Shown here piece after piece: positions 1 to 64,000 of a stretch of 64,000 nucleotides of DNA. The notes under the pieces were generated by a model that worked only from the letters and a program-made list of their open reading frames with translations, ran no database searches and was not told where the DNA came from. Numbering within the stretch: the first letter of the stretch is position 1; each line of letters begins with the position of its first letter. Made by a program: the position numbers and the translations under genes. Source of the stretch: Limosilactobacillus sp. WILCCON 0051. GTDB lineage: Bacteria; Bacillota; Bacilli; Lactobacillales; Lactobacillaceae. Location: positions 372,001 to 436,000 of the forward strand of contig NZ_CP154878.1 of the NCBI RefSeq assembly GCF_039955095.1, given 5' to 3'.

Positions 1-84
1 GTCAACAAAACCACAGGCCACAATATAGTGAGCAACTGCGGCACCAACGTTTCCCATTCCGATAACAGCAACTTTTCGACTCAT
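1..84 (-). CDS. L-2-hydroxyisocaproate/L-lactate dehydrogenase family, N-terminal fragment
   Basis: Only the first 28 codons are in the window; the gene continues beyond the left edge. The protein opens with a Rossmann dinucleotide-binding motif, VAVIGMGNVGAAVAHYI, as in NAD-dependent L-2-hydroxyacid dehydrogenases. The wording resembles the L-2-hydroxyisocaproate dehydrogenase branch more than classical L-LDH, but 28 residues cannot separate the two. The ATG at 84 is preceded on the minus strand by AAAGGGAG at good spacing. The gene is divergent from the HAD gene at 262. The enzyme would reversibly reduce a 2-oxo acid with NADH in the cytoplasm. Confidence 0.7.
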   Translation of the reverse strand, partial: MSRKVAVIGMGNVGAAVAHYIVACGFVD

Positions 85-261
85 ACGGACATCTCCCTTT
101 AAATTAGAATCAAAACTTATTTTTTAATGTTTTTCTAATATTAACGCTATTTTTTATAAATGTCTATGAAAATTTTGCTGAAAATAGCAAAGATTTATTG
201 ATTTGACCATGCTAAGATTAGAAAAACAGATGAAACGATTGATACGAAAGGATGGGTTGCC

Positions 262-1062
262 TTGGGATATTATCTAATCAGCGACTTGGATCATACCCTG
301 CTTAATGAACAGGGAAAGCTGAGTCCAAGAACGATTCTTACGGTTGTTAAAAGCCAGCTGCCATTAATGCTGGCTTCAGCGCGGATGCCGATTCAAATGC
401 TTGACCTGATCAACCAGCTGCAGCTGACTGGACCACAGACGGCTTTAAATGGCGCGGTTGTTTTTCAGCCGGCTGTTCATGAATTTAGGGTTTTAGAGCA
501 GCACGCGATTCCGGATCAAATGGCACAAAAGCTGCAGAACTTGGTTAAAGCTGAATTTCCCGAGCTGAACTTTACCTGGATGGATGCCGAAAGCTGGCAT
601 GTTTCTAAGCTTGATCAGCAGATTGAAACCGAGATTTTTTATACGGGCATTCAGCCAGTTTTTGATGCCGATCAGCGGCCGCTAAAAAACGCGCTGCAGA
701 TTTTGATGATTATTGAAGATTCAAAACGGCTAAAAGAGGTCAAAAAACGGCTTATCGCGAACCATTCAAATGAAATCGCGATTCATGAGGCCGGCGATGG
801 TTATTTAACGATCAACGCCGCAGCTGTCGATAAAGGGTGCGCTGCTCGCTATCTGATTGAGCATGAACTGGCGGACTATGATCAGCTGGTCGCATTTGGT
901 GATGATGAAAATGACCTGCCCATGCTCAAAAGCGTTGCTCATCCAGTTGCTATGGCAAATGCCAGTCAAAGTGTCAAAGAAAGCGCTGAAATAATTGCTT
1001 TAAGCAATGAAGAGGATGGTATAGCCCAAATTATTGAACGAATTGCACCAAACAAGTTCTAA
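262..1062 (+). CDS. Cof-type HAD family sugar-phosphatase
   Basis: A 266-residue cytoplasmic HAD phosphatase. Motif I is DLDHTLLN at about residues 9-16, holding the nucleophile and general-acid aspartates. Motif IV is GDDENDLPML near residue 213, which binds Mg2+. The large insert between them is the Cof-type (C2B) cap. Family members dephosphorylate sugar phosphates, FMN or PLP; the substrate cannot be predicted. The start is TTG, with GAAAGGATGG just upstream and the conserved strand following at once. It lies 57 bp before pgm on the same strand. Confidence 0.85.
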   Translation: MGYYLISDLDHTLLNEQGKLSPRTILTVVKSQLPLMLASARMPIQMLDLINQLQLTGPQTALNGAVVFQPAVHEFRVLEQHAIPDQMAQKLQNLVKAEFPELNFTWMDAESWHVSKLDQQIETEIFYTGIQPVFDADQRPLKNALQILMIIEDSKRLKEVKKRLIANHSNEIAIHEAGDGYLTINAAAVDKGCAARYLIEHELADYDQLVAFGDDENDLPMLKSVAHPVAMANASQSVKESAEIIALSNEEDGIAQIIERIAPNKF

Positions 1063-1119
1063 GTGCGGTATACTTAAGTTACTGTGATACAGGTGATTAT
1101 AATTTAAGGAGATGTCATT

Positions 1120-2844
1120 GTGAGTTGGAAAGATACCTACCAGACTTGGCTTGATCGCAAAGACCTGGAACCAAGCTTGAAGCGTCAATTGGCAGCAATG
1201 AAGGACGAAAAAGAAATCGAGGATGCCTTTTATGGTCCGCTTTCGTTCGGTACGGCCGGCATGCGGGGATTGATGGGCCCTGGTATCAATCGGATGAACG
1301 TCTACACGGTTCGTCAAGCTACAGAAGGCCTGGCTCAATTCATGGATACGCTGGGTGATGAAATCAAGCAGCGCGGGGTTGCCATCAGCTATGATTCCCG
1401 GCATAATTCACGCTTGTTTGCCCATGATGCTGCTCGTGTCTTGGGAGCCCACAATATCAAGGTCTACATCTATGACAATCTGCGGCCGACCCCAGAGCTG
1501 TCATTTGCCGTTCGTTATCAGCATACTTATGCCGGCATTATGATTACGGCCAGCCACAACCCTAAGGAATATAATGGTTACAAGATCTATGGCGAAGATG
1601 GCGGTCAGATGCCACCTAAGGAATCTGATTTAATGACCAGCTACATCCGCAAGATTGATGATATTTTCGACATCAAGCTGGCAGATGAACAAGCAATGCT
1701 CAACAGTGGTCTGGAAACCATCATGGGCGAAGATGTTGACGCTGCCTATCTGGAAAATGCCAAAACGGTCACGATCAACCATGAGCTGGCTAAAAAGTAC
1801 GGCAAGGAAATGAAGTTTGTCTTTACGCCGTTGTGCGGTACGGGACGGATGCTTGGCGAACGGGCCTTGCGTCAAGCCGGCTTTACCAACTATGAGGTTG
1901 AGCCGTTTGAAGGTCAGCCAAACGGGGACTTCCCTGGCCTGGAACATCCTAACCCAGAATTTCCAGAAGCATTCGTTCGTTCTGAAAAACTGGGCAAGCA
2001 GGTCAACGCCGACATTCTGATTGCCACTGATCCGGATGCCGACCGTTTGGGATGCGCAATTCGGCAGCCAGATGGCGAATATCTGCTCTTGACTGGTAAT
2101 CAGATTGCTTCGATCATGCTGCACTACATTTTGGAAGCGCACAAGCAGGCTGGAACGCTGCCAGCCAATGCCGCTGCCGTTAAGTCAATCGTTTCGACTG
2201 AATTTGCCACTAAGATTGCTGCTGATTATGGCGTTAAGATGATTAACGTTTTAACCGGCTTTAAGTGGATTGCCGATCAGATTCACCAATACGAAACCAA
2301 GCACAACCACACGTTTATGTTTGGCTTTGAAGAAAGTTTCGGTTACCTGATCAAGCCATTCGTTCGTGACAAGGATGCCATCCAAACGCTGACGCTGCTG
2401 GCAGAAGTGGCTGCCTACTACCGGAGCCGCAACATGACGCTGTACGATGGTCTGCAGGAATTGTTCCAAAAGTACGGCTACTTCCAAGAAAAGACGATTG
2501 CCAATACCTATGCCGGTGTTGAAGGTCCAGCCAAGATCAAGAGTCTGATGAAGAAGTTCCGTGAAGAAGCGCCAACGCATTTTGCTGGTCAAAAAGTTGC
2601 GGTAACCGAAGACTTCTCCAACAATACCAAGACGCTGGCTGACGGCACGGTTGAAGAGCTGGGAATTCCTGAATCAAATGTATTGCGCTACGTTTTGGCT
2701 GATGGTACCTGGATTGCCATTCGTCCTTCTGGTACGGAACCAAAACTCAAGTACTACATTGGTACGAGTGCTGATACGCTGGCAGGCGCCAAGCAGAAAC
2801 TTGCTGACTTTGAAAAGGCACTGCAAGAATTTGCTGAAGCCTAG
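1120..2844 (+). CDS. pgm: Phosphoglucomutase (alpha-D-phosphohexomutase, PgcA type)
   Basis: A 574-residue enzyme interconverting glucose-1-phosphate and glucose-6-phosphate. It links galactose (Leloir) products and cell-wall sugar nucleotides to the phosphoketolase pathway. All four hexomutase elements are visible: the phosphoserine loop TASHNPKEYNGYK (Ser about 145), the Mg2+ loop DPDADRLG (about 302-309), the sugar loop GFEESFGYL (about 402) and the phosphate loop RPSGTEPK (about 534). The GTG start at 1120 follows TTAAGGAGATG. It may be the sugar-1-phosphate exit for galactose released by the lac cluster at 41-45 kb (inference). A hairpin terminator follows. Confidence 0.95.
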   Translation: MSWKDTYQTWLDRKDLEPSLKRQLAAMKDEKEIEDAFYGPLSFGTAGMRGLMGPGINRMNVYTVRQATEGLAQFMDTLGDEIKQRGVAISYDSRHNSRLFAHDAARVLGAHNIKVYIYDNLRPTPELSFAVRYQHTYAGIMITASHNPKEYNGYKIYGEDGGQMPPKESDLMTSYIRKIDDIFDIKLADEQAMLNSGLETIMGEDVDAAYLENAKTVTINHELAKKYGKEMKFVFTPLCGTGRMLGERALRQAGFTNYEVEPFEGQPNGDFPGLEHPNPEFPEAFVRSEKLGKQVNADILIATDPDADRLGCAIRQPDGEYLLLTGNQIASIMLHYILEAHKQAGTLPANAAAVKSIVSTEFATKIAADYGVKMINVLTGFKWIADQIHQYETKHNHTFMFGFEESFGYLIKPFVRDKDAIQTLTLLAEVAAYYRSRNMTLYDGLQELFQKYGYFQEKTIANTYAGVEGPAKIKSLMKKFREEAPTHFAGQKVAVTEDFSNNTKTLADGTVEELGIPESNVLRYVLADGTWIAIRPSGTEPKLKYYIGTSADTLAGAKQKLADFEKALQEFAEA

Positions 2845-2852
2845 CTAAGCTG

Positions 2853-2886
2853 AAAACGACTTGCGGGAAACCACAAGCCGTTTTTT
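2853..2886 (+). terminator. Rho-independent terminator of pgm
   Basis: Arms AAAACGxCTTG and CAAGxCGTTTT are followed by a T-run, 9 bp after the pgm stop codon. Confidence 0.7.
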
Positions 2887-2919
2887 CGATTAACTATCAA
2901 TATGAAAGCAGGTGATCGG

Positions 2920-3558
2920 ATGGGAATGCACGAGTATTTAAAAAGTTTAAGCGATCTTGAGATGATCAATCGTGCGCCGGGATACTTTAAGTTTGAGCAG
3001 CATAACGTAGCGGCGCATTCATTTAAGGTTACGCAGGCAGCACAGATGCTGGGCGATATTGAAGAACAATCCGGCAATGAGGTCGATTGGCGCTCGCTTT
3101 ATGAAAAGGCCTTGAACCATGATTATACGGAACGTTTTATCGGCGATATCAAAACGCCAGTGAAGTATGCCACGCCTGAGCTGCGCGAGATGCTGGCCAA
3201 GGTTGACGACTCTTTGACGGAAAACTTTATCGAAACCGAGATTCCGCCAGAGTTTCGCCAGGCTTATCGTCGTCGGTTCAGTGAAGGCAAGGATGACAGC
3301 TTGGAAGGGCGGATTCTGTCGGTAGCCGATAAGATTGACCTGATGTATGAATCGTTTGGCGAGATTCAAAAGGGCAATCCTGAGCCGGTCTACATGGATA
3401 TCTATCGCTCTAGTCTGGAGTCGATCATGGAGTTTCGTGAGATGGCCAGCGTAAAGTACTTCTTAAAAAAGATTCTGCCAGAGCTTTTAAAAGACAATGC
3501 CGGGACACAAAGCCAAACCCAATTGGCCGTGATTACCACGCAGATAATTCAGCGCTGA
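2920..3558 (+). CDS. HD-domain (YfbR-like) metal-dependent phosphohydrolase
   Basis: About 212 residues. The spaced motifs of an HD hydrolase are visible: a His in NVAAHSFKV near residue 32, the HD pair in ALNHDYTE near residue 65 and a later Asp in SVADKIDLMYE. This pattern matches YfbR-type 5'-deoxynucleotidases, which remove phosphate from dNMPs, but the substrate is unproven. An ATG at 2902 is in frame but lacks a ribosome site. AGGTGA sits 7 bp before the ATG at 2920, so that start is preferred. The gene is followed by a bidirectional terminator and converges with the gene ending at 3594. Confidence 0.7.
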   Translation: MGMHEYLKSLSDLEMINRAPGYFKFEQHNVAAHSFKVTQAAQMLGDIEEQSGNEVDWRSLYEKALNHDYTERFIGDIKTPVKYATPELREMLAKVDDSLTENFIETEIPPEFRQAYRRRFSEGKDDSLEGRILSVADKIDLMYESFGEIQKGNPEPVYMDIYRSSLESIMEFREMASVKYFLKKILPELLKDNAGTQSQTQLAVITTQIIQR

Positions 3559-3560
3559 CC

Positions 3561-3596
3561 AAAAAAGATTCTGCTGGGCAGGCAGAATCTTTTTTA
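3561..3596. terminator. Bidirectional terminator
   Basis: A perfect 14-bp stem of AAAAAAGATTCTGC and its complement around a 7-nt loop, with an A-run on one side and a T-run on the other. It serves both converging genes and overlaps the stop codon of the minus-strand gene. Confidence 0.85.
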
Positions 3597-4367
3597 GTGG
3601 ATTAATCTGAATGGGACCAGCAATTGGACGTGTCGCTGGCTGGCTGTCAAAGAGCTGAACGAATCTGCGGATAACAACGCATTAAAAAGACCTTTTTGAG
3701 CTGGAATCAGCAGATAGGGCCAGGCTGCCTGCAAGCTTGTCATAACTGGCGATGATAAAACAATCTCGCTAAACCAGCGATGAGCCAATGCAAATGCGAT
3801 ATCGTTTAAGGCAGCGGCAAAGTTCTGGACGTCATTGATGTGAGCCAGATCAGCGTCTTGGTTCATAATTTCATGATCATGCGCCAGATCGCGAGCCAGG
3901 GCAATCAATGGAACGATTCCCGTCTGCAGCAGAAAATAGTCCTGCTCGTCATGCGATTGACCATAATAAAGCTGCAGCGTCTGCCAGGGCTGCTGAGTGC
4001 CAATAACGTCAAGCAGCGCGGCCACGACTGCTTTTGTCTGAACGACGGTTTGATCAGACCGATCACGCGTCGAATTGGCATAGCTGGTCAGCAATTGATT
4101 GGCAAATCTGGTTGAGCCAGCGAATCTTTTAGGATCGGTCATGAATTCTTCGGTAAATGAAGGGATCGAATGATGAATCCTTTGAGCCGCAATGCGACTG
4201 CGCTGTTCGTCAAAAGCAGTGAAGGTATCAAGTCCCAGGGGTGAGTAAAAAAATTCAGTCTCGCCTGGTTTGAGCGGTGAAGATGAAAAAGTCTTTAAAA
4301 TGTAATCATGAACTGGATCGCTGGAGAATTCCTGCAGCAGCTGTTCAAACAATTCATCTGGAATCAT
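3594..4367 (-). CDS. Uncharacterised protein, second member of a tandem paralogous pair
   Basis: About 257 residues, soluble, no signal peptide or transmembrane segment, and no family I recognise. It is clearly paralogous to the next gene upstream on this strand. Both contain SPLxPGxTEF near residue 35, followed by a related strand-helix, then LDxxGT (about 119) and an L-x-L-A-(R/H) helix in the same order. An in-frame ATG at 4376 overlaps the ribosome site AAAGG, so the ATG at 4367 is preferred. It starts 14 bp after the stop of its partner, so the two are one operon. Function unknown. Confidence 0.75.
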   Translation of the reverse strand: MIPDELFEQLLQEFSSDPVHDYILKTFSSSPLKPGETEFFYSPLGLDTFTAFDEQRSRIAAQRIHHSIPSFTEEFMTDPKRFAGSTRFANQLLTSYANSTRDRSDQTVVQTKAVVAALLDVIGTQQPWQTLQLYYGQSHDEQDYFLLQTGIVPLIALARDLAHDHEIMNQDADLAHINDVQNFAAALNDIAFALAHRWFSEIVLSSPVMTSLQAAWPYLLIPAQKGLFNALLSADSFSSLTASQRHVQLLVPFRLIH

Positions 4368-4381
4368 ACGCGCCATCCTTT

Positions 4382-5173
4382 CTAATCTGGCTCTTCGCCG
4401 GCTAGATCAGCATCCAGCGACATTGCCATGATAACTCGGCCGTGCAGATTCCAATAGTCGGCACGGGTCGGAAAGTCGTCTTGAAGCGTCCACCGTTCAA
4501 AATGACGATCCGGCTGTAAAAACAAGGTATCACTGGCAGCGGCCTCGCCTTGATCGGGCTGTTCGGTCATTTCCAGCGCCAAGGTATGGAACAGAGTAAA
4601 GACCCATTGATCAAACTGATGATAGTTGGTTGAAAAAAGATCGTTGGCGGAAAAATTGAAAGCCGCCTCCATTGAATGCGCTAAGTGATACAGTGGTGCA
4701 AAACCAGCAGTAAACATCTGGTAGTCATGATGCATTGGATCGGTGCCAAAAAAGCACAGCAGGGTATGATCCAATGAAGTCGTGCCTACATGATCCAGCA
4801 GCTGGGCACTGACTCGCCAGATATGAATCGGCTGGCCAGTCAGCTCCTCCATCCAGCGCGTGGCCTGAACCGTTGAGTAGCGATAGTCGTTTTCATTGAA
4901 ATCCTGGCTAAAGCTTTGGGAAAATGCCAGCTGCTGAAGATTTTCGGGAATGCCGGCTTTTTGCTGTGCCAATCGGGAACGTTCATTCAATTCTAGCCGT
5001 GCACGATCATAGGCAGTAATCGTTGCTTTAGTGGGGCGAAAAACAAATTCGGTCCGCCCCGGTTCTAAAAGCGGTGAGCGAAAAAATCCCGTCAGATAAT
5101 TGGTATGCTGATTGAAGCGATAGGTAAGATATTCACGTTCTAGTCCTTCACACATAGCTGGCGTAACAAACAT
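4382..5173 (-). CDS. Uncharacterised protein, first member of a tandem paralogous pair
   Basis: About 263 residues, soluble and probably cytoplasmic, with no family recognised. It shares SPLLEPGRTEF, a following A-YDRARLELNERSRLA helix and LLDHVGTT with the downstream paralogue. It is rich in aromatic residues and histidine (for example MHHDYQMF) but has no metal-binding signature I can name. The ATG at 5173 has GGAAAGG at good distance; an upstream in-frame ATG at 5182 overlaps that ribosome site. First gene of a two-gene operon. Confidence 0.75.
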   Translation of the reverse strand: MFVTPAMCEGLEREYLTYRFNQHTNYLTGFFRSPLLEPGRTEFVFRPTKATITAYDRARLELNERSRLAQQKAGIPENLQQLAFSQSFSQDFNENDYRYSTVQATRWMEELTGQPIHIWRVSAQLLDHVGTTSLDHTLLCFFGTDPMHHDYQMFTAGFAPLYHLAHSMEAAFNFSANDLFSTNYHQFDQWVFTLFHTLALEMTEQPDQGEAAASDTLFLQPDRHFERWTLQDDFPTRADYWNLHGRVIMAMSLDADLAGEEPD

Positions 5174-5293
5174 GCCAAACATCCTTTCCGATAGACTGGT
5201 AAGATAACTAATTCTTTCACGTTTTTAGCGGTTTGACAAATAAATGCAATTTGCGCGTCAATCACCTATAATTTAATTATGCCTAGCCGAAAA

Positions 5294-5315
5294 TCCCGTG
5301 ACTTTAGTCATGGGA
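5294..5315. repeat. Left-end hairpin of the IS200/IS605 element
   Basis: An 8-bp stem with one G-T wobble and a 6-nt loop containing TTTAG. In this family the Y1 transposase TnpA recognises such subterminal hairpins on single-stranded DNA. Confidence 0.6.
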
Positions 5316-5328
5316 TGGATAGGCTCAC

Positions 5329-5772
5329 TCAACGTCCATTTGGACACTTTTTCTTTTGGAGTGCATTGTATTTTTGATTGTTGATATAGTTTTCCACTAC
5401 ATCTTTACTCATATTGCCAAGCGTACTCATATAGTAGCTGGGAGACCATAAATGACCACCCCAATATTCAGATTATCAAATTTCTGGATGCCGTTTGAGA
5501 AAAATAAATGTCCTTTGAGCGATAGTGCTGGTTGGCGCCTTGCTAGGTGGAAAACTGATCAGCACATGAACATGATCCGGCATGACTTCCAGCTTTTCGA
5601 TTACAATTTCGTTATCTTTTGCGACCATTCGCAATATGTCTTTCATTTCGTCTATCAGTTCCTTAGTTGAAAAAGTCTGGTGACGATACTTAGTTACCCA
5701 GATTAAATGGTAATGAAAATTATAGATATATCGACGAGTATAAACTGCGTCTTGAATTTTTTCTTTAGTCAT
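5329..5772 (-). pseudogene. tnpA: Y1 transposase TnpA of IS200/IS605, disrupted
   Basis: The N-terminal part is a recognisable HUH/Y1 transposase: FHYHLIWVTKYRHQ, then the HUH motif MPDHVHVLISFPP. The sequence between APTSTI and HPEI is shorter than in the family and reads as small deletions. Right after HPEI come two adjacent in-frame stops (TGA 5476-5478 and TAA 5473-5475). In the same frame the missing C-terminus continues: EYWGGHLWSPSYYMSTLG with the catalytic-helix region, then YINNQKY, ending at a TGA at 5329-5331. The likely original start is the ATG at 5772, preceded by AAGGTG. The transposase is almost certainly inactive. Confidence 0.85.
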
Positions 5773-5836
5773 TAAGAACACCTTAATCGTTATAGTCATT
5801 AGCTGATGATATAATTCAATTAAAGGAGGTGAAAAA

Positions 5837-7093
5837 ATGAAGTCAATGGCACAGTTAGAATATCATTATGGATTGAAGGTTCGTATCTATCCGAGTGATT
5901 ACCAGAAACAAATAATCAAGGTTAACAGCGATGCCAGTCGTTTCGTCTATAATGAGATGGTTGCGATCGGTAAAGAACTCTGGCAATTAAACCGAATCAA
6001 ACTGTCGATTGATACGGTTCAAGATCGGATCCAACAGCTAAAGCTTCGTCAAAACGCTAAGCAGATGTCAAATCATTTCCAGTTTTTAGAAGATGAGCGT
6101 ATTGACAGTCTTGCTAAGGCTAATGCCATTCAAAACTATCACAAGGCTTGGAACGCTTTTCGCAAGGTTCATGAAGCCGGTGTGCCAAAATTTCATCGTA
6201 AAAGCTATGCCTGGCGATACCAGACCAACTGTCAATATCCAAAACAAAAGACGGCCCGGCTAGACAACGGTACCGTCTGCTTTGAAGATCGCAAACATAT
6301 TGTGGTGCCTAAACTAGGACGTTTGCGGATCAAAGGTGCTCAGCAGCGACTATTGGATCGTCAAGGCGAAACACGCATTGGTACGGTAACCATTTCCAAA
6401 GATGCTGCCGATCGATTCTTTCTGTCGCTGCAATTAGGTTCAGATACACCGTTTGTTCCTAAGCTTAGCCGTACTAATCGGCAAATTGGCATTGACCTAA
6501 ATACAGAAAACTTTCTGACTGCCAGTGATGGTCGAACCGTCGCTAACCCACGCTACTATCGAACAATCAAGGGAAAATTAGCTAAAGCACAGCGCACTCT
6601 TTCACGTCGCCAGCGCCGGGCTAAAAAAGAGCAGCGTTCCTTGCGGGAAAGCAAAAACTACCAGAAGCAGCGTTTGTTAGTCGCTAAGATCCATGCACGG
6701 GTATTTGACCGCCGCCATGATTTTCTCCAACGCACGTCTACAGCACTGATCAAGAACCAAGATCTCGTTGTAGCCGAAGAATTGAGGAGTAAGAATCTGC
6801 TAAAAAATCGTGCCTTGGCATTGAGCATCAGCGATGTTGGCTGGCGGTCTTTCTTGGGTATGTTGTCATACAAAGCCGACCTCTATGACCGTCAATTTAT
6901 CACGGTCAGCCCTAAAAACACGACCCAAACCTGTCATGACTGCGGTTTTGTAATGGGAAGTGACGGGACCGAAAAGCTGACACTGGCAGATCGTGAATGG
7001 ATATGTCCACGGTGCCATGTTCATCATATCCGCGATTACAATGCAGCACTGAATATTTTAGAAAAAGGACTCCAGAAACAACAAAAAGCCTAG
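5837..7093 (+). CDS. tnpB: TnpB, RNA-guided nuclease of IS200/IS605
   Basis: A 418-residue full-length TnpB, the compact ancestor-type relative of Cas12. The RuvC-like site is complete: Asp in IGIDLNTEN (about 219), Glu in VVAEELRSKNL (about 313) and Asp in RDYNAALNIL (about 399). A CxxC...CxxC zinc ribbon (CHDCG...CPRCH) lies before the last Asp. AAAGGAGGTG precedes the ATG. Family members cut DNA next to a target-adjacent motif using an RNA (omegaRNA) from the right end of the element. No frameshift or stop is present, in contrast to the neighbouring tnpA. Confidence 0.93.
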   Translation: MKSMAQLEYHYGLKVRIYPSDYQKQIIKVNSDASRFVYNEMVAIGKELWQLNRIKLSIDTVQDRIQQLKLRQNAKQMSNHFQFLEDERIDSLAKANAIQNYHKAWNAFRKVHEAGVPKFHRKSYAWRYQTNCQYPKQKTARLDNGTVCFEDRKHIVVPKLGRLRIKGAQQRLLDRQGETRIGTVTISKDAADRFFLSLQLGSDTPFVPKLSRTNRQIGIDLNTENFLTASDGRTVANPRYYRTIKGKLAKAQRTLSRRQRRAKKEQRSLRESKNYQKQRLLVAKIHARVFDRRHDFLQRTSTALIKNQDLVVAEELRSKNLLKNRALALSISDVGWRSFLGMLSYKADLYDRQFITVSPKNTTQTCHDCGFVMGSDGTEKLTLADREWICPRCHVHHIRDYNAALNILEKGLQKQQKA

Positions 7094-7278
7094 TCAAAAA
7101 GCTGGGCTCATTCCTATGGCAACCTGGGAATGTAAAAGGCATTGGTAATTAGATGATCACTGCTCAAGCAACTGCGGCTGTTTGAGTAAATCGTCCGTAT
7201 CTATGCAAATTGTGGTTCAGACACTCAATATCGGGGTGTTTGCCCACAAGCCATCGACTTTAGCCGATGGTGGTTGAC
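7030..7278 (+). ncRNA. Predicted omegaRNA (reRNA) region of TnpB
   Basis: By family rule the TnpB guide RNA starts within the 3' end of tnpB and runs through the right end, with the guide read from flanking DNA. Here that covers the last codons of tnpB, a 150-bp non-coding tail and the right-end hairpin at 7251-7270. The guide would begin at or just after about 7278 with GACAACGCTACC. Placement is inferred from the family; the 5' end cannot be seen. Confidence 0.4.
7251..7270. repeat. Right-end hairpin of the IS200/IS605 element
   Basis: A CCATCG/CGATGG stem around an ACTTTAGC loop, followed by TGGTTGAC. The loop shares ACTTTAG with the left-end hairpin, supporting a common TnpA recognition structure. 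Confidence 0.65.
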
Positions 7279-7306
7279 GACAACGCTACCTCAAGGAGGA
7301 ATTGAA

Positions 7307-7510
7307 ATGGATAAGCCAACGCGTCGTCGGATTGATGGCCAGATCTTATTATCAGGGCTGGCTAATTTTGCCATGTTTGTCGGCGGTTTTTGTCTGGCCG
7401 GCAAGCATATGGGCTGGATGGCGGCTATGCTGCTGATCTATTTAGCAGCGACCGGACTGCAGTTTTATCTAATGGGTAAATTAGCCGTTGAACAGCGTCA
7501 TGATGATTGA
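7307..7510 (+). CDS. Small membrane protein of unknown function
   Basis: 67 residues with a charged N-terminus (MDKPTRRRIDGQ) and two hydrophobic helices (about 12-30 and 36-55). I recognise no family. The ATG at 7307 follows CAAGGAGGAATTGAA, a strong ribosome site. Reading the frame further upstream would run into the IS right end. It lies 50 bp before the next gene and is probably co-transcribed with it. The IS200/IS605 insertion directly upstream may have separated it from its native promoter. Confidence 0.7.
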   Translation: MDKPTRRRIDGQILLSGLANFAMFVGGFCLAGKHMGWMAAMLLIYLAATGLQFYLMGKLAVEQRHDD

Positions 7511-7560
7511 AAGTGCGCTATACTGGATAAAAGAATAATTTAAAAAGGAGCCCTTTGCCA

Positions 7561-8256
7561 ATGATTTTGACTTTTGCCGTCAATGGTACGCTATTGGACG
7601 AAACGCCATTTTTTGAAAAATTAAAAGCACTTGCTGAAGAACCAAAACTGGATGCAGAACAGGTTGCTTTTGCCTATCGTTTTTATCAGGCCCGTCTGCA
7701 GTATGGCCAGGCCTATCAAGATGCCAAGACGATCTTAAAACAGACCTTGATGCTGATGGATGTTCAGTTTAATGATCGGGGCTGGTTTGCTCGTCACTAC
7801 GAAGAACTGCTGGCTGCAAAAAAAGAACTGTCGCCATTTGATGATGCGTTAAAAGCGCTGCCGCTGCTCAAGCGCCACAATAAGCTATATGCAGTTGCCA
7901 ACACTGACAATGATATTGCTCAGGCTCAGCTGCAGGCGCTTGATGAATGGCTGGATGGTATTTTAACGGCTGAACAGGCACAGTCCTACCAGCCGCAAGC
8001 TGCTTTGTTTGAGCGAGTTGCTGAAAAGCTTGATTTTGACCATCAAGCGCATGCTCACATTGGCAGCGACTATTGGCAAGACATTAAGCCAGCTGCGGAT
8101 CGTTCCTGGCATAATGTCTGGATCAATCGTCAGGCAATGGCCAACTCGCGGATGTACAAGCATAACAAGGCTTTGCCGACTCTAGAGAAGTTGCCGGACT
8201 ATATCGCACGGGTGGCACCGGATATGGAAGAACGTGCTGGGCGCCAGTCAAACTAA
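7561..8256 (+). CDS. HAD-like protein lacking both catalytic aspartates
   Basis: About 231 residues with the fold layout of a haloacid-dehalogenase-like hydrolase with a helical cap. The N-terminal strand and loop read LTFAVNGTLLDE where active members read FDxDGTLLD. The nucleophile Asp is Ala (GCC) and the general-acid Asp is Asn (AAT). A motif-IV-like GSDYWQDIKPA remains near residue 180. A catalytic phosphatase is therefore unlikely; a binding or regulatory role is possible. AAAGGAG lies 10 bp before the ATG at 7561; a TTG at 7555 is the alternative start. Confidence 0.75.
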   Translation: MILTFAVNGTLLDETPFFEKLKALAEEPKLDAEQVAFAYRFYQARLQYGQAYQDAKTILKQTLMLMDVQFNDRGWFARHYEELLAAKKELSPFDDALKALPLLKRHNKLYAVANTDNDIAQAQLQALDEWLDGILTAEQAQSYQPQAALFERVAEKLDFDHQAHAHIGSDYWQDIKPAADRSWHNVWINRQAMANSRMYKHNKALPTLEKLPDYIARVAPDMEERAGRQSN

Positions 8257-8263
8257 GCAAGAT

Positions 8264-8291
8264 AAGCTGCCAGAACAAAGGCAGCTTTTTA
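8264..8291 (+). terminator. Rho-independent terminator of the HAD-like gene
   Basis: AAGCTGCC pairs with GGCAGCTT around an 8-nt loop, followed by TTT. It lies 7 bp after the stop and about 30 bp before the IS66 left end. Confidence 0.8.
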
Positions 8292-8364
8292 TTTTGAAAT
8301 GATCTGAAAATGACAGTGCAAAGTAAGCACACTATAACCAACCGCATATGATTAAATCCCAAGT

Positions 8365-8398
8365 TCTCCTATACTTGAAGACATATTCAAGGAGGAGG
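8365..8398 (+). promoter_or_regulatory. Hairpin covering the tnpA ribosome site, with the internal -10 box in its 5' arm
   Basis: TCTCCT (8365-8370) pairs with AGGAGG (8393-8398), and CTTGAA (8374-8379) with TTCAAG (8386-8391). The 3' arm contains the tnpA Shine-Dalgarno. The likely internal -10, TATACT, is at 8370-8375, so transcripts from it would start near 8382 in the loop and lack the 5' arm. Transcripts entering from outside would fold the full hairpin and hide the ribosome site. Confidence 0.6.
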
Positions 8399-8405
8399 AC
8401 TTTTT

Positions 8406-8579
8406 ATGAAGCAAGATTTTGTCGAAGTTGATATACCACGAACAAAGAAGCCGGTTACTAAGCGCTCACGCTTGACTGCGACCGTTTCACTGCACCAAGT
8501 AAAAATTAATGTCTACCAAGAAGCAGATCCCGCTCTGGTTAGTGAGATCATTAAAGCAGTAGCCGCTTATGCTGGTTAA
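8406..8579 (+). CDS. tnpA: IS66 accessory protein TnpA (copy A)
   Basis: A 57-residue small ORF at the position of IS66 OrfA. It starts with MKQDFVEVDIPRTKKP after a GGAGGAGG ribosome site. It is short and charged with one likely helix, shorter than classical IS66 TnpA. Its 3' end overlaps the tnpB start by 11 bp (ATGCTGGTTAA), which implies translational coupling. The role in transposition is required but not biochemically understood in this family. Confidence 0.75.
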   Translation: MKQDFVEVDIPRTKKPVTKRSRLTATVSLHQVKINVYQEADPALVSEIIKAVAAYAG

Positions 8580-8925
8580 CTGGAGTGCCCCTCAGCACGT
8601 CTACATAGTTTGTGGCAAGACCGATCTGCGGAAGGGGATTGATGGTTTGGCCATGGTGATCGCAGAGAATTATGGCTTGGAATTAGATAATGATTCGTTA
8701 TTCCTATTTTGTGGCAATCGTAATGACCGCTTCAAAGGCTTGTACTGGGACGGCGAAGGATTCATCCTGCTTTATAAACGCTTTGAAAATGGTGGACTGC
8801 GATGGCCGCGACATCGAGAAGACGCAGTGGCATTAACCAAGAGTCAGATTAAGGCATTGTTAGAAGGCATCTCGCCACTGCCTCAGAAACGAATCAGGCC
8901 GGCTATTAAGGGACCAGGGTATTAA
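8569..8925 (+). CDS. tnpB: IS66 accessory protein TnpB (copy A)
   Basis: 118 residues matching the IS66 Orf2-like family: VCGKTDLRKGIDGLA, then LFLFCGNRNDRFKGLYWDGEGFILLYKR and an RWPRHR segment. It is unrelated to the IS605 TnpB nuclease despite the name. It is translated from an ATG inside the tnpA stop region and is needed together with TnpA for IS66 transposition. Confidence 0.95.
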   Translation: MLVNWSAPQHVYIVCGKTDLRKGIDGLAMVIAENYGLELDNDSLFLFCGNRNDRFKGLYWDGEGFILLYKRFENGGLRWPRHREDAVALTKSQIKALLEGISPLPQKRIRPAIKGPGY

Positions 8926-8950
8926 CAAGTTCCTCTTTTATTTGCCTCCA

Positions 8951-8980
8951 TTATCTGATAACCTAATGGTCATCAGATAA
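8951..8980 (+). promoter_or_regulatory. Hairpin directly upstream of the tnpC ribosome site (copy A)
   Basis: TTATCTGAT and ATCAGATAA form a perfect 9-bp stem with a 12-nt loop. The 3' arm ends 2 bp before AAGGAGGT. There is no T-run, so it is not a terminator. A hairpin of different sequence sits at the same place in copy C. Confidence 0.5.
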
Positions 8981-8998
8981 TAAAGGAGGTGATTGGTA

Positions 8999-10534
8999 AT
9001 GGCTGAGAAGATCACTTTAGAAGAAGCCTTGCGTGAAAACAAAGAACTAAAGGCTAAGATTGCGGAACTGACCGAGATGGTAAACTATCTGCAAAAGCAA
9101 CTTTTTGGAAAAAAAACTGAAAAATTAAGTGCTGGCCAGTTGGATCTGTTTGATGACAACGAACAGGAAACCGTGCCAACGAATGATTCAACAGTAGAAA
9201 AGTTGACCACTACCGTTACCAGTCACCAGAGAAAATGCAAATCAAAGGAATCACGTAAACAATTGCTTGATTGCCTAGAACAAGTTGAAGAACTTCATCA
9301 GCTAAGCGAGCAAGAACTGACTTGTGATCAATGCGGTCAAATGATGACGGTTATCGGCAAACATGAACAATATCGTGAAGTTAAACTGATTCCTGCCCAC
9401 TTGTGCTGCAAAATCGTATGTACTGAAACGGCTAGATGCGAACACTGTCAAGATCCGGAAACCGACAATGATGTACTCGTTCAGGCAAAGACGCCACAGC
9501 CCTTGTTTCCACACAGTTACCTTTCAAGCTCGGTAATCGCCGAAGTACTTTTTGAAAAGTTTGGTCTGGCAGTACCGTTTACCCGCCAGACGCAGTATTG
9601 GGAGCGCCTCGGACTTCCCATCACCAGCAAACATATGGCTCGTGGGGTAATTGAAGCTGGCGAAAGGTTTGGGCAAAAGATTTATGAACGTCTGCGTCAA
9701 GAAATCAAGGCAGCACCTGTGGTGCAGCTTGATGAGACGCCATTTCAAGTTCTGGATCTTGATCAATCACATGGCTACTTCTGGTCAGCCTGTTCTACGG
9801 CAGAATTCAGTCCACATCAAGTATCGTATTTCCACTATGCCCCTTCACGATCAGGAAAGGTTATTACAGAAATCTTAGGTGATGACTTTTCTGGCGGTAT
9901 TATGTGTGATGGGTTTAGTGGATATTCTGATAATCGCTTACCAGAAGCGTATTGGGGGACCTGTCTGGTTCATATCAATCGCCAATTTAAGCGACTGCTT
10001 GATCCAAAGATTACCCGCTTTCAAGGGCAAAGTATTGCGAGTGACGCCGTGCGGATCCTTGCCAAAGTATTTCACATCGAAAAACGGTTGAAATATTCAT
10101 CAGCAAGTGAGAAGGCAGCCCAAAGGCGTCAGCATTTAAAAGCGATGATTGATGATTTCTATCAGCTGATTGAAGAAGCCTTGACGAAATCGCCACTCAA
10201 ACCGCTACGCAATGCAATCAAAAATGCCCTCAAATTGAAGAAGCGGGTTTACCAGATGTTCAGGCATGGAGAGCTGCCATTGCATAATAATCACAATGAG
10301 CAACTGATTCGTCCCACCACGCTGGTCAGAAAGAACAGTCTGTTTGCGAAGTCCACGGCTGGGGCCAAAGCCAATGCGATCTGGTATAGCATCGTGCAAA
10401 CCGCAAAACTAAATCATTTGGATGTCTTTAAATATTTAGAGACCCTGCTTAGCGCCTTTACAAAACGCGAAACGCCAGAAATAGAGGCTTATTTGCCATG
10501 GGCTCGTGAAATTCAAGAAAGCTGCAAAGCCTAA
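8999..10534 (+). CDS. tnpC: IS66 transposase TnpC (copy A)
   Basis: 511 residues. An N-terminal coiled coil (EEALRENKELKAKIAEL) is followed by a CxxC...CxxC zinc-binding domain (CDQCG...CEHC) and the DDE_Tnp_IS66 catalytic domain. DETPFQVLD carries the first catalytic Asp, MCDGFSGY the second, and the Glu lies in the C-terminal HNNHNEQLIRP segment. AAGGAGGT is 8 bp before the ATG at 8999; a TTG at 8993 is too close to that site. It appears intact and identical to copy B. Confidence 0.95.
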   Translation: MAEKITLEEALRENKELKAKIAELTEMVNYLQKQLFGKKTEKLSAGQLDLFDDNEQETVPTNDSTVEKLTTTVTSHQRKCKSKESRKQLLDCLEQVEELHQLSEQELTCDQCGQMMTVIGKHEQYREVKLIPAHLCCKIVCTETARCEHCQDPETDNDVLVQAKTPQPLFPHSYLSSSVIAEVLFEKFGLAVPFTRQTQYWERLGLPITSKHMARGVIEAGERFGQKIYERLRQEIKAAPVVQLDETPFQVLDLDQSHGYFWSACSTAEFSPHQVSYFHYAPSRSGKVITEILGDDFSGGIMCDGFSGYSDNRLPEAYWGTCLVHINRQFKRLLDPKITRFQGQSIASDAVRILAKVFHIEKRLKYSSASEKAAQRRQHLKAMIDDFYQLIEEALTKSPLKPLRNAIKNALKLKKRVYQMFRHGELPLHNNHNEQLIRPTTLVRKNSLFAKSTAGAKANAIWYSIVQTAKLNHLDVFKYLETLLSAFTKRETPEIEAYLPWAREIQESCKA

Positions 10535-10546
10535 TTGATAAATGAA

Positions 10547-10592
10547 CAGCGGTCGACCACGCAGAAATGCGCCGGTCGACCGCTGCTTTTTT
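10547..10592 (+). terminator. Terminator at the end of IS66 copy A
   Basis: A 12-bp stem of CAGCGGTCGACC and its complement, with a 14-nt loop and a TTTTTT tract, just after tnpC. Confidence 0.85.
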
Positions 10593-10672
10593 GTTCTTTA
10601 ATTTTTGAAATTGGTCACCGCTTAGTAGGCAACACGGTTCAATATGGTGTGCTTACAGTGCAAATCATTAGA

Positions 10673-10686
10673 CGAATAAACGTTCG
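10673..10686 (+). promoter_or_regulatory. Putative LexA (DinR) box of uvrB
   Basis: CGAATAAACGTTCG matches the Gram-positive LexA consensus CGAACRNRYGTTYC at 12 of 14 positions. It lies 66 bp before the uvrB start, the expected place for SOS control of uvrBA. It begins only 16 bp from the IS66 copy A right end. Confidence 0.6.
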
Positions 10687-10751
10687 TGTGATAGACTTGT
10701 ACCGATTTTATTAAGGTAACAGCCATCAACCGTCTGCAAGGGGGAAAAATT

Positions 10752-12791
10752 TTGATTTATCGTCAGCCAGATCGACCATTTGAATTGATTTCCGACTACC
10801 AGCCAACCGGTGATCAGCCCGAAGCCATCGCGCAACTGACGCAGGGGTTAAAAAAAGGCGAGCACGCGCAGATTTTGCTGGGAGCCACGGGAACAGGCAA
10901 GACGTTTACGATTTCAAACGTTATTGCCAAAGCCAATAAGCCAACGCTGATTTTGTCGCATAACAAAACGCTGGCTGGTCAGTTATATGGTGAAATGAAA
11001 AAATTTTTCCCTAATAATGCAGTTGAGTATTTCGTTTCATACTATGACTACTATCAGCCTGAAGCCTATGTACCATCCAGTGATACCTATATTGAAAAAG
11101 ATGCCTCAATCAATGATGAGATCGACAAGCTGCGGCACGCGGCAACCAGTGCGCTTTTGGAGCGTAATGACGTGATTGTCGTTGCTTCGGTTTCCAGTAT
11201 CTTTGGCTTGGGTGATCCGCGCGAATATCGTGATCACGTTCTGTCGCTGCATGTCGGCCAAGAAATTGAGCGTAATCAGCTGTTAAGAGATCTGGTCGAG
11301 ATTCAGTTTGATCGCAATGATATTGATTTTCAGCGGGGCCGGTTTCGCGTGCATGGCGATGTCGTTGAGATCTTCCCGGCTTCACGCGATGAGCGGGCAC
11401 TGCGCGTCGAGTTTTTCGGCGATGAGATTGACCGAATTCGTGAGGTTGATGCCTTGACTGGCGAGATCATCGGTGATCGCGAGCAGGTCTCGATCTTCCC
11501 AGCTACGCACTTTTTGACCAGCGATGACATTATGGATACTGCCTTGCCGCAAATCGAGGCTGAAATGAAAGAACAGGTCGCAAAATTCACCAAGGAAGGC
11601 AAACCGCTGGAAGCCGAGCGAATTCAGCAGCGGACGACCTATGACATCGAAATGATGCGTGAGATGGGCTACACCAACGGCATTGAAAACTACTCGCGCT
11701 ACATGGACGGCCGCAAGCCAGGCGAGCCGCCGTTTACGCTTTTGGATTTCTTCCCTAAGGATTTTCTGCTGGTCGTTGACGAATCACACCAGACCATGCC
11801 ACAGGTGCGGGGAATGTATAATGGCGATCGGGCCCGCAAGCAGCAGCTGATCGACTATGGATTCCGACTGCCCAGTGCATTGGACAACCGGCCGCTTAAG
11901 CTGAGCGAGTTTGAGGAGCGGGTCAATCAGGTCATCTACATGTCAGCAACTCCTGGACCATATGAGCAGGAACAGACTGATCACGTCGTTCAGCAGATCA
12001 TTCGGCCAACTGGACTTTTGGATCCTAAAGTTGAGGTTCGCCCGGTTATGGGACAGATTGATGATCTGGTTGGCGAAATCAATCAGCGGATCGCAAAAAA
12101 TGAGCGGGTCTTGATTACTACTCTGACCAAGAAAATGTCAGAAGACTTAACGGATTATCTAAAAGATCTCGGTTTAAAGGTCAAATATCTGCACAGTGAT
12201 ATCAAGACGCTGGAAAGAACGCAGATCATTCGTGAACTCCGGTTGGGCAAATTTGATGTATTGGTCGGAATCAACCTGCTGCGAGAAGGTCTGGACATTC
12301 CGGAAGTTTCGCTGGTTGCAATTTTGGATGCGGATAAGGAAGGCTTCTTGCGTAATGAACGCTCCTTGATCCAAACCATTGGGCGGGCTGCCCGTAATGC
12401 CAACGGTCAGGTCATCATGTATGCCGATACGATTACTGACTCGATGCAGGCCGCTATTGATGAGACGAAACGGCGGCGTGAGATTCAAGAAGCCTATAAT
12501 CAGGCGCACCATATCGTGCCTAAGACTATTATCAAGCCGATTCAAGAAGCAATTACTGCAGTTAAGCCGGCTGAGGATGCTGGTAAGATCGAGCATGATA
12601 CTGAGTTTACGGTTAAAGATTTCAAGGCTTTGGCAAAAGACGAGCAGCAGAATCTGCTGGCTGAGCTGACTGAGCAGATGCGTTCAGCCGCTAAACGACT
12701 TGACTTTGAACAGGCCGCCACGCTGCGCGACACAATCATGGAGCTTAATGCGGCAGTCAAGAATCCAAAAAACAAACAAGCTAAACATTGA
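10752..12791 (+). CDS. uvrB: UvrABC excinuclease subunit B
   Basis: A 679-residue DNA-repair helicase-like subunit that receives damaged DNA from UvrA and recruits UvrC. Walker A is [11 protein letters not shown] (about 43-53). The damage-probing beta-hairpin lies around [18 protein letters not shown] (about 90-107). Helicase motifs include VVDESHQT, the SATPGPYE region, [13 protein letters not shown] and QTIGRAARN. The C-terminal UvrB/UvrC motif ([17 protein letters not shown]) is present. TTG start at 10752 after AAGGGGG. It forms an operon with uvrA, starting 18 bp downstream. Confidence 0.97.
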
Positions 12792-12809
12792 AGCTAGGGG
12801 GGGTTGGCA

Positions 12810-15650
12810 ATGGCCAACGATAAAATCGTGGTGCATGGCGCACGTGCCCACAACCTAAAAAACATTGACGTGACGATTCCTAAAAACAAGCTGGTCGTAA
12901 TTACCGGGCTTTCCGGATCTGGAAAAAGCTCGCTGGCCTTTGATACCTTGTACGCAGAGGGACAGCGGCGCTATGTGGAGAGCTTGTCGGCCTATGCGCG
13001 ACAGTTCTTAGGGCAGATGGACAAGCCAGATGTTGATTCGATTGATGGACTGTCACCGGCGATCTCGATCGATCAAAAAACGACTTCTCATAATCCGCGC
13101 TCAACGGTTGGGACGGTAACCGAAATCAATGACTTTTTACGGCTGTTATGGGCTCGTGTAGGAACGCCAATCTGTCCTAATGATGGCAGCGTGATTGCCA
13201 GCCAGTCCGTTGATCAGATGGTTGATCGGGTCATGGAACTGCCAGAGCGGACACGGCTGCAGGTGTTGGCGCCGATTGTTCGTGACAAGAAAGGAACTCA
13301 AAAAAGCGTTTTTGAAAAAATCAAAAAAGCTGGGTTCGTACGGGTTCAGGTTGATGGTCAAACCTATGATCTAGAAGAGGTTCCAGCACTGGACAAAAAT
13401 AAGAAGCACACCGTTAACGTCGTGGTTGACCGGATCATTATCAAACAAGGCATCCGTTCACGCCTGTTTGACTCGTTTGAAGCTGCCCTGCGCTTGAGTG
13501 ACGGCTATGCCACGGCCGATGTGATTGGCGGCGAACCGTTGCTGTTTTCTGAACAGTATGCCTGTCCAATCTGCGGCTTTACGGTTGGCGAGCTGGAACC
13601 GCGGCTGTTTTCGTTTAACGCGCCGCTGGGGGCCTGTCCGGAATGCGAGGGGCTGGGCAGCAAATTGGAGGTCGATGAGGAGCTGGTCGTGCCGGATCGG
13701 AAAAAAACGCTGCGTGAAGGGGCAATGCTGCCTTGGAATCCCATTTCTTCACAGTATTATCCCAAAATGCTGGAACAGTTTTGTGACTCAGCAGATATTG
13801 ATATGGATGTTCCATTTGAGAAACTGCCTGCCAAACAGCAAAAACAAGTGCTTTATGGCAATGGCGAAACCACTTTCCATTTCCATTATGAAAATGACTT
13901 TGGCGGCGTGCGGGATGTTGACGTTCCATTTGAAGGCGTGATCAATAACGTTAAGCGTCGCTATCGGGAAACCAATTCTGACTTTACGCGCGAACAGATG
14001 CGCAAATACATGACTGAGCTGCCTTGTCCGGCCTGCCATGGCTATCGTTTAAATCAAAAAGCACTGGCAGTTAAGATCATGGGCCAAAACATTGGTGAGG
14101 TCTCAGAACTGCCAATCAGCAAGGCAATTCCGTTTTTTGAATCGGTTGAGCTTTCACCAGCCAAGGCCAAGATTGCTCAGCCGATCTTAAAAGAAATTCT
14201 GGATCGGCTGACTTTTATGGCCAATGTTGGCGTTGAATATCTGACCCTGAGTCGAGCCGCACGGACGCTTTCTGGTGGCGAGGCGCAGCGGATTCGGCTG
14301 GCTACCCAGATCGGCTCGAACCTTTCTGGAGTAATGTATGTCTTGGACGAGCCTTCAATTGGTCTTCATCAGCGCGATAACGATCGCTTGATTGCCTCAC
14401 TCAAAAAAATGCGTGATCTTGGCAATACACTGATTGTCGTTGAGCATGATGAAGACACGATGCGGGCTGCCGACTATATTATTGACATTGGTCCTGGTGC
14501 GGGCGAAAATGGCGGTCAGGTCATGGCGGCCGGAACGCCCAAGCAGATTATGCGCTCACGTAAATCACTGACTGGTCAGTATCTTTCAGGCAAACAGCAG
14601 ATTCCGGTACCAGCAAAGCGGCGAACGGGCAATGGCAATTTTATTGAGCTTAAAGGCGCGCGAGCCAATAATCTTAAAAACATCGACGTTAAGTTTCCGC
14701 TGGGTGAATTCATATGCGTTACCGGGGTTTCTGGCTCTGGCAAGTCGACACTGGTCAATCTGATCTTAAAACGAATCCTGGCACAAAAACTCAATGGTGC
14801 ATCGGCAAAGCCGGGACGCTATCAGTCAATCAGCGGTCTGGAAAACGTTGAAAAGGTAATCGATATCGACCAGTCGCCAATCGGCAGAACGCCACGCAGC
14901 AATCCGGCAACCTATACCGGCGTTTTTGATGATATTCGTGATCTGTTTGCCCAGACCAATGAGGCTAAGCTGCGCGGATATACCAAGGGACGCTTTAGCT
15001 TTAACGTTAAGGGTGGTCGCTGTGAGGCCTGCCGAGGCGATGGGATTTTAAAGATTGAAATGAACTTTTTGCCGGATGTTTATGTACCATGCGAGGTCTG
15101 TCACGGTACGCGCTATAATTCTGAAACGCTGGAAGTTGAGTATAAGGGCAAAAACATTGCTGAAGTTTTGAAAATGACGGTTTCAGAAGCTTTGGAATTT
15201 TTCAGTGCAATTCCTAAGATTCGGCGTAAGCTGCAGACGATTGAGGATGTTGGTCTGGGCTACGTACAGCTGGGGCAGCCGGCAACAACGCTTTCTGGTG
15301 GGGAAGCCCAGCGAATGAAACTGGCCAGTGAGCTGCACCGTCAATCACATGGCAAGAGCTTCTATATTCTTGATGAGCCGACAACTGGTCTGCATATGGC
15401 TGATATCAAGCGGCTGTTGGGTGTCTTGCAGCGCTTGGTTGATGCCGGGAATACGGTTTTGGTGATTGAGCATGATCTAGACGTGGTGAAGTCAGCGGAT
15501 TGGCTGATTGATCTGGGTCCAGAGGGTGGCGAGGCTGGCGGCTTTGTCGTAGCAGCCGGAACGCCAGAAACGATTGCCGCAGTACCTGAAAGCTACACAG
15601 GGCAGTACTTGAAGCCAATGCTTGAACGAGATCGGCAAAGAAAGGCGTAA
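12810..15650 (+). CDS. uvrA: UvrABC excinuclease subunit A, extreme C-terminus altered by IS66
   Basis: A 946-residue ABC-type damage-recognition ATPase. The first Walker A is [12 protein letters not shown] (about 32-43). Zinc-finger CxxC pairs (CPIC...CPEC, CRGDG...CEVC) are present, and each half carries an LSGGEAQR signature. The second Walker A is [10 protein letters not shown]. The ATG at 12810 has AGGGGGGG at good spacing. The TAA stop comes from the IS66 end. Removing the IS and one target duplicate restores five more codons (QQENK) and a TGA at 17982-17984. The lost tail is outside known catalytic elements, so activity is probably kept. Confidence 0.97.
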
Positions 15651-15689
15651 GCACACCACAATGGTACGGGTTGAAAAATACACGAAAAA

Positions 15690-15720
15690 ATGAGGCATCT
15701 CGCTGCTTGGCGAGATGCCC
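15690..15720 (-). terminator. Terminator at the end of IS66 copy C
   Basis: GGCATCTCGC pairs with GCGAGATGCC. On the minus strand the stem is followed by TCATTTTTTCG, so it ends tnpC transcription. On the plus strand no T-run follows, so uvrA transcripts may run further into the element. Confidence 0.65.
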
Positions 15721-15741
15721 CATTTCATTATCCTAGTGATT

Positions 15742-17283
15742 TTATTTGCCGCAAATCTGCTGAACGGTTGGATTCCATGGCAAATAAGCCTTCAGATCCA
15801 GGTTCTGAGAGCGCGTGTAGGCTTCAAAGATCAATTTCAGATATTTGAAGATATCCAGATTATTTAGTTTGGCCGTCTGAACGATCGTATAGAAGATCGC
15901 ATTGGCTTCCGCACCGGCTGTAGATTTCGCAAACAGGCTGTTTTTGCGAATGATGGTCGACGGTCGGATGCTCTGCTCAACCGAGTTATTGCTTAACGGC
16001 AGCTCGCCAATCTCAAAGATCTGATATACACGATCCTTAAGTTTCAAGGCGTTTTTGACTGCGTCTTTCAGCTTATGCATCGGATAAGCAATCCCTTCAA
16101 TAAAGCGATAGAAGGCATCCAACAGTGGCTTGACCAGTTTTCGTCGCTGCGCTTTTTTCTCAGCCGGCGTTTTATACCTCAAGTTATTTTCCTTATGAAA
16201 CACTCGGCTAAGCAGCTTTACGGCTTGCGTTGCCTGGGCATTATTCTTTAACGTGAGGCCTTTGACCAATTCAATAAATGGTCGGCGAATATGTATGAGA
16301 CAGCTGCCAAACGTTGCTTTGGGCAGCTGCTCTTGGCCGTAGCCACGATAGCCGTCACACATAACCGCTCCCGTATAGTCAGGAGTCAGTACGTCACTGA
16401 TGACTTTTCCTGAACGAGTCGGCGCATAGTGAAAGTAGGCTATCTGATGTTTTGCGAACTCCTTCGGTGTTCGCAAAGCCCAGAAAAAGGACTTGCTTTT
16501 CCCGCTGTCGAGCACTTGAAAAGGAGTCTCATCCATATGAACAACTTTCTCTTGTCGCAATTGGCTGACAAGAACGTCGCTCAATGGTTTTAAAAACCGC
16601 CTGGCACCTTTAATCACCGCATTTGCCATTTGCTTGGAATCCAATTCAAGATTAGCTGCTTGCCACATGCGTTCCTGACGATTAAACGGCACAGCCAAAT
16701 CAAATTTGTTAGCCGCAATCGTTGCCAGGATGCTGCTTGAGATATAGCTGTGATTAAACAGCGGACTCGGCGTCTTGGCCGTAACCAGCTTATCGCCACC
16801 GTTGGGATGACAATGCTGACACTTGTATGTCTTCGCATAAACGTTCCTACAAACGGTATGTGCTGGAACGTATACCGCTTCGCGACTTGCCAATCGGCGG
16901 CCAATCTGCTTCATTTCTTGATGACAGTCAGGACAAGTTTTATCATCCAGGTCGTATTCACAGTTCTCCTGTGGCAGACTATCCAGATTTTCTTTCCGGC
17001 TGTTGCTTTTCTTTGGCTTAGGGTGACGACTGGATTCTCGCTTTTCTACCGCCGCATCTGAAGGTTCTTCGCTATCAGTTGCTTCAACCTGCTTCTCTTC
17101 AAATAAAGAGAGCTGATCTGGGTTTAAAGACTCATTTTTTTTTGCGAATTGGCGATGCTGTTGAAGCTGAAGGGCTACCTTCAACTGATTGATCAGCTCG
17201 TTTTGTTGCTGAATCACTTCAGACAATTGCTGAATGACCTGCAAGGCTTCTTCAAGATTCTTGGGCTGTTGTGCTTGAGCCAT
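15742..17283 (-). CDS. tnpC: IS66 transposase TnpC (copy C)
   Basis: 513 residues. An N-terminal glutamine-rich coiled coil (VIQQLSEVIQQQNELINQL) is followed by a zinc-binding CPDC...CQHC region and the DDE_Tnp_IS66 catalytic core. VHMDETPFQVLDSGK and MCDGYRGYG hold the two Asp residues; LSNNSVEQSIRP is the Glu region. AGGAGGTGACGAACT precedes the ATG. It looks intact. It shares the domain order of copies A/B with extensive substitutions. Confidence 0.95.
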   Translation of the reverse strand: MAQAQQPKNLEEALQVIQQLSEVIQQQNELINQLKVALQLQQHRQFAKKNESLNPDQLSLFEEKQVEATDSEEPSDAAVEKRESSRHPKPKKSNSRKENLDSLPQENCEYDLDDKTCPDCHQEMKQIGRRLASREAVYVPAHTVCRNVYAKTYKCQHCHPNGGDKLVTAKTPSPLFNHSYISSSILATIAANKFDLAVPFNRQERMWQAANLELDSKQMANAVIKGARRFLKPLSDVLVSQLRQEKVVHMDETPFQVLDSGKSKSFFWALRTPKEFAKHQIAYFHYAPTRSGKVISDVLTPDYTGAVMCDGYRGYGQEQLPKATFGSCLIHIRRPFIELVKGLTLKNNAQATQAVKLLSRVFHKENNLRYKTPAEKKAQRRKLVKPLLDAFYRFIEGIAYPMHKLKDAVKNALKLKDRVYQIFEIGELPLSNNSVEQSIRPSTIIRKNSLFAKSTAGAEANAIFYTIVQTAKLNNLDIFKYLKLIFEAYTRSQNLDLKAYLPWNPTVQQICGK

Positions 17284-17296
17284 AGTTCGTCACCTC

Positions 17297-17337
17297 CTAA
17301 CGCTTCTGAATGCTATTAAGCATATCAGAAATGTTAG
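17297..17337 (-). promoter_or_regulatory. Hairpin directly upstream of the tnpC ribosome site (copy C)
   Basis: On the minus strand CTAACATTTCTGA can pair with TCAGAAGCGTTAG (11 canonical pairs, one G-U, one mismatch), and the 3' arm runs into the GGAGG of tnpC. Same position as the hairpin in copies A and B but with unrelated sequence. Confidence 0.5.
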
Positions 17338-17355
17338 AAAATTAACAGACTAAAA

Positions 17356-17712
17356 TCAATATAAATGCCCATTTGATACGGGTTTGACCCGCTTAACAGG
17401 CAACGGAGAGATACCTTCCAAAAGCAGCTTGATTTGACGGCGGCTTAACTGGACGGCATCATTGCGATGCCGTGGCCAGCGCAGACCACCATTTTCAAAA
17501 CGTTTATAAAGCAAGATGAATCCTTCACCGTCCCAATAGAGTCCCTTAAACCGATCATTCCGCGTACCGCAGAAAAGGAATAGGGAATCATCAAACAGAT
17601 CCAGATCATAGTTTTCGGCGACCACTGCCGCTAAGCCATCAATACCTTTGCGCAGATCGGTTTTGCCGCAGACGATAAAAACATGCTTCGGCTGGGTCCA
17701 ATTAACTAGCAT
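17356..17712 (-). CDS. tnpB: IS66 accessory protein TnpB (copy C)
   Basis: 118 residues of the IS66 Orf2-like family with VCGKTDLRKGIDGLA and FCGTRNDRFKGLYWDGEGF. The ATG at 17712 overlaps the tnpA stop region, as in copies A and B. A TTG six bases upstream is a less likely start because the paralogues begin with MLVNW. Confidence 0.95.
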   Translation of the reverse strand: MLVNWTQPKHVFIVCGKTDLRKGIDGLAAVVAENYDLDLFDDSLFLFCGTRNDRFKGLYWDGEGFILLYKRFENGGLRWPRHRNDAVQLSRRQIKLLLEGISPLPVKRVKPVSNGHLY

Positions 17713-17875
17713 GATCAATGAGGAGTTTAATCAGATTTTCGATCATCGCAGGATCAGCGTCTTGGTAGATGTTAAGCCGCACCTTCTGAATCGAAAGTGA
17801 GGCTACCAGCACGCGCCGGTTAGTCTTGCGGTCGTTTGAAGTGGCGCTGACTTCAACGATTTCATTTTGAGCCAT
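17702..17875 (-). CDS. tnpA: IS66 accessory protein TnpA (copy C)
   Basis: 57 residues starting MAQNEIVEVSATSNDRK, the same length as in copies A and B. The two share a V-x-L-N-x-Y-Q-(E/D)-A-D-P-A segment. It overlaps tnpB by 11 bp and is preceded by AGGAGGT inside a hairpin. Confidence 0.75.
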   Translation of the reverse strand: MAQNEIVEVSATSNDRKTNRRVLVASLSIQKVRLNIYQDADPAMIENLIKLLIDHAS

Positions 17876-17882
17876 CAAAAAG

Positions 17883-17916
17883 ACCTCCTATATGAGTTTC
17901 CTCAAGTATAGAAGGT
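17883..17916 (-). promoter_or_regulatory. Hairpin covering the tnpA ribosome site, with the internal -10 box in its 5' arm (copy C)
   Basis: On the minus strand ACCTTCTA pairs with TAGGAGGT and TGAG with CTCA around a GAAA loop. The -10 TATACT (17905-17910) overlaps the 5' arm, and the Shine-Dalgarno is the 3' arm. The design matches copies A/B although several paired bases differ. Confidence 0.6.
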
Positions 17917-18005
17917 CCGCGCGGCGGTTGGAATACGTGTTGTTATGGTGTGCTTACAGAAAGGCTCAGCAGGAAAATAAATGAACTTTAATATAAAGTG
18001 GGATT

Positions 18006-18039
18006 AAGCTTAGCTGCATAAAGGTGCGCTAAGCTTTTT
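18006..18039 (+). terminator. Original uvrA terminator, now separated by IS66
   Basis: AAGCTTAGC pairs with GCTAAGCTT and is followed by TTT. It lies 21 bp after the pre-insertion uvrA stop at 17982-17984. Confidence 0.75.
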
Positions 18040-18051
18040 CTATGTTTATGA

Positions 18052-18080
18052 TTGAAATTGCAATGCCATTATATTAAGAT
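18052..18080 (+). promoter_or_regulatory. Promoter of aroE-aroD
   Basis: -35 TTGAAA and -10 TAAGAT with a 17-bp spacer, ending about 50 bp before the aroE start. Confidence 0.55.
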
Positions 18081-18129
18081 TAAAACATTATAATTTCGTT
18101 AAAAAGAAGTTAAAATGGAGGTCTTGCAG

Positions 18130-19035
18130 ATGGATCTGAATAACATTCATACCGGAAAAAACATCTCACTGAATGGTCATACGATTTTGATTGGCTTGAT
18201 GGCGGACCCGATTCGTCATTCGATGTCACCAACCATGCACAATAATGCTTTTGCCAAGCTGGGGCTTAATTATGCCTACCTCTGTTTTGAAATCGACAAT
18301 CAAAAGCTGCCTAAAGCCATTGATGCCATCAGAACGCTGGATATGCGCGGCTCAAACATCTCAATGCCCAATAAACAAAAAGTAATCCCTTACCTTGATC
18401 GCTTGGATGAGTCAGCTGAACTCTGCCAAGCCGTTAATACCATTGTCAATGATCATGGTGTCTTGACAGGGTACACGACGGATGGAATCGGCTTTATGCA
18501 GTCGTTAAAGGATGAAGGACTGGATATTGCCGGTCAAAAGATGGTGCTGACTGGTGCTGGCGGGGCCGGAACACCGATTGCCATGCAGGCAGCTATTGAG
18601 GGAGTTAAAGAAATCGCCTTATTCAACATTGATGACGACAAATGGGCAAATGCCGTCCGCAATGTTAAGATCATCAACGAAAAAACGGGTGCGCATGCCA
18701 CGCTGCATCATCTTGAAGACCAGGCCGACTTTAAAAAAGAACTGGCCAGCTGTGATATCTATGTGGATGCAACCGGCGTAGGGATGAAGCCGCTGGAAGA
18801 CATGACTTTGGTTGCGGATCCAACATGGTTTCACCAAGACATGATCGTTTATGATACGGTCTATGCGCCGCGTGAAACCAAGTTAATGCAGGTTGCCAAG
18901 CAGGCTGGCGTCGATCACGTCTTTAATGGGCTGGGAATGATGCTGGAGCAGGGAGCAGCGGCCTTTAAGCTTTGGACTGGCCAGGATATGCCGGTTGAAT
19001 ACATTCGCAATCTGCTTTTTAAAGAGGAAGACTAG
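18130..19035 (+). CDS. aroE: Shikimate (quinate/shikimate) dehydrogenase
   Basis: About 301 residues; reversibly reduces 3-dehydroshikimate to shikimate, in some homologues also dehydroquinate to quinate. Substrate-binding SMSPTMHNNAF, NISMPNKQK with the catalytic Lys, and TTDGIGF with the Asp are visible. The nucleotide-binding loop is GAGGAGTPIA. SMPNK instead of TMPHK is the YdiB-like variant, so quinate use is possible. GGAGG is 8 bp before the ATG at 18130; an ATG at 18115 overlaps that region. It abuts aroD directly (TAGATG). Confidence 0.9.
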   Translation: MDLNNIHTGKNISLNGHTILIGLMADPIRHSMSPTMHNNAFAKLGLNYAYLCFEIDNQKLPKAIDAIRTLDMRGSNISMPNKQKVIPYLDRLDESAELCQAVNTIVNDHGVLTGYTTDGIGFMQSLKDEGLDIAGQKMVLTGAGGAGTPIAMQAAIEGVKEIALFNIDDDKWANAVRNVKIINEKTGAHATLHHLEDQADFKKELASCDIYVDATGVGMKPLEDMTLVADPTWFHQDMIVYDTVYAPRETKLMQVAKQAGVDHVFNGLGMMLEQGAAAFKLWTGQDMPVEYIRNLLFKEED

Positions 19036-19788
19036 ATGAAAAAAGTAAAGCTGAATAACGTCGTCTTAGGCGATGGAAGCCCTAAAATCGCCGTTCCAAT
19101 CGTAGCAGCCGATCAAACAGCGATGATTGAGCAGGCACGAACGGTTTTGGCCGCCCAGCCGGATGTCGTTGAGTGGCGGATTGATTTTTTGGCTGACGTT
19201 TTGGATTCGGCCAAACTCAAAACAGCTGCGCTTGACCTTAAACAAGCGCTGGGTGAGACACCGCTTTTGACTACGTTTCGCACGGCCAAAGAAGGCGGTA
19301 ATCTAGCCATTGATGAGGAGACATATTTTCAGATTTTGCGTTTGGTGGTTGAAAATGAGCTGACGACGGCCATCGATGTTGAATTGTTTCATCAAAAAGA
19401 AACCGTTATGCGAATCGTTGAATTGGCCCATGTTCATGACATCAAGGTAATCATGAGCAGTCATGACTTTAAGCAGACGCCAACCGCCTGTGAAATCTAC
19501 TATCGACTTCATAAAATGGCTGATCTGGGAGCTGATGTTGCCAAAATTGCCGTGATGCCTCAAAATCCGGCTGATGTTTTGACGCTGCTGTCGGCTACTC
19601 ACCAGGCCCATGAAAAACTGGACCTGCCTTTGATTACCATGGCAATGGGAGATCTGGGCAAGGTAACGCGGATTGCTGGTGCGGTTTTTGGATCAGCATT
19701 GACGTTTGGCACGGTTGGTACGGCTTCAGCACCTGGTCAGCTGAGCATTGCTGATTTAAGGCAGGCCTTAGCAAATCTAAGACTTTAA
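19036..19788 (+). CDS. aroD: Type I 3-dehydroquinate dehydratase
   Basis: 250 residues, class I (Schiff-base) dehydroquinase. VVEWRID is the substrate-binding strand, SSHDFKQTP carries the catalytic His (about 143), and AKIAVMPQ carries the Schiff-base Lys (about 171). It converts 3-dehydroquinate to 3-dehydroshikimate, the substrate of the adjacent aroE product. No other aro gene is nearby, so the pair may act in quinate/shikimate use or as part of a scattered aromatic pathway. Confidence 0.93.
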   Translation: MKKVKLNNVVLGDGSPKIAVPIVAADQTAMIEQARTVLAAQPDVVEWRIDFLADVLDSAKLKTAALDLKQALGETPLLTTFRTAKEGGNLAIDEETYFQILRLVVENELTTAIDVELFHQKETVMRIVELAHVHDIKVIMSSHDFKQTPTACEIYYRLHKMADLGADVAKIAVMPQNPADVLTLLSATHQAHEKLDLPLITMAMGDLGKVTRIAGAVFGSALTFGTVGTASAPGQLSIADLRQALANLRL

Positions 19789-19801
19789 CCAAGTGAAACT
19801 T

Positions 19802-19846
19802 AGGCATTCTGGAAGCTATTGGTCGCTTCAAGGGTGCCTTTTATTA
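19802..19846 (+). terminator. Possible terminator after aroD
   Basis: Nested arms AGGCA/TGCCT and GAAGC/GCTTC are followed by TTTTATT. The stem is interrupted, so the call is tentative. Confidence 0.4.
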
Positions 19847-19865
19847 GGTGGAAAAGACTTCAAAA

Positions 19866-19894
19866 TTAAAAGACACGCCCGGGTATGATACAAT
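19866..19894 (+). promoter_or_regulatory. Probable promoter of rapZ-yvcK-whiA
   Basis: TTAAAA and TACAAT separated by 17 bp, about 33 bp before the rapZ start. Confidence 0.45.
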
Positions 19895-19927
19895 GGAAAC
19901 CGTATTTTGAATAGAGGTGACAGCTTC

Positions 19928-20797
19928 GTGGCAAAACCACTGCAAGTCGTGATCATTACTGGGATGAGCGGTGCCGGTAAGACGGTTGCCGTTCAAAGCT
20001 TTGAGGATCTTGGCTACTTTGTAATTGATAACATGCTGCCGAATCTGGCGGAAAAATTTGCCGACGTGATCCAAAACGCTGCTGAATTTGACAAAATGGC
20101 GATGGTAATGGATTCGCGCTCACAGGAATTTTACGATCAGATTCTGCCCTGCATTCAGCGCTTAAAGAGTCGTACTGATCTGCAAGTTGAGATTTTATTT
20201 TTGGATGCCAGCGATGTTGAGCTGGTTTCGCGCTATAAAGAGACACGCCGCTCACATCCATTATCACGGCAAGGTGGCGTCTTAGAAGGAATCCAAAAAG
20301 AACGGACATTATTGAGTGATTTAAAGAGTCAGGCCGATGTTGTAATTGATACGACTGAACTGACGCCGCGTAATCTGCGTGTAAGAATTGATGATTACTT
20401 TGGCGATGGTCAGACCAGCAGCTTTTTTGTTGAAGTGATGTCATTTGGCTTTAAGTACGGCTTGCCATTGGATGCTGATATCGTTATGGATGCCCGCTTT
20501 CTGCCCAATCCGTTCTACTTGCCTGAGCTTAAGCATCTAACCGGCAATGATCAGCCAGTGCAGGATTACGTCATGCAGAGTCAGCTGGCTAAAGATTTCT
20601 ACTCACATTTAAAAGCTTTGCTGAAGGTTGCTTTGCCAGGCTATATTCAAGAAGGAAAAAGCAGCTTGACGATTGCGATTGGCTGTACGGGTGGGCAGCA
20701 TCGTTCAGTGACGATTGCCAACCTGTTAAATCAAGATCTGCGCAAAGGCGGCTATACGGTCAATCTGCATCATCGCGATGTTGATAAGGCAAAATAA
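19928..20797 (+). CDS. rapZ: RNase adapter / nucleotide-binding protein RapZ
   Basis: About 289 residues. Walker A is TGMSGAGKT (about 11-19). The C-terminal half contains the conserved GCTGGQHRSV motif. In enterobacteria RapZ controls GlmS by steering RNase E to GlmZ. In Firmicutes the YvcJ homologue binds and hydrolyses nucleotides and has other, partly known roles. GTG at 19928 is 8 bp after GAGGTGA; the in-frame region upstream is not conserved. First gene of the rapZ-yvcK-whiA operon. Confidence 0.93.
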   Translation: MAKPLQVVIITGMSGAGKTVAVQSFEDLGYFVIDNMLPNLAEKFADVIQNAAEFDKMAMVMDSRSQEFYDQILPCIQRLKSRTDLQVEILFLDASDVELVSRYKETRRSHPLSRQGGVLEGIQKERTLLSDLKSQADVVIDTTELTPRNLRVRIDDYFGDGQTSSFFVEVMSFGFKYGLPLDADIVMDARFLPNPFYLPELKHLTGNDQPVQDYVMQSQLAKDFYSHLKALLKVALPGYIQEGKSSLTIAIGCTGGQHRSVTIANLLNQDLRKGGYTVNLHHRDVDKAK

Positions 20798-20809
20798 GGA
20801 GGTATTTGA

Positions 20810-21799
20810 ATGATCCATAAACCTAAAATCGTAATGATTGGTGGTGGGACGGGACTTCCTGAGATTCTGCATGGTCTTAGAGATAAAGACGTTGATGTGA
20901 CGGCAATCGTGACGGTAGCTGATGATGGCGGCTCCTCAGGAATCCTGCGCAATTACGTCAACGTGGTGCCACCTGGTGATATCCGTAATGCATTGGTTGC
21001 CTTATCGGAGCTTTCTGAACTGGAACTAGAGATTTTTCAGTATCGTTTTAACAGTACCGATCAGTTTTTAGCTGGCCATGCAATCGGCAACCTGATCATT
21101 TCGGCGTTGGCTGAGATGAAAGGCGGCGATATTTTTGCGGCGGTCCAGGAATTGTCATCACTGATGAAGATCAGAGGACATATCTATCCCGTTACCGATG
21201 AGCCATTAACCTTAAACGCTGAATTTACAGATGGCTCGACTCTAAGCGGCGAGTCAGAGATTACGGCCGCTCATAAACGGATTCAGCGTGTCTGGATTAC
21301 ACCGTCCAATAACAATGACCATCATCAAGCAGCGGCCGTTAAGCAGGTCATTGATGCCATTATGGATGCCGATCAGATCGTCTTGGGACCTGGGAGTCTG
21401 TTTACCAGTATCTTGCCTAACCTGATGATTGAAAACGTCGGCAAGGCTGTTTGTGAAACCAAAGCAGAAGTCGTCTACATCTGCAACATCATGACTCAAA
21501 AGGGTGAAACCGACAATTTCTCTGATGCCGATCATGTACGCGTGCTTAATTCGCATTTAAAACAGAACTTTATAGATACCGTTTTGGTAAATATCCAACC
21601 GGTACCTAAAGACTACATTGATTTCAAGGAATGGAATGAGATTTCCCAGCCGGTCAAGCATGATTTTCAAGGATTGCGGGATATGGGATGTCGGGTAATC
21701 TCCAGTAACTTCCTGCGCTTAAGGGATAACGGCGCCTTTCATGATCGCGACAAGGTGGTGGCTGAACTGCTGAATCGTCTGCATGGCGTACATTATTAA
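20810..21799 (+). CDS. yvcK: Gluconeogenesis factor YvcK (CofD-like)
   Basis: 329 residues. It opens with [14 protein letters not shown], then [14 protein letters not shown], the CofD/2-phospho-L-lactate-transferase-like signature, and has [13 protein letters not shown] near residue 196. The B. subtilis homologue binds UDP-sugars and is needed for growth on gluconeogenic carbon and for normal cell-wall synthesis. It lies 12 bp after rapZ with AAGGAGG. Confidence 0.93.
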
Positions 21800-21817
21800 C
21801 TAAGAGGAGGATCGCGC

Positions 21818-22756
21818 ATGTCATATGCCAGCGAGGTAAAAAAAGAGCTGACGGGGCTGCAGGTGCACTTGGATAATGCCAAGGCCGAACTGATGGCGCT
21901 GATTCGGATGAATGGATCTTTGGGAATTGCTAACCGCAACATGATTCTTAACGTCCAAACAGAAAGTCCCGCCATTGCCAGAAGAATCTATTCGCTTTTA
22001 AAGCAGTTTTATCAAGTCGAAAGTGAGATCGTCGTCCGGCGAAAAATGAAGCTGAAAAAGAACAATCAATACGTTGTAAGGCTTCGCTACCATGCGCAAG
22101 AGATTCTCAGTGATTTGGGAATTTTAGAAGGCTTTCAGATCAAAGAAAAGGTCCCAATGGCGCTGCTTAAGGATGATTTAATGATTCGTTCATACCTGCG
22201 CGGGGCTTTTTTAGCGGGTGGCTCGGTCAATAATCCGGAAACCTCGCGCTATCACCTGGAAATCTATTCATTATATGAAGAACATAATGAGATGATTGCC
22301 CAGATGATCAATCGCTACCGCCTAAATGCCAGAACCACGGCGCGTCGCAGCGGCTATATCGTCTACTTAAAGGAAGCGGAAAAAATTGCGGAGTTTCTTC
22401 AGCTGATCGGTGCCACTAACGGCATGCTCAAGTTTGAAAATATCCGAATCGTTCGTGATATGCGTAATTCCGTCAATCGCTTGGTTAACTGTGAAAATGC
22501 CAATATGGATAAGGTAGCCAATGCCTCTAATCGTCAGATCGAAAATATTCGTTTGATCGATTCAATGGTCGGTTTGGACAGCTTGCCAGAAAAACTGCGG
22601 GCAATTGCTGAAACCCGGCTTGCACATCAAGAGGTCAGCTTAAAAGAGCTGGGCGTTTTGGTGCCAGGCGGCCCGATCTCAAAATCAGGAGTCAATCATC
22701 GGCTGCGCAAGCTAAATGCTTATGCCGATGAGCTGCGGCAGGCAAAGAGCAATTAA
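21818..22756 (+). CDS. whiA: Sporulation/cell-division transcription regulator WhiA
   Basis: 312 residues. The N-terminal LAGLIDADG-like homing-endonuclease fold (for example [14 protein letters not shown]) has lost nuclease function in this family. The C-terminal helix-turn-helix includes [25 protein letters not shown]. WhiA homologues bind DNA and affect division and chromosome segregation. It ends at a terminator shared with the converging clpP locus. Confidence 0.93.
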
Positions 22757-22789
22757 AAAACCACGACTGGATAGCAGTCGTGGTTTTTT
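22755..22789. terminator. Bidirectional terminator between whiA and the original clpP end
   Basis: A perfect 15-bp stem, AAAAAACCACGACTG and its complement, with a 5-nt loop. Before IS66 copy B inserted, it lay about 20 bp past the clpP stop (22809-22811). It is now 2.3 kb from the clpP coding end. Confidence 0.85.
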
Positions 22790-22962
22790 AGCTATTTAGG
22801 TCAAACGATTACTTCAGTTTGGCGCTGTTCTCCATGATTCGTAAGCACACCATATTGAACCGTGTTGCCTACTAAGCGGTGACCAATTTCAAAAATTAAA
22901 GAACAAAAAAGCAGCGGTCGACCGGCGCATTTCTGCGTGGTCGACCGCTGTTCATTTATCAA

Positions 22963-24498
22963 TTAGGCTTTGCAGCTTTCTTGAATTTCACGAGCCCATG
23001 GCAAATAAGCCTCTATTTCTGGCGTTTCGCGTTTTGTAAAGGCGCTAAGCAGGGTCTCTAAATATTTAAAGACATCCAAATGATTTAGTTTTGCGGTTTG
23101 CACGATGCTATACCAGATCGCATTGGCTTTGGCCCCAGCCGTGGACTTCGCAAACAGACTGTTCTTTCTGACCAGCGTGGTGGGACGAATCAGTTGCTCA
23201 TTGTGATTATTATGCAATGGCAGCTCTCCATGCCTGAACATCTGGTAAACCCGCTTCTTCAATTTGAGGGCATTTTTGATTGCATTGCGTAGCGGTTTGA
23301 GTGGCGATTTCGTCAAGGCTTCTTCAATCAGCTGATAGAAATCATCAATCATCGCTTTTAAATGCTGACGCCTTTGGGCTGCCTTCTCACTTGCTGATGA
23401 ATATTTCAACCGTTTTTCGATGTGAAATACTTTGGCAAGGATCCGCACGGCGTCACTCGCAATACTTTGCCCTTGAAAGCGGGTAATCTTTGGATCAAGC
23501 AGTCGCTTAAATTGGCGATTGATATGAACCAGACAGGTCCCCCAATACGCTTCTGGTAAGCGATTATCAGAATATCCACTAAACCCATCACACATAATAC
23601 CGCCAGAAAAGTCATCACCTAAGATTTCTGTAATAACCTTTCCTGATCGTGAAGGGGCATAGTGGAAATACGATACTTGATGTGGACTGAATTCTGCCGT
23701 AGAACAGGCTGACCAGAAGTAGCCATGTGATTGATCAAGATCCAGAACTTGAAATGGCGTCTCATCAAGCTGCACCACAGGTGCTGCCTTGATTTCTTGA
23801 CGCAGACGTTCATAAATCTTTTGCCCAAACCTTTCGCCAGCTTCAATTACCCCACGAGCCATATGTTTGCTGGTGATGGGAAGTCCGAGGCGCTCCCAAT
23901 ACTGCGTCTGGCGGGTAAACGGTACTGCCAGACCAAACTTTTCAAAAAGTACTTCGGCGATTACCGAGCTTGAAAGGTAACTGTGTGGAAACAAGGGCTG
24001 TGGCGTCTTTGCCTGAACGAGTACATCATTGTCGGTTTCCGGATCTTGACAGTGTTCGCATCTAGCCGTTTCAGTACATACGATTTTGCAGCACAAGTGG
24101 GCAGGAATCAGTTTAACTTCACGATATTGTTCATGTTTGCCGATAACCGTCATCATTTGACCGCATTGATCACAAGTCAGTTCTTGCTCGCTTAGCTGAT
24201 GAAGTTCTTCAACTTGTTCTAGGCAATCAAGCAATTGTTTACGTGATTCCTTTGATTTGCATTTTCTCTGGTGACTGGTAACGGTAGTGGTCAACTTTTC
24301 TACTGTTGAATCATTCGTTGGCACGGTTTCCTGTTCGTTGTCATCAAACAGATCCAACTGGCCAGCACTTAATTTTTCAGTTTTTTTTCCAAAAAGTTGC
24401 TTTTGCAGATAGTTTACCATCTCGGTCAGTTCCGCAATCTTAGCCTTTAGTTCTTTGTTTTCACGCAAGGCTTCTTCTAAAGTGATCTTCTCAGCCAT
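22963..24498 (-). CDS. tnpC: IS66 transposase TnpC (copy B)
   Basis: 511 residues, identical to TnpC of copy A: coiled coil, zinc-binding CxxC pairs and a DDE core with DETPFQVLD and MCDGFSGY. The start at 24498 follows AAGGAGGT and the upstream hairpin at 24517-24546. Confidence 0.95.
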   Translation of the reverse strand: MAEKITLEEALRENKELKAKIAELTEMVNYLQKQLFGKKTEKLSAGQLDLFDDNEQETVPTNDSTVEKLTTTVTSHQRKCKSKESRKQLLDCLEQVEELHQLSEQELTCDQCGQMMTVIGKHEQYREVKLIPAHLCCKIVCTETARCEHCQDPETDNDVLVQAKTPQPLFPHSYLSSSVIAEVLFEKFGLAVPFTRQTQYWERLGLPITSKHMARGVIEAGERFGQKIYERLRQEIKAAPVVQLDETPFQVLDLDQSHGYFWSACSTAEFSPHQVSYFHYAPSRSGKVITEILGDDFSGGIMCDGFSGYSDNRLPEAYWGTCLVHINRQFKRLLDPKITRFQGQSIASDAVRILAKVFHIEKRLKYSSASEKAAQRRQHLKAMIDDFYQLIEEALTKSPLKPLRNAIKNALKLKKRVYQMFRHGELPLHNNHNEQLIRPTTLVRKNSLFAKSTAGAKANAIWYSIVQTAKLNHLDVFKYLETLLSAFTKRETPEIEAYLPWAREIQESCKA

Positions 24499-24571
24499 TA
24501 CCAATCACCTCCTTTATTATCTGATGACCATTAGGTTATCAGATAATGGAGGCAAATAAAAGAGGAACTTG

Positions 24572-24928
24572 TTAATACCCTGGTCCCTTAATAGCCGGCC
24601 TGATTCGTTTCTGAGGCAGTGGCGAGATGCCTTCTAACAATGCCTTAATCTGACTCTTGGTTAATGCCACTGCGTCTTCTCGATGTCGCGGCCATCGCAG
24701 TCCACCATTTTCAAAGCGTTTATAAAGCAGGATGAATCCTTCGCCGTCCCAGTACAAGCCTTTGAAGCGGTCATTACGATTGCCACAAAATAGGAATAAC
24801 GAATCATTATCTAATTCCAAGCCATAATTCTCTGCGATCACCATGGCCAAACCATCAATCCCCTTCCGCAGATCGGTCTTGCCACAAACTATGTAGACGT
24901 GCTGAGGGGCACTCCAGTTAACCAGCAT
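24572..24928 (-). CDS. tnpB: IS66 accessory protein TnpB (copy B)
   Basis: 118 residues, identical to copy A: IS66 Orf2-like, VCGKTDLRKGIDGLA. Its start overlaps the tnpA stop. Confidence 0.95.
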   Translation of the reverse strand: MLVNWSAPQHVYIVCGKTDLRKGIDGLAMVIAENYGLELDNDSLFLFCGNRNDRFKGLYWDGEGFILLYKRFENGGLRWPRHREDAVALTKSQIKALLEGISPLPQKRIRPAIKGPGY

Positions 24929-25091
24929 AAGCGGCTACTGCTTTAATGATCTCACTAACCAGAGCGGGATCTGCTTCTTGGTAGACATTAATTTTTACTT
25001 GGTGCAGTGAAACGGTCGCAGTCAAGCGTGAGCGCTTAGTAACCGGCTTCTTTGTTCGTGGTATATCAACTTCGACAAAATCTTGCTTCAT
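24918..25091 (-). CDS. tnpA: IS66 accessory protein TnpA (copy B)
   Basis: 57 residues, the same as copy A. Its ribosome site is in the 3' arm of the hairpin at 25099-25132. It is the first IS gene met by transcription leaving clpP, with no intrinsic terminator between. Confidence 0.75.
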   Translation of the reverse strand: MKQDFVEVDIPRTKKPVTKRSRLTATVSLHQVKINVYQEADPALVSEIIKAVAAYAG

Positions 25092-25159
25092 AAAAAGTCC
25101 TCCTCCTTGAATATGTCTTCAAGTATAGGAGAACTTGGGATTTAATCATATGCGGTTGG

Positions 25160-25744
25160 TTATAGTGTGCTTACCATGATTCCGTCAAGCAGACCATAAT
25201 CAACGGCTTCTTGGGCCGTTAAGTAGTGGTCGCGTTCCGTATCACGTTCGATTTGTTCAATTGGCTGGCCAGAATTTTCAGCCAGAATACCATTGATCAT
25301 CTTACGCGTCTTTAAGATTTCTTCGGCCGCAATCTGAATTTCAGTTTGCTGACCTTGTGCGCCACCAGAAGGCTGGTGAATCATAACCGTTGAATGTGGC
25401 AAACCGAAACGCTTGCCTTTAGCACCGGATGATACCAGCACGCTGGCCATTGATGCGGCCATGCCGATTACGATCGTCTGGACATCAGCCTTGATGAAGT
25501 TCATCGTATCATAGATGGCCATCCCTGAGGTTACGACGCCACCAGGTGAGTTAATGTAAAGGTAAATATCTTTGGTAGAATCTTGCGCGTCCAAGAATAA
25601 CAGCTGCGCAACGATTGAGTTTGCCATGTCGTCTTCAATTGGACCGGACAGCATAATGATGCGATCCTTCAACAGACGTGAGTAGATGTCATAGGCGCGT
25701 TCGCCACGCGATGACTGTTCAATGACCGTTGGAACTAGGTTCAT
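25160..25744 (-). CDS. clpP: ATP-dependent Clp protease proteolytic subunit, C-terminus rewritten by IS66
   Basis: 194 residues. The catalytic triad is Ser98 (GMAASMAS), His123 (MIHQPSGG) and Asp172 (ERDHYL). ClpP forms a 14-mer that degrades proteins fed by ClpX/ClpC/ClpE. The last four residues (VSTL) and the TAA are encoded by the IS66 end. Removing the IS restores ENSAKLK and a TAA at 22809-22811, giving 197 residues. The start ATG follows GAGGGAGG. The core fold and all catalytic residues are untouched. Expression is from a CtsR-type promoter. Confidence 0.96.
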
Positions 25745-25801
25745 GCTTTGGCCTCCCTCTTAATTAGCAGTAGTCAGCATCGATTGCTAACTTATGTGAA
25801 T

Positions 25802-25831
25802 ACTATACTCGATAGGTCAGAAAAGGTCAAA
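25802..25831 (-). promoter_or_regulatory. clpP promoter with CtsR operator
   Basis: On the minus strand -35 TTGACC (25825-25830), a 17-bp spacer and -10 TATAGT (25802-25807). The plus strand reads GGTCAGA-AAA-GGTCAAA at 25815-25831, the CtsR tandem heptad with one mismatch. It overlaps the -35, so heat-shock control by CtsR repression is expected. Confidence 0.8.
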
Positions 25832-25842
25832 TGTTTTGTCAG

Positions 25843-25893
25843 AAAAAAAGGCACTGCTGCTAACGATGCTGATATCGTTAGCGGCAGTGCCTT
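25843..25893 (-). terminator. Strong terminator upstream of clpP
   Basis: A near-perfect hairpin with 18-bp arms (GGCACTGC, one mismatch, GCTAACGAT). On the minus strand a run of seven Ts follows. It ends the transcript of the 41-residue gene before the clpP promoter. Confidence 0.8.
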
Positions 25894-25919
25894 AATACTG
25901 GTTGATAATATAGGTATAG

Positions 25920-26045
25920 TTATTTCAGATCGGCTGAGATCATGCTCAGTTCTTGGTTGGCGATTTCGGCATCCAGCATTGCGCGATCATCGTTTTCGAT
26001 CATTTTCTTGAGTTCGTTTAATTCGTGCATGTTCTTTTTAAACAT
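25920..26045 (-). CDS. Small acidic helical protein, 41 residues
   Basis: Starts MFKKNMHELNELKKMIEN and ends ISADLK; a single amphipathic helix is likely, with no transmembrane segment. GGGGAG lies 9 bp before the ATG. A good promoter (26112-26140) is upstream and a strong terminator downstream, so it is an independent, complete transcription unit. I recognise no family. Confidence 0.65.
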   Translation of the reverse strand: MFKKNMHELNELKKMIENDDRAMLDAEIANQELSMISADLK

Positions 26046-26111
26046 AAGTCTCATCTCCCCGTTTAGTTGAAATTGTGAATGAATTAATTGTTAACCTCTG
26101 TGATGTCTAAG

Positions 26112-26140
26112 ACTATACACCAAATTGGTATTATTGACAA
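26112..26140 (-). promoter_or_regulatory. Promoter of the 41-residue gene with repeated CAAATTGGTAT element
   Basis: On the minus strand TTGTCA (26135-26140), a 17-bp spacer and TATAGT (26112-26117). The spacer holds the palindromic ACCAATTTGGT. The plus-strand 11-mer CAAATTGGTAT occurs here (26121-26131) and again at 26175-26185, 54 bp away, suggesting two binding sites for one regulator. Confidence 0.55.
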
Positions 26141-26372
26141 GTGCCTGTTTAAGGCGATTTGATGTTTTTATAGGCAAATTGGTATAGGTCAAATCAATGG
26201 AAAACGTTTATCAATTTTTAATTGTGAAAATAGTGCTACCGTTTCCAAAATTGATGCTGAATAGCCTTTGTGTTGAAAAAGATCAAAAGTGAGCAAGATG
26301 TCCAAGATTCAAATCGACCGTCCAAAAATTTTTTTAAATTTATTGCTGATCAGTTGGTTGCAATAATAGTTG

Positions 26373-26401
26373 TTGATTTTTAATAACCTGACCTTTATAA
26401 T
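26373..26401 (+). promoter_or_regulatory. Promoter of the 43-residue basic protein
   Basis: TTGATT, a 17-bp spacer and a perfect TATAAT, 46 bp before the start codon. Confidence 0.75.
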
Positions 26402-26446
26402 TGGAATGTTGATTATTTACGTTAGATATAAAGGAGGCATATTGCA

Positions 26447-26578
26447 ATGCGTAAAGCACATCCATACGGCGTACAAGGCCGTCGCCCAGTCGCAGACCGT
26501 TACACGCGGGCTAAGAAGGAAAAGAAAATCGAAGCGATTCGCAAGTGGGCTAAGCAAAAGCCAGCTGAAGAAAAGTAA
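26447..26578 (+). CDS. Small basic protein, 43 residues
   Basis: Starts MRKAHPYGVQGRRPVADRYT and ends KPAEEK; the middle is a strongly basic helix (RAKKEKKIEAIRKWAKQK). Strong promoter, AAAGGAGG ribosome site, own terminator and preferred codons (AAG, CGT, GCT) suggest high expression. The charge would suit nucleic-acid or ribosome binding, but this is inference. Family not recognised. Confidence 0.7.
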   Translation: MRKAHPYGVQGRRPVADRYTRAKKEKKIEAIRKWAKQKPAEEK

Positions 26579-26593
26579 TTTGCTTTTCCGTTT

Positions 26594-26632
26594 AAAAAGA
26601 CCTCGTCCAGGATTATGGATGAGGTCTTTTTA
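26594..26632 (+). terminator. Terminator of the 43-residue gene
   Basis: A stem AAAAAGACCTCGTCC with its near-complement and a T-run. Confidence 0.85.
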
Positions 26633-26667
26633 ATTATGTCGTGATGTGTTTTTGACTTCGTGGCAAT

Positions 26668-26703
26668 AAAAAAGCACTGATCAGTCTGACCAGTGCTTTT
26701 TTA
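26668..26703 (-). terminator. Terminator of tRNA-Arg
   Basis: AAAAAAGCACTG and CAGTGCTTTTTT around an 11-nt loop. On the minus strand it lies 9 nt after the tRNA 3' end. Confidence 0.8.
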
Positions 26704-26711
26704 TATTTAAG

Positions 26712-26783
26712 TGCGCCCCCCGGGAGTCGAACCCGGATCTCGAGAACCGGAATCTCACGTGCGATCCATTACACTAAGGGCGC
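26712..26783 (-). tRNA. tRNA-Arg (CCG)
   Basis: A 72-nt cloverleaf: acceptor GCGCCCT pairing with GGGGCGC, D-arm with GGAT, anticodon stem TGAGA/TCTCG with loop TTCCGGT (anticodon CCG), and T-arm with GGGTTCGACTCCC. Discriminator A. CCA is not encoded. It reads the CGG codon, which is fairly common in this window. Confidence 0.9.
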
Positions 26784-26824
26784 GAAATGATTTTAAGCTC
26801 GCTGAATTAACACGAACGTTTATT

Positions 26825-26853
26825 ATAATATCCCCAGTGATGATAAAATGCAA
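26825..26853 (-). promoter_or_regulatory. Promoter of tRNA-Arg
   Basis: Minus strand TTGCAT, 17-bp spacer, TATTAT, about 40 bp before the tRNA 5' end. Confidence 0.55.
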
Positions 26854-26860
26854 GCAAAAA

Positions 26861-26983
26861 ATGAATATTTTTACAAAAAAATTGGATGAAGCTGGTTTCT
26901 CTAAAACTGAACACATTTCCATGGACAAGTTAGTCGGTTTTGAGTATTATAAAAAACGTAGGTTAGTGCGATTGTTTAGCTAA
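26861..26983 (+). CDS. Doubtful 40-residue ORF
   Basis: Starts MNIFTKKLDEAGFSKTEH and ends RRLVRLFS. Composition is protein-like, but no ribosome site precedes it and it overlaps the -35 region of the tRNA promoter. It could be a gene remnant. Listed because the surrounding 270 bp hold no other gene. Confidence 0.2.
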   Translation: MNIFTKKLDEAGFSKTEHISMDKLVGFEYYKKRRLVRLFS

Positions 26984-27090
26984 CAGCCAAAATTCCGAAT
27001 TTTTTCCTTAAAAATGTCAATTTTGGATAAAAATATATGTTAAACTAAACAGGAACATTGAATTATTTTCCTAAAGGAGGAAATTGCAGT

Positions 27091-28104
27091 ATGACTGTAA
27101 AAATTGGTATTAATGGCTTTGGCCGTATTGGTCGTTTGGCATTCCGTCGGATCCACGAACTGGGCTCCAAGGACATCGAAGTGGTAGCAATCAACGACTT
27201 GACTACTCCTTCAATGCTGGCTTACCTGCTGAAGTACGACTCTACTCACGGCAAGTTCCCTGGCGAAGTTTCTTCTACTGACAAGGGCATCGTTGTAGAC
27301 GGTAAGGAATACCCTGTATACGCTGAACGCGATGCACGGAACATTCCTTGGGTTAAGAACGATGGTGTTGACTTCGTTCTGGAATGTACTGGTTTCTACA
27401 CTTCTGCAGAAAAGTCACAAGCACACCTGGACGCTGGCGCAAAGCGTGTGCTGATTTCTGCACCTGCTGGTAACATCCCAACTGTTGTTCCAGGCGTTAA
27501 CCTGGACACGCTGAAGGCTGACGACAAGATCGTTTCTGCTGGTTCTTGCACGACCAGCTGCCTGGCTCCAATGGCTTACTTCCTGAACAAGGAATTCGGC
27601 GTTAAGGTTGGTACCATGACTACGATCCACGCATTTACTTCTACGCAAGCCATCCTGGATGGTCCTCGTGGCAAGAAGATGCGTAACAACCGTACTGCAA
27701 GCACGAACACGATTCCTCACTCTTCTGGTGCTGCCAAGGCTATCGGCCTGGTTATTCCAGAACTGAACGGTAAGCTGTCCGGTCACGCACAACGTGTTGG
27801 TGTTGTTGATGGCTCCCTGACTGAACTTGTTTCCATTCTGGACAAGAAGGTTACGGTTGACGACGTAAACAACGCTATGAAGAAGGCAACTGAAGGCAAC
27901 GAAGCCTTTGGTTACACTGAAGACCCAATCGTATCTTCCGACATTATCGGCTCTACTTTTGGTTCCGTCTTTGACCCATCCCAAACTGAAATCATGGAAG
28001 GCGAAGATGGCGCACAACTGGTTAAGACGGTTGCTTGGTACGACAACGAATACGGCTTCACTTGCAACATGATCCGTACGCTGCTTCACTTCGCTACCCT
28101 GTAA
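27091..28104 (+). CDS. gap: Glyceraldehyde-3-phosphate dehydrogenase
   Basis: 337 residues, NAD-dependent; converts glyceraldehyde-3-phosphate to 1,3-bisphosphoglycerate. N-terminal [13 protein letters not shown] binds NAD and [12 protein letters not shown] carries the catalytic Cys (about 153). Lysine is almost always AAG and codons are strongly biased, a sign of very high expression. AAAGGAGG precedes the ATG at 27091. No cggR repressor gene precedes it. A GC-rich hairpin separates it from pgk. Confidence 0.97.
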
Positions 28105-28128
28105 AGCGAACTGAATAGTATCAATTGA

Positions 28129-28158
28129 AAGGCGGGAGGAGGAAACTCCGCCCGCCTT
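28129..28158 (+). other. GC-rich hairpin between gap and pgk
   Basis: AAGGCGGG pairs with CCCGCCTT; inside it GGAG pairs with CTCC around a GAAA tetraloop. Only TCTTTGC follows, so it is a weak terminator at best. It may stabilise the 3' end of gap mRNA or partly attenuate pgk. Confidence 0.6.
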
Positions 28159-28188
28159 CTTTGCAGATTAAGGAGGAATTGGTCAATT

Positions 28189-29397
28189 ATGGCTAAAATG
28201 ACTGTTGAAGATCTTCCATTGGAAGGCAAAAAAGTTTTGATGCGCGTTGACTTCAATGTGCCAATCAAGGATGGTGTCGTTGGTGACGACAATCGAATCG
28301 TGGCTGCTCTGCCAACGATCAACTACGTTATCGATCATGGCGGTCGAGCAATCCTGTTCTCTCACCTGGGTCGGATCAAGAAAGAAGAAGACAAGCCAGG
28401 TCTGTCGCTGCGTCCAGTTGCTGAACGTCTCTCCAACCTGCTGAACAAGCCGGTTACTTTTGTTCCGGTAACGGAAGGCAAGCAGCTGGAAGACGCCATC
28501 AGCCAAATGAACAATGGTGACGTACTGCTGGTTCAAAACACGCGTTACGAAGACGTTAAAGACGGTGAATACGTTAAGCGTGAATCAGGCAACGACCCTG
28601 AATTGGGCAAGTACTGGGCATCATTGGGCGATGTTTTTGTAAACGATGCCTTTGGTACTGCTCACCGTGCTCATGCTTCCAACGTTGGTATTGCCCAAGC
28701 AATCGGCGCTGGCAAGTCAGGCGTTGGCTTCTTGATGGAAAAGGAAATCAAGTTCTTGGGTGACGCTGTTGACAACCCAGTTCGTCCTTTTGTTGCCATC
28801 TTGGGTGGTGCCAAGGTATCTGACAAGATTGGCGTTATCGACCACCTGCTGGACAAAGCCGACAAGATCATCATCGGTGGTGGGATGGCTTACACGTTCT
28901 ACGCTGCCAAGGGCATTAAGACTGGTAACTCACTGGTTGAAAAAGACAAGATCGATGTTGCCAAGCAAATTATGGACAAGGCCGGCGACAAGCTGGTTCT
29001 GCCAATTGACAATGTGGTTGCTGATGCCTTTAAGAATGACGCCAACACTAAGGTAGTTGAAGGTGACATTGACGATGGCTGGATGGCATTGGACATTGGT
29101 CCTAAGACGATTGAACTGTACAAGAGCGTTTTGGCTGATGCCAAGACGGTTGTATGGAACGGCCCAATGGGTGTCTTTGAAATGAGCAACTTTGCCAAGG
29201 GTACGCTGGAAATCGGCAAGTTCCTGGGTACGTTGACTGATGCTACGACGATTGTTGGTGGTGGGGACTCCACGGCTGCAGCCAAGCAATTGGGGATTGC
29301 TGACCGTTTGAGCCACATCTCAACTGGTGGCGGTGCCTCATTGACTTACTTGGAAGGTAAAGAACTGCCAGGGATCGCAGCGATTTCTGAAAAGTAA
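28189..29397 (+). CDS. pgk: Phosphoglycerate kinase
   Basis: 402 residues; transfers phosphate from 1,3-bisphosphoglycerate to ADP. N-terminal substrate loop [14 protein letters not shown]-binding [11 protein letters not shown], and the C-terminal [13 protein letters not shown] phosphate loop are present. AAGGAGGAATTGGTCAATT precedes the ATG. Codon use is strongly biased, like gap. Co-directional with gap, 84 bp downstream. Confidence 0.97.
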
Positions 29398-29425
29398 AGC
29401 TAGATAAGCGATTGATTAGCATAGT

Positions 29426-29446
29426 AGCGATTCAGTCGCTTTTTTT
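29426..29446 (+). terminator. Probable terminator after pgk
   Basis: A short AGCGA/TCGCT stem with TTCAG loop, followed by seven Ts. Confidence 0.6.
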
Positions 29447-29491
29447 GCTAAAATTAAAGCGGCGGAAAAAATTAAAAAAGGGGGCTTTTGC

Positions 29492-30241
29492 ATGCGAGTA
29501 CCAATCATCGCTGGCAATTGGAAGATGAACAAAACGGTTTCTGAATCAGTTGAGTTTGTCAACTATATTAAAAATGAATTGCCGGATCCCAGTGAACGAG
29601 AAATCGTCCTGGCTGCACCGACGCTTTCATTAACGTCGATGGTACAAGCCGCGAAAGATACGCCGTTAAAAATCGCTGCTGAAAACTGCTATTGCCGGAT
29701 TGCAGGTGCGTACACCGGCGAAACCAGTCCGCGCTCATTGTCTCTGGCTGGCATTCATCATGTCATTCTGGGACATTCTGAACGGCGTCGTTTATTTAAT
29801 GAAACTGATGAGCTGATCAATCAAAAAGTCCAGGTTGCCTTGCGCAATGGCTTGTGTCCGATCGTCTGCTGTGATGATACGATGGGACGACGAATTGCCG
29901 GTAAAAAGGTTCGTTGGGTAGTCAGCCGCATTCTGGCAGATCTAAAGGGACTGTCACCGGCTGACGTTACCAAGGTTACGATGGCTTTTGAGCCAAGCTG
30001 GGCAATCGGTACTGGCCAAAGTGCTGATCCTGAACAAGCTGCTGAGGGCTGTTATCTGATTCGCCAGACGATTCGCGATATGTATGGTGAAGACATTGGC
30101 AACGCTGTCCGAATTCTTTATGGTGGCAGCGTCAATGAAACCAATATCAAAGCCTTGATGGCCTATGATGATATCGATGGCGTTTTGGTTGGCGGTGCCA
30201 GCCTGGATCCTGATCGTTTCTTAAAGCTTGTAAACTCTTAA
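29492..30241 (+). CDS. tpiA: Triosephosphate isomerase
   Basis: 249 residues. Catalytic NWKMNK (Asn10, Lys12), ILGHSERRR (His) and FEPSWAIGTG (Glu) are all present; LYGGSVN binds phosphate. It interconverts DHAP and GAP. Lysine codons are mixed AAA/AAG and the protein is more divergent than its neighbours. That fits a phosphoketolase-based organism in which DHAP is not on the main carbon route. AAAGGGGGC precedes the ATG. Confidence 0.95.
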   Translation: MRVPIIAGNWKMNKTVSESVEFVNYIKNELPDPSEREIVLAAPTLSLTSMVQAAKDTPLKIAAENCYCRIAGAYTGETSPRSLSLAGIHHVILGHSERRRLFNETDELINQKVQVALRNGLCPIVCCDDTMGRRIAGKKVRWVVSRILADLKGLSPADVTKVTMAFEPSWAIGTGQSADPEQAAEGCYLIRQTIRDMYGEDIGNAVRILYGGSVNETNIKALMAYDDIDGVLVGGASLDPDRFLKLVNS

Positions 30242-30249
30242 GATAAAGC

Positions 30250-30300
30250 TTGTTTTAAATTGTTCTGAATAATACAATGGAAAGCGGAAGAACTTTCCAA
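30250..30300 (+). promoter_or_regulatory. eno promoter and 5'-UTR hairpin
   Basis: TTGTTT (30250-30255), 17-bp spacer, TACAAT (30273-30278). Immediately after, GGAAAG and CTTTCC form a hairpin (30279-30300 region) that would be at or near the 5' end of the mRNA, a common stabilising arrangement. Confidence 0.6.
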
Positions 30301-30311
30301 TTTTAAAATGA

Positions 30312-31652
<1,341 letters not shown>

Positions 31653-31671
31653 TATCTAAATTAACGATTTT

Positions 31672-31704
31672 AAAAGCGTTTGGATTTTTCCAAACGCTTT
31701 TTTT
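31672..31704 (+). terminator. Terminator of eno
   Basis: AAAAGCGTTTGG pairs with CCAAACGCTTTT around a 6-nt loop and continues into Ts. Confidence 0.9.
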
Positions 31705-31763
31705 GATTGCTTTGATTTGTGCTAGACTGATTAGGTAAAAAATTTTTTAGGTGTGAGAAGAAA

Positions 31764-33314
31764 GTGAAAACAACTAGAATTGCAGGACTCAGTTATTCAA
31801 ATCTGCGCCAAGCAGGCCGCGCCGTTTTAATTGGCTTGGCGGCAGGCTTGGTTGTCAGTCTCTTTCGCTGGGCAATTCAAAATCTATTGGGTATGGTTAT
31901 CAAAGCATTTGCCTATTTTCATGGGCATCCGGTCTGGCTGCTGCCTTGGATTGGCATGAGTATTTTTATTGCACTGCTTTTAGGCAACCTGGTTCAAAAA
32001 AATCCGGATATTAAAGGTTCAGGGATTCCGCAAGTTGAAGGTCAGCTGACGGGGCAGTTTGATGAAAAATGGTGGCCGGTTCTTTGGCGTAAATTCTTTG
32101 GCGGCATCATCAGCATCGGCTCGGGGCTGTTTTTAGGCCGTGAAGGACCCTCGATCCAGCTGGGAGCTGCGGTTGGTCAAGGGATTGCCGAAAAAAATGC
32201 CAGAACTGAAATTGAAAGACGAGTCGGCATTGCCAGCGGTGCGGCAGCCGGGCTTTCGGCAGCCTTTAACGCGCCAATTGCCAGCACGATGTTTATTTTA
32301 GAAGAGGTTTATCATAATTTCTCGCCGCTGGTCTGGCTGTCGGTATTTATCAGCTCACTGTCGGCTAATCTGGTTTCGATGGCGTTCTTTGGCCTGGAAC
32401 CTGATCTGAACGTGCCGCATGAGGTGCTGTTTCCGGCTTCACAGTATTGGCATCTGATTTTGTTGGGGATTTTACTGGGCTTGCTGGGCAGACTGTATCA
32501 GGTCGTTATCTTACAGCTGCCTAAATGGATGCACCAGATAAAATTTCTCAAACCAGTCTGTTATCCAATCATCCCGTTTCTGCTGGTAATTCCAATCGCC
32601 TGGTGGTGGCCAGTAACGCTGGGTGGTGGCAATAATCTGGTCGTTGCGCTGCCTAAGATGCCGGCTGAGCTTAAGGTAATGCTGGGTTTATTGGCTTTGC
32701 GCTTTGTCTTTTCGATGATCAGCTATGCTACTGAGCTGCCAGGGGGGATCTTTTTACCGATTCTGACGTTAGGTGGCATTATTGGTGCTCTATATTGCGT
32801 AATCATGATGCATTGGGGATTGATTCCGGCCAGATATCTGCCCAACTATGTAATCTATGCCATGGCCGGCTACTTTGCCTGCATCAGCAAGGCGCCGTTT
32901 ACTGCTATTCTTTTGATTACCGAAATGGTCGGCACGATGACGCATCTTATGCCACTGGCAATCGTCTCAATCGTGGCCTGGCTGGTCGTTGATCTGATGG
33001 GCGGCACGCCAGTATACGCGGCCATGTTTGCCAATATGATGCATAAACAGCCACAAAAAGAACTGCTGGGGCTGACACAGATGACCACGCCAATTTTTGT
33101 CGGCTCTAGGCTGGATGGCTGTCTGATCAAGGATTTTGATTGGCCGGTCGGTGCTCTGATCACCTGTATCTATCGTGGTGAAAATCAGCTGATTCCACAT
33201 GGCGATACGCGACTGAAAGCGGGCGATACACTGGTTGTCCAGCTGCGGGGCAAAAATCACATTGCCAATCAGGCTCGAATCAATCTGGCAGCCCGACAAT
33301 CAGCGCATGATTAG
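31764..33314 (+). CDS. clcA: ClC-family chloride/proton antiporter with C-terminal TrkA-C domain
   Basis: 516 residues with about 10-11 membrane helices. ClC signatures are GSGIPQVEG, GREGPSIQLG (gating Glu), GAAAGLSAAFNAPIA and PGGIFLPIL. After about residue 435 comes a soluble TrkA-C-like regulatory domain (ALITCIYRGENQLIPHGDTR). It probably exchanges Cl- (or F-) for H+ and supports acid resistance. GTG start; the ribosome site is weak. Confidence 0.88.
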   Translation: MKTTRIAGLSYSNLRQAGRAVLIGLAAGLVVSLFRWAIQNLLGMVIKAFAYFHGHPVWLLPWIGMSIFIALLLGNLVQKNPDIKGSGIPQVEGQLTGQFDEKWWPVLWRKFFGGIISIGSGLFLGREGPSIQLGAAVGQGIAEKNARTEIERRVGIASGAAAGLSAAFNAPIASTMFILEEVYHNFSPLVWLSVFISSLSANLVSMAFFGLEPDLNVPHEVLFPASQYWHLILLGILLGLLGRLYQVVILQLPKWMHQIKFLKPVCYPIIPFLLVIPIAWWWPVTLGGGNNLVVALPKMPAELKVMLGLLALRFVFSMISYATELPGGIFLPILTLGGIIGALYCVIMMHWGLIPARYLPNYVIYAMAGYFACISKAPFTAILLITEMVGTMTHLMPLAIVSIVAWLVVDLMGGTPVYAAMFANMMHKQPQKELLGLTQMTTPIFVGSRLDGCLIKDFDWPVGALITCIYRGENQLIPHGDTRLKAGDTLVVQLRGKNHIANQARINLAARQSAHD

Positions 33315-33377
33315 CCAAATGACTGGAAATATGGTATTATTTAACGGATATAGCGGGTGAAATAGGAGGAAATTTTT

Positions 33378-33617
33378 TTGTATAATACGATTATGACCCT
33401 CTTCTTGATTGTCTGCGTCATTTTGATTGCTTGCGTAATGATGCAGCCAGCCAAGAATGACAACGATGCCATGTCCGCTTTGACCGGGGGAGCTGGCGAC
33501 CTGTTCAGTCGGCGCAAGGCTCGCGGTTTTGAAGCGGTTATGCAGATTGCTACGACCATCTTTGGTGCCCTGTTTTTTATCCTGGCACTGGCGCTGGTCT
33601 ATGTTTCTTCACACTAG
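33378..33617 (+). CDS. secG: Preprotein translocase subunit SecG
   Basis: 79 residues, two membrane helices flanking the conserved cytoplasmic loop MMQPAKNDNDAMSALTGGAGDLF. It assists SecYE in protein export. The TTG at 33378 follows AGGAGG by 8 bp and gives the typical MYN start. First gene of the secG-rnr-smpB cluster. Confidence 0.93.
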   Translation: MYNTIMTLFLIVCVILIACVMMQPAKNDNDAMSALTGGAGDLFSRRKARGFEAVMQIATTIFGALFFILALALVYVSSH

Positions 33618-33624
33618 TTTAAGT

Positions 33625-33652
33625 GCCTCCTGCCAATATCAGGAGGCTTTTT
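33625..33652 (+). terminator. Terminator after secG
   Basis: GCCTCCTG pairs with CAGGAGGC and TTTTTAT follows, so rnr may need readthrough or its own promoter. Confidence 0.75.
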
Positions 33653-33675
33653 ATTTATTTTAAAGAGGTATATGG

Positions 33676-36084
33676 ATGACACAATTACAACTTGAAATAC
33701 TCAAGCGTTTACTCGATCATCAAGAACTCAGCTTTTCGGCTGAAAAAATTGCCCAGCAGCTGGGAATGAACAGAGCAGATCAATTTACGCCGATCGTTCA
33801 GGCACTGGCACAATTGGAACGGGATAAAAAAGTCATGGTAACCGATCAGGGTGAATTTAAGGCGGTTATCAAGCCTAAGACGATCAGTGGGGTCTTTCGC
33901 GGCAATGCGAAGGGTTTTGGCTTTGTGGCTTATGATCCGGAGCAGCCAGACATTTATGTCAATCCTGATCACACCATGCATGCAATGAGCGGTGATGAGG
34001 TCGAAGTCAAAATTCTGCGTGCTCCCGAACCTGGCAGCGACCAGGGACCAGAAGGACAGGTAACGGAAATCCTGACGCGTCATTATGAGCATGTAGTCGG
34101 TGAGTTTAAAAACATTACGATGGGAAGCTTTATTGGCGAGATCATCTTAAAAGACAAAAAGCTCAGCAATTTCCGCTTTTTTGTCACTGATGATGGTCTG
34201 CACCCAGAGGACAACGAAATCGTCAATGCCACGATTTCATCATATCCAAGCGATGATTCGCCGCAGATCATGACGGGGATGGTCACCGAGGTTATTGGCG
34301 ACAAGGATCAGCCTGGGATTGATATTCTCTCCGTTGTCTATGCCCATGACGTTCCGCATGTCTTCCCACAAGCAGTCATGGATGAGGCCAATGCCATTCC
34401 TGATCACGTGCTGCCTGAAGAAAAGAAGGGGCGTAAAGATATTACCGCTCAGCCGCTGGTTACGATCGACAGTATTGAGTCCAAAGATCTTGATGATGCC
34501 GTCGTGGCTTGGAAGCTTGATAACGGCAACTATCATCTGGGGGTTCACATTGCTGACGTTACGCACTATGTTAAGCCGGGCTCGGCACTGGATAAAGAGG
34601 CCTTTAAACGAGGAACTTCAGTCTACTTAACGGACCGTGTAATTCCAATGCTGCCAAAGCGACTTTCAAACGGCATCTGTTCCTTGAATCCGAATGAGGA
34701 ACGATTGGCAATGAGCTGTGAGATGGAGATTGATCCCCAGGGCAACATCGTCAAGCACGAGATCTTCCCTAGTGTAATGCGTTCTCATGCTCGGATGACC
34801 TATAAAGCCGTCAACGCAATTTTAGAAGATCATGATCCACAGGTTATCAAAGAATATGAAGAATTGGTGCCAATGTTTGAAACAATGGGCGAGCTGCACC
34901 AGATTCTTTTAAAGCATCGGCATGATCGTGGTGCCATTGACTTTGATGCGCCAGAAGCCAAGATCATTGTTGATGAGGAAGGTCACCCAACCGACATTCA
35001 GCTGCGCGAGCGGGGAACTTCTGAACGAATGATTGAATCCTTTATGCTGGCAGCCAACGAAACCGTAGCCGAACACTACTACAAGCTGCACGTACCGTTT
35101 TTGTATCGGATTCATGAAACGCCGGATGCCGATCGAATCAAGAGTTTTGCTGAGCTGCTCAGCGTCTTTGGCATTGAAATGAAGGGTGACTTGAAAAACG
35201 TCAAGCCCAAGATGCTCCAAGACGTCTTAAAGAGCGTGGCCGGCAAGCCAGAAGAACAGATGGTCCAGGTGATGATGCTGCGCAGTATGCAGCAGGCCAA
35301 GTATGCTGATGAAGAAGTCGGTCACTTTGGCTTGGGAGCCCAATACTACACGCACTTCACCTCGCCAATTCGGCGTTATCCTGATGAAATGGTGCACCGC
35401 TTGATTAGCTGGTATGCTGAAAACGGCACGACAGAAAAAGCCAAGGCCAAATATCGCGACTGGCTGCCAGAAGTAGCTGAGCACACCTCGGTTACCGAGC
35501 GGCGGGGCATTGATACGGAACGCGACGTTGACAGCATGAAGAAGGCTGAATACATGGAAGATCATGTTGGCGAGACGTTTGATGCCGTTGTTAGTTCCGT
35601 CATGAAGTTTGGCTTGTTCGTGGCTTTGGAAAATACCGTTGAAGGCCTGATCCATATCAGTGTCATGAACGATGACTTCTACGAGTATCTGGAATCCAAC
35701 ATGGCATTGGTTGGCCGCCGCCATCACCATATCTTCCAAATCGGTCAGCCAGTCAAGGTTAAGCTGATTCGAGTAGACAAGGATCAGCGCGAGGTGGACT
35801 TTGAACTGGTTAACCCTGAGGAAGCGCCGACAACCAAGCTGCGGGTGCCGCGTAAAAACGATGGCCGCTTTAATGGGCGAGGACGCGGCAGTCGTGACGA
35901 CAAGCACGGCAGATTCAGCCATGGCGAGCGAGACAAAAAAGACGGTAAGCGTTCCTACCGCAGCAATGGCAACGGTAATGGGCGGCGCAGCAATCATCTG
36001 TTTGATCGTGGGCCTTCACGTCGGCATGATGGCGGCAAGCGTTCCCAGCGCGGCCATAACAATGGTGATCGCCGCTCGCGTTAA
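33676..36084 (+). CDS. rnr: Ribonuclease R
   Basis: 802 residues, a processive 3'-5' exoribonuclease. Order: N-terminal helix-turn-helix (about 1-60), cold-shock domains, the RNB catalytic domain with DSIESKDLDDAV (Asp cluster), and a C-terminal S1 domain (GETFDAVVSSVMKFGLFVALE). The last about 75 residues are a low-complexity Arg/Gly/Asn/Ser tail. With SmpB and tmRNA it degrades faulty mRNAs. It lies 22 bp upstream of smpB. Confidence 0.96.
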   Translation: MTQLQLEILKRLLDHQELSFSAEKIAQQLGMNRADQFTPIVQALAQLERDKKVMVTDQGEFKAVIKPKTISGVFRGNAKGFGFVAYDPEQPDIYVNPDHTMHAMSGDEVEVKILRAPEPGSDQGPEGQVTEILTRHYEHVVGEFKNITMGSFIGEIILKDKKLSNFRFFVTDDGLHPEDNEIVNATISSYPSDDSPQIMTGMVTEVIGDKDQPGIDILSVVYAHDVPHVFPQAVMDEANAIPDHVLPEEKKGRKDITAQPLVTIDSIESKDLDDAVVAWKLDNGNYHLGVHIADVTHYVKPGSALDKEAFKRGTSVYLTDRVIPMLPKRLSNGICSLNPNEERLAMSCEMEIDPQGNIVKHEIFPSVMRSHARMTYKAVNAILEDHDPQVIKEYEELVPMFETMGELHQILLKHRHDRGAIDFDAPEAKIIVDEEGHPTDIQLRERGTSERMIESFMLAANETVAEHYYKLHVPFLYRIHETPDADRIKSFAELLSVFGIEMKGDLKNVKPKMLQDVLKSVAGKPEEQMVQVMMLRSMQQAKYADEEVGHFGLGAQYYTHFTSPIRRYPDEMVHRLISWYAENGTTEKAKAKYRDWLPEVAEHTSVTERRGIDTERDVDSMKKAEYMEDHVGETFDAVVSSVMKFGLFVALENTVEGLIHISVMNDDFYEYLESNMALVGRRHHHIFQIGQPVKVKLIRVDKDQREVDFELVNPEEAPTTKLRVPRKNDGRFNGRGRGSRDDKHGRFSHGERDKKDGKRSYRSNGNGNGRRSNHLFDRGPSRRHDGGKRSQRGHNNGDRRSR

Positions 36085-36106
36085 GCTATGACGGGAGGGA
36101 AACAAG

Positions 36107-36580
36107 ATGGCAAAAAAATCCCATCACGAAAAAGATGATAATCTAATCGCGCAGAACAAAAAAGCGCGTCACGACTATTCAGTTTTAGAGACTTATGAAG
36201 CCGGGATCGCTTTGACTGGGACTGAGATCAAATCGGTCCGAGCTCGGCGCGTCAATCTTAAAGATGGCTTTGCTCAGCTTCATAACGGTGAATTATGGCT
36301 GATGAACGTGCATATCAGCCAATATGACAACGGCACCTTCTTTAATCATGATCCGCTGCGCAATCGCAAGCTGCTGCTGCATAAAAAAGAGATTAAAAAG
36401 ATTGCCGGTGAGCTGTCGACCAAAGGGATTACGCTGATTCCACTGAAAATGTATATCAAGCATGGCTATGCCAAAGTACTGCTGGGATTGGCCAAGGGGA
36501 AGCATGAATACGACAAGCGCGAGTCGATCAAGAAGCGTGAGCAGGAGCGCCAGATCGAACGTGTTTTGAAACATTACTAA
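36107..36580 (+). CDS. smpB: tmRNA-binding protein SmpB
   Basis: 157 residues; rescues stalled ribosomes with tm[39 protein letters not shown] and the C-terminal basic helix [15 protein letters not shown] are typical. No ssrA gene is in the window. Confidence 0.97.
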
Positions 36581-36599
36581 ATCAGATTTTGCGCAAAAT

Positions 36600-36638
36600 A
36601 AAACGGGCGTGCATTCTAAAAAAGATGCACCCCGTTTT
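36600..36638. terminator. Bidirectional terminator between smpB and the LURP-one-like gene
   Basis: AAAACGGG/CCCGTTTT and GTGCAT/ATGCAC stems around an A-rich loop, with T-runs usable in both directions. Confidence 0.75.
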
Positions 36639-37240
36639 TATTCTGGCTGATGATTGCCGATGTTTTGATCATTAAGCAGCGTTTTAGGCACGAATCCCAT
36701 GCTTAGATCGCCCTGGTCAGTTGATGACATCGGATTCAGCTGACGCAATCGTTCCCGCAGCGGCTGGCGATCATGATGTCTGGCCCAGCGGTTGATGATG
36801 GTGGCCGTTAAGATCGCTAATGGCTCATCGGCTTGATTGGTGACGCTTAAACAGCTGCAGAAGCCACCAGTATTTGACACCGGCTCAACTGCAAAGATCA
36901 AGCGGCTGCCGCAAAAGACCTTGAAGCGTCCACTTACTAATGAGCCGACGACAATCCAGTTGAGACCGTGGATATAGATCAGTTCATGAAAAAGTCCCAG
37001 TGATTTGCCGATCGTGCCAACTTGACGCCGATTTAAATAAAGAGCGAATTTTGGCGTAAGACCGAGCGTTAATTGCTTGGCTTCGGCTAACAATTCACCG
37101 CTCATCGTATATAATGAAAGTGCATCATAGCGAATCCCCCATTTACCGGCTAACAGGTAGCATGAATGGCCGCTTTCGTCATGAATGACGGTAGCACTGT
37201 TCAAGTCGGTTGAACGGTCGCGGATGTACAATTGCCGCAT
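36638..37240 (-). CDS. LURP-one-related (YxjI-like) protein
   Basis: About 200 residues. Repeating beta-strand pattern with AGKWGIRYDALSLYTMSGEL and a LGLTPKFALYLNRRQVGTIGK strand pair is typical of the Tubby-like LURP-one fold. The cellular role of bacterial members is unknown. The ATG at 37240 (MRQLYIRDRST) has GGTGA upstream; an extension to 37297 lacks support. Confidence 0.6.
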   Translation of the reverse strand: MRQLYIRDRSTDLNSATVIHDESGHSCYLLAGKWGIRYDALSLYTMSGELLAEAKQLTLGLTPKFALYLNRRQVGTIGKSLGLFHELIYIHGLNWIVVGSLVSGRFKVFCGSRLIFAVEPVSNTGGFCSCLSVTNQADEPLAILTATIINRWARHHDRQPLRERLRQLNPMSSTDQGDLSMGFVPKTLLNDQNIGNHQPE

Positions 37241-37376
37241 GACAGAAATCACCACTTTTCCTAAATATCTAACTACCATTTTAACAGCTGTCGGCAATAA
37301 AAACAGTCAATTAACGCGATCAAAATAGGTATCGTATTTGTAATAATCATGTTAAAATATTCACGAGGTGCTGACT

Positions 37377-38078
37377 TTGAAACAACTTATCCATAACGAT
37401 TGGTGGGGCGTGCTTGAGCCCCAGTTTGAATCTGCCTACTATGCCCAGCTGCATGCTTTTTTAGCTGACGAATATGCCCATCAGACGATCTATCCAGAGA
37501 TGCATCATATTTTTGAAGCCTTTGAATGGACTCCCTTTTCAAAGGTAAAGGTGGTAATCTTAGGACAGGATCCCTATCATGGACCGCACCAGGCACACGG
37601 CTGCAGTTTTTCAGTTTTGCCAGGCGTTAAGATTCCGCCTTCTTTGCAAAACATCTATAAAGAGCTGCAAGACGATCTTGGCTATCCGCCAGTTGAGCAT
37701 GGCTATTTAAAAAAGTGGGCCGATCAAGGCGTGCTGTTGTTAAATTCCGTGCTCACCGTTCGGGCTGGTCAGGCGTTCTCGCACCGCGGTCATGGTTGGG
37801 AGCAGCTTACGGATGCAGCGATTCATGCGTTGTCTGAACGGCCGCGACCAGTGGTGTTTATTCTTTGGGGCAAGGCAGCCCAATCAAAAATTCCTTTGAT
37901 CAACACGCAGACCAACATTGTTCTGCAATCACCGCACCCCAGTCCTTTTTCTGCCAACCGCGGCTTCTTTGGCTCAAAGCCCTTTTCTAAAACCAATGAG
38001 GCCCTGGTGGCAATGGGTGAGACACCGATTGACTGGCGTCTGCCCGAACATGTTGATATTGACGCACAATTGAAATGA
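37377..38078 (+). CDS. ung: Uracil-DNA glycosylase
   Basis: About 233 residues, family 1 UDG. Catalytic-water loop GQDPYHGP and the His-bearing [19 protein letters not shown] are present (Phe replaces the usual Leu in HPSPLS). It removes uracil from DNA. The start is TTG at 37377 because GAGGTG occupies the position of the earlier GTG at 37368. It is directly followed by pta. Confidence 0.94.
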
Positions 38079-38089
38079 GGTTATGAATA

Positions 38090-39064
38090 ATGGATGTATT
38101 TGAACACTTAAAGTCACAGCTTTCATCACAAGACAAGCGGATCGTTTTTCCAGAGGGTGAGGATGAACGGATCTTTGGCGCAGCAGCTCGTCTAGCGCAT
38201 GATGGTCTGCTGACGCCGATTCTGCTGGGAAATGAAGCCAAGATCAAAGCAGCTGCCAAACAGGATGACATTGATCTGACGGGGGTTGAAATCATGGACC
38301 CGCAGACCTACCCAGCCGCTGACTATCAGGCAATGCATACCGCGCTTTTAGAACGGCGTCACGGTAAGAATACACCAGAACAGGTCGACGCAATGCTAAA
38401 AGACGTCAGCTATTTTGCTACGATGCTGGTCTACATGGGCAAAGTTGACGGGATGGTTTCTGGCGCGGTTCACTCAACTGGCGACACGGTCCGGCCCGCT
38501 TTGCAGATCGTTAAGACCAAGCCTGGCATCAAGCGGATCAGCGGGGCATTCTTGATGCAAAAAGGCGATCAGCGCTACATTTTTGCTGACTGTGCCATCA
38601 ACATTGAACTGGATGCGCCAACGATGGCTGAGGTTGCCGTTGAAAGTGCCAAGACGGCCAAACTGTTTGGCATTGATCCCCGTGTTGCCATGCTGAGCTT
38701 TTCAACCAAGGGATCAGCAAAAGGCGAAATGGTTACCAAGGTTGCCGAAGCGACTAAACTGGCCCAGGAAGCAGATCCAGAACTGGCTGTTGACGGCGAG
38801 CTGCAGTTTGACGCGGCAATCGTTCCAGCCGTTGCAGAATTGAAGGCTCCTGGATCCAAGGTTGCAGGTCATGCCAATGTCTTTGTCTTCCCAAGTCTGG
38901 AAGCCGGCAACATTGGCTACAAGATTGCTCAGCGCTTGGGTGGTTTTGAAGCTATCGGTCCGGTTCTGCAAGGTTTGAATGCACCAATTGCCGATCTGTC
39001 ACGGGGATGCAACGAAGAAGACGTTTATAAGGTTGCTCTGATTACGGCTGCTCAGGCACTGTAA
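38090..39064 (+). CDS. pta: Phosphate acetyltransferase
   Basis: 324 residues; interconverts acetyl-phosphate and acetyl-CoA. In heterofermenters it feeds phosphoketolase-derived acetyl-P to ethanol formation or uses acetyl-CoA. Conserved VFPEGEDERI start, GAVHSTGDTVRPALQI, MLSFSTKGSAKG and GHANVFVFPSLEAGNIGYK are visible. The RBS is weak and there are 11 bp to ung, so co-transcription is likely. Confidence 0.95.
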   Translation: MDVFEHLKSQLSSQDKRIVFPEGEDERIFGAAARLAHDGLLTPILLGNEAKIKAAAKQDDIDLTGVEIMDPQTYPAADYQAMHTALLERRHGKNTPEQVDAMLKDVSYFATMLVYMGKVDGMVSGAVHSTGDTVRPALQIVKTKPGIKRISGAFLMQKGDQRYIFADCAINIELDAPTMAEVAVESAKTAKLFGIDPRVAMLSFSTKGSAKGEMVTKVAEATKLAQEADPELAVDGELQFDAAIVPAVAELKAPGSKVAGHANVFVFPSLEAGNIGYKIAQRLGGFEAIGPVLQGLNAPIADLSRGCNEEDVYKVALITAAQAL

Positions 39065-39068
39065 ACGC

Positions 39069-39102
39069 AAAGGTCGTTTGACAAAAGTCAAGCGACCTTT
39101 TT
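39069..39102 (+). terminator. Terminator of pta
   Basis: AAAGGTCG..TTGAC pairs with GTCAA..CGACCTTT around AAAA, followed by Ts. Confidence 0.85.
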
Positions 39103-39195
39103 GATCTACGGGCAGGATACGATAAAATAGGAACTATCGAAGGCCATGATCGTTGATTTGATCAAAATGGTCAATTCCAGCAAAGGATAATGATA

Positions 39196-39663
39196 ATGAC
39201 TCAACTAACTTTACACAATCGAGAAGCAACGATGGCGGTAGGAAAGAAACTGGCTCCGTTTTTGCAGGCTGGCGACGTAATCGTATTAAATGGCGATCTG
39301 GGAGCTGGCAAGACCACTTTTACCAAAGGACTGGCAGCTGGTCTGGGTATTTCAGACGTGATCAAGAGCCCGACTTTTACGATTATTCGTGAATATCAAT
39401 CAGGACGCCTGCCGCTTTATCATATGGATATCTATCGACTTGAGAATGGCGGGGCTGAAGACTTAGGACTGGAAGAATATTTTGATGGCGATGGCATCAG
39501 TGTGGTTGAATGGGCAGAATTTATTGAAGACGAATTGCCGGCAGAATTTTTGGCAATCAATTTTAAGCGGACTGATGATGAACAGACCCGTGAGCTGAGT
39601 TTTGAACCGCATGGACGGCACTTTGAATCATTAGTGGAACGCTTGGTGGCAGATTATGACTGA
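39196..39663 (+). CDS. tsaE: tRNA t6A biosynthesis ATPase TsaE
   Basis: 155 residues. Walker [26 protein letters not shown] switch region and [10 protein letters not shown] are family signatures. It works with TsaB, TsaC and TsaD to make N6-threonylcarbamoyladenosine on ANN-decoding tRNAs. AAAGGA is 8 bp before the ATG at 39196 (only 2 bp before an alternative ATG at 39190). It overlaps the next gene by 8 bp. Confidence 0.94.
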
Positions 39664-40174
39664 AACGGTTGGAATCAAGCTGGCCACGCCAGATGATGCA
39701 CAGGCAATCCTGAACCTGCTCAAACAGCTTTCTCAAGAGAGCTCGGCCATCTTGGTGCCGCATCTGGACACGCTGACGGTCGAACAGGAGGCGTACAGTC
39801 TTTATGATATTAACGACAGTACTGACTCATTGATTTTACTGGCTCAGTACGAAAATCATCCCATTGGTATCGTTACGATCATGGAACTGGCTGATCGGCC
39901 GCAGGTAGGCGAGCTGGGGGTGGCGGTCTTAAAGGACTTTTGGCGAAACGGGATTGGCAGCCTCTTAGTTGATGAGGCTACGTACTGGTTTGCAAACTAC
40001 AGTACCCTGCAAAAGCTGGTATTGGACGTTTTTAGCGATAACGTGCCGGCCATCAAGCTTTATCAAAAGTATGGCTTTGTCAAGACCGGTGAGGCTAGGG
40101 TGACTGATCAACAAGGTCAGCAGCGTGCGGCAGTTCTAATGGAGTTTCAGCCCGCGGCAGCTGATCATGAATAA
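39656..40174 (+). CDS. GNAT-family N-acetyltransferase
   Basis: 172 residues with acetyl-CoA-binding VAVLKDFWRNGIGSLLVDEA and the C-terminal NVPAIKLYQKYGFVKTGE motif. It overlaps tsaE. This position is typical for RimI-like or stress GNATs, but the substrate cannot be named. Confidence 0.85.
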   Translation: MTETVGIKLATPDDAQAILNLLKQLSQESSAILVPHLDTLTVEQEAYSLYDINDSTDSLILLAQYENHPIGIVTIMELADRPQVGELGVAVLKDFWRNGIGSLLVDEATYWFANYSTLQKLVLDVFSDNVPAIKLYQKYGFVKTGEARVTDQQGQQRAAVLMEFQPAAADHE

Positions 40175-40182
40175 TCAAGCAA

Positions 40183-40214
40183 CGCGGAACGGCAGCTGGC
40201 TGTTTCGCGATTTT
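40183..40214 (+). terminator. Terminator of tsaE-GNAT
   Basis: CGCG-AAC and GTT-CGCG arms followed by ATTTTATTT. Confidence 0.6.
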
Positions 40215-40226
40215 ATTTACTTATTA

Positions 40227-40256
40227 TTTACTTAGATTTACTAAATAAGGTATAAT
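40227..40256 (+). promoter_or_regulatory. lacR promoter with operator
   Basis: -35 TTTACT, -10 TATAAT (40251-40256), 18-bp spacer. The palindromic 11-mer ATTTACTAAAT (40236-40246) fills the spacer and recurs before lacS at 41337-41347, consistent with autoregulation. Confidence 0.6.
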
Positions 40257-40289
40257 AAAAGCACGCAACTAAGCAGAAGAGGTGAGCAA

Positions 40290-41294
40290 ATGGTTACCAT
40301 CAAAGAGATTGCCCAGCGCTCTGGCTATTCACCAGCTACGGTCTCGCGCCTGCTCAATAACGATCAGACGCTTTCAGTTACCCAAACGACGCGCAACAAG
40401 ATTTTAAAAGTTGCCAACCAGCTGGGGTATTGGAAAGACCGCAAGAAGCCAGCAGTTGCACCCACGATCGCATTGCTGTTTCGGATGAACAACCAAGAAC
40501 AGCTGCAGGACTCATATTTTGCCAGTCTTAAGGATGCCCTGCTGAAAACGATTGAAGATGCCGGCATGCAGGTCAAGGTCTTTCAATATGCCGAGGAGCT
40601 GATTGATCAGGCAGACGAATTTCAAGGCTTTTTATGTGTTGGTGACGACAACGTTGAGCTGAACGTTTTTAAGCGACTGCATCGGCTGCTGCCAGCGGGG
40701 GTGTTTGTTGACACGGATCCATTGCCGCATCTGTTTGATTCAGTACAGCCCAATCTGTCGATGACGGTGCGTGATGCCCTGGAACAGTTTGCTGATGCCG
40801 GCTATCAGCGGATTGCCTTTATTGGCGGTATCGGTCCACAGATCGGTAAGCGGCCAAGACAAAGAGACTCACGGGAAACGGCCTTTAGAGTCGTGGCTGA
40901 GGAACTTGAATTTAAACAGGCGGATGTCTTTTCCAGTGGCTCGTTCAGTGTTTTAAACGGTCGCCAGTTGGGAGAAGCGGCCATCAAGCAATACGGTGAT
41001 CAGCTGCCGGAGGGCTTTTTAATTGCCTCGGATACCTTAAGCGTTGGGGTACTCCAGGCGTTTAACGATGCTGGAGTGATCGTACCGCGTGATACCAGCA
41101 TCATCAGCATCAACAACAGCGATATTGCCGAATACGTATCGCCGCCGCTTTCGACGTATAACATCAATCAAAAGGTGATTTCCCGTATGGCGCTGAATAT
41201 TCTCCGGGATGCAATCGCTAATCCAGAGCGGCCGCACGTTCATGCATTGGTTGATACCAATTTAATTATGCGTGAAAGTTTTAAACTGAAATAA
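40290..41294 (+). CDS. lacR: LacI/GalR-family transcriptional regulator of the lac cluster
   Basis: 334 residues. N-terminal helix-turn-helix TIKEIAQRSGYSPATVSRLLN with hinge helix, then a periplasmic-binding-protein-like sensor domain (IASDTLSVGVLQAFNDAGV). It precedes lacS and the GH42 gene and shares an operator sequence with the lacS promoter, so it probably represses transport and hydrolysis of galactosides. The symbol is by analogy. GAGGTG precedes the ATG. Confidence 0.85.
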   Translation: MVTIKEIAQRSGYSPATVSRLLNNDQTLSVTQTTRNKILKVANQLGYWKDRKKPAVAPTIALLFRMNNQEQLQDSYFASLKDALLKTIEDAGMQVKVFQYAEELIDQADEFQGFLCVGDDNVELNVFKRLHRLLPAGVFVDTDPLPHLFDSVQPNLSMTVRDALEQFADAGYQRIAFIGGIGPQIGKRPRQRDSRETAFRVVAEELEFKQADVFSSGSFSVLNGRQLGEAAIKQYGDQLPEGFLIASDTLSVGVLQAFNDAGVIVPRDTSIISINNSDIAEYVSPPLSTYNINQKVISRMALNILRDAIANPERPHVHALVDTNLIMRESFKLK

Positions 41295-41328
41295 AATGAA
41301 AGATATATCTGTGATAATGGCTGGATCG

Positions 41329-41370
41329 AATAAATCATTTACTAAATATGGTAAATGATTTATTTTTTAT
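41329..41370 (+). terminator. AT-rich palindrome after lacR (terminator and/or operator)
   Basis: Fourteen-base arms AATAAATCATTTAC/GTAAATGATTTATT with an 8-nt centre, followed by TTTTT. The centre includes the operator-like ATTTACTAAAT, so it may both end lacR and bind LacR. Confidence 0.6.
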
Positions 41371-41378
41371 GATAAATT

Positions 41379-41407
41379 ATTTACTTTACTCGTTAAATGC
41401 GTACAAT
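41379..41407 (+). promoter_or_regulatory. lacS promoter with LacR-type half-sites
   Basis: -35 TTTACT (41380-41385), 16-bp spacer, -10 TACAAT (41402-41407). ATTTAC and GTTAAAT at 41379-41398 form an imperfect operator across the promoter. Confidence 0.5.
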
Positions 41408-41413
41408 ATTAGT

Positions 41414-41427
41414 TGTAAGCGATTTCA
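41414..41427 (+). promoter_or_regulatory. cre site at the lacS transcription start
   Basis: TGTAAGCGATTTCA matches the CcpA consensus TGWAARCGYTWWCW at 13 of 14 positions and lies at +1, so glucose repression through CcpA is expected. Confidence 0.75.
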
Positions 41428-41501
41428 AATAAATGCATTTAGAACGAAACGATCGATTACGAGATGGATTTGAGTGAGAGTAAATAAAGGGAGGCATTAT
41501 C

Positions 41502-43448
41502 GTGGATACTACCACCAAGACTGCAGCGCCACGGCAGCATTTAAGCAAGCAGCAGTGGATTTCTCGTTCGGCATTTTGTTTTGGGAATGTCGGCCACTCT
41601 GCTTTTTATGGCGTTATGAGCAATTATTTCATTATTTTTGTTACCAGCGGCATGTTTGCTGGATTAAGCAAATCAGTTGCCAACCGTTTAATCGGACTGA
41701 TTACCGGCTTGATTGTCGGGGTACGGATTATTGAGCTGGTTATCGATCCGCTGCTGGGCAATATCGTCGACAATACGCACACACGCTGGGGCAAGTTTAA
41801 GCCTTGGATCTTATGGGGCAATATCGTTAGTGGGGCCTTGCTTTTAGTCCTGTTTACCGGAATTTTTGGCTTGGCAAAGGTCAACTGGGTCCTGTTTGCG
41901 ATTTTATTTGTCGTGATCTTCATTACGTTTGATATTTTCTATTCTTTTTCTGATGTTTCCTATTGGGGCATGGTACCAGCGTTGAGCGAAGACTCGCATG
42001 AACGCAGCATCTATACCTCACTGGGGGCCTTTGCCGGCACGATTGGCTGGAATGGCTTGACGATTATCGTAGTGCCAATCGTTACGACTTTTACCTATCT
42101 GGCAACTGGGCATCGTACTGAAGGTCCAGCCGGCTGGTTTGCTTTTGCGGCAATCGTTACGCTGCTGGCGTTGCTGAGTGCTTTGGCGGTTTGTTTGGGA
42201 ACTAAGGAAAACGACAACATTATTCGGCAATCAGCCAAACAAAAAACCTCGATCAAGGACGTCTTTTCAGCAATTTTCCATAACGACCAGATCATGTGGC
42301 CGGCACTGGCATACCTGATGTATTCTTGTGCCTATGTTATTACCAATGGGGTCTTGTTCTATCTGTACAAGTTCGTTATCGGCGAACCCGGTCATTTCTG
42401 GGTCGTTGGGGTAATTGCGACGATCGTTGGTTTCTTTGTCAGCCCGCTGTTTCCGATTTTTAACAAATACGTACCAAGAAAATGGCTGTTTACGATTGGT
42501 CAATGCTGCATGGTAGCGGCCTACCTGATTTTTATCTTTGGCCGCAGCAACGTCTATGTAATGGATCTGGGGTTGGTTTTGTTCAACGTCAACTGTGCTC
42601 AGCTGGTAACGGTTTTGACGCTGACGGATGCGATTGAATATGGCCAGCTTAAGTCTGGTCAGCGAAACGAAGCCGTTGTTTTAGCAGTACGGCCGATGAT
42701 TGATAAGCTGACGGGCGCGATCTCAAATGGTCTGGTTGGCTGGATTGCCTTAGCCTGTGGCATGACTGGCAGCGCTACGGCAGCTGATATGACTGCCAAG
42801 AGCATTCGTACGTTTGATGGCATGGCCTTTTACATTCCAATGGTTTTGGCGCTGCTGTCAATCGTCATTTTCTTAAGCAAGGTTACGCTGAGCGAAAAAA
42901 AGCATGCTCAAGTCGTTGAAGAATTAAAGAATGAACTTGCGGCTGGCAACGGTGAAGAAGCAGTTGAGAATGTCTCTGCCGATCAAACGACGTTAACGCT
43001 TTTGGCTCCAGTCGATGGAAAAGTCGTTGATCTTGCTTCCATAATCAATGAAGACGGCACGAAAGGCTTCCCTGGCAAAGGCTTTGCGATTAAGCCAGCC
43101 GATGGCCGCATCTATGCACCGTTTGATGGTACGATCAAGTTTGCCTTCTCAACGCAGCATGCCTTTGAAATTGAATCAGCTAACGGCATTGGCCTGGTAA
43201 TTCACGTGGGTATTGGTACGGTTAATATGCGTGGTGCCGGCTTTAATATTCATTTCCAAGAAGGACAGACCGTGCATGCCGGTGAGCTGTTGATGGAATT
43301 CAACCGTGATCTGATTTTACAAAGCGGTTATGATGATATCGTTGTCGACTTTTTAACACAGCCGCAAAAAGTTCAGTTGCAAGAGCTTCGGCTTGGAGCC
43401 AAGGTTGAGCATGGCCAGCCAATTGCCAAAGCAGAATATAAAAAATAA
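41502..43448 (+). CDS. lacS: Lactose/galactoside permease LacS (GPH family with IIA domain)
   Basis: 648 residues. The N-terminal about 470 residues form a 12-helix glycoside-pentoside-hexuronide symporter. The C-terminal part is a IIA-Glc-like domain (LLAPVDGKVVDLAS) with phosphorylatable His in LVIHVGIGTV (about 568). LacS proteins import lactose with H+ or exchange it for galactose, and HPr phosphorylation of the IIA domain tunes activity. The GTG start follows GGGAGG. 18 bp precede the beta-galactosidase. Confidence 0.93.
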   Translation: MDTTTKTAAPRQHLSKQQWISRSAFCFGNVGHSAFYGVMSNYFIIFVTSGMFAGLSKSVANRLIGLITGLIVGVRIIELVIDPLLGNIVDNTHTRWGKFKPWILWGNIVSGALLLVLFTGIFGLAKVNWVLFAILFVVIFITFDIFYSFSDVSYWGMVPALSEDSHERSIYTSLGAFAGTIGWNGLTIIVVPIVTTFTYLATGHRTEGPAGWFAFAAIVTLLALLSALAVCLGTKENDNIIRQSAKQKTSIKDVFSAIFHNDQIMWPALAYLMYSCAYVITNGVLFYLYKFVIGEPGHFWVVGVIATIVGFFVSPLFPIFNKYVPRKWLFTIGQCCMVAAYLIFIFGRSNVYVMDLGLVLFNVNCAQLVTVLTLTDAIEYGQLKSGQRNEAVVLAVRPMIDKLTGAISNGLVGWIALACGMTGSATAADMTAKSIRTFDGMAFYIPMVLALLSIVIFLSKVTLSEKKHAQVVEELKNELAAGNGEEAVENVSADQTTLTLLAPVDGKVVDLASIINEDGTKGFPGKGFAIKPADGRIYAPFDGTIKFAFSTQHAFEIESANGIGLVIHVGIGTVNMRGAGFNIHFQEGQTVHAGELLMEFNRDLILQSGYDDIVVDFLTQPQKVQLQELRLGAKVEHGQPIAKAEYKK

Positions 43449-43466
43449 AGGCTTGGAGGGAGAAGT

Positions 43467-45500
43467 ATGAAGCAGGGACTGCCGACCGTTCTATATGGCG
43501 GTGACTATAATCCTGATCAATGGCCAGAAACAGATTGGGATGACGATATCAAGGTCTTTAAGCAGGCCGACATCAATTCGGCAACGATCAACGTCTTTTC
43601 ATGGGCCCTTTTAGAACCGCGTGAAGGCGAATATGATTTTAAAAAACTGGATCATATCGTTGCAAAGCTGAGTCAGGCTGACTTTAAGATCGTTATGGCA
43701 ACTTCCACGGCCGCGATGCCTGCCTGGATGTTTAAAAAGTATCCGGATGTCGCCAGAGTTGACTATCAAGGGCGACGGCACGTCTTTGGTCAACGCCATA
43801 ATTTCTGCCCAAGTTCAGCCAACTATCGCCGATTAGCAGGTCGATTGGTTGATCAATTGGCCCGGCGCTATGCTGGCAATTCGCATATCGTGGCTTGGCA
43901 CGTTAATAATGAGTATGGCGGCAACTGCTATTGTGAAAACTGTCGCCGGGCTTTTCAAGAATGGCTCAAGCAGCGCTATCAAACGCTGGATAATCTAAAT
44001 CAGGCTTGGGACAACAATGTCTGGAGCCATACGATCTATGACTGGGATGAGATTCAAGTTCCCAACGAGCTGGGCGATGCCTGGGGAGCAGAAGGCACGC
44101 ATACGATCGTGGCTGGGCTGTCGGTTGACTATCTGCGTTTTCAGTCGGATGCAATGCTTTCGTTATATAATCTTGAAAAACAGACGATTGAAAAATATGA
44201 CAAGCAGACACCGATTCTGACCAATTTCCATGGCACGCCTAATAAGTGGATCGACTATCATGCCTGGGCCAAGGATCAAGACATCATTGCCTATGACAGC
44301 TACCCAGCCTATGACGATCCAGCCTATGTGGCCGCGTTTCGCTATGACTTAATGCGGGGATTGAAACACCAGCCGTTCATGCTGATGGAATCAACGCCTT
44401 CGCAGGTCAACTGGCAGCCATACAGTCCGTTGAAGCGCCCTAATCAAATGCGGGCAACGGAACTGCAGGCTGTGGCTCATGGTGCTGACACCGTTCAGTA
44501 TTTTCAGTTGAAGCAGGCCGTAGGGGGATCCGAAAAATTTCATGGCGCCGTAATCAGCCATTCGCAGCGAACTGATACGCGCGCATTTCAAGAAGTAGCA
44601 CGCCTGGGACATGATCTGAAAAAAGTGGGTGCCGATTTTAAGGATGCCGCGACCCCGGCCAAAGCAGCCATTGTTTTTGACTGGAGCAATTTCTGGGCCT
44701 TTGAGTACGTGGCCGGGATTACGCAGGATCTGCAGTATGTGCCTTTGATCATGGACTATTACCGTCAGTTTTATCAGCACCAGATTCCGGTTGACGTGAT
44801 TGGCGTTGACGATGACTTTTCACAATATGATCTGATCGTCGCGCCAGTATTGTACATGGTCAAAAAGGGACTGGGCGAAAAGATCAGCGATTATGTGCAA
44901 AATGGCGGCCATCTGCTGACAACCTATGCATCAGGGATGGTTGATGAATCCGACAACGTCTACTTGGGCGGCTATCCAGGTCCTTTAAGCAAGGTATTGG
45001 GCATCTGGGTTGAAGAAACTGATGCGACGGTACCAGGACAAACCGTCAAAGTAGCTTTTGATCAGTCAGCGCAGCGGTATGAAGGGCGGCTGCTGTGTGA
45101 TCAGATTCATCTGACGGGATCAAAAACTCGGGCATTGGCTCATTATGCCAGTGAATTTTATGCCGGCACGCCAGCCGTAGTCGAAAATGTATTTGGCAAG
45201 GGACTGGCTTGGTACGTTGGCACGCGTTTAGATGATCAGGGACTTGGCAAAGTAATTGAGCACGTCATTGATCGGACTGGGCTTACCGGCCTAACCAGCC
45301 AAACAACCGATCTTGAAATTACGCGGCGCGTTAAGGACGGACAGGAACTCTACTTTGTGCTTAATCTGCGCAATGAGTCGCGCCTGCTGCCAACCGATCT
45401 GCAGCAGGCCGGCTTCGTGGATATCTTGACCGGAGCCGCTCCGAAAGCCAAACTGGGGCCATGGGACGTTGAGATTTTAAAACGCGGCATGGATCAATAG
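43467..45500 (+). CDS. Beta-galactosidase, glycoside hydrolase family 42
   Basis: 677 residues, cytoplasmic. GH42 signatures: GGDYNPDQWP start, WHVNNEYGGNCYCENC with the acid/base Glu (about 149) and zinc-type cysteines, and MLMESTPSQVNWQ with the nucleophile Glu (about 308). Then a trimerisation domain and a small C-terminal domain. It hydrolyses lactose or galacto-oligosaccharides taken up by LacS. Lactobacilli more often carry LacLM (GH2) beside lacS, so a GH42 here may point to oligosaccharide substrates. Confidence 0.94.
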   Translation: MKQGLPTVLYGGDYNPDQWPETDWDDDIKVFKQADINSATINVFSWALLEPREGEYDFKKLDHIVAKLSQADFKIVMATSTAAMPAWMFKKYPDVARVDYQGRRHVFGQRHNFCPSSANYRRLAGRLVDQLARRYAGNSHIVAWHVNNEYGGNCYCENCRRAFQEWLKQRYQTLDNLNQAWDNNVWSHTIYDWDEIQVPNELGDAWGAEGTHTIVAGLSVDYLRFQSDAMLSLYNLEKQTIEKYDKQTPILTNFHGTPNKWIDYHAWAKDQDIIAYDSYPAYDDPAYVAAFRYDLMRGLKHQPFMLMESTPSQVNWQPYSPLKRPNQMRATELQAVAHGADTVQYFQLKQAVGGSEKFHGAVISHSQRTDTRAFQEVARLGHDLKKVGADFKDAATPAKAAIVFDWSNFWAFEYVAGITQDLQYVPLIMDYYRQFYQHQIPVDVIGVDDDFSQYDLIVAPVLYMVKKGLGEKISDYVQNGGHLLTTYASGMVDESDNVYLGGYPGPLSKVLGIWVEETDATVPGQTVKVAFDQSAQRYEGRLLCDQIHLTGSKTRALAHYASEFYAGTPAVVENVFGKGLAWYVGTRLDDQGLGKVIEHVIDRTGLTGLTSQTTDLEITRRVKDGQELYFVLNLRNESRLLPTDLQQAGFVDILTGAAPKAKLGPWDVEILKRGMDQ

Positions 45501-45547
45501 GCTTTCTCAAGACATTAAAACTCTCTTGATCGGCGGTCAGCCGGTCC

Positions 45548-45581
45548 AAAAAAGCACCGTCAAAACTGACGGTGCTTTTTT
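45548..45581. terminator. Terminator of the lac cluster
   Basis: A 15-bp stem (AAAAAAGCACCGTCA) with an AAAC loop and T-run; symmetrical, so also usable by the converging exonuclease gene. Confidence 0.9.
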
Positions 45582-45594
45582 GCTGAATCGATGA

Positions 45595-46128
45595 CTAGAC
45601 ATTAACGATAAACGGCTTGATCATTTCCGGGCCGAACTGGCGATTTTGCGTCAGCAGGATATTGGCGCAGGCCTGAGCATCATCAAGCGCGTTATGGTGA
45701 TGATGCAGCTGAATATTCAATGCATCACAGATCGTATTGAGTTTGTGGTTAGGCAGCTGCGGCCAGAACTGGCGACTGGTCTTTAGCGTGTCCAATGATA
45801 AGAAGCTGGGAACCGGCAATTCATAATGAGTCAGCGTATTTTTGAGAACGCTGTTGTCAAATGAGGCGTTATGGGCAATCACCAGCTTGTTGGCATCAAA
45901 GAATGGCTGAATATGCTCCCAGACTTCAGGAAAGACAGGGGCATTGGCAACGTCTTTTTCATGAATGCCATGGATCTGAACGTTGCGCCAGAAAAAAGGC
46001 GTCTGTGGATTGATCAAGGTGTAGAACTCATCAACGATTTGATTTTGACGAACGACGACTAAAGAAAGCGAGCAGGCCGACCAGCGTTTGCCACTGGCAG
46101 TTTCAAAGTCCATCGCAACAAAGTTCAT
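45595..46128 (-). CDS. DnaQ-like DEDDh 3'-5' exonuclease
   Basis: 177 residues, single domain. ExoI MDFETASG (Asp, Glu), ExoII HNASFDNSVL (Asp) and ExoIII HHHNALDDAQ (His, Asp) are complete. It resembles the epsilon proofreading fold as a stand-alone protein, so a role in DNA or RNA end trimming is likely. It lies 12 bp after exoA on the same strand. Confidence 0.88.
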   Translation of the reverse strand: MNFVAMDFETASGKRWSACSLSLVVVRQNQIVDEFYTLINPQTPFFWRNVQIHGIHEKDVANAPVFPEVWEHIQPFFDANKLVIAHNASFDNSVLKNTLTHYELPVPSFLSLDTLKTSRQFWPQLPNHKLNTICDALNIQLHHHHNALDDAQACANILLTQNRQFGPEMIKPFIVNV

Positions 46129-46140
46129 TTTAATTCCCTC

Positions 46141-46899
46141 CTATAACTGAATGTCTAATTCGACGGGACAGTGATCACTGCCAAGAATCTGATCATGAAT
46201 CTTGGCATCGATCAGCTGTGAGTCAAGATCGGCTGAGGCAACGAAATAATCAATCCGCCAGCCAGCATTGCGCTGACGAGCGTGGAAACGATAGCTCCAC
46301 CAAGAATAGCTGTGCTCTTGATCAGGATAAAAATAACGGAACGTATCAGTAAAACCGCTTTTTAGCAGCTTGGAGAAGTCAAAGCGCTCTTCATCGGTAA
46401 ATCCTGGATGATGATGATTGCTCTGCGGATTTTTTAAGTCGATTTCTTGATGGGCCACGTTGAGATCGCCACACCAAACGATGCTTTTTTGCTGACTCAG
46501 CTGATTAACGTATTCATAAAAAGCTTCATTAAAATCGTGTCGAAAATCCAAGCGCTTCAGTTCAGCACCGGAATTGGGCACATAGGTATTGATCAGATAG
46601 AAATCAGGATACTCTAAAGTGATGACACGGCCTTCATGATCAAACTCTGGTACATTAATGCCATAGTGAACGCTAAGCGGTGGCTGTTTGGCAAAGATGG
46701 CCGTACCCGAATAGCCTTTCTTTTCGGCATAGTTCCAGTATTGATGATAGCCGGGCAAATCAAGATTCAATTGGCCAGGCGCTAGTTTGGTTTCTTGGAT
46801 GCAGAAAAAATCCGCGTCCATTTCAGTGAAAACCTGTAAAAAGCCATGCTTGATTGCGGCCCTTAATCCATTGACGTTCCAAGAAATAAATTTGGTCAT
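46141..46899 (-). CDS. exoA: Exodeoxyribonuclease III / AP endonuclease ExoA
   Basis: 252 residues. FISWNVNGLRA, IQETKL (metal Glu), YSGTAIFAK, GDLNVAH, the RIDYF motif and GSDHCPVEL (catalytic His) are the EEP-family set. It cleaves abasic sites in base excision repair. The ATG at 46899 follows GAGGTTGAC at 8 bp and gives the standard length; a 20-residue upstream extension is not supported. Confidence 0.95.
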   Translation of the reverse strand: MTKFISWNVNGLRAAIKHGFLQVFTEMDADFFCIQETKLAPGQLNLDLPGYHQYWNYAEKKGYSGTAIFAKQPPLSVHYGINVPEFDHEGRVITLEYPDFYLINTYVPNSGAELKRLDFRHDFNEAFYEYVNQLSQQKSIVWCGDLNVAHQEIDLKNPQSNHHHPGFTDEERFDFSKLLKSGFTDTFRYFYPDQEHSYSWWSYRFHARQRNAGWRIDYFVASADLDSQLIDAKIHDQILGSDHCPVELDIQL

Positions 46900-47024
46900 T
46901 GCAGTCAACCTCGCAAATAAATTATCTAGTACTATTGTAGAGGTTCGGATCGTCAATTTCCAAAAGAATGCTACAATAAGAAAAGATTGACGAATTTTTG
47001 TTGAGAAAGCGAGAGAACGAATTT

Positions 47025-47927
47025 ATGGCAAATAATCTGATGCAGGAATTTCCTGATATTCAAATCTTAAAAGACGAGCCACTTTCAAAGTACACCAATA
47101 CTAAAACTGGCGGTCCGGCAGACTGGCTGGCGTTTCCTAAAGACGTTGCGGAAGTTCAAAAGCTGGTTCAGTTTGCCAATACCAATGCCATGCCATTGAC
47201 GGTAATCGGCAATGCCAGCAATCTGATCGTGCGCGATGGCGGTATTGAAGGTCTGACCATGATTCTGACCCAGATGAATGGGATTCAAGTTGAAGGCAAT
47301 CGCGTCATTGCTCAGGCTGGGGCCTCATACATTGAAACGACCAAGGCAGCTCGCGACCATTCGCTGACTGGCCTTGAATTTGCTGCTGGCATTCCTGGCA
47401 GCGTTGGTGGGGCAATTTTTATGAATGCCGGTGCCTATGGTGGTGAAACCAAAAACGTTGCCAGTGAAGTCACTGCAATGCTGCCAGATGGAACGATCAA
47501 GCACTATAACAATGAAGAGCTTGATTTTGGCTATCGGCACAGCGCGGTTCAGGATAACCACGGCATCGTCTTGGAAGCCGTGTTTGATCTCAAACCAGGG
47601 AATCAAGCTGAGATTACCGCGTTGATGGATGATCTGAATGCACGGCGAGCCGCCAAGCAGCCGTTGGAACTGCCATCTTGCGGTTCAGTCTTCAAGCGTC
47701 CAGAAGGCTACTTTGCCGGCAAACTGATTCATGATGCTGGTCTGCAGGGATATACCTCAGGCGGCGCGCAGGTTTCAACCAAGCATGCCGGTTTTATCGT
47801 TAATGTTGATCATGGTACGGCAACGGATTATCTAAACGTAATTCATCATGTTCAAGCAACCGTTAAAGAAAAATTCGGTGTCAGCTTGGAAACTGAGGTC
47901 CGCATTATCGGCCGGGAAGCTGAATAA
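47025..47927 (+). CDS. murB: UDP-N-acetylenolpyruvoylglucosamine reductase
   Basis: 300 residues, FAD-dependent; makes UDP-MurNAc for peptidoglycan. [46 protein letters not shown] (FAD binding) and [11 protein letters not shown] with the catalytic Ser are present, as in type II MurB. Divergent from exoA. Confidence 0.96.
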
Positions 47928-47945
47928 AAAGTCTTGTGAATTTGA

Positions 47946-47979
47946 CTGGGATTGTCACTGACGATCCTGGTTTTTATTT
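47946..47979 (+). terminator. Probable terminator of murB
   Basis: CTGGGAT and ATCCTGG arms followed by TTTTTATTTT. Confidence 0.55.
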
Positions 47980-47983
47980 TGGC

Positions 47984-48017
47984 AAAAAAAATTCCCGTCC
48001 CAGTTGGCGACGAGAAT
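47984..48017 (-). terminator. Terminator of the DUF1361 gene
   Basis: On the minus strand ATTCTCGTC pairs with GACGGGAAT and seven Ts follow. Confidence 0.6.
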
Positions 48018-48023
48018 CATCAA

Positions 48024-48680
48024 TTATATCAAATCAGTCTGCTTGATCACGTGCAGGCACCAGTAAATCAGCAGCTGCAATATGGTCATAATCAAGACAA
48101 ATTCAATCATCGGCCAGCTCCAGATGCTTAACAGCTGCCTAAAGAACCATGATGGCGTTATAAAAAGGTAGATTGAGTGCAGACGCAAAAAACGGCCAAT
48201 ATAGATGCCAATGCCGGCTAGAAAAGAGAAGCAGCCAACCCAAATTAAATGACTATGGGAAAATTTAGGCGTCAGCATTTTTTCTAACAGTCGACTGAGG
48301 CGGGCCATCTCGACCGTGCCAAAGATCGCACAGCTGAATGCCGACAGAACCATCAGCGCAAAAATCAGCCACATCTTAGGATCAGTACGTAAGATGCCAG
48401 TAGTACTGGTATGCGGATGCAGCCATGAAAGATGGAAGAGATCAGTCATGACGTAGGGAGCATTGGGATAAAAAATCAGCCATAAAAACAGCAGCGACCA
48501 AAAAGCCAGTGAGCGTCGATCGGCAAAATGCTGGACCCAAAAACTAAACTCGATTGGCAGATAGGCTAGAAAAACGTTCAGAACCATAAAATTAAACGGC
48601 GACTTTAACAGCAGCTGCAGAGTTGCCAGCAGAATCAAAAAATAAAGTCTTAATTTCCATTGATAAGACAGTCTAGGCAA
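48024..48680 (-). CDS. DUF1361 family membrane protein
   Basis: 218 residues with about 6 membrane helices. LFLWLIFYPNAPYVMTDLFHL is the DUF1361 hallmark. Function unknown. Converges with murB and diverges from the cdaA operon. Confidence 0.85.
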   Translation of the reverse strand: MPRLSYQWKLRLYFLILLATLQLLLKSPFNFMVLNVFLAYLPIEFSFWVQHFADRRSLAFWSLLFLWLIFYPNAPYVMTDLFHLSWLHPHTSTTGILRTDPKMWLIFALMVLSAFSCAIFGTVEMARLSRLLEKMLTPKFSHSHLIWVGCFSFLAGIGIYIGRFLRLHSIYLFITPSWFFRQLLSIWSWPMIEFVLIMTILQLLIYWCLHVIKQTDLI

Positions 48681-48810
48681 AAAACCACCTCTTTAAAAAA
48701 CTTACGCCTAGCATAACAGACAATCGACTTGACTGGTTAAATAACGAACATTTTTAATGATATAATCATATTTAAGAATTTTATTTTAAGGCAGAAGGGA
48801 GAGATATATA

Positions 48811-49665
48811 TTGCAGTTTCTTGCATCACTCCTCAACTGGCATAATCTGGTCAATCTGATTGATATTTTAGTCATCTGGTTTTTGATTTATGAGTTGTTG
48901 ATGCTGGTTCGCGGGACTAAGGCCGTGCAGCTGTTCAAAGGGATTCTGATTATCATCCTGGTTAAGCTGATCAGTTGGTATATCGGGCTCAGCACGGTTT
49001 CTTGGGTGATGGATCAGGTCATCAACTGGGGGGTCATCGCCATTGTCGTGATCTTTCAGCCAGAGATTCGGCGGGGGCTGGAGCATTTAGGTCGTGGCGC
49101 GCTGTTTGCCCGTACGCCTAAAGCCAACGAAGAGGAAGAGGACTTGATTCGGCAATTGGACCAGGCGATTCAATATCTTTCTAAACGACGGATCGGGGCC
49201 TTGATCTGTATTGAGATGGAAACCGGTCTGGAAGAATATATTGAAACGGGGATACCATTGGATGCCGAAGTTACCGGGGCCCTTTTGATCAATACGTTTA
49301 TTCCAAATACGCCGCTGCATGATGGGGCCGTGATCATCAAAAATAATCGCATCGCTGTCGCTGCCGCTTATCTGCCGCTTTCTGACTCGAAGCTGATTCC
49401 TAAAGATCTTGGGACGCGGCACCGCGCGGCAGTCGGCATCAGCGAGGTTACCGACGCGCTGACGATTGTGGTCTCAGAAGAAACTGGTGAAGTCTCGATC
49501 ACCAAAAACAACGAGCTGATGCGGGGCATGTCACGTAAAGACTACCTAAAGTTTTTGCGGGCGCAGCTTTATACCGAAACTCCTCAGCATCCAAGTCCCG
49601 AGAATTTTCTTACCAATCTAATGCAGCGTTTTCGTAAGCAGGGAGGCGATCAGCATGAAAAATGA
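48811..49665 (+). CDS. cdaA: Diadenylate cyclase CdaA
   Basis: 284 residues; makes the essential second messenger c-di-AMP from two ATP. Three N-terminal helices are followed by the DAC domain with PLHDGAVIIKNN (DGA) and LGTRHRAAVGISE (RHR) motifs. TTG start after AAGGGAGAG. It overlaps cdaR by 11 bp. cdaA-cdaR-glmM is the conserved Firmicute operon in which both partners modulate cyclase activity. Confidence 0.96.
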   Translation: MQFLASLLNWHNLVNLIDILVIWFLIYELLMLVRGTKAVQLFKGILIIILVKLISWYIGLSTVSWVMDQVINWGVIAIVVIFQPEIRRGLEHLGRGALFARTPKANEEEEDLIRQLDQAIQYLSKRRIGALICIEMETGLEEYIETGIPLDAEVTGALLINTFIPNTPLHDGAVIIKNNRIAVAAAYLPLSDSKLIPKDLGTRHRAAVGISEVTDALTIVVSEETGEVSITKNNELMRGMSRKDYLKFLRAQLYTETPQHPSPENFLTNLMQRFRKQGGDQHEK

Positions 49666-50551
49666 CAAGATGGGCCTGTTCGACCACGTCTGGGTATTGC
49701 GAATCGTTTCCTTGGTATTGGCAATCCTATTATTTATATACGTTACTGGCAGCAAAAGCAGCGATACGCGTCAGTCATCGCAAAATGGCCAAAATACTGC
49801 GCTGATGGCCAATAAGACGCAGACGCTCAAGATACCGCTGGAGGTTGAGTCGAATTCGGAAAAGTACGTCGTCACCGGCTTTCCACAATATGTCAAAATC
49901 AAGATTACCGGACCTTCTGCCTTGGTAACGACCACGGCCAATACGCAAAATTTTAAGGTCTATGCTGATCTGACCAAGCTGGGAACCGGTAAGCATGAGG
50001 TGCGTCTAAAGGCATCGGGCTTGAATAAGGAATTGAGCTATACGATCACGCCAGCTAAGATCAAGGTCAACATTCAATCGCGCAATACCGCGACGGTGCC
50101 GGTAGAAGTACGCTTAAGCTCTAAAACCTTAAATGGCAGCTATCAGATCGGAACACCCAAAGCTGCACTGGAAAAGGTTCAGATTACTGGGGCCAAAAGC
50201 GAGGTTCAGCAGGTTGCCAAAGTAATTGCTTATGTCAACGTGCCTAAAAACGCGCAAAGTACGCTGCATCGGACGGTAACACTGCAGGCAATCAATGAAA
50301 GCGGTCAGACAATGAACGTGGTGATCATGCCAAATACGGTCTCCGTAACCGTGCCAATCAGCCAGACTGACAGTGGCGACAAGAATTCCAGTTCGTCTTC
50401 AGCGACCAGTTCGGCGATAACGCAGTCTGATTCTGGCAGTTCAGCGGAGTCTGCGAGTGCTTCTTCAGCCAAGCACAGTTCAGCCAGCTCGTCATCTGGC
50501 AGTCAGTCAAATAATTCGTCGGTTTCGGCAAGCGAAAATGACACAAAGTAG
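49655..50551 (+). CDS. cdaR: CdaA regulatory protein CdaR (YbbR domains)
   Basis: 298 residues. One N-terminal membrane anchor (VLRIVSLVLAILLFIYVTG) is followed by about two YbbR repeats (about 50-235), placed outside the membrane. The last about 55 residues are almost only Ser/Ala/Asn/Gly/Asp, a flexible tail that could span the wall. CdaR binds and modulates CdaA. Confidence 0.92.
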   Translation: MKNDKMGLFDHVWVLRIVSLVLAILLFIYVTGSKSSDTRQSSQNGQNTALMANKTQTLKIPLEVESNSEKYVVTGFPQYVKIKITGPSALVTTTANTQNFKVYADLTKLGTGKHEVRLKASGLNKELSYTITPAKIKVNIQSRNTATVPVEVRLSSKTLNGSYQIGTPKAALEKVQITGAKSEVQQVAKVIAYVNVPKNAQSTLHRTVTLQAINESGQTMNVVIMPNTVSVTVPISQTDSGDKNSSSSSATSSAITQSDSGSSAESASASSAKHSSASSSSGSQSNNSSVSASENDTK

Positions 50552-50608
50552 TATAATCAAACATAGTGAATTTTAACGGAGCTTTTTAGCCCAGAAACGA
50601 GGAGAAAC

Positions 50609-51964
50609 ATGAAGTTAAAATATTTTGGAACTGATGGCGTTCGTGGCGTGGCCAATCGCGACCTGAGTCCAGAACTGGCTTTTAAGGTTGGCCGTGCCGG
50701 GGGCTATGTCTTGACTCGGCACTCAGAACGCAAGCAGCCCCAAGTCTTGGTTTCCCGTGATACGCGAATTTCCGGTCAAATGCTGGAAAATGCCTTGGTT
50801 GCTGGCCTGCTTTCGGTCGGCATCGAGGTGCTGCGCTTAGGCGTCGTCACTACGCCTGGCGTTGCCTACCTGGTTAGAGCACAGGGGGCCGATGCTGGTG
50901 TAATGATCACGGCCAGTCATAATCCAATCCAATATAATGGAATCAAGTATTTTGGCAGCGATGGCTTCAAGCTTTCCGATGAGCTGGAATATGAGATCGA
51001 ACAGCTGCTGGATGCTGAAACGGATACTTTGCCACGACCATCCGATGCTGGTTTGGGAACGGTTGAGGACTACCACGAAGGCGCGCTCAAATACACGTCC
51101 TTTTTGGAACAGACGATTTCAACGGATCTGTCTGGCCTAAAGGTGGTTGTTGATGCTGCCAATGGTGCTACCAGCGGCTTTGTCTCCAATCTGTTGGCGG
51201 ATTTAAATGTTGATTTTACGCCGATTCATGCCAATCCTAATGGTCTCAACACCAACCTCGACTGTGGATCAACGCATCCGGAAAGTCTGCAGGAAGCCGT
51301 CGTTGCCAACCATGCCGATCTAGGTCTGGCATTTGATGGTGATGGCGACCGCTGCATTGCCGTTGACAGCGAGGGCAATCTGGTTGACGGCGACAAGATC
51401 ATGTACATCTGCGGCAAGTATCTGAATGAAAACGGCCGCTTGAAAAAAGATACCATCGTTACCACGGTGATGAGCAACCTGGGAATGTACAAGGCAATGG
51501 AGGCTCATGGCATGAAGAGCGTGCAGACTAAGGTTGGCGATCGTTATGTCGTTGAAGAAATGCTGAAGTCAGGCTACAATCTGGGTGGCGAGCAGTCAGG
51601 CCACATTATCTTCCTTGACCATAATACGACTGGTGATGGGATGCTGACGGCACTGCAGCTGCTGCAGGTCGTTAAATCCAGTGGCAAGAGCCTTAAGGAA
51701 CTGGCATCTGATGTCAAGACCTATCCACAAGAACTGGTCAATATTACTGTGGCTGACAAGCAAGCTGCGATGGACAATCCAGCTTTGAAGGCTGTCATTG
51801 CCGATGTTGAAAAAGAAATGAACGGTGATGGGCGTGTCTTGGTTCGTCCTTCTGGTACTGAACCGCTTTTGCGAATCATGGCTGAAGCGCCAACCAAAGA
51901 ACTGGTCCATGCCTATGTTGAAAAAATCGCGGAAGTTGCCCGCCGCGAGCTTGAAGTTAAATAA
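50609..51964 (+). CDS. glmM: Phosphoglucosamine mutase
   Basis: 451 residues; converts glucosamine-6-phosphate to glucosamine-1-phosphate. YFGTDGVRG start, [12 protein letters not shown] with the phosphoserine (about 103), FDGDGDRC metal loop, GGEQSGH sugar loop and [10 protein letters not shown] phosphate loop. GlmM also inhibits CdaA in Firmicutes, which matches the operon. Confidence 0.96.
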
Positions 51965-52169
51965 TCTTAGATAATATTTAGGCCGGCAGCGAGGGGCTGA
52001 ATCGTTGCCGTGACGCCTTTAAAACTATTAAAAAATTGCCGACTCTATACCAATCGAGGTTAATCGATTGACATTGGGGCCGGCAATTATTAATATACAA
52101 TAGTGTTATTAAATAATAGCTTGATTTTAAAGTTATCTATACCAATTTTATTGAAGGATGGGAAATATT
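51965..52169 (+). other. Structured glmM-glmS intergenic region
   Basis: Hairpin 1: GGCAGCGA/TCGTTGCC (51984-52008). Hairpin 2: outer arms ATTGCCG/CGGCAAT (about 52035-52087) enclosing CAATCGA/TCGATTG (52051-52070). GGCCGGCA occurs twice, so TTGCCG could pair with either copy. The glmS ribozyme core is not recognisable here. Confidence 0.5.
52068..52096 (+). promoter_or_regulatory. glmS promoter
   Basis: Perfect -35 TTGACA, 17-bp spacer, -10 TAATAT. The palindrome CAATCGA-N6-TCGATTG overlaps the -35 and could be an operator. Confidence 0.65.
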
Positions 52170-53990
52170 ATGTGTGGAATTGTTGGTGTTACAGGAAACG
52201 ATCGCAGCGTTTCCATTTTGATCGACGGGTTGAAGCGTCTGGAATACCGCGGTTACGACTCCGCCGGCATCTACGTCAACGACGAAAAAGGACATGACTA
52301 CCTGGTTAAGCGTTCCGGGCGCATCAGCAACCTGGAAGCTGCCTTAACGCCAGAAGTTAAAGGGTTGGCTGGGATTGGCCACACTCGCTGGGCGACGCAC
52401 GGTGTTCCAAATGAAACCAACGCGCACCCGCACTACTCCAATGATGAACGATTCTACCTGGTTCACAACGGGGTCATTGAAAACTATCAGCAGCTGAAAG
52501 AAGAATATCTTAAGGGTGTTGAATTCAAGAGTCAAACCGACACGGAAGTTATCGTTCAGTTGGTTGACAAGTTTGTCGTCGACTACAAGATGGATACCAA
52601 GGACGCGCTGCTTAAGGTTCTGCGCTTGATCAGTCCTGATTCTTCATATGCCTTTGCCCTAATGGATCGCGAACAGCCAGATACGCTGTTTGTGGCTAAG
52701 AATAAGAGCCCATTGCTGGTTGGTTTGTGCCAAGGCTATAACATGGTAGGTTCTGATGCCATGTCGATGATTGATGAAACCAACGAGTTTATGGAAATCA
52801 ACGACCATGAGCTGGTGATCGTCAAGCCAGACAATGTAACGATTGAAGAATTCGATGGTACGGAAAAGAAGCGCGATTCCTTTAAGGTTGACATGGATCC
52901 AAGTGCTGCCGATAAGGGTACCTACCCATTCTATATGCTAAAGGAAATTGATGAGCAGCCTGCCGTAATGCGCAAGCTCGTTCAAGAATACTTTGACAGT
53001 GACGACCAGCCACAGGTCAGCGAAAAGCTTTTGCAGGCAATGGCGGAATCCGATCATATCTACATTATCGGTGCCGGGACCAGCTATCATGCCGGCCTGA
53101 TTGGGGCCCGGATGTTCGAAAAGCTTTGTGGCGTGCCGACTACGGTTCATATCTCATCAGAATTTGCCTACGAGCAGCCGCTGCTTAGCTCCAAGCCGTT
53201 CTTCCTGTTCCTGTCGCAAAGTGGTGAAACGGCTGACAGTCGCGAAGTACTGGTACACGTCAATGAACACAACTGGCCAAGCCTGACGATTACTAATGTT
53301 GATAAGTCAACGCTTTCTCGTGAGGCTACCTTTACCCTGCTGCTGTACGCTGGCCCAGAGATTGCCGTTGCTTCCACTAAGGCCTACACGGCTCAGATCG
53401 CGGTTGAAGCTATTTTGGCCAAGGCATTGGGTGAATACCTGAGTCGCGATGCTGCTCAAAACTTCGACTTAAAGCACCAGCTGGGAACGATTGCCAACGG
53501 GATGCAGTCAATTACCGACTCAAAAGAAGACATTGAAGCGCTGGCCTCTCGCTACCTCTCTAAGCCACGCAACGCCTTTTACATTGGCCGGGGCATTGAC
53601 TGGTCGGTTTCTTTGGAAGCAGCCTTGAAGCTTAAGGAAATCTCCTATGTTCAAGCGGAAGGCTTTGCATCCGGCGAGCTTAAGCATGGTACGATTGCGC
53701 TGATTGAAAACCAAACGCCGGTAATTGCTATTATTACCCAGGATCGGACGGCGGGCCTTACGCGCAGCAATCTGGAAGAAACGCAGTCACGGGGCGCTGC
53801 TGTTTTAACGATTGTTTCACGTCATCTGGCACATGAAGACGACAATATCATCATTCCAGACGTTGACGAACTATTGACGCCGCTTTTGAGTGTCGTCCCT
53901 GCACAGCTGCTTGCCTACTACACGAGTCTGGGCAAGGGCTTGGACGTTGATAAGCCGCGCAACCTGGCTAAGTCGGTTACGGTACAATAA
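52170..53990 (+). CDS. glmS: Glutamine-fructose-6-phosphate aminotransferase
   Basis: About 606 residues. The mature N-terminal Cys of MCGIVGV is the glutaminase nucleophile, which fixes the start at 52170. It has an N-terminal class II amidotransferase domain with RGYDSAGIY and GHTRWATHG, then two SIS isomerase domains (GAGTSYHAG, SQSGETADSRE), ending LAKSVTVQ. First step of amino-sugar synthesis for the wall, directly after glmM. Confidence 0.97.
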   Translation: MCGIVGVTGNDRSVSILIDGLKRLEYRGYDSAGIYVNDEKGHDYLVKRSGRISNLEAALTPEVKGLAGIGHTRWATHGVPNETNAHPHYSNDERFYLVHNGVIENYQQLKEEYLKGVEFKSQTDTEVIVQLVDKFVVDYKMDTKDALLKVLRLISPDSSYAFALMDREQPDTLFVAKNKSPLLVGLCQGYNMVGSDAMSMIDETNEFMEINDHELVIVKPDNVTIEEFDGTEKKRDSFKVDMDPSAADKGTYPFYMLKEIDEQPAVMRKLVQEYFDSDDQPQVSEKLLQAMAESDHIYIIGAGTSYHAGLIGARMFEKLCGVPTTVHISSEFAYEQPLLSSKPFFLFLSQSGETADSREVLVHVNEHNWPSLTITNVDKSTLSREATFTLLLYAGPEIAVASTKAYTAQIAVEAILAKALGEYLSRDAAQNFDLKHQLGTIANGMQSITDSKEDIEALASRYLSKPRNAFYIGRGIDWSVSLEAALKLKEISYVQAEGFASGELKHGTIALIENQTPVIAIITQDRTAGLTRSNLEETQSRGAAVLTIVSRHLAHEDDNIIIPDVDELLTPLLSVVPAQLLAYYTSLGKGLDVDKPRNLAKSVTVQ

Positions 53991-53995
53991 TTATA

Positions 53996-54029
53996 AAAAG
54001 AAGAAGCGGTTTGTCGTTTCTTCTTTTTT
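53996..54029 (+). terminator. Terminator of glmS
   Basis: AAAGAAGAA..CG and CG..TTCTTCTTT arms and a T-run. Confidence 0.8.
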
Positions 54030-54065
54030 ATTTTATGCTAGCAGCTGAAAAAATCTGAATAACTA

Positions 54066-54094
54066 TTGACAGCGCTTACAATATTTTGTAATAT
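54066..54094 (+). promoter_or_regulatory. cre-overlapped promoter of a candidate small RNA
   Basis: TTGACA (54066-54071), 17-bp spacer, TAATAT (54089-54094). TGACAGCGCTTACA (54067-54080) matches the CcpA cre consensus at 13 of 14 positions and covers the -35 and spacer. Confidence 0.7.
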
Positions 54095-54100
54095 ATAGTC

Positions 54101-54186
54101 ACAAGGTATTAAGTATTTACCTTCTAATCAATTCTCTTTCTCTCTTATGCCAATCATCGTCGGTCCACGGCGATGATTTTTATTTT
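54101..54186 (+). ncRNA. Candidate CcpA-controlled small RNA
   Basis: A transcript starting near 54101 would have a 5' hairpin (AAGGTA/TACCTT, 54103-54123), then an unpaired stretch with 15 consecutive pyrimidines (54132-54146), then an 11-bp intrinsic terminator (AATCATCG/CGATGATT, 54152-54178) with TTTTATTTT. No ORF with a ribosome site lies inside. Hairpin, pyrimidine-rich seed and terminator is the usual layout of trans-acting sRNAs that bind Shine-Dalgarno regions. Confidence 0.5.
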
Positions 54187-54220
54187 CTGATACAATAGAT
54201 GCGAAAGGGGAATTGTTTAA

Positions 54221-54532
54221 ATGGAAGAACAGCATGAAGTCTTTACCTTAATAGAAGAAATTACGCGTAATGATGGCACCAAATATTATGAAATCGGCAA
54301 TATGGTTCATAACGGCCGTGCCGAGCTGGCTGCTGAGCGTGGCTATATTAAGGAAGTTCGCATTTTAAAGCTGAATATCCCGCATTCACAAAACGTGATC
54401 AATTATGAGCATTTCATCAACACGCACTATCAGATGCAAGATGAGTCAATGGATCACTGGGAGGAATGGAAACGAACCCCAGAAGCCGATCAGCTGGTCA
54501 AGGCGATTCTGCGTGAAAACCGAGTCGGCTGA
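54221..54532 (+). CDS. Uncharacterised 103-residue protein
   Basis: Acidic soluble protein starting MEEQHEVFTLIEEITRNDG, with a predicted beta-hairpin then helices and a WEEWKRTPEADQLVKAI helix. No family recognised. AAAGGGG precedes the ATG. A TGATACAAT extended -10 at about 54188-54196 suggests its own promoter, and a strong terminator follows. Confidence 0.7.
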   Translation: MEEQHEVFTLIEEITRNDGTKYYEIGNMVHNGRAELAAERGYIKEVRILKLNIPHSQNVINYEHFINTHYQMQDESMDHWEEWKRTPEADQLVKAILRENRVG

Positions 54533-54554
54533 TTGAGTAATTCTGATATTTCTA

Positions 54555-54597
54555 ACAACGGTCGGGGCAGAAAAAGACTGTCGCGACCGTTGTTTTA
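54555..54597 (+). terminator. Terminator of the 103-residue gene
   Basis: ACAACGGTCG pairs with CGACCGTTGT and TTTT follows. Confidence 0.8.
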
Positions 54598-54678
54598 TAA
54601 AAAAATCATTTTGATGAGACTTGTTGGTCAACTGTGATTATAATAAAAGTTGTTATTTTTTTATTTGGGGGGAAATCT

Positions 54679-56511
54679 ATGCGGTCCAAGCAATATGTGA
54701 CAGGAATTGATGGCGTCCGAACGCTAGCCGTGCTTGGCGTGATCATCTATCACCTGTTGCCGACAACGTTGCCAGGCGGCTATTTGGGCGTGCCGCTGTT
54801 CTTATTGATCTCTGGGTATTTCGTTACCTTACAGCTGGTGCGGCAAATGGATCAAACGGGCGGCATTCAGCTGACGAAATTTTACCTTAAGCGTCTGCGG
54901 CGGCTGTATCCGGTGCTGATCGTTATGCTGACGGTCACGACGGCTTATATTACGCTGTTTGCTCGCGATCTGCTGCATAACATCAAAAGCACCATTGCTA
55001 CTAATCTGCTGTGGGTCTACAACTGGTGGGAAATCGGCCATGGCCAGTCTTATTTTGATCGCTTCAATGGAGAGTCGCCGTTTACGCATTTATGGACGTT
55101 AGGCGTTGAGGCCCAGTTTTACTTCTTGTGGCCGCTGATTTTATTCATGCTGTTTTTGGTTTTGCGCAAACGTTCCAAAATCAAGTGGACGGTCTTTATC
55201 CTGGCGGTTGCTTCAGCAGTTGAAATGGCGCTGCTGTTTGATCCGCAAAATATCAACCGAGTCTACTATGGAACCGATACCCGAGCCTTTTCGCTGCTTT
55301 TGGGTTCCTGGCTGGCCTTATGCTGGCCGATTGATCGCCTTAACGCCAACTTGACGGCACATGCTGCCAGAATCTTGGATGGAGTCGGTATTGGTGCACT
55401 GCTGATCACGCTGCTGGGCTTTTTTACGCTGCCGGGCCAAAGCAGTTGGACCTATCGTGGCGGCATGTTTTTTTACAGCCTGATTGGGATGATTTTGATT
55501 GCGACGGTAGTTCATCCAGGCAGTCATATGAATCGCTGGCTGACCAACCCTTTCTTTACCTGGATCGGTCAGCGTTCATACGGCATTTACGTCTACCAGC
55601 TGCCGGTTATGGTCTTTTATGAACGAGTCGTTGAGATTGGCCGGCACCCAGTAATCAATGCCTTGGTTGAATGCCTGCTGATTTTAGCGATCAGCGAGTT
55701 CTCCTATCGATTGGTTGAACAGCCGCTTGCTCATTATCAGTGGCGGTATCTGCCGGCCAGCATTCGTCATTGGATCGACTTTAAAATGCATGATTGGCAC
55801 CAATGGCTGAAAGTCGGCCCAGTCGTCATCATCTGCTTTATCGCGCTGTGCGGTCTGATGCTGCCAAGCAAGCCGGCTAAAAAAAGTGCGGTTCAGACCC
55901 GCATTGAAAAGAGTCGCCAGGCTACGGCTGCTAAAAATAAGCAGATTGCAAAAGGAAAGACGGCTAAAGTTAACGTCAACAGCAAGTCGCTGCAGAAAAA
56001 ATATGGCCTGACCTCAAACCAGCTTAAAGCAGCCTCAGAGCTGAAAGTCACGGCAATCGGTGATTCGGTAATGGCCGATGCATCTCAGGATATTCAAGAA
56101 ATTATGCCGCATGCTTATGTCGATGCTGAAGTCGGGCGTCAGGGGAGCGCTACGCCAGCTGTTATTAAAGATCTTAAAGCTAAGGGGCAGCTGCAGAAAA
56201 ACGTGATTTTAAATCTTGGAACCAATGGCGCGATGGATTCGCAGACGATTAATGATATCTTAACGGCAATTGGTAAGGATCATCAGGTTTATTGGATCAC
56301 GCCGCACGTGCCGACGCGTGACTGGGAACAGACGGTTTGCGATCAGATCAAGCAGGCCGCCAAGCAAAATGCCAACGTGCACGTGATTGACTGGAATCAG
56401 GCTGCCAATGGTCATGCCGAGTGGTTTGCGCAGGACAAGGTTCATATGAATGAGCAGGGAAATGCATACTTTACGCGGCTGATTGTTAAAACGATCTTGA
56501 AAAATAAATAG
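54679..56511 (+). CDS. oatA: OatA-like peptidoglycan O-acetyltransferase
   Basis: About 610 residues. The N-terminal acyltransferase-3 domain has about 10-11 membrane helices (GIDGVRTLAVLGVIIYHL, GGYLGVPLFLLISGYF). After a basic linker (about 405-450) comes an extracellular SGNH esterase domain with the Ser block AIGDSVMADAS and the Asp/His block DKVHMNEQG. It O-acetylates wall muropeptides and gives lysozyme resistance. The ATG at 54679 follows GGGGGG; the upstream reading frame lacks a ribosome site. Confidence 0.9.
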   Translation: MRSKQYVTGIDGVRTLAVLGVIIYHLLPTTLPGGYLGVPLFLLISGYFVTLQLVRQMDQTGGIQLTKFYLKRLRRLYPVLIVMLTVTTAYITLFARDLLHNIKSTIATNLLWVYNWWEIGHGQSYFDRFNGESPFTHLWTLGVEAQFYFLWPLILFMLFLVLRKRSKIKWTVFILAVASAVEMALLFDPQNINRVYYGTDTRAFSLLLGSWLALCWPIDRLNANLTAHAARILDGVGIGALLITLLGFFTLPGQSSWTYRGGMFFYSLIGMILIATVVHPGSHMNRWLTNPFFTWIGQRSYGIYVYQLPVMVFYERVVEIGRHPVINALVECLLILAISEFSYRLVEQPLAHYQWRYLPASIRHWIDFKMHDWHQWLKVGPVVIICFIALCGLMLPSKPAKKSAVQTRIEKSRQATAAKNKQIAKGKTAKVNVNSKSLQKKYGLTSNQLKAASELKVTAIGDSVMADASQDIQEIMPHAYVDAEVGRQGSATPAVIKDLKAKGQLQKNVILNLGTNGAMDSQTINDILTAIGKDHQVYWITPHVPTRDWEQTVCDQIKQAAKQNANVHVIDWNQAANGHAEWFAQDKVHMNEQGNAYFTRLIVKTILKNK

Positions 56512-56526
56512 AAAAGAGAAACGCTT

Positions 56527-57342
56527 ATGATTAAAATGATTGCATTAGATATGGATAACACGCTGCTCAACAGCCAAAAAGAGATCAGTCCTCGAAACGA
56601 GGCGGTCTTGAAACGGCTGCATGAACAAGGCATCAAAATCGTGCTCTGTACGGGTCGGCCAATCAACGCGATCTGGCCTTATATTGAACAATTAGGTCTG
56701 ACCACGGCTGACGACTACACGATTACTTTTAATGGCGGGCTGGTCGTCAATAATCAAACGCGGGCTGCCTTATCAGAACATGGGATCGCAAAAGACAAGC
56801 TGCAGGCAGTCTTTGATTTTGCCAAGCAGCACGATTTTTCGCTAGATGTCTTAGACTTTGATCGCGTCTATGAAATCATGGACATGCCGCGTTCCATCTA
56901 TAAAACGATTTTAAAAAACATTGAATTTAAAGACGCACACTTCAATGACCTGCCGGGTGGCGACCATGTCTATGCCAAGGCGATTATGGCAATTCCGGCT
57001 GCCAAGATGAGTCAGGAGGTTCTGCCAGCCGTTCCCGATGAATTGCGGCAGCAGGTCAATGTTGTCCAATCGCAGCCAATGGTATTGGAATTTTTGCCAA
57101 ACGGGGTCAACAAGAGCGTGGGTCTGCAGGCACTGCTGGAGCACTATGGCTGGGATTTTGCCAACCTGATGACGTTTGGCGATGCTGATAATGATTATGA
57201 GATGATTCGCGATGCTGGCGATGGCGTAGTAATGGCAAATGGTTTGGATAACGTCAAAAAAGCTGCCGATCATCTGACCAAATCTAATAATGAGGATGGC
57301 GTTGCCGTTTACCTGGAGAATTTTTTTGCAACATTAATGTAA
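56527..57342 (+). CDS. Cof-type HAD family phosphatase (YidA-like)
   Basis: 271 residues. Motif I ALDMDNTLLNSQ, motif II VLCTGRP, and motif IV FGDADNDYEMI with a complete catalytic set. C2B cap between. Probably acts on sugar phosphates. It lies 15 bp after oatA and is paralogous to the HAD gene at 262. Confidence 0.9.
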   Translation: MIKMIALDMDNTLLNSQKEISPRNEAVLKRLHEQGIKIVLCTGRPINAIWPYIEQLGLTTADDYTITFNGGLVVNNQTRAALSEHGIAKDKLQAVFDFAKQHDFSLDVLDFDRVYEIMDMPRSIYKTILKNIEFKDAHFNDLPGGDHVYAKAIMAIPAAKMSQEVLPAVPDELRQQVNVVQSQPMVLEFLPNGVNKSVGLQALLEHYGWDFANLMTFGDADNDYEMIRDAGDGVVMANGLDNVKKAADHLTKSNNEDGVAVYLENFFATLM

Positions 57343-57681
57343 TATAAGGCGTGATTCAGCCTTAAAATCTGGTCGTAAAAAGCCGCTGAAATCATAAAAA
57401 TGGTTTTTGTGTGACTTTTTACGATTTTTTTTGCAATATTTCAAATACCGATATAAAAAAGTTAGCCAAACCGAAAAATATTGATATAACAACATTTATA
57501 ATCAGAAGGCCGTTTGAATGGTTATGACTTTATTACAGAATGTTACAAAATAGCCGTAAAAAACTCTTAAAACGCAATTGCCTTGTTATCAATTAGTAAT
57601 ATTGAGCGTGTATGATAAGGGACGTTGATAAGGAAATGATAAAAACGAATTGATAATTGATAAAGGATGGTTTTGATTTTT
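57343..57681. other. Intergenic region upstream of the Apf-like gene
   Basis: TCGTAAAAAG (57373-57382) pairs with CTTTTTACGA (57415-57424) and is followed by Ts, a likely terminator for the HAD gene with a long loop. ATTACA-GAAT-GTTACA (57532-57547) resembles a WalR box read on the minus strand, but the spacer is 4 instead of 5. The apf promoter is probably TGTATGAT near 57608-57616. No ORF seen. Confidence 0.45.
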
Positions 57682-58257
57682 ATGAAGAAGAACTTTAAGA
57701 AGATTACCGCTGCTTTGGGTGCCGTTGCTTTTGGCGTTGCTGCTACGGCTACGGTTGCCAACGCTGACACGCTGTACACGGTTCAGTCCGGTGACACGCT
57801 GTCCAGCATTTCTCAAAAGTTCGCTAATGACAACAGCTTGGTTCAAACGCTGGCTCAACAAAACAACATTCAAGACATCAACAAGATCTACGTTGGTCAA
57901 CAATTGGTTGTTAAGACTGATGGCCAGGCAACTGATGCTCAAACGACTGCTCAGCCAGCCGCTCAAGCAACTACGCAATCAGCTGCTGCTCAAACTTCAC
58001 AAACCACTTCCAACTACACTTCCACGGCTTACGGCTCTGAAGCAGATGCCAAGGCTTGGATCGCCGCTCATGAATCCGGCAACAACTATGGCGCACGCAA
58101 TGGTCAATACATCGGTAAGTACCAATTGAGCGCAGCCTACCTGAACGGCGACTACTCACCTGCCAACCAAGAACGCGTAGCTGATCAGTACGTTGCTGGT
58201 CGTTACGGTTCTTGGACGAATGCCAAACAGCACTGGCTGAGCAATGGCTGGTACTAA
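57682..58257 (+). CDS. Secreted LysM / aggregation-promoting-factor-like protein
   Basis: About 191 residues. Sec signal peptide (KKNFKKITAALGAVAFGVAA, cleavage near ANA-DT), one LysM domain (YTVQSGDTLSSISQKF...), a Gln/Ala/Thr-rich linker, and the C-terminal Apf/IsaA-like domain ending GSWTNAKQHWLSNGWY. The ESGNNYGARNGQYIGKYQLS segment is the transglycosylase-like core. Such proteins affect cell shape, aggregation and adhesion. Codons are strongly biased, implying abundance. AAAGGATGG is about 12 bp upstream, so an earlier in-frame start at 57667 or 57673 is possible. Confidence 0.88.
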   Translation: MKKNFKKITAALGAVAFGVAATATVANADTLYTVQSGDTLSSISQKFANDNSLVQTLAQQNNIQDINKIYVGQQLVVKTDGQATDAQTTAQPAAQATTQSAAAQTSQTTSNYTSTAYGSEADAKAWIAAHESGNNYGARNGQYIGKYQLSAAYLNGDYSPANQERVADQYVAGRYGSWTNAKQHWLSNGWY

Positions 58258-58277
58258 AATCAGACTTTAATGATTCG

Positions 58278-58312
58278 AAGCATCGTTTTACCGAAACGGT
58301 GCTTTTTATTTT
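58278..58312 (+). terminator. Terminator of the Apf-like gene
   Basis: AAGCATCGTTT and AAACGGTGCTT arms followed by TTTATTTT. Confidence 0.75.
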
Positions 58313-58532
58313 GAAATAGTTTATAAATTTTTTTAAAGAAAGTTATTGATTGTTAAATTTTTCGGTGAAACCAGATTATCACTGTTTTTTTCTGCTAAAT
58401 TGAATTAGTCAGGCTAAACGTGGCAATTATTTATGTGACTGCCAAATCAATGACGGGAAGGATCGCGTTATTGATTGAGAACTGTCCAAAAGTTGTTTTG
58501 CAAGGTTCTTAATTATAGATGCGAACGGAAGA

Positions 58533-59597
58533 ATGGAAGAAAAAACACAACCAGCCAAAACGCCCAAAAAGAAGAAATGGCGTTGGCTTAAATGGCTGCT
58601 GGCGCTGATCGTAATCGCTTTGGCAGCTGGTGGCGGCTATGAGTACTATCAAGTTCATCAAGCAGCCTCAAAAGTATTCAGCAACAGCGAAAAAGTCGAT
58701 AAGAAACTGCGGCAGGGTAAGCCGATCACGATTTTAACGCTGGGACTTGATTCAGGGGCTTTAGGGCGCAAGAATTGGGGAGCCGGCAACACAGACTCAA
58801 TTGAAGTCATTACCGTCAATCCTAAAAAGAAAACGGTACGGATGACTGCTATTTCCCGTGATATTCCAATCAAGGTCAAAGTCAAGGGCGGCTATACCTA
58901 CGTTAAGCTGAACGCGGCCTACTCGCTGGGCGGCGTTAAGGAAACGAAGAAACAGGTTGAGGATCTGCTTGGCATTAAGATCGACTATTACGCCTCCGTC
59001 AATATGGGCGTCTTGGAAAAAGTCGTGGATGCAGTTGGCGGGGTAACGGTCAACAACTCGTTTGCCTTTACCTATGAGGGACACCACTTTAAAAAGGGCA
59101 AGCAGCATTTGAACGGCAGTCAAGCGCTTAAATATTCCCGGATGCGCTATGATGATCCAAGAGGCGACTATGGCCGTCAATACCGTCAACAGCAGATTTT
59201 AGAGGCCGTTATCAACAAGTTTAAGAAAAATGGCTCGATCACGGTTGCCAATAAGCTTTTGCAGGCGGCTGGCGATGGCGTGCGGACTGATCTGCCAGTT
59301 AAAGCCGTTACGACGCTTTATACCAAATACAGTCCGGCACTGAGCAACGTCAAGATCGATCATCTGCAGGGAATCAGTGCCACGATTGATGGCGTATCTT
59401 TCCAGGCAGTCACGCCGACTGAGATTAACCGAGTCTCCAAGGCGATTCGCAAATCGATTGGCGAAAAGCCAAAACATGTTACCAATACGGAAACCAGACT
59501 TTACAACTATGCCGTTCAAAATGGCTATGATGGAATCAACAATCTTGAGTTCACGCTGCCAAACGGTGCTGAATATAATACGGTTGTAAGCAATTAA
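58533..59597 (+). CDS. LytR-CpsA-Psr family wall-polymer ligase
   Basis: 354 residues. A basic cytoplasmic tail (KTPKKKKWRWLKW), one membrane helix (LLALIVIALAAGGGYEYY), then the LCP catalytic domain: ITILTLGLDSGA, NTDSIEVITVNPKKKTVRMTAISRD and the conserved GSQALKYSRMRYDDPRGDYGRQYRQQ. It attaches teichoic-acid or polysaccharide chains to peptidoglycan. The ribosome site before the ATG is weak; 220 bp of AT-rich non-coding DNA precede it. Confidence 0.92.
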   Translation: MEEKTQPAKTPKKKKWRWLKWLLALIVIALAAGGGYEYYQVHQAASKVFSNSEKVDKKLRQGKPITILTLGLDSGALGRKNWGAGNTDSIEVITVNPKKKTVRMTAISRDIPIKVKVKGGYTYVKLNAAYSLGGVKETKKQVEDLLGIKIDYYASVNMGVLEKVVDAVGGVTVNNSFAFTYEGHHFKKGKQHLNGSQALKYSRMRYDDPRGDYGRQYRQQQILEAVINKFKKNGSITVANKLLQAAGDGVRTDLPVKAVTTLYTKYSPALSNVKIDHLQGISATIDGVSFQAVTPTEINRVSKAIRKSIGEKPKHVTNTETRLYNYAVQNGYDGINNLEFTLPNGAEYNTVVSN

Positions 59598-59629
59598 AAA
59601 AGAGCTGAGGAATTCCTCAGCTCTTTTTT
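59596..59629. terminator. Bidirectional terminator
   Basis: Perfect palindrome AAAAAAGAGCTGAGG-AATT-CCTCAGCTCTTTTTT shared by the converging LCP and YeiH genes. Confidence 0.9.
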
Positions 59630-59634
59630 GGCAT

Positions 59635-60675
59635 TTAGAAGAATAATTTGCTCATGACAGCTACGAAGGTCAATAATACCACCGAGCCTAAAATGGCAGC
59701 CAACAGCGCGTTGCGGCCGCGCGTCAGCAAGACCTTAAAGTTAACGCTCATGCCAAGGGCAGCCATTGCCATTCCCAAGACCAGGTAGGCCAGCTTAACC
59801 AGACCGGCAATAACCGTGGCGCCTAATGGCATAAAGGTTCCAATCACGCTGGCCAGAATAAAGCCGACCATAAACCAGGGAATCGGGACGCGTTTTTGGT
59901 CATTCGTTAAAACGATTGAGCCATCTTTAATCCCTTGTTTTTGGTACCACCACCCAATAATCATCGCGGCCGGTGCCAGCATCAAGACTCGTGAAAGCTT
60001 AGTAATGATTGCAGTGTCCAGACTGACCGGACCACCGGCACTGCCGGCAGCTACGGCATGGGCGATCTCGTGCAGCGAGCCGCCCGTCATAACGCCAAAT
60101 TGAACGGCAGACATGTGTAAAAGCGGCTTGATGCCAATTTCCAAAAGCGTGAATAAAGTTCCCAGAATCGCAACGATGGCAACGGCAACGACCTTGTTTT
60201 CGCGCTGACGCTCAGCTTCGGTTTCGTTGGCGGCATTGTCAAATTGTGATGAGATTCCCATTACGGCGGCCGCACCACAGATTCCCGTTCCGCTGGCGAC
60301 CAGAATTGCCAGGTGCCGATCAACGCCGAAGCGCCGCGCCAAGGAATAAACCAATAGAATCGTCCCCGAAACGATCACGACTGCCAGCATGATCGTTTTG
60401 ATGCCGGCTTGTGCCAAGGCAATCAGATTCAGCTTAAATCCTAAAAGAATAATGCCCAGCCGCAAAAATTTATTGGAGATCAAACCGATTCCAGGCTGAC
60501 TGTAAGCAACGGCGGGCTGAGCAAACTGCATCAGCATCCCTAGAATCAAGGCAATTACCAAAGCACCGATTACGGACAGGTAAGGCAGACCGCCTAAAAA
60601 AGAGCCTGCCAGAGAGCACAGCAGCGTAAGCAAAAATGCTACGACAAACTGCCGTGAGAATAATGTCTTAATCAT
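59635..60675 (-). CDS. YeiH/UPF0324 family putative sulfate/sulfite exporter
   Basis: About 346 residues with 10-11 membrane helices. ASGTGICGAAAVMGISSQ and MTGGSLHEIAHAVAAGSAGG are the family signatures. Homologues have been linked to sulfite or sulfonate export; the substrate here is not shown. The ATG at 60675 follows GAAAGGG. Divergent from a LysR gene, which is its likely regulator. Confidence 0.85.
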   Translation of the reverse strand: MIKTLFSRQFVVAFLLTLLCSLAGSFLGGLPYLSVIGALVIALILGMLMQFAQPAVAYSQPGIGLISNKFLRLGIILLGFKLNLIALAQAGIKTIMLAVVIVSGTILLVYSLARRFGVDRHLAILVASGTGICGAAAVMGISSQFDNAANETEAERQRENKVVAVAIVAILGTLFTLLEIGIKPLLHMSAVQFGVMTGGSLHEIAHAVAAGSAGGPVSLDTAIITKLSRVLMLAPAAMIIGWWYQKQGIKDGSIVLTNDQKRVPIPWFMVGFILASVIGTFMPLGATVIAGLVKLAYLVLGMAMAALGMSVNFKVLLTRGRNALLAAILGSVVLLTFVAVMSKLFF

Positions 60676-60800
60676 ATCCAAAACCCTTTCTCTTAACTCA
60701 GATTGATGATGATTTAAGCCTATCATGTTATATTAATAAATAAAAATTAGTATTTTTTAGATATTCAAAGTTTTACTTATTAAAAATTGAGGTGACGCTT
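60676..60800. promoter_or_regulatory. Divergent control region yeiH-lysR
   Basis: AAAAATTAGTATTTTT (about 60742-60757) is a symmetrical AT-rich site with a T-N11-A frame of the LysR type. Divergent promoters on both sides are likely. Confidence 0.45.
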
Positions 60801-61706
60801 ATGCAACCAGATCCGCTGCTCGATCATCGCAGCGAAACGTTGCTGGCCGTTGCAAAAACAGGATCGCTGACGGCAGCCGCCAAATTGCTGTTTGTTACGC
60901 AGCCGGCCGTTTCACAGCAGCTGAACGCCTGGGAAAAAGAGCTGGGATTCAAGCTGCTTGATCATCAGGGAAAGAAAGTAGCCTTGACTCCTGGTGCCAA
61001 GCGCTTGGTTGATTATTTGACGTTTCTAAGGAATGAGAACCAAAAAATGCTGGCAGAGCTGAAAATACAGACTGCGCCATTAAGATTAGGGTCGACGCTT
61101 TCAATTGGCAGTTTTCTACTGCCCCAGGTGCTGGCTAAAATGATCGAGCAGGACTGGCCAGTTACGACACAGATCGGCAATACGCAGACACTGCTCAGCC
61201 AGATTCAAAGAGGAGAACTGGATGCGGCACTAGTTGAGGGAGATTTTGATCATCGGCATTTTGTCTGGGAAACCATTGGCCAAGAAAAATTTGCCCTGTT
61301 TGGCAGCCGCCAGCTTAAGGCAGCGGTCAATCTAGAAAATTTGTTTGACTATCCGCTTTTAGTTCGCGAACCGGGATCCGGGACACGACAGATTCTGGAA
61401 AAATGGCTGCAGGGGCATGGCAGTTCCTTGGCAGATTTTAAACAGGTAATTGAGATTGGCAGTCCCAATGCCATTATTGAGCTGCTTAAAGACGGCGTGG
61501 GCATCAGCTTTATGTACCAAGCGCTGGTTGAAGACGAACTGGCAGCCGGACAGCTTTTTGAGTGGAAGCTGAACGGACTGGCAATTGAGCATGCGCTTTA
61601 TCTGGTAACGGCCCAAAACAGCTTCTTTAAAAATCAGCGCCACCAGCTGGCACGGATCTGTCGGCAGCTGAACGAATCTGGCTGGCAGGCGAAAATCAGC
61701 AGATGA
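60801..61706 (+). CDS. LysR-family transcriptional regulator
   Basis: About 301 residues. N-terminal winged helix-turn-helix (LLAVAKTGSLTAAAKLLFVTQPAVSQQLNAWEK in pieces), then a two-subdomain effector-binding region (GSTLSIGSFLLPQVL). It resembles CysL/CbbR-type regulators. Divergent to yeiH, so it probably controls that exporter. GAGGTG precedes the ATG at 60801; a GTG at 60792 overlaps this site. Confidence 0.88.
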   Translation: MQPDPLLDHRSETLLAVAKTGSLTAAAKLLFVTQPAVSQQLNAWEKELGFKLLDHQGKKVALTPGAKRLVDYLTFLRNENQKMLAELKIQTAPLRLGSTLSIGSFLLPQVLAKMIEQDWPVTTQIGNTQTLLSQIQRGELDAALVEGDFDHRHFVWETIGQEKFALFGSRQLKAAVNLENLFDYPLLVREPGSGTRQILEKWLQGHGSSLADFKQVIEIGSPNAIIELLKDGVGISFMYQALVEDELAAGQLFEWKLNGLAIEHALYLVTAQNSFFKNQRHQLARICRQLNESGWQAKISR

Positions 61707-61896
61707 TTTTGACTGAGATGCTGTTATGATTAAGCTTTCTTAAGTAATATTCGCAATTACTTCACAAATCTGCCACAGCTTAATTGCATTTAATCGGTAA
61801 GATAATGACAATCAAATTAATCAAGCAACGGTGATTGATTTGATGATCCCCTACTTTTTCTCAAAAATACTCCCAATTATTGAATAAAGCACTAAC

Positions 61897-61935
61897 AAAG
61901 CCGCTCAGTTCCCCCAAGCTGAGCGGCTTTATTTT
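61897..61935 (+). terminator. Terminator with C-rich loop
   Basis: AAAGCCGCTCAG pairs with CTGAGCGGCTTT around TTCCCCCAAG; ATTTTG follows. Confidence 0.8.
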
Positions 61936-61961
61936 GCGTCTGGACGGCAAAGGTTTATACT
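61934..61961 (+). promoter_or_regulatory. Promoter of the cysteine desulfurase gene
   Basis: TTGCGT, 16-bp spacer, TATACT, about 55 bp before the start. Confidence 0.5.
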
Positions 61962-62016
61962 AGGGAATGCGCTAGAACAAGAACCTTGACCAAATCAAAA
62001 AATGGGAGCGAATATT

Positions 62017-63189
62017 TTGGACAAGCGAGTATATATTGATAATGCCGGCACTACGCCAATGGCTCCAGAGGTCGTTGCTGAAATGACTGATAAGATGACC
62101 AATGTCTTTGGTAATGCCTCGACAACCAACTATTATGGCCGGATTGCCAAACAGGTCCTGGAAGACAGCCGTCATGTGATGGCCAAGTCAATCAACGCTG
62201 CTTATGATGATGAGATCGTGATTACCAGTGGTGGAACGGAAAGCGACAATACCGCCATCAAGCAGACGGCATTGGCTCGTGCCAGTGAAGGACGACATAT
62301 CATTACGACGCGATTTGAGCACGAGGCAATTCTAAGGCCTTTAGAAGATCTGGAACGGCAAGGTTATGAGGTTACCTACCTTGATGTTGATGAAAATGGT
62401 CAGATTGATCTGACAGAGCTGAAACGGGCGCTTCGTCCCGATACGATTCTGGTCTCGATTATGACGGTCAATAATGAAGTCGGCAGTCATCTGCCAATTC
62501 ATGAAATCGGTGAGATCGTGGCACCAACCAATGCCTGGTTCCACACGGATGCGGTTCAGGCTTATGGAACCGTGCCAATTGACGTCCAAAAAGACAAAAT
62601 TGATCTGCTCTCGGTTTCTGGTCATAAGCTGAACGGTCCCAAGATGATTGGCTTTTTATATCGGCGGCGGGGCATTAATTTCCCATCGTTCATCCGCGGT
62701 GGCGACCAAGAGCTTAAACGGCGGGCAGGGACTGAAAACGTACCGGCAGCGGCTGGTTTTGCCAAAGCAATTGAGCTGCACCTGGCCGATTTAGAAGAGC
62801 AGGCCGCGCGCTATCTGGATTTGAAAAAGCATCTGGTTGATGGACTGGAAGCCAATGGAATCGACTTTGCGGTCAATGGTCGCTTAAACGAGGAAATGGC
62901 GCCACAAGTCATCAGTATCTGGTTTAAAGGTGTCCCTAACGATGCTCTTTTGACGAATCTGGATCTGGATGGCATTGTCGGTGCGGCGGGATCGGCCTGC
63001 ACGTCTGGCTCGCTGGACCCTTCGCATGTCTTGGTAGCCATGTACGGTCAAGACAGTCCTCGTGTCTGGGAGACGTTAAGATTTAGTTTTGGTATCTACA
63101 ATACGATTGAAGATGTTGATTGCCTGCTGGCCGCGTTGATTAAATACGTGCCACGGCTTAAGAACAATGGCGATCGGGGACAGCGTTAA
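62017..63189 (+). CDS. Cysteine desulfurase (NifS/IscS type)
   Basis: About 390 residues, PLP-dependent; removes sulfur from cysteine for tRNA thiolation or Fe-S clusters. YIDNAGTTPM start, TSGGTESDNTAIKQ, HTDAVQAYG, PLP-Lys in SVSGHKLNGPKMIGFLY and the active Cys in GSACTSGSLDPSHVL. TTG at 62017 is 8 bp after GGGAG; the ATG at 62002 lies before that site. thiI, a frequent neighbour, is not downstream here. Confidence 0.92.
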   Translation: MDKRVYIDNAGTTPMAPEVVAEMTDKMTNVFGNASTTNYYGRIAKQVLEDSRHVMAKSINAAYDDEIVITSGGTESDNTAIKQTALARASEGRHIITTRFEHEAILRPLEDLERQGYEVTYLDVDENGQIDLTELKRALRPDTILVSIMTVNNEVGSHLPIHEIGEIVAPTNAWFHTDAVQAYGTVPIDVQKDKIDLLSVSGHKLNGPKMIGFLYRRRGINFPSFIRGGDQELKRRAGTENVPAAAGFAKAIELHLADLEEQAARYLDLKKHLVDGLEANGIDFAVNGRLNEEMAPQVISIWFKGVPNDALLTNLDLDGIVGAAGSACTSGSLDPSHVLVAMYGQDSPRVWETLRFSFGIYNTIEDVDCLLAALIKYVPRLKNNGDRGQR

Positions 63190-63252
63190 GCTGATTCTCT
63201 GTTAATATAATTAACGTTATGCCCATTAAAAAAATAATATGAATTGTGAATG

Positions 63253-63277
63253 GAGTCGCTTGCAGCGGCTCTTTTTT
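63253..63277 (+). terminator. Terminator of the cysteine desulfurase gene
   Basis: GAGTCGCT and AGCGGCTC arms with a TGC loop and six Ts. Confidence 0.75.
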
Positions 63278-63327
63278 GTAGTTTTAACATAAACCAACTT
63301 AATAATAGACAAACTATAAAAAACGTC

Positions 63328-63355
63328 TTGCATAATCGCTTTGATTTGATATTAT
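63328..63355 (+). promoter_or_regulatory. Promoter of the 30-residue peptide
   Basis: TTGCAT, 16-bp spacer, TATTAT, about 50 bp before the start codon. Confidence 0.5.
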
Positions 63356-63404
63356 AAATGCATTAAGAAATCTCATTTTTTTCTAAGAAAGGAGCTTGAT
63401 CGCA

Positions 63405-63497
63405 ATGACACCATCAGCAATTGTCCTAATCATTATTATCCTAGTCCTGGTCATTATTATCGTGCGTGCCGTGCGGTCAAGAATCCCAGCTTTTTAG
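63405..63497 (+). CDS. 30-residue hydrophobic single-helix peptide
   Basis: MTPSAIVLIIII... followed by a basic tail VRAVRSRIPAF. One membrane helix with a positively charged end. AAAGGAGC is 8 bp before the ATG. Size and shape resemble small membrane toxins of type I systems. The sequence also resembles the N-terminal anchor of SPFH/band-7 proteins, in which case this is a remnant. A stem-loop (63510-63552) and a terminator follow. Confidence 0.6.
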   Translation: MTPSAIVLIIIILVLVIIIVRAVRSRIPAF

Positions 63498-63509
63498 CAT
63501 TGAGATCTC

Positions 63510-63552
63510 TGTCCACGACGCGCGCCTGAAACCGAAAACGTGGTAGTGGACA
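63510..63552 (+). other. Stem-loop downstream of the 30-residue peptide
   Basis: TGTCCAC pairs with GTGGACA around a 29-nt loop; CCACG/CGTGG gives a competing inner stem. The AGTGGA element recurs in the terminator just downstream. Confidence 0.45.
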
Positions 63553-63577
63553 AGCATGAATTTAGATCCTCGCTTGA

Positions 63578-63614
63578 CATCCACTGCTTGTTGAATCGGC
63601 AGTGGATGTTTTTT
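63578..63614 (+). terminator. Strong terminator after the 30-residue peptide
   Basis: CATCCACTGC pairs with GCAGTGGATG around an 11-nt loop, followed by TTTTTT. Confidence 0.85.
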
Positions 63615-63648
63615 ATTAAAAACGTATGAGAAGAAAGAGGTAATGCAT

Positions 63649-64000
63649 ATGGAGCAAGCAGCCAATACCAAACAAGCGAACTTTAGCATGAGTGCTCGTG
63701 AAAGAGCCGCGCACAAAACAACCGTTAAGGAATATGCCTATAACATTTCTGCCGCGGTTGCCAACGCCATTCTGGTTACACTGGGGATGGGACTGTTAAT
63801 GCAGACGATTGCCGGTTTTGTTCACTTCCAACCGCTGTATATGGCCGGGACGCTGGCACAGGATCTTTTAGCCCCAGCCCTGGGAATTGCCGTGGCTGTC
63901 GAATTAAGAACGACGACGCTGGTAATGTTCAGCTCAATGATTGCAGCGACGGTTGGTTCCAACGCGGTGCACTTTGTTACGGCGGCCAAGGGTGTTGCGA
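63649..64000 (+). CDS. PTS IIC-like (PTS_EIIC_2) membrane protein, N-terminal part
   Basis: The first 117 codons; the gene runs off the right edge. A cytoplasmic start (MEQAANTKQANFSMSARERA) is followed by membrane helices (ISAAVANAILVTLGMGLLMQTIAG, in pieces) and a Gly/Ala-rich segment like the PTS_EIIC_2 family. GAGG lies 9 bp before the ATG at 63649; an ATG at 63643 is too close. Confidence 0.6.
   Translation, partial: MEQAANTKQANFSMSARERAAHKTTVKEYAYNISAAVANAILVTLGMGLLMQTIAGFVHFQPLYMAGTLAQDLLAPALGIAVAVELRTTTLVMFSSMIAATVGSNAVHFVTAAKGVA

Follow-up and report, generated by a model that had tools for sequence, protein, structure and literature searches.

A conserved, putatively CcpA-repressed small RNA of the Lactobacillaceae with predicted pairing to GlcU-type sugar permease leaders

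The 64,000-nt stretch of Limosilactobacillus sp. WILCCON 0051 analyzed here (the window; NZ_CP154878.1, positions 372,001 to 436,000) contains, after glmS, a short segment in which promoter, operator-like and terminator sequences stand in close succession (54066–54186). We aimed to determine whether this segment encodes a small RNA (sRNA), whether such an RNA falls under the control of CcpA, and which mRNAs it could act on. A first-pass annotation, made from the letters of the window, had described a near-consensus promoter overlapped by a strong CcpA operator (cre), leading into about 85 nt with a 5′ hairpin, an unpaired tract of 15 pyrimidines and an intrinsic terminator, with no credible open reading frame (ORF) and with the next gene starting past the terminator; each of these elements was recovered in our analysis.

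A motif scan placed a sigma-70 promoter on the + strand at 54066–54094, with TTGACA (54066–54071) and TAATAT (54089–54094) separated by a 17-nt spacer. Over its −35 box, at 54067–54080 (no strand assigned), lies the predicted CcpA operator TGACAGCGCTTACA, which on the opposite strand matches the cre consensus TGWAANCGNTNWCA with 0 mismatches. The RNA gene, delimited by conservation and fold, spans 54101–54186 on the + strand and would yield a transcript of about 80–86 nt starting near 54100–54103. It is predicted to fold into a 5′ hairpin (AAGGTA...TACCTT, 54103–54123, +, arms 54103–54108 and 54118–54123), a single strand of 28 nt (54124–54151) that holds the 15-nt pyrimidine tract TTCTCTTTCTCTCTT (54132–54146), and an intrinsic terminator (54152–54186, +) made up of a stem-loop at 54152–54178 followed by a U-run. 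The fold energy is −20.4 kcal/mol, whereas shuffles average −8.2 (z −5.5; 0 of 200 shuffles as stable), and no ORF of at least 50 aa overlaps 54101–54186. The next gene encodes a hypothetical protein of 103 aa (54221–54532, +; characterized by family, fold and synteny searches). Read by eye, its extended −10 element TGATACAAT (54188–54196, +), accompanied by a weak −35, is positioned 3′ of the terminator, and many relatives within the genus carry a TATAAT-like hexamer at the same place. The segment thus combines the features of an sRNA gene, namely a promoter of its own, an intrinsic terminator, the lack of an ORF of at least 50 aa, and a conserved unpaired region.

The conserved part of the single strand is a 20-nt core, ATCAATTCTCTTTCTCTCTT (54127–54146, +), the predicted seed, which is near-invariant across loci. 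BLAST or a covariance model, neither requiring an exact core, detected 59 loci (three repeats of one place excluded), of which 58 carry the core exactly and all 59 carry its first 19 nt exactly. The terminator stem covaries, with four pairs changed on both sides, a level reached by 0 of 500 shuffles; the 5′ hairpin is almost invariant within the genus and therefore uninformative for covariation. Outside the core some variation is visible by eye: the register of the 5′ stem is shifted in L053, whose RNA is identical to that of Periweissella (L083), and Ligilactobacillus saerimneri (L114) retains core and terminator with unrelated sequence instead of the 5′ hairpin. Many genera have ATGCC directly after the core; it is missing in Lentilactobacillus, where loci L107, L112, L132, L150, L151 and L156 show a run of A.

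Next, we examined the distribution of the RNA. Of 33 genomes from the genus (its own included), 30 gave a BLAST match to 54000–54230, compared with 0 of 23 genomes of other genera. Among the 28 relatives that remain when its own genome and the near twin G031 are set aside, 21 align from no earlier than 54089 and 7 from 54048–54065, taking in the promoter, and the alignment ends by 54204 in all 28. When 50 genomes of the genus were searched with a covariance model built on 29 of the 30 BLAST loci (L029, with N, was dropped), the RNA was detected in 46, including 40 of the 41 of good quality, with one match per genome. The sole good-quality miss, G017, shows no intergenic DNA in the 20 kb and three loci inspected (L381, L351, L372, L397 in all), where its genes lie end to end, and the record looks like coding sequences artificially strung together. 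An apparent second copy in G008 (L403, G008:C1:508380–508800) was rejected, since a run of N, which is a gap or masked stretch and not a second gene, splits promoter and RNA there and doubles the BLAST match.

Across the order, the first covariance model matched 31 of 395 genomes, in 11 of 80 genera, and a wider model gave strong matches in 32 of 395, all from the window's own family. Weak matches outside the family (31–33 bits, 10 genomes) were judged to be chance after five had been read by eye: four, from f4, are located 3′ of one gene, match ACCTTCTAATCAA in part and have no cre, and one, from f5, lacks the RNA layout. In a draw of 398 genomes from the class, the only match at E ≤ 1e-4 was its own genome. 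An exact scan of named genomes for the 20-nt core returned at least 120 stretches; among the matches listed, 79 of 80 are from Lactobacillaceae and represent at least 14 genera (Limosilactobacillus, Levilactobacillus, Lentilactobacillus, Secundilactobacillus, Furfurilactobacillus, Paucilactobacillus, Lactiplantibacillus, Ligilactobacillus, Liquorilactobacillus, Loigolactobacillus, Latilactobacillus, Pediococcus, Periweissella and Dellaglioa); the remaining one, from a Poribacteria MAG (L128), is without any other part of the RNA and was discarded. The family also includes genomes without a detectable copy: the RNA model had no match in twenty listed genomes from six genera. In 14 loci from such genomes, a 700-nt stretch ahead of the 103-aa gene contains none of three test strings taken from the core, and the best cre there has at least two mismatches; the check covered 15 loci, L396 being left out as it has no upstream sequence. 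No family in Rfam 15 matches the RNA of the window or that of ten further loci, and the titles and abstract openings of the open-licence literature, with most subscription journals lying outside, yielded no similar family-wide RNA in lactobacilli.

To evaluate CcpA control, we scored the cre ahead of the RNA in 114 distinct sequences, after excluding loci that contain N or reach too short a way upstream. It has 0 mismatches in 98, one in 15 and two in one, compared with frequencies in base shuffles of 0%, 0.4% and 5.6%, respectively. In 112 of the 114 the promoter has a TTGAC-type −35 box, and the cre sits either on that box or close to the −10 box; the two Loigolactobacillus sequences (L086, L118) are the only ones with the best match away from the promoter. 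Two positions recur. In 85 sequences, the layout of the window included, the first base of the cre is the second of the −35 box, and in 27 it starts 14 nt after the −35 start and reaches the −10 box; all of these 27 are from Limosilactobacillus or from genomes of the window's genus (among them L136, from a record named Lactobacillus sp.), except one each from Pediococcus (L101) and Liquorilactobacillus (L103). The cre has thus moved and yet been kept, which argues for selection on CcpA control, and since both positions would block the polymerase, the effect is expected to be repression. The promoter cre is conserved in relatives, as in members of the CcpA regulon, and the genome carries a CcpA gene above the family cut-off (G000:C1:597950); CcpA control of the RNA is, on this basis, very likely. 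The first-pass annotation had staked its proposal of a CcpA-controlled sRNA with a C/U-rich seed on conservation in relatives; all three elements, the cre, the tract and the terminator, prove conserved, and the comparative evidence favors the proposal. Together, these data make it highly probable that 54101–54186 is a genuine RNA gene of family-wide occurrence and very likely under CcpA, a reading we accept because its elements are conserved and not for the promoter match alone.

We then turned to possible targets. Complementarity of the tract to purine-rich ribosome sites had been suggested earlier, and this holds in a target-specific form and not as a general enrichment: full-length purine sites RRGRGRGRRRGRGRR (up to one mismatch) occur 16 times in its own genome, including the gene itself, versus 18 for the reversed pattern. 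In 464 kb of that genome, the leader of a GRP-family sugar permease (PF06800) ranks 2 of 431, with a predicted duplex of 12 + 6 base pairs over the Shine-Dalgarno sequence (SD) that involves UCUUUCUCUCUU and AAUCAA. Duplex energies were computed without target structure, from gene starts called by a simple script, and compared with 300 dinucleotide shuffles of the core; the leaders share ancestry, so that they do not count as independent. Across RNA-carrying genomes (47 of 49 fetched leaders, one further short fragment being left out), GRP leaders gave −15.4 versus −12.9 kcal/mol, with 0 of 300 shuffles reaching the observed value and 13 of 47 leaders at p ≤ 0.05. The corresponding values for RNA-less genomes, a control that consists mostly of GRP genes other than GlcU-type, were −11.1 versus −11.6, 211 of 300 and 1 of 26; these 26 come from 30 loci, two without a start and two from G017 having been dropped, and eight further matches have no locus. 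An earlier comparison that still held the two G017 leaders gave 77 of 100 shuffles.

The signal resides in the GlcU-type genes, defined by the motif WG[ST].G. Their 20 leaders gave −18.5 versus −13.7 (0 of 300 shuffles; 11 of 20 individually at p ≤ 0.05), and the 27 other GRP leaders showed no signal as a set (48 of 300 shuffles; 2 of 27 individually). For the three GlcU-type leaders of the RNA-less set, 118 of 300 shuffles reached the observed value, and 71 neighboring genes showed no pairing signal (88 of 100). In Lactiplantibacillus, a genus assigned because the RNA of another g28 genome is identical to L081, the GlcU-type leader comes first among the 389 genes of a 400-kb stretch that was chosen for holding that gene; there GGCAUGAGAGAAA...GAGGAUU is predicted to pair through the SD with almost all of the conserved stretch, including TATGCC. 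Within the window's own genus, a set of 46 leaders in which one gene is counted twice gave −16.7 versus −14.1, with 5 of 100 shuffles reaching the value and 10 leaders individually at p ≤ 0.05, and in the window's species group (L217, L404, L405) the duplex energy is −23.6. The predicted pairing is thus strongly supported in GlcU-type genes and within the species group of the window, with borderline support across its genus.

Screens of orthologous genes in three and four genomes produced no clear genome-wide winner. In the three-genome screen, no three-species group had a better mean energy than GRP, although GRP did not lead in z. In the four-genome screen (323 groups) GRP reached z −1.56, its Lactiplantibacillus row being a paralog and not the GlcU-type gene, and uvrB (−3.98), metN (−2.55) and others scored better; both gene names were assigned by eye. 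The uvrB leaders with this best shuffle-corrected pairing come from three Limosilactobacillus (own_22, B_17, C_21). The metN leaders G000:C1:530212 and G262:C1:889593, from two genera, pair well with the core, and metN ranks 2 of 389 in the Lactiplantibacillus stretch, which makes it a possible second target. Repression of GlcU-type permeases remains the best-supported action of the RNA, and we regard it as probable. Just upstream of some GlcU-type genes (L237, L240, L243, L234) we also noticed by eye cre-like sequences such as AAGCGCTTACA, and these genes may themselves be under CcpA control too.

From these comparisons we consider it likely that the locus encodes a trans-acting sRNA of the Lactobacillaceae that is repressed by CcpA and pairs with the SD regions of GlcU/GRP permease mRNAs to stop their translation. 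When a good sugar is plentiful, CcpA would repress the RNA gene; once that sugar is exhausted, the RNA would be released from repression, and its single-stranded core would pair with mRNAs at their SD regions, chiefly with the messages of GlcU/GRP-family permeases, the duplex stopping ribosomes from starting. Transcription of the gene, its repression by CcpA, pairing in the cell that lowers translation, and the existence of further targets are all what we infer from sequence.

How else could the locus be read? Promoter-like sites on their own occur at chance level (4 versus 3.6 expected in 53000–55500), as they would if promoter, cre and terminator had assembled by chance after glmS and there were no RNA gene, an idea that the conservation of every element across genera renders extremely improbable. 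The surroundings of the RNA bear on two further readings, both of which involve the gene downstream. Among the matches listed, the 103-aa gene lies at most 400 nt downstream of the RNA in 68 of 79 named loci and 536–1256 nt away in 4, and the remaining 7 loci end within 260 nt. Of the 68 named loci whose upstream sequence exceeds 1.5 kb, 17 have glmS no more than 2.6 kb before the RNA; one shorter locus has it as well, and 12 of these 18 belong to Limosilactobacillus or look-alike genomes. The constant neighbor is thus the 103-aa gene and not glmS, and the location after glmS, to which the first-pass annotation had given weight, is correct for the window and fails as a general link. Such near-constant synteny, with a terminator between RNA and gene, would suit a leader or attenuator in which the terminator sets read-through into the 103-aa gene. 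We think this very unlikely, given that the gene has, by eye, a −10 element of its own past the terminator, that the RNA is intact in Lactiplantibacillus (L095, L096, L121) at the wider spacing of 536–1256 nt, and that neither the minimum-energy nor the centroid fold contains an anti-terminator. The same position directly before the 103-aa gene, together with a core that is invariant without covariation, could also point to a protein-binding site in a decoy or scaffold RNA, with the 103-aa protein possibly the one bound. The protein is 61–85% identical to 35 aligned homologues and has no Pfam or NCBIfam family; its confident model (pLDDT 91.8) matched nothing in the PDB at E ≤ 0.001, so that no RNA-binding fold is suggested. 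Its gene is present in 16 of 18 genomes without detected RNA, and a protein site would leave the GlcU pairing unexplained, making this reading unlikely.

A different kind of alternative accepts the CcpA-controlled sRNA and gives it other mRNAs as main targets, GlcU being a minor target or a coincidence and the core being frozen by its many partners. Twenty nucleotides invariant over many genera do suggest several partners, the GRP signal is borderline in the window's own genus, and metN, which pairs in both its own genome and Lactiplantibacillus, and uvrB are candidates for such a role. On the other hand, GlcU-type leaders stand out under the set-level, neighboring-gene and RNA-less-genome controls. 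We therefore give this alternative a real, if limited, chance of being correct.

Read as a CcpA-repressed sRNA directed at GlcU-type permeases, the RNA invites comparison with several known regulators. SR1 of Bacillus subtilis and Spot 42 of enterobacteria are sRNAs controlled by carbon source; both are longer, have further regulators and act on other targets, and SR1 also encodes a peptide. The Rfam search of the window reported no similarity to either. Closer in layout are the CiaRH-dependent csRNAs of streptococci, short RNAs with an unpaired stretch against the SD and start codon between two stem-loops (PMC3091779). The layout is common to both, whereas the regulator is CiaR there and presumably CcpA, through the cre, here, and Streptococcus pneumoniae has five related csRNAs versus one match per genome for the RNA of the window. 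The CiaR repeat given in the same source, NTTAAG-N5-TTTAAG, is absent by eye from 54040–54100, where a cre is present, and the Rfam search of the window, in a collection that may hold no csRNA model, reported no csRNA similarity.

The comparison with RsaI of Staphylococcus aureus, drawn in the first-pass annotation, is apt, since the target predicted best here is likewise a GlcU permease gene. RsaI has a C/U-rich unpaired region, and we take the Rfam family RsaOG to be this RNA. RsaOG has no match in the window at the gathering threshold, nor up to E 10 in 54060–54200, nor in ten further loci, and membership of the RNA in the RsaI family is accordingly not supported by Rfam; the lactobacillar model in turn has no match in the 397 other genomes of the class draw, which may hold no staphylococci. 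RsaI also has other targets, icaR and fn3K. According to PMC9266662, RsaI is repressed by CcpA, is derepressed in glucose starvation and blocks translation of glcU_2 at the SD. The wiring (CcpA, sRNA, SD of GlcU) is alike in the two systems, with the lactobacillar side consisting of predicted pairing that is borderline in the window's own genus. It is quite possible, if short of probable, that Lactobacillaceae and staphylococci independently built a circuit in which CcpA represses an unrelated sRNA and this sRNA represses GlcU, and that the lactobacillar RNA is a general post-transcriptional arm of catabolite control. If so, an RNA arm would be added to carbon catabolite control in the lactobacilli, a group of great importance in food and in the gut, and comparison with RsaI would offer a direct test of whether the CcpA-sRNA-GlcU wiring evolved twice.
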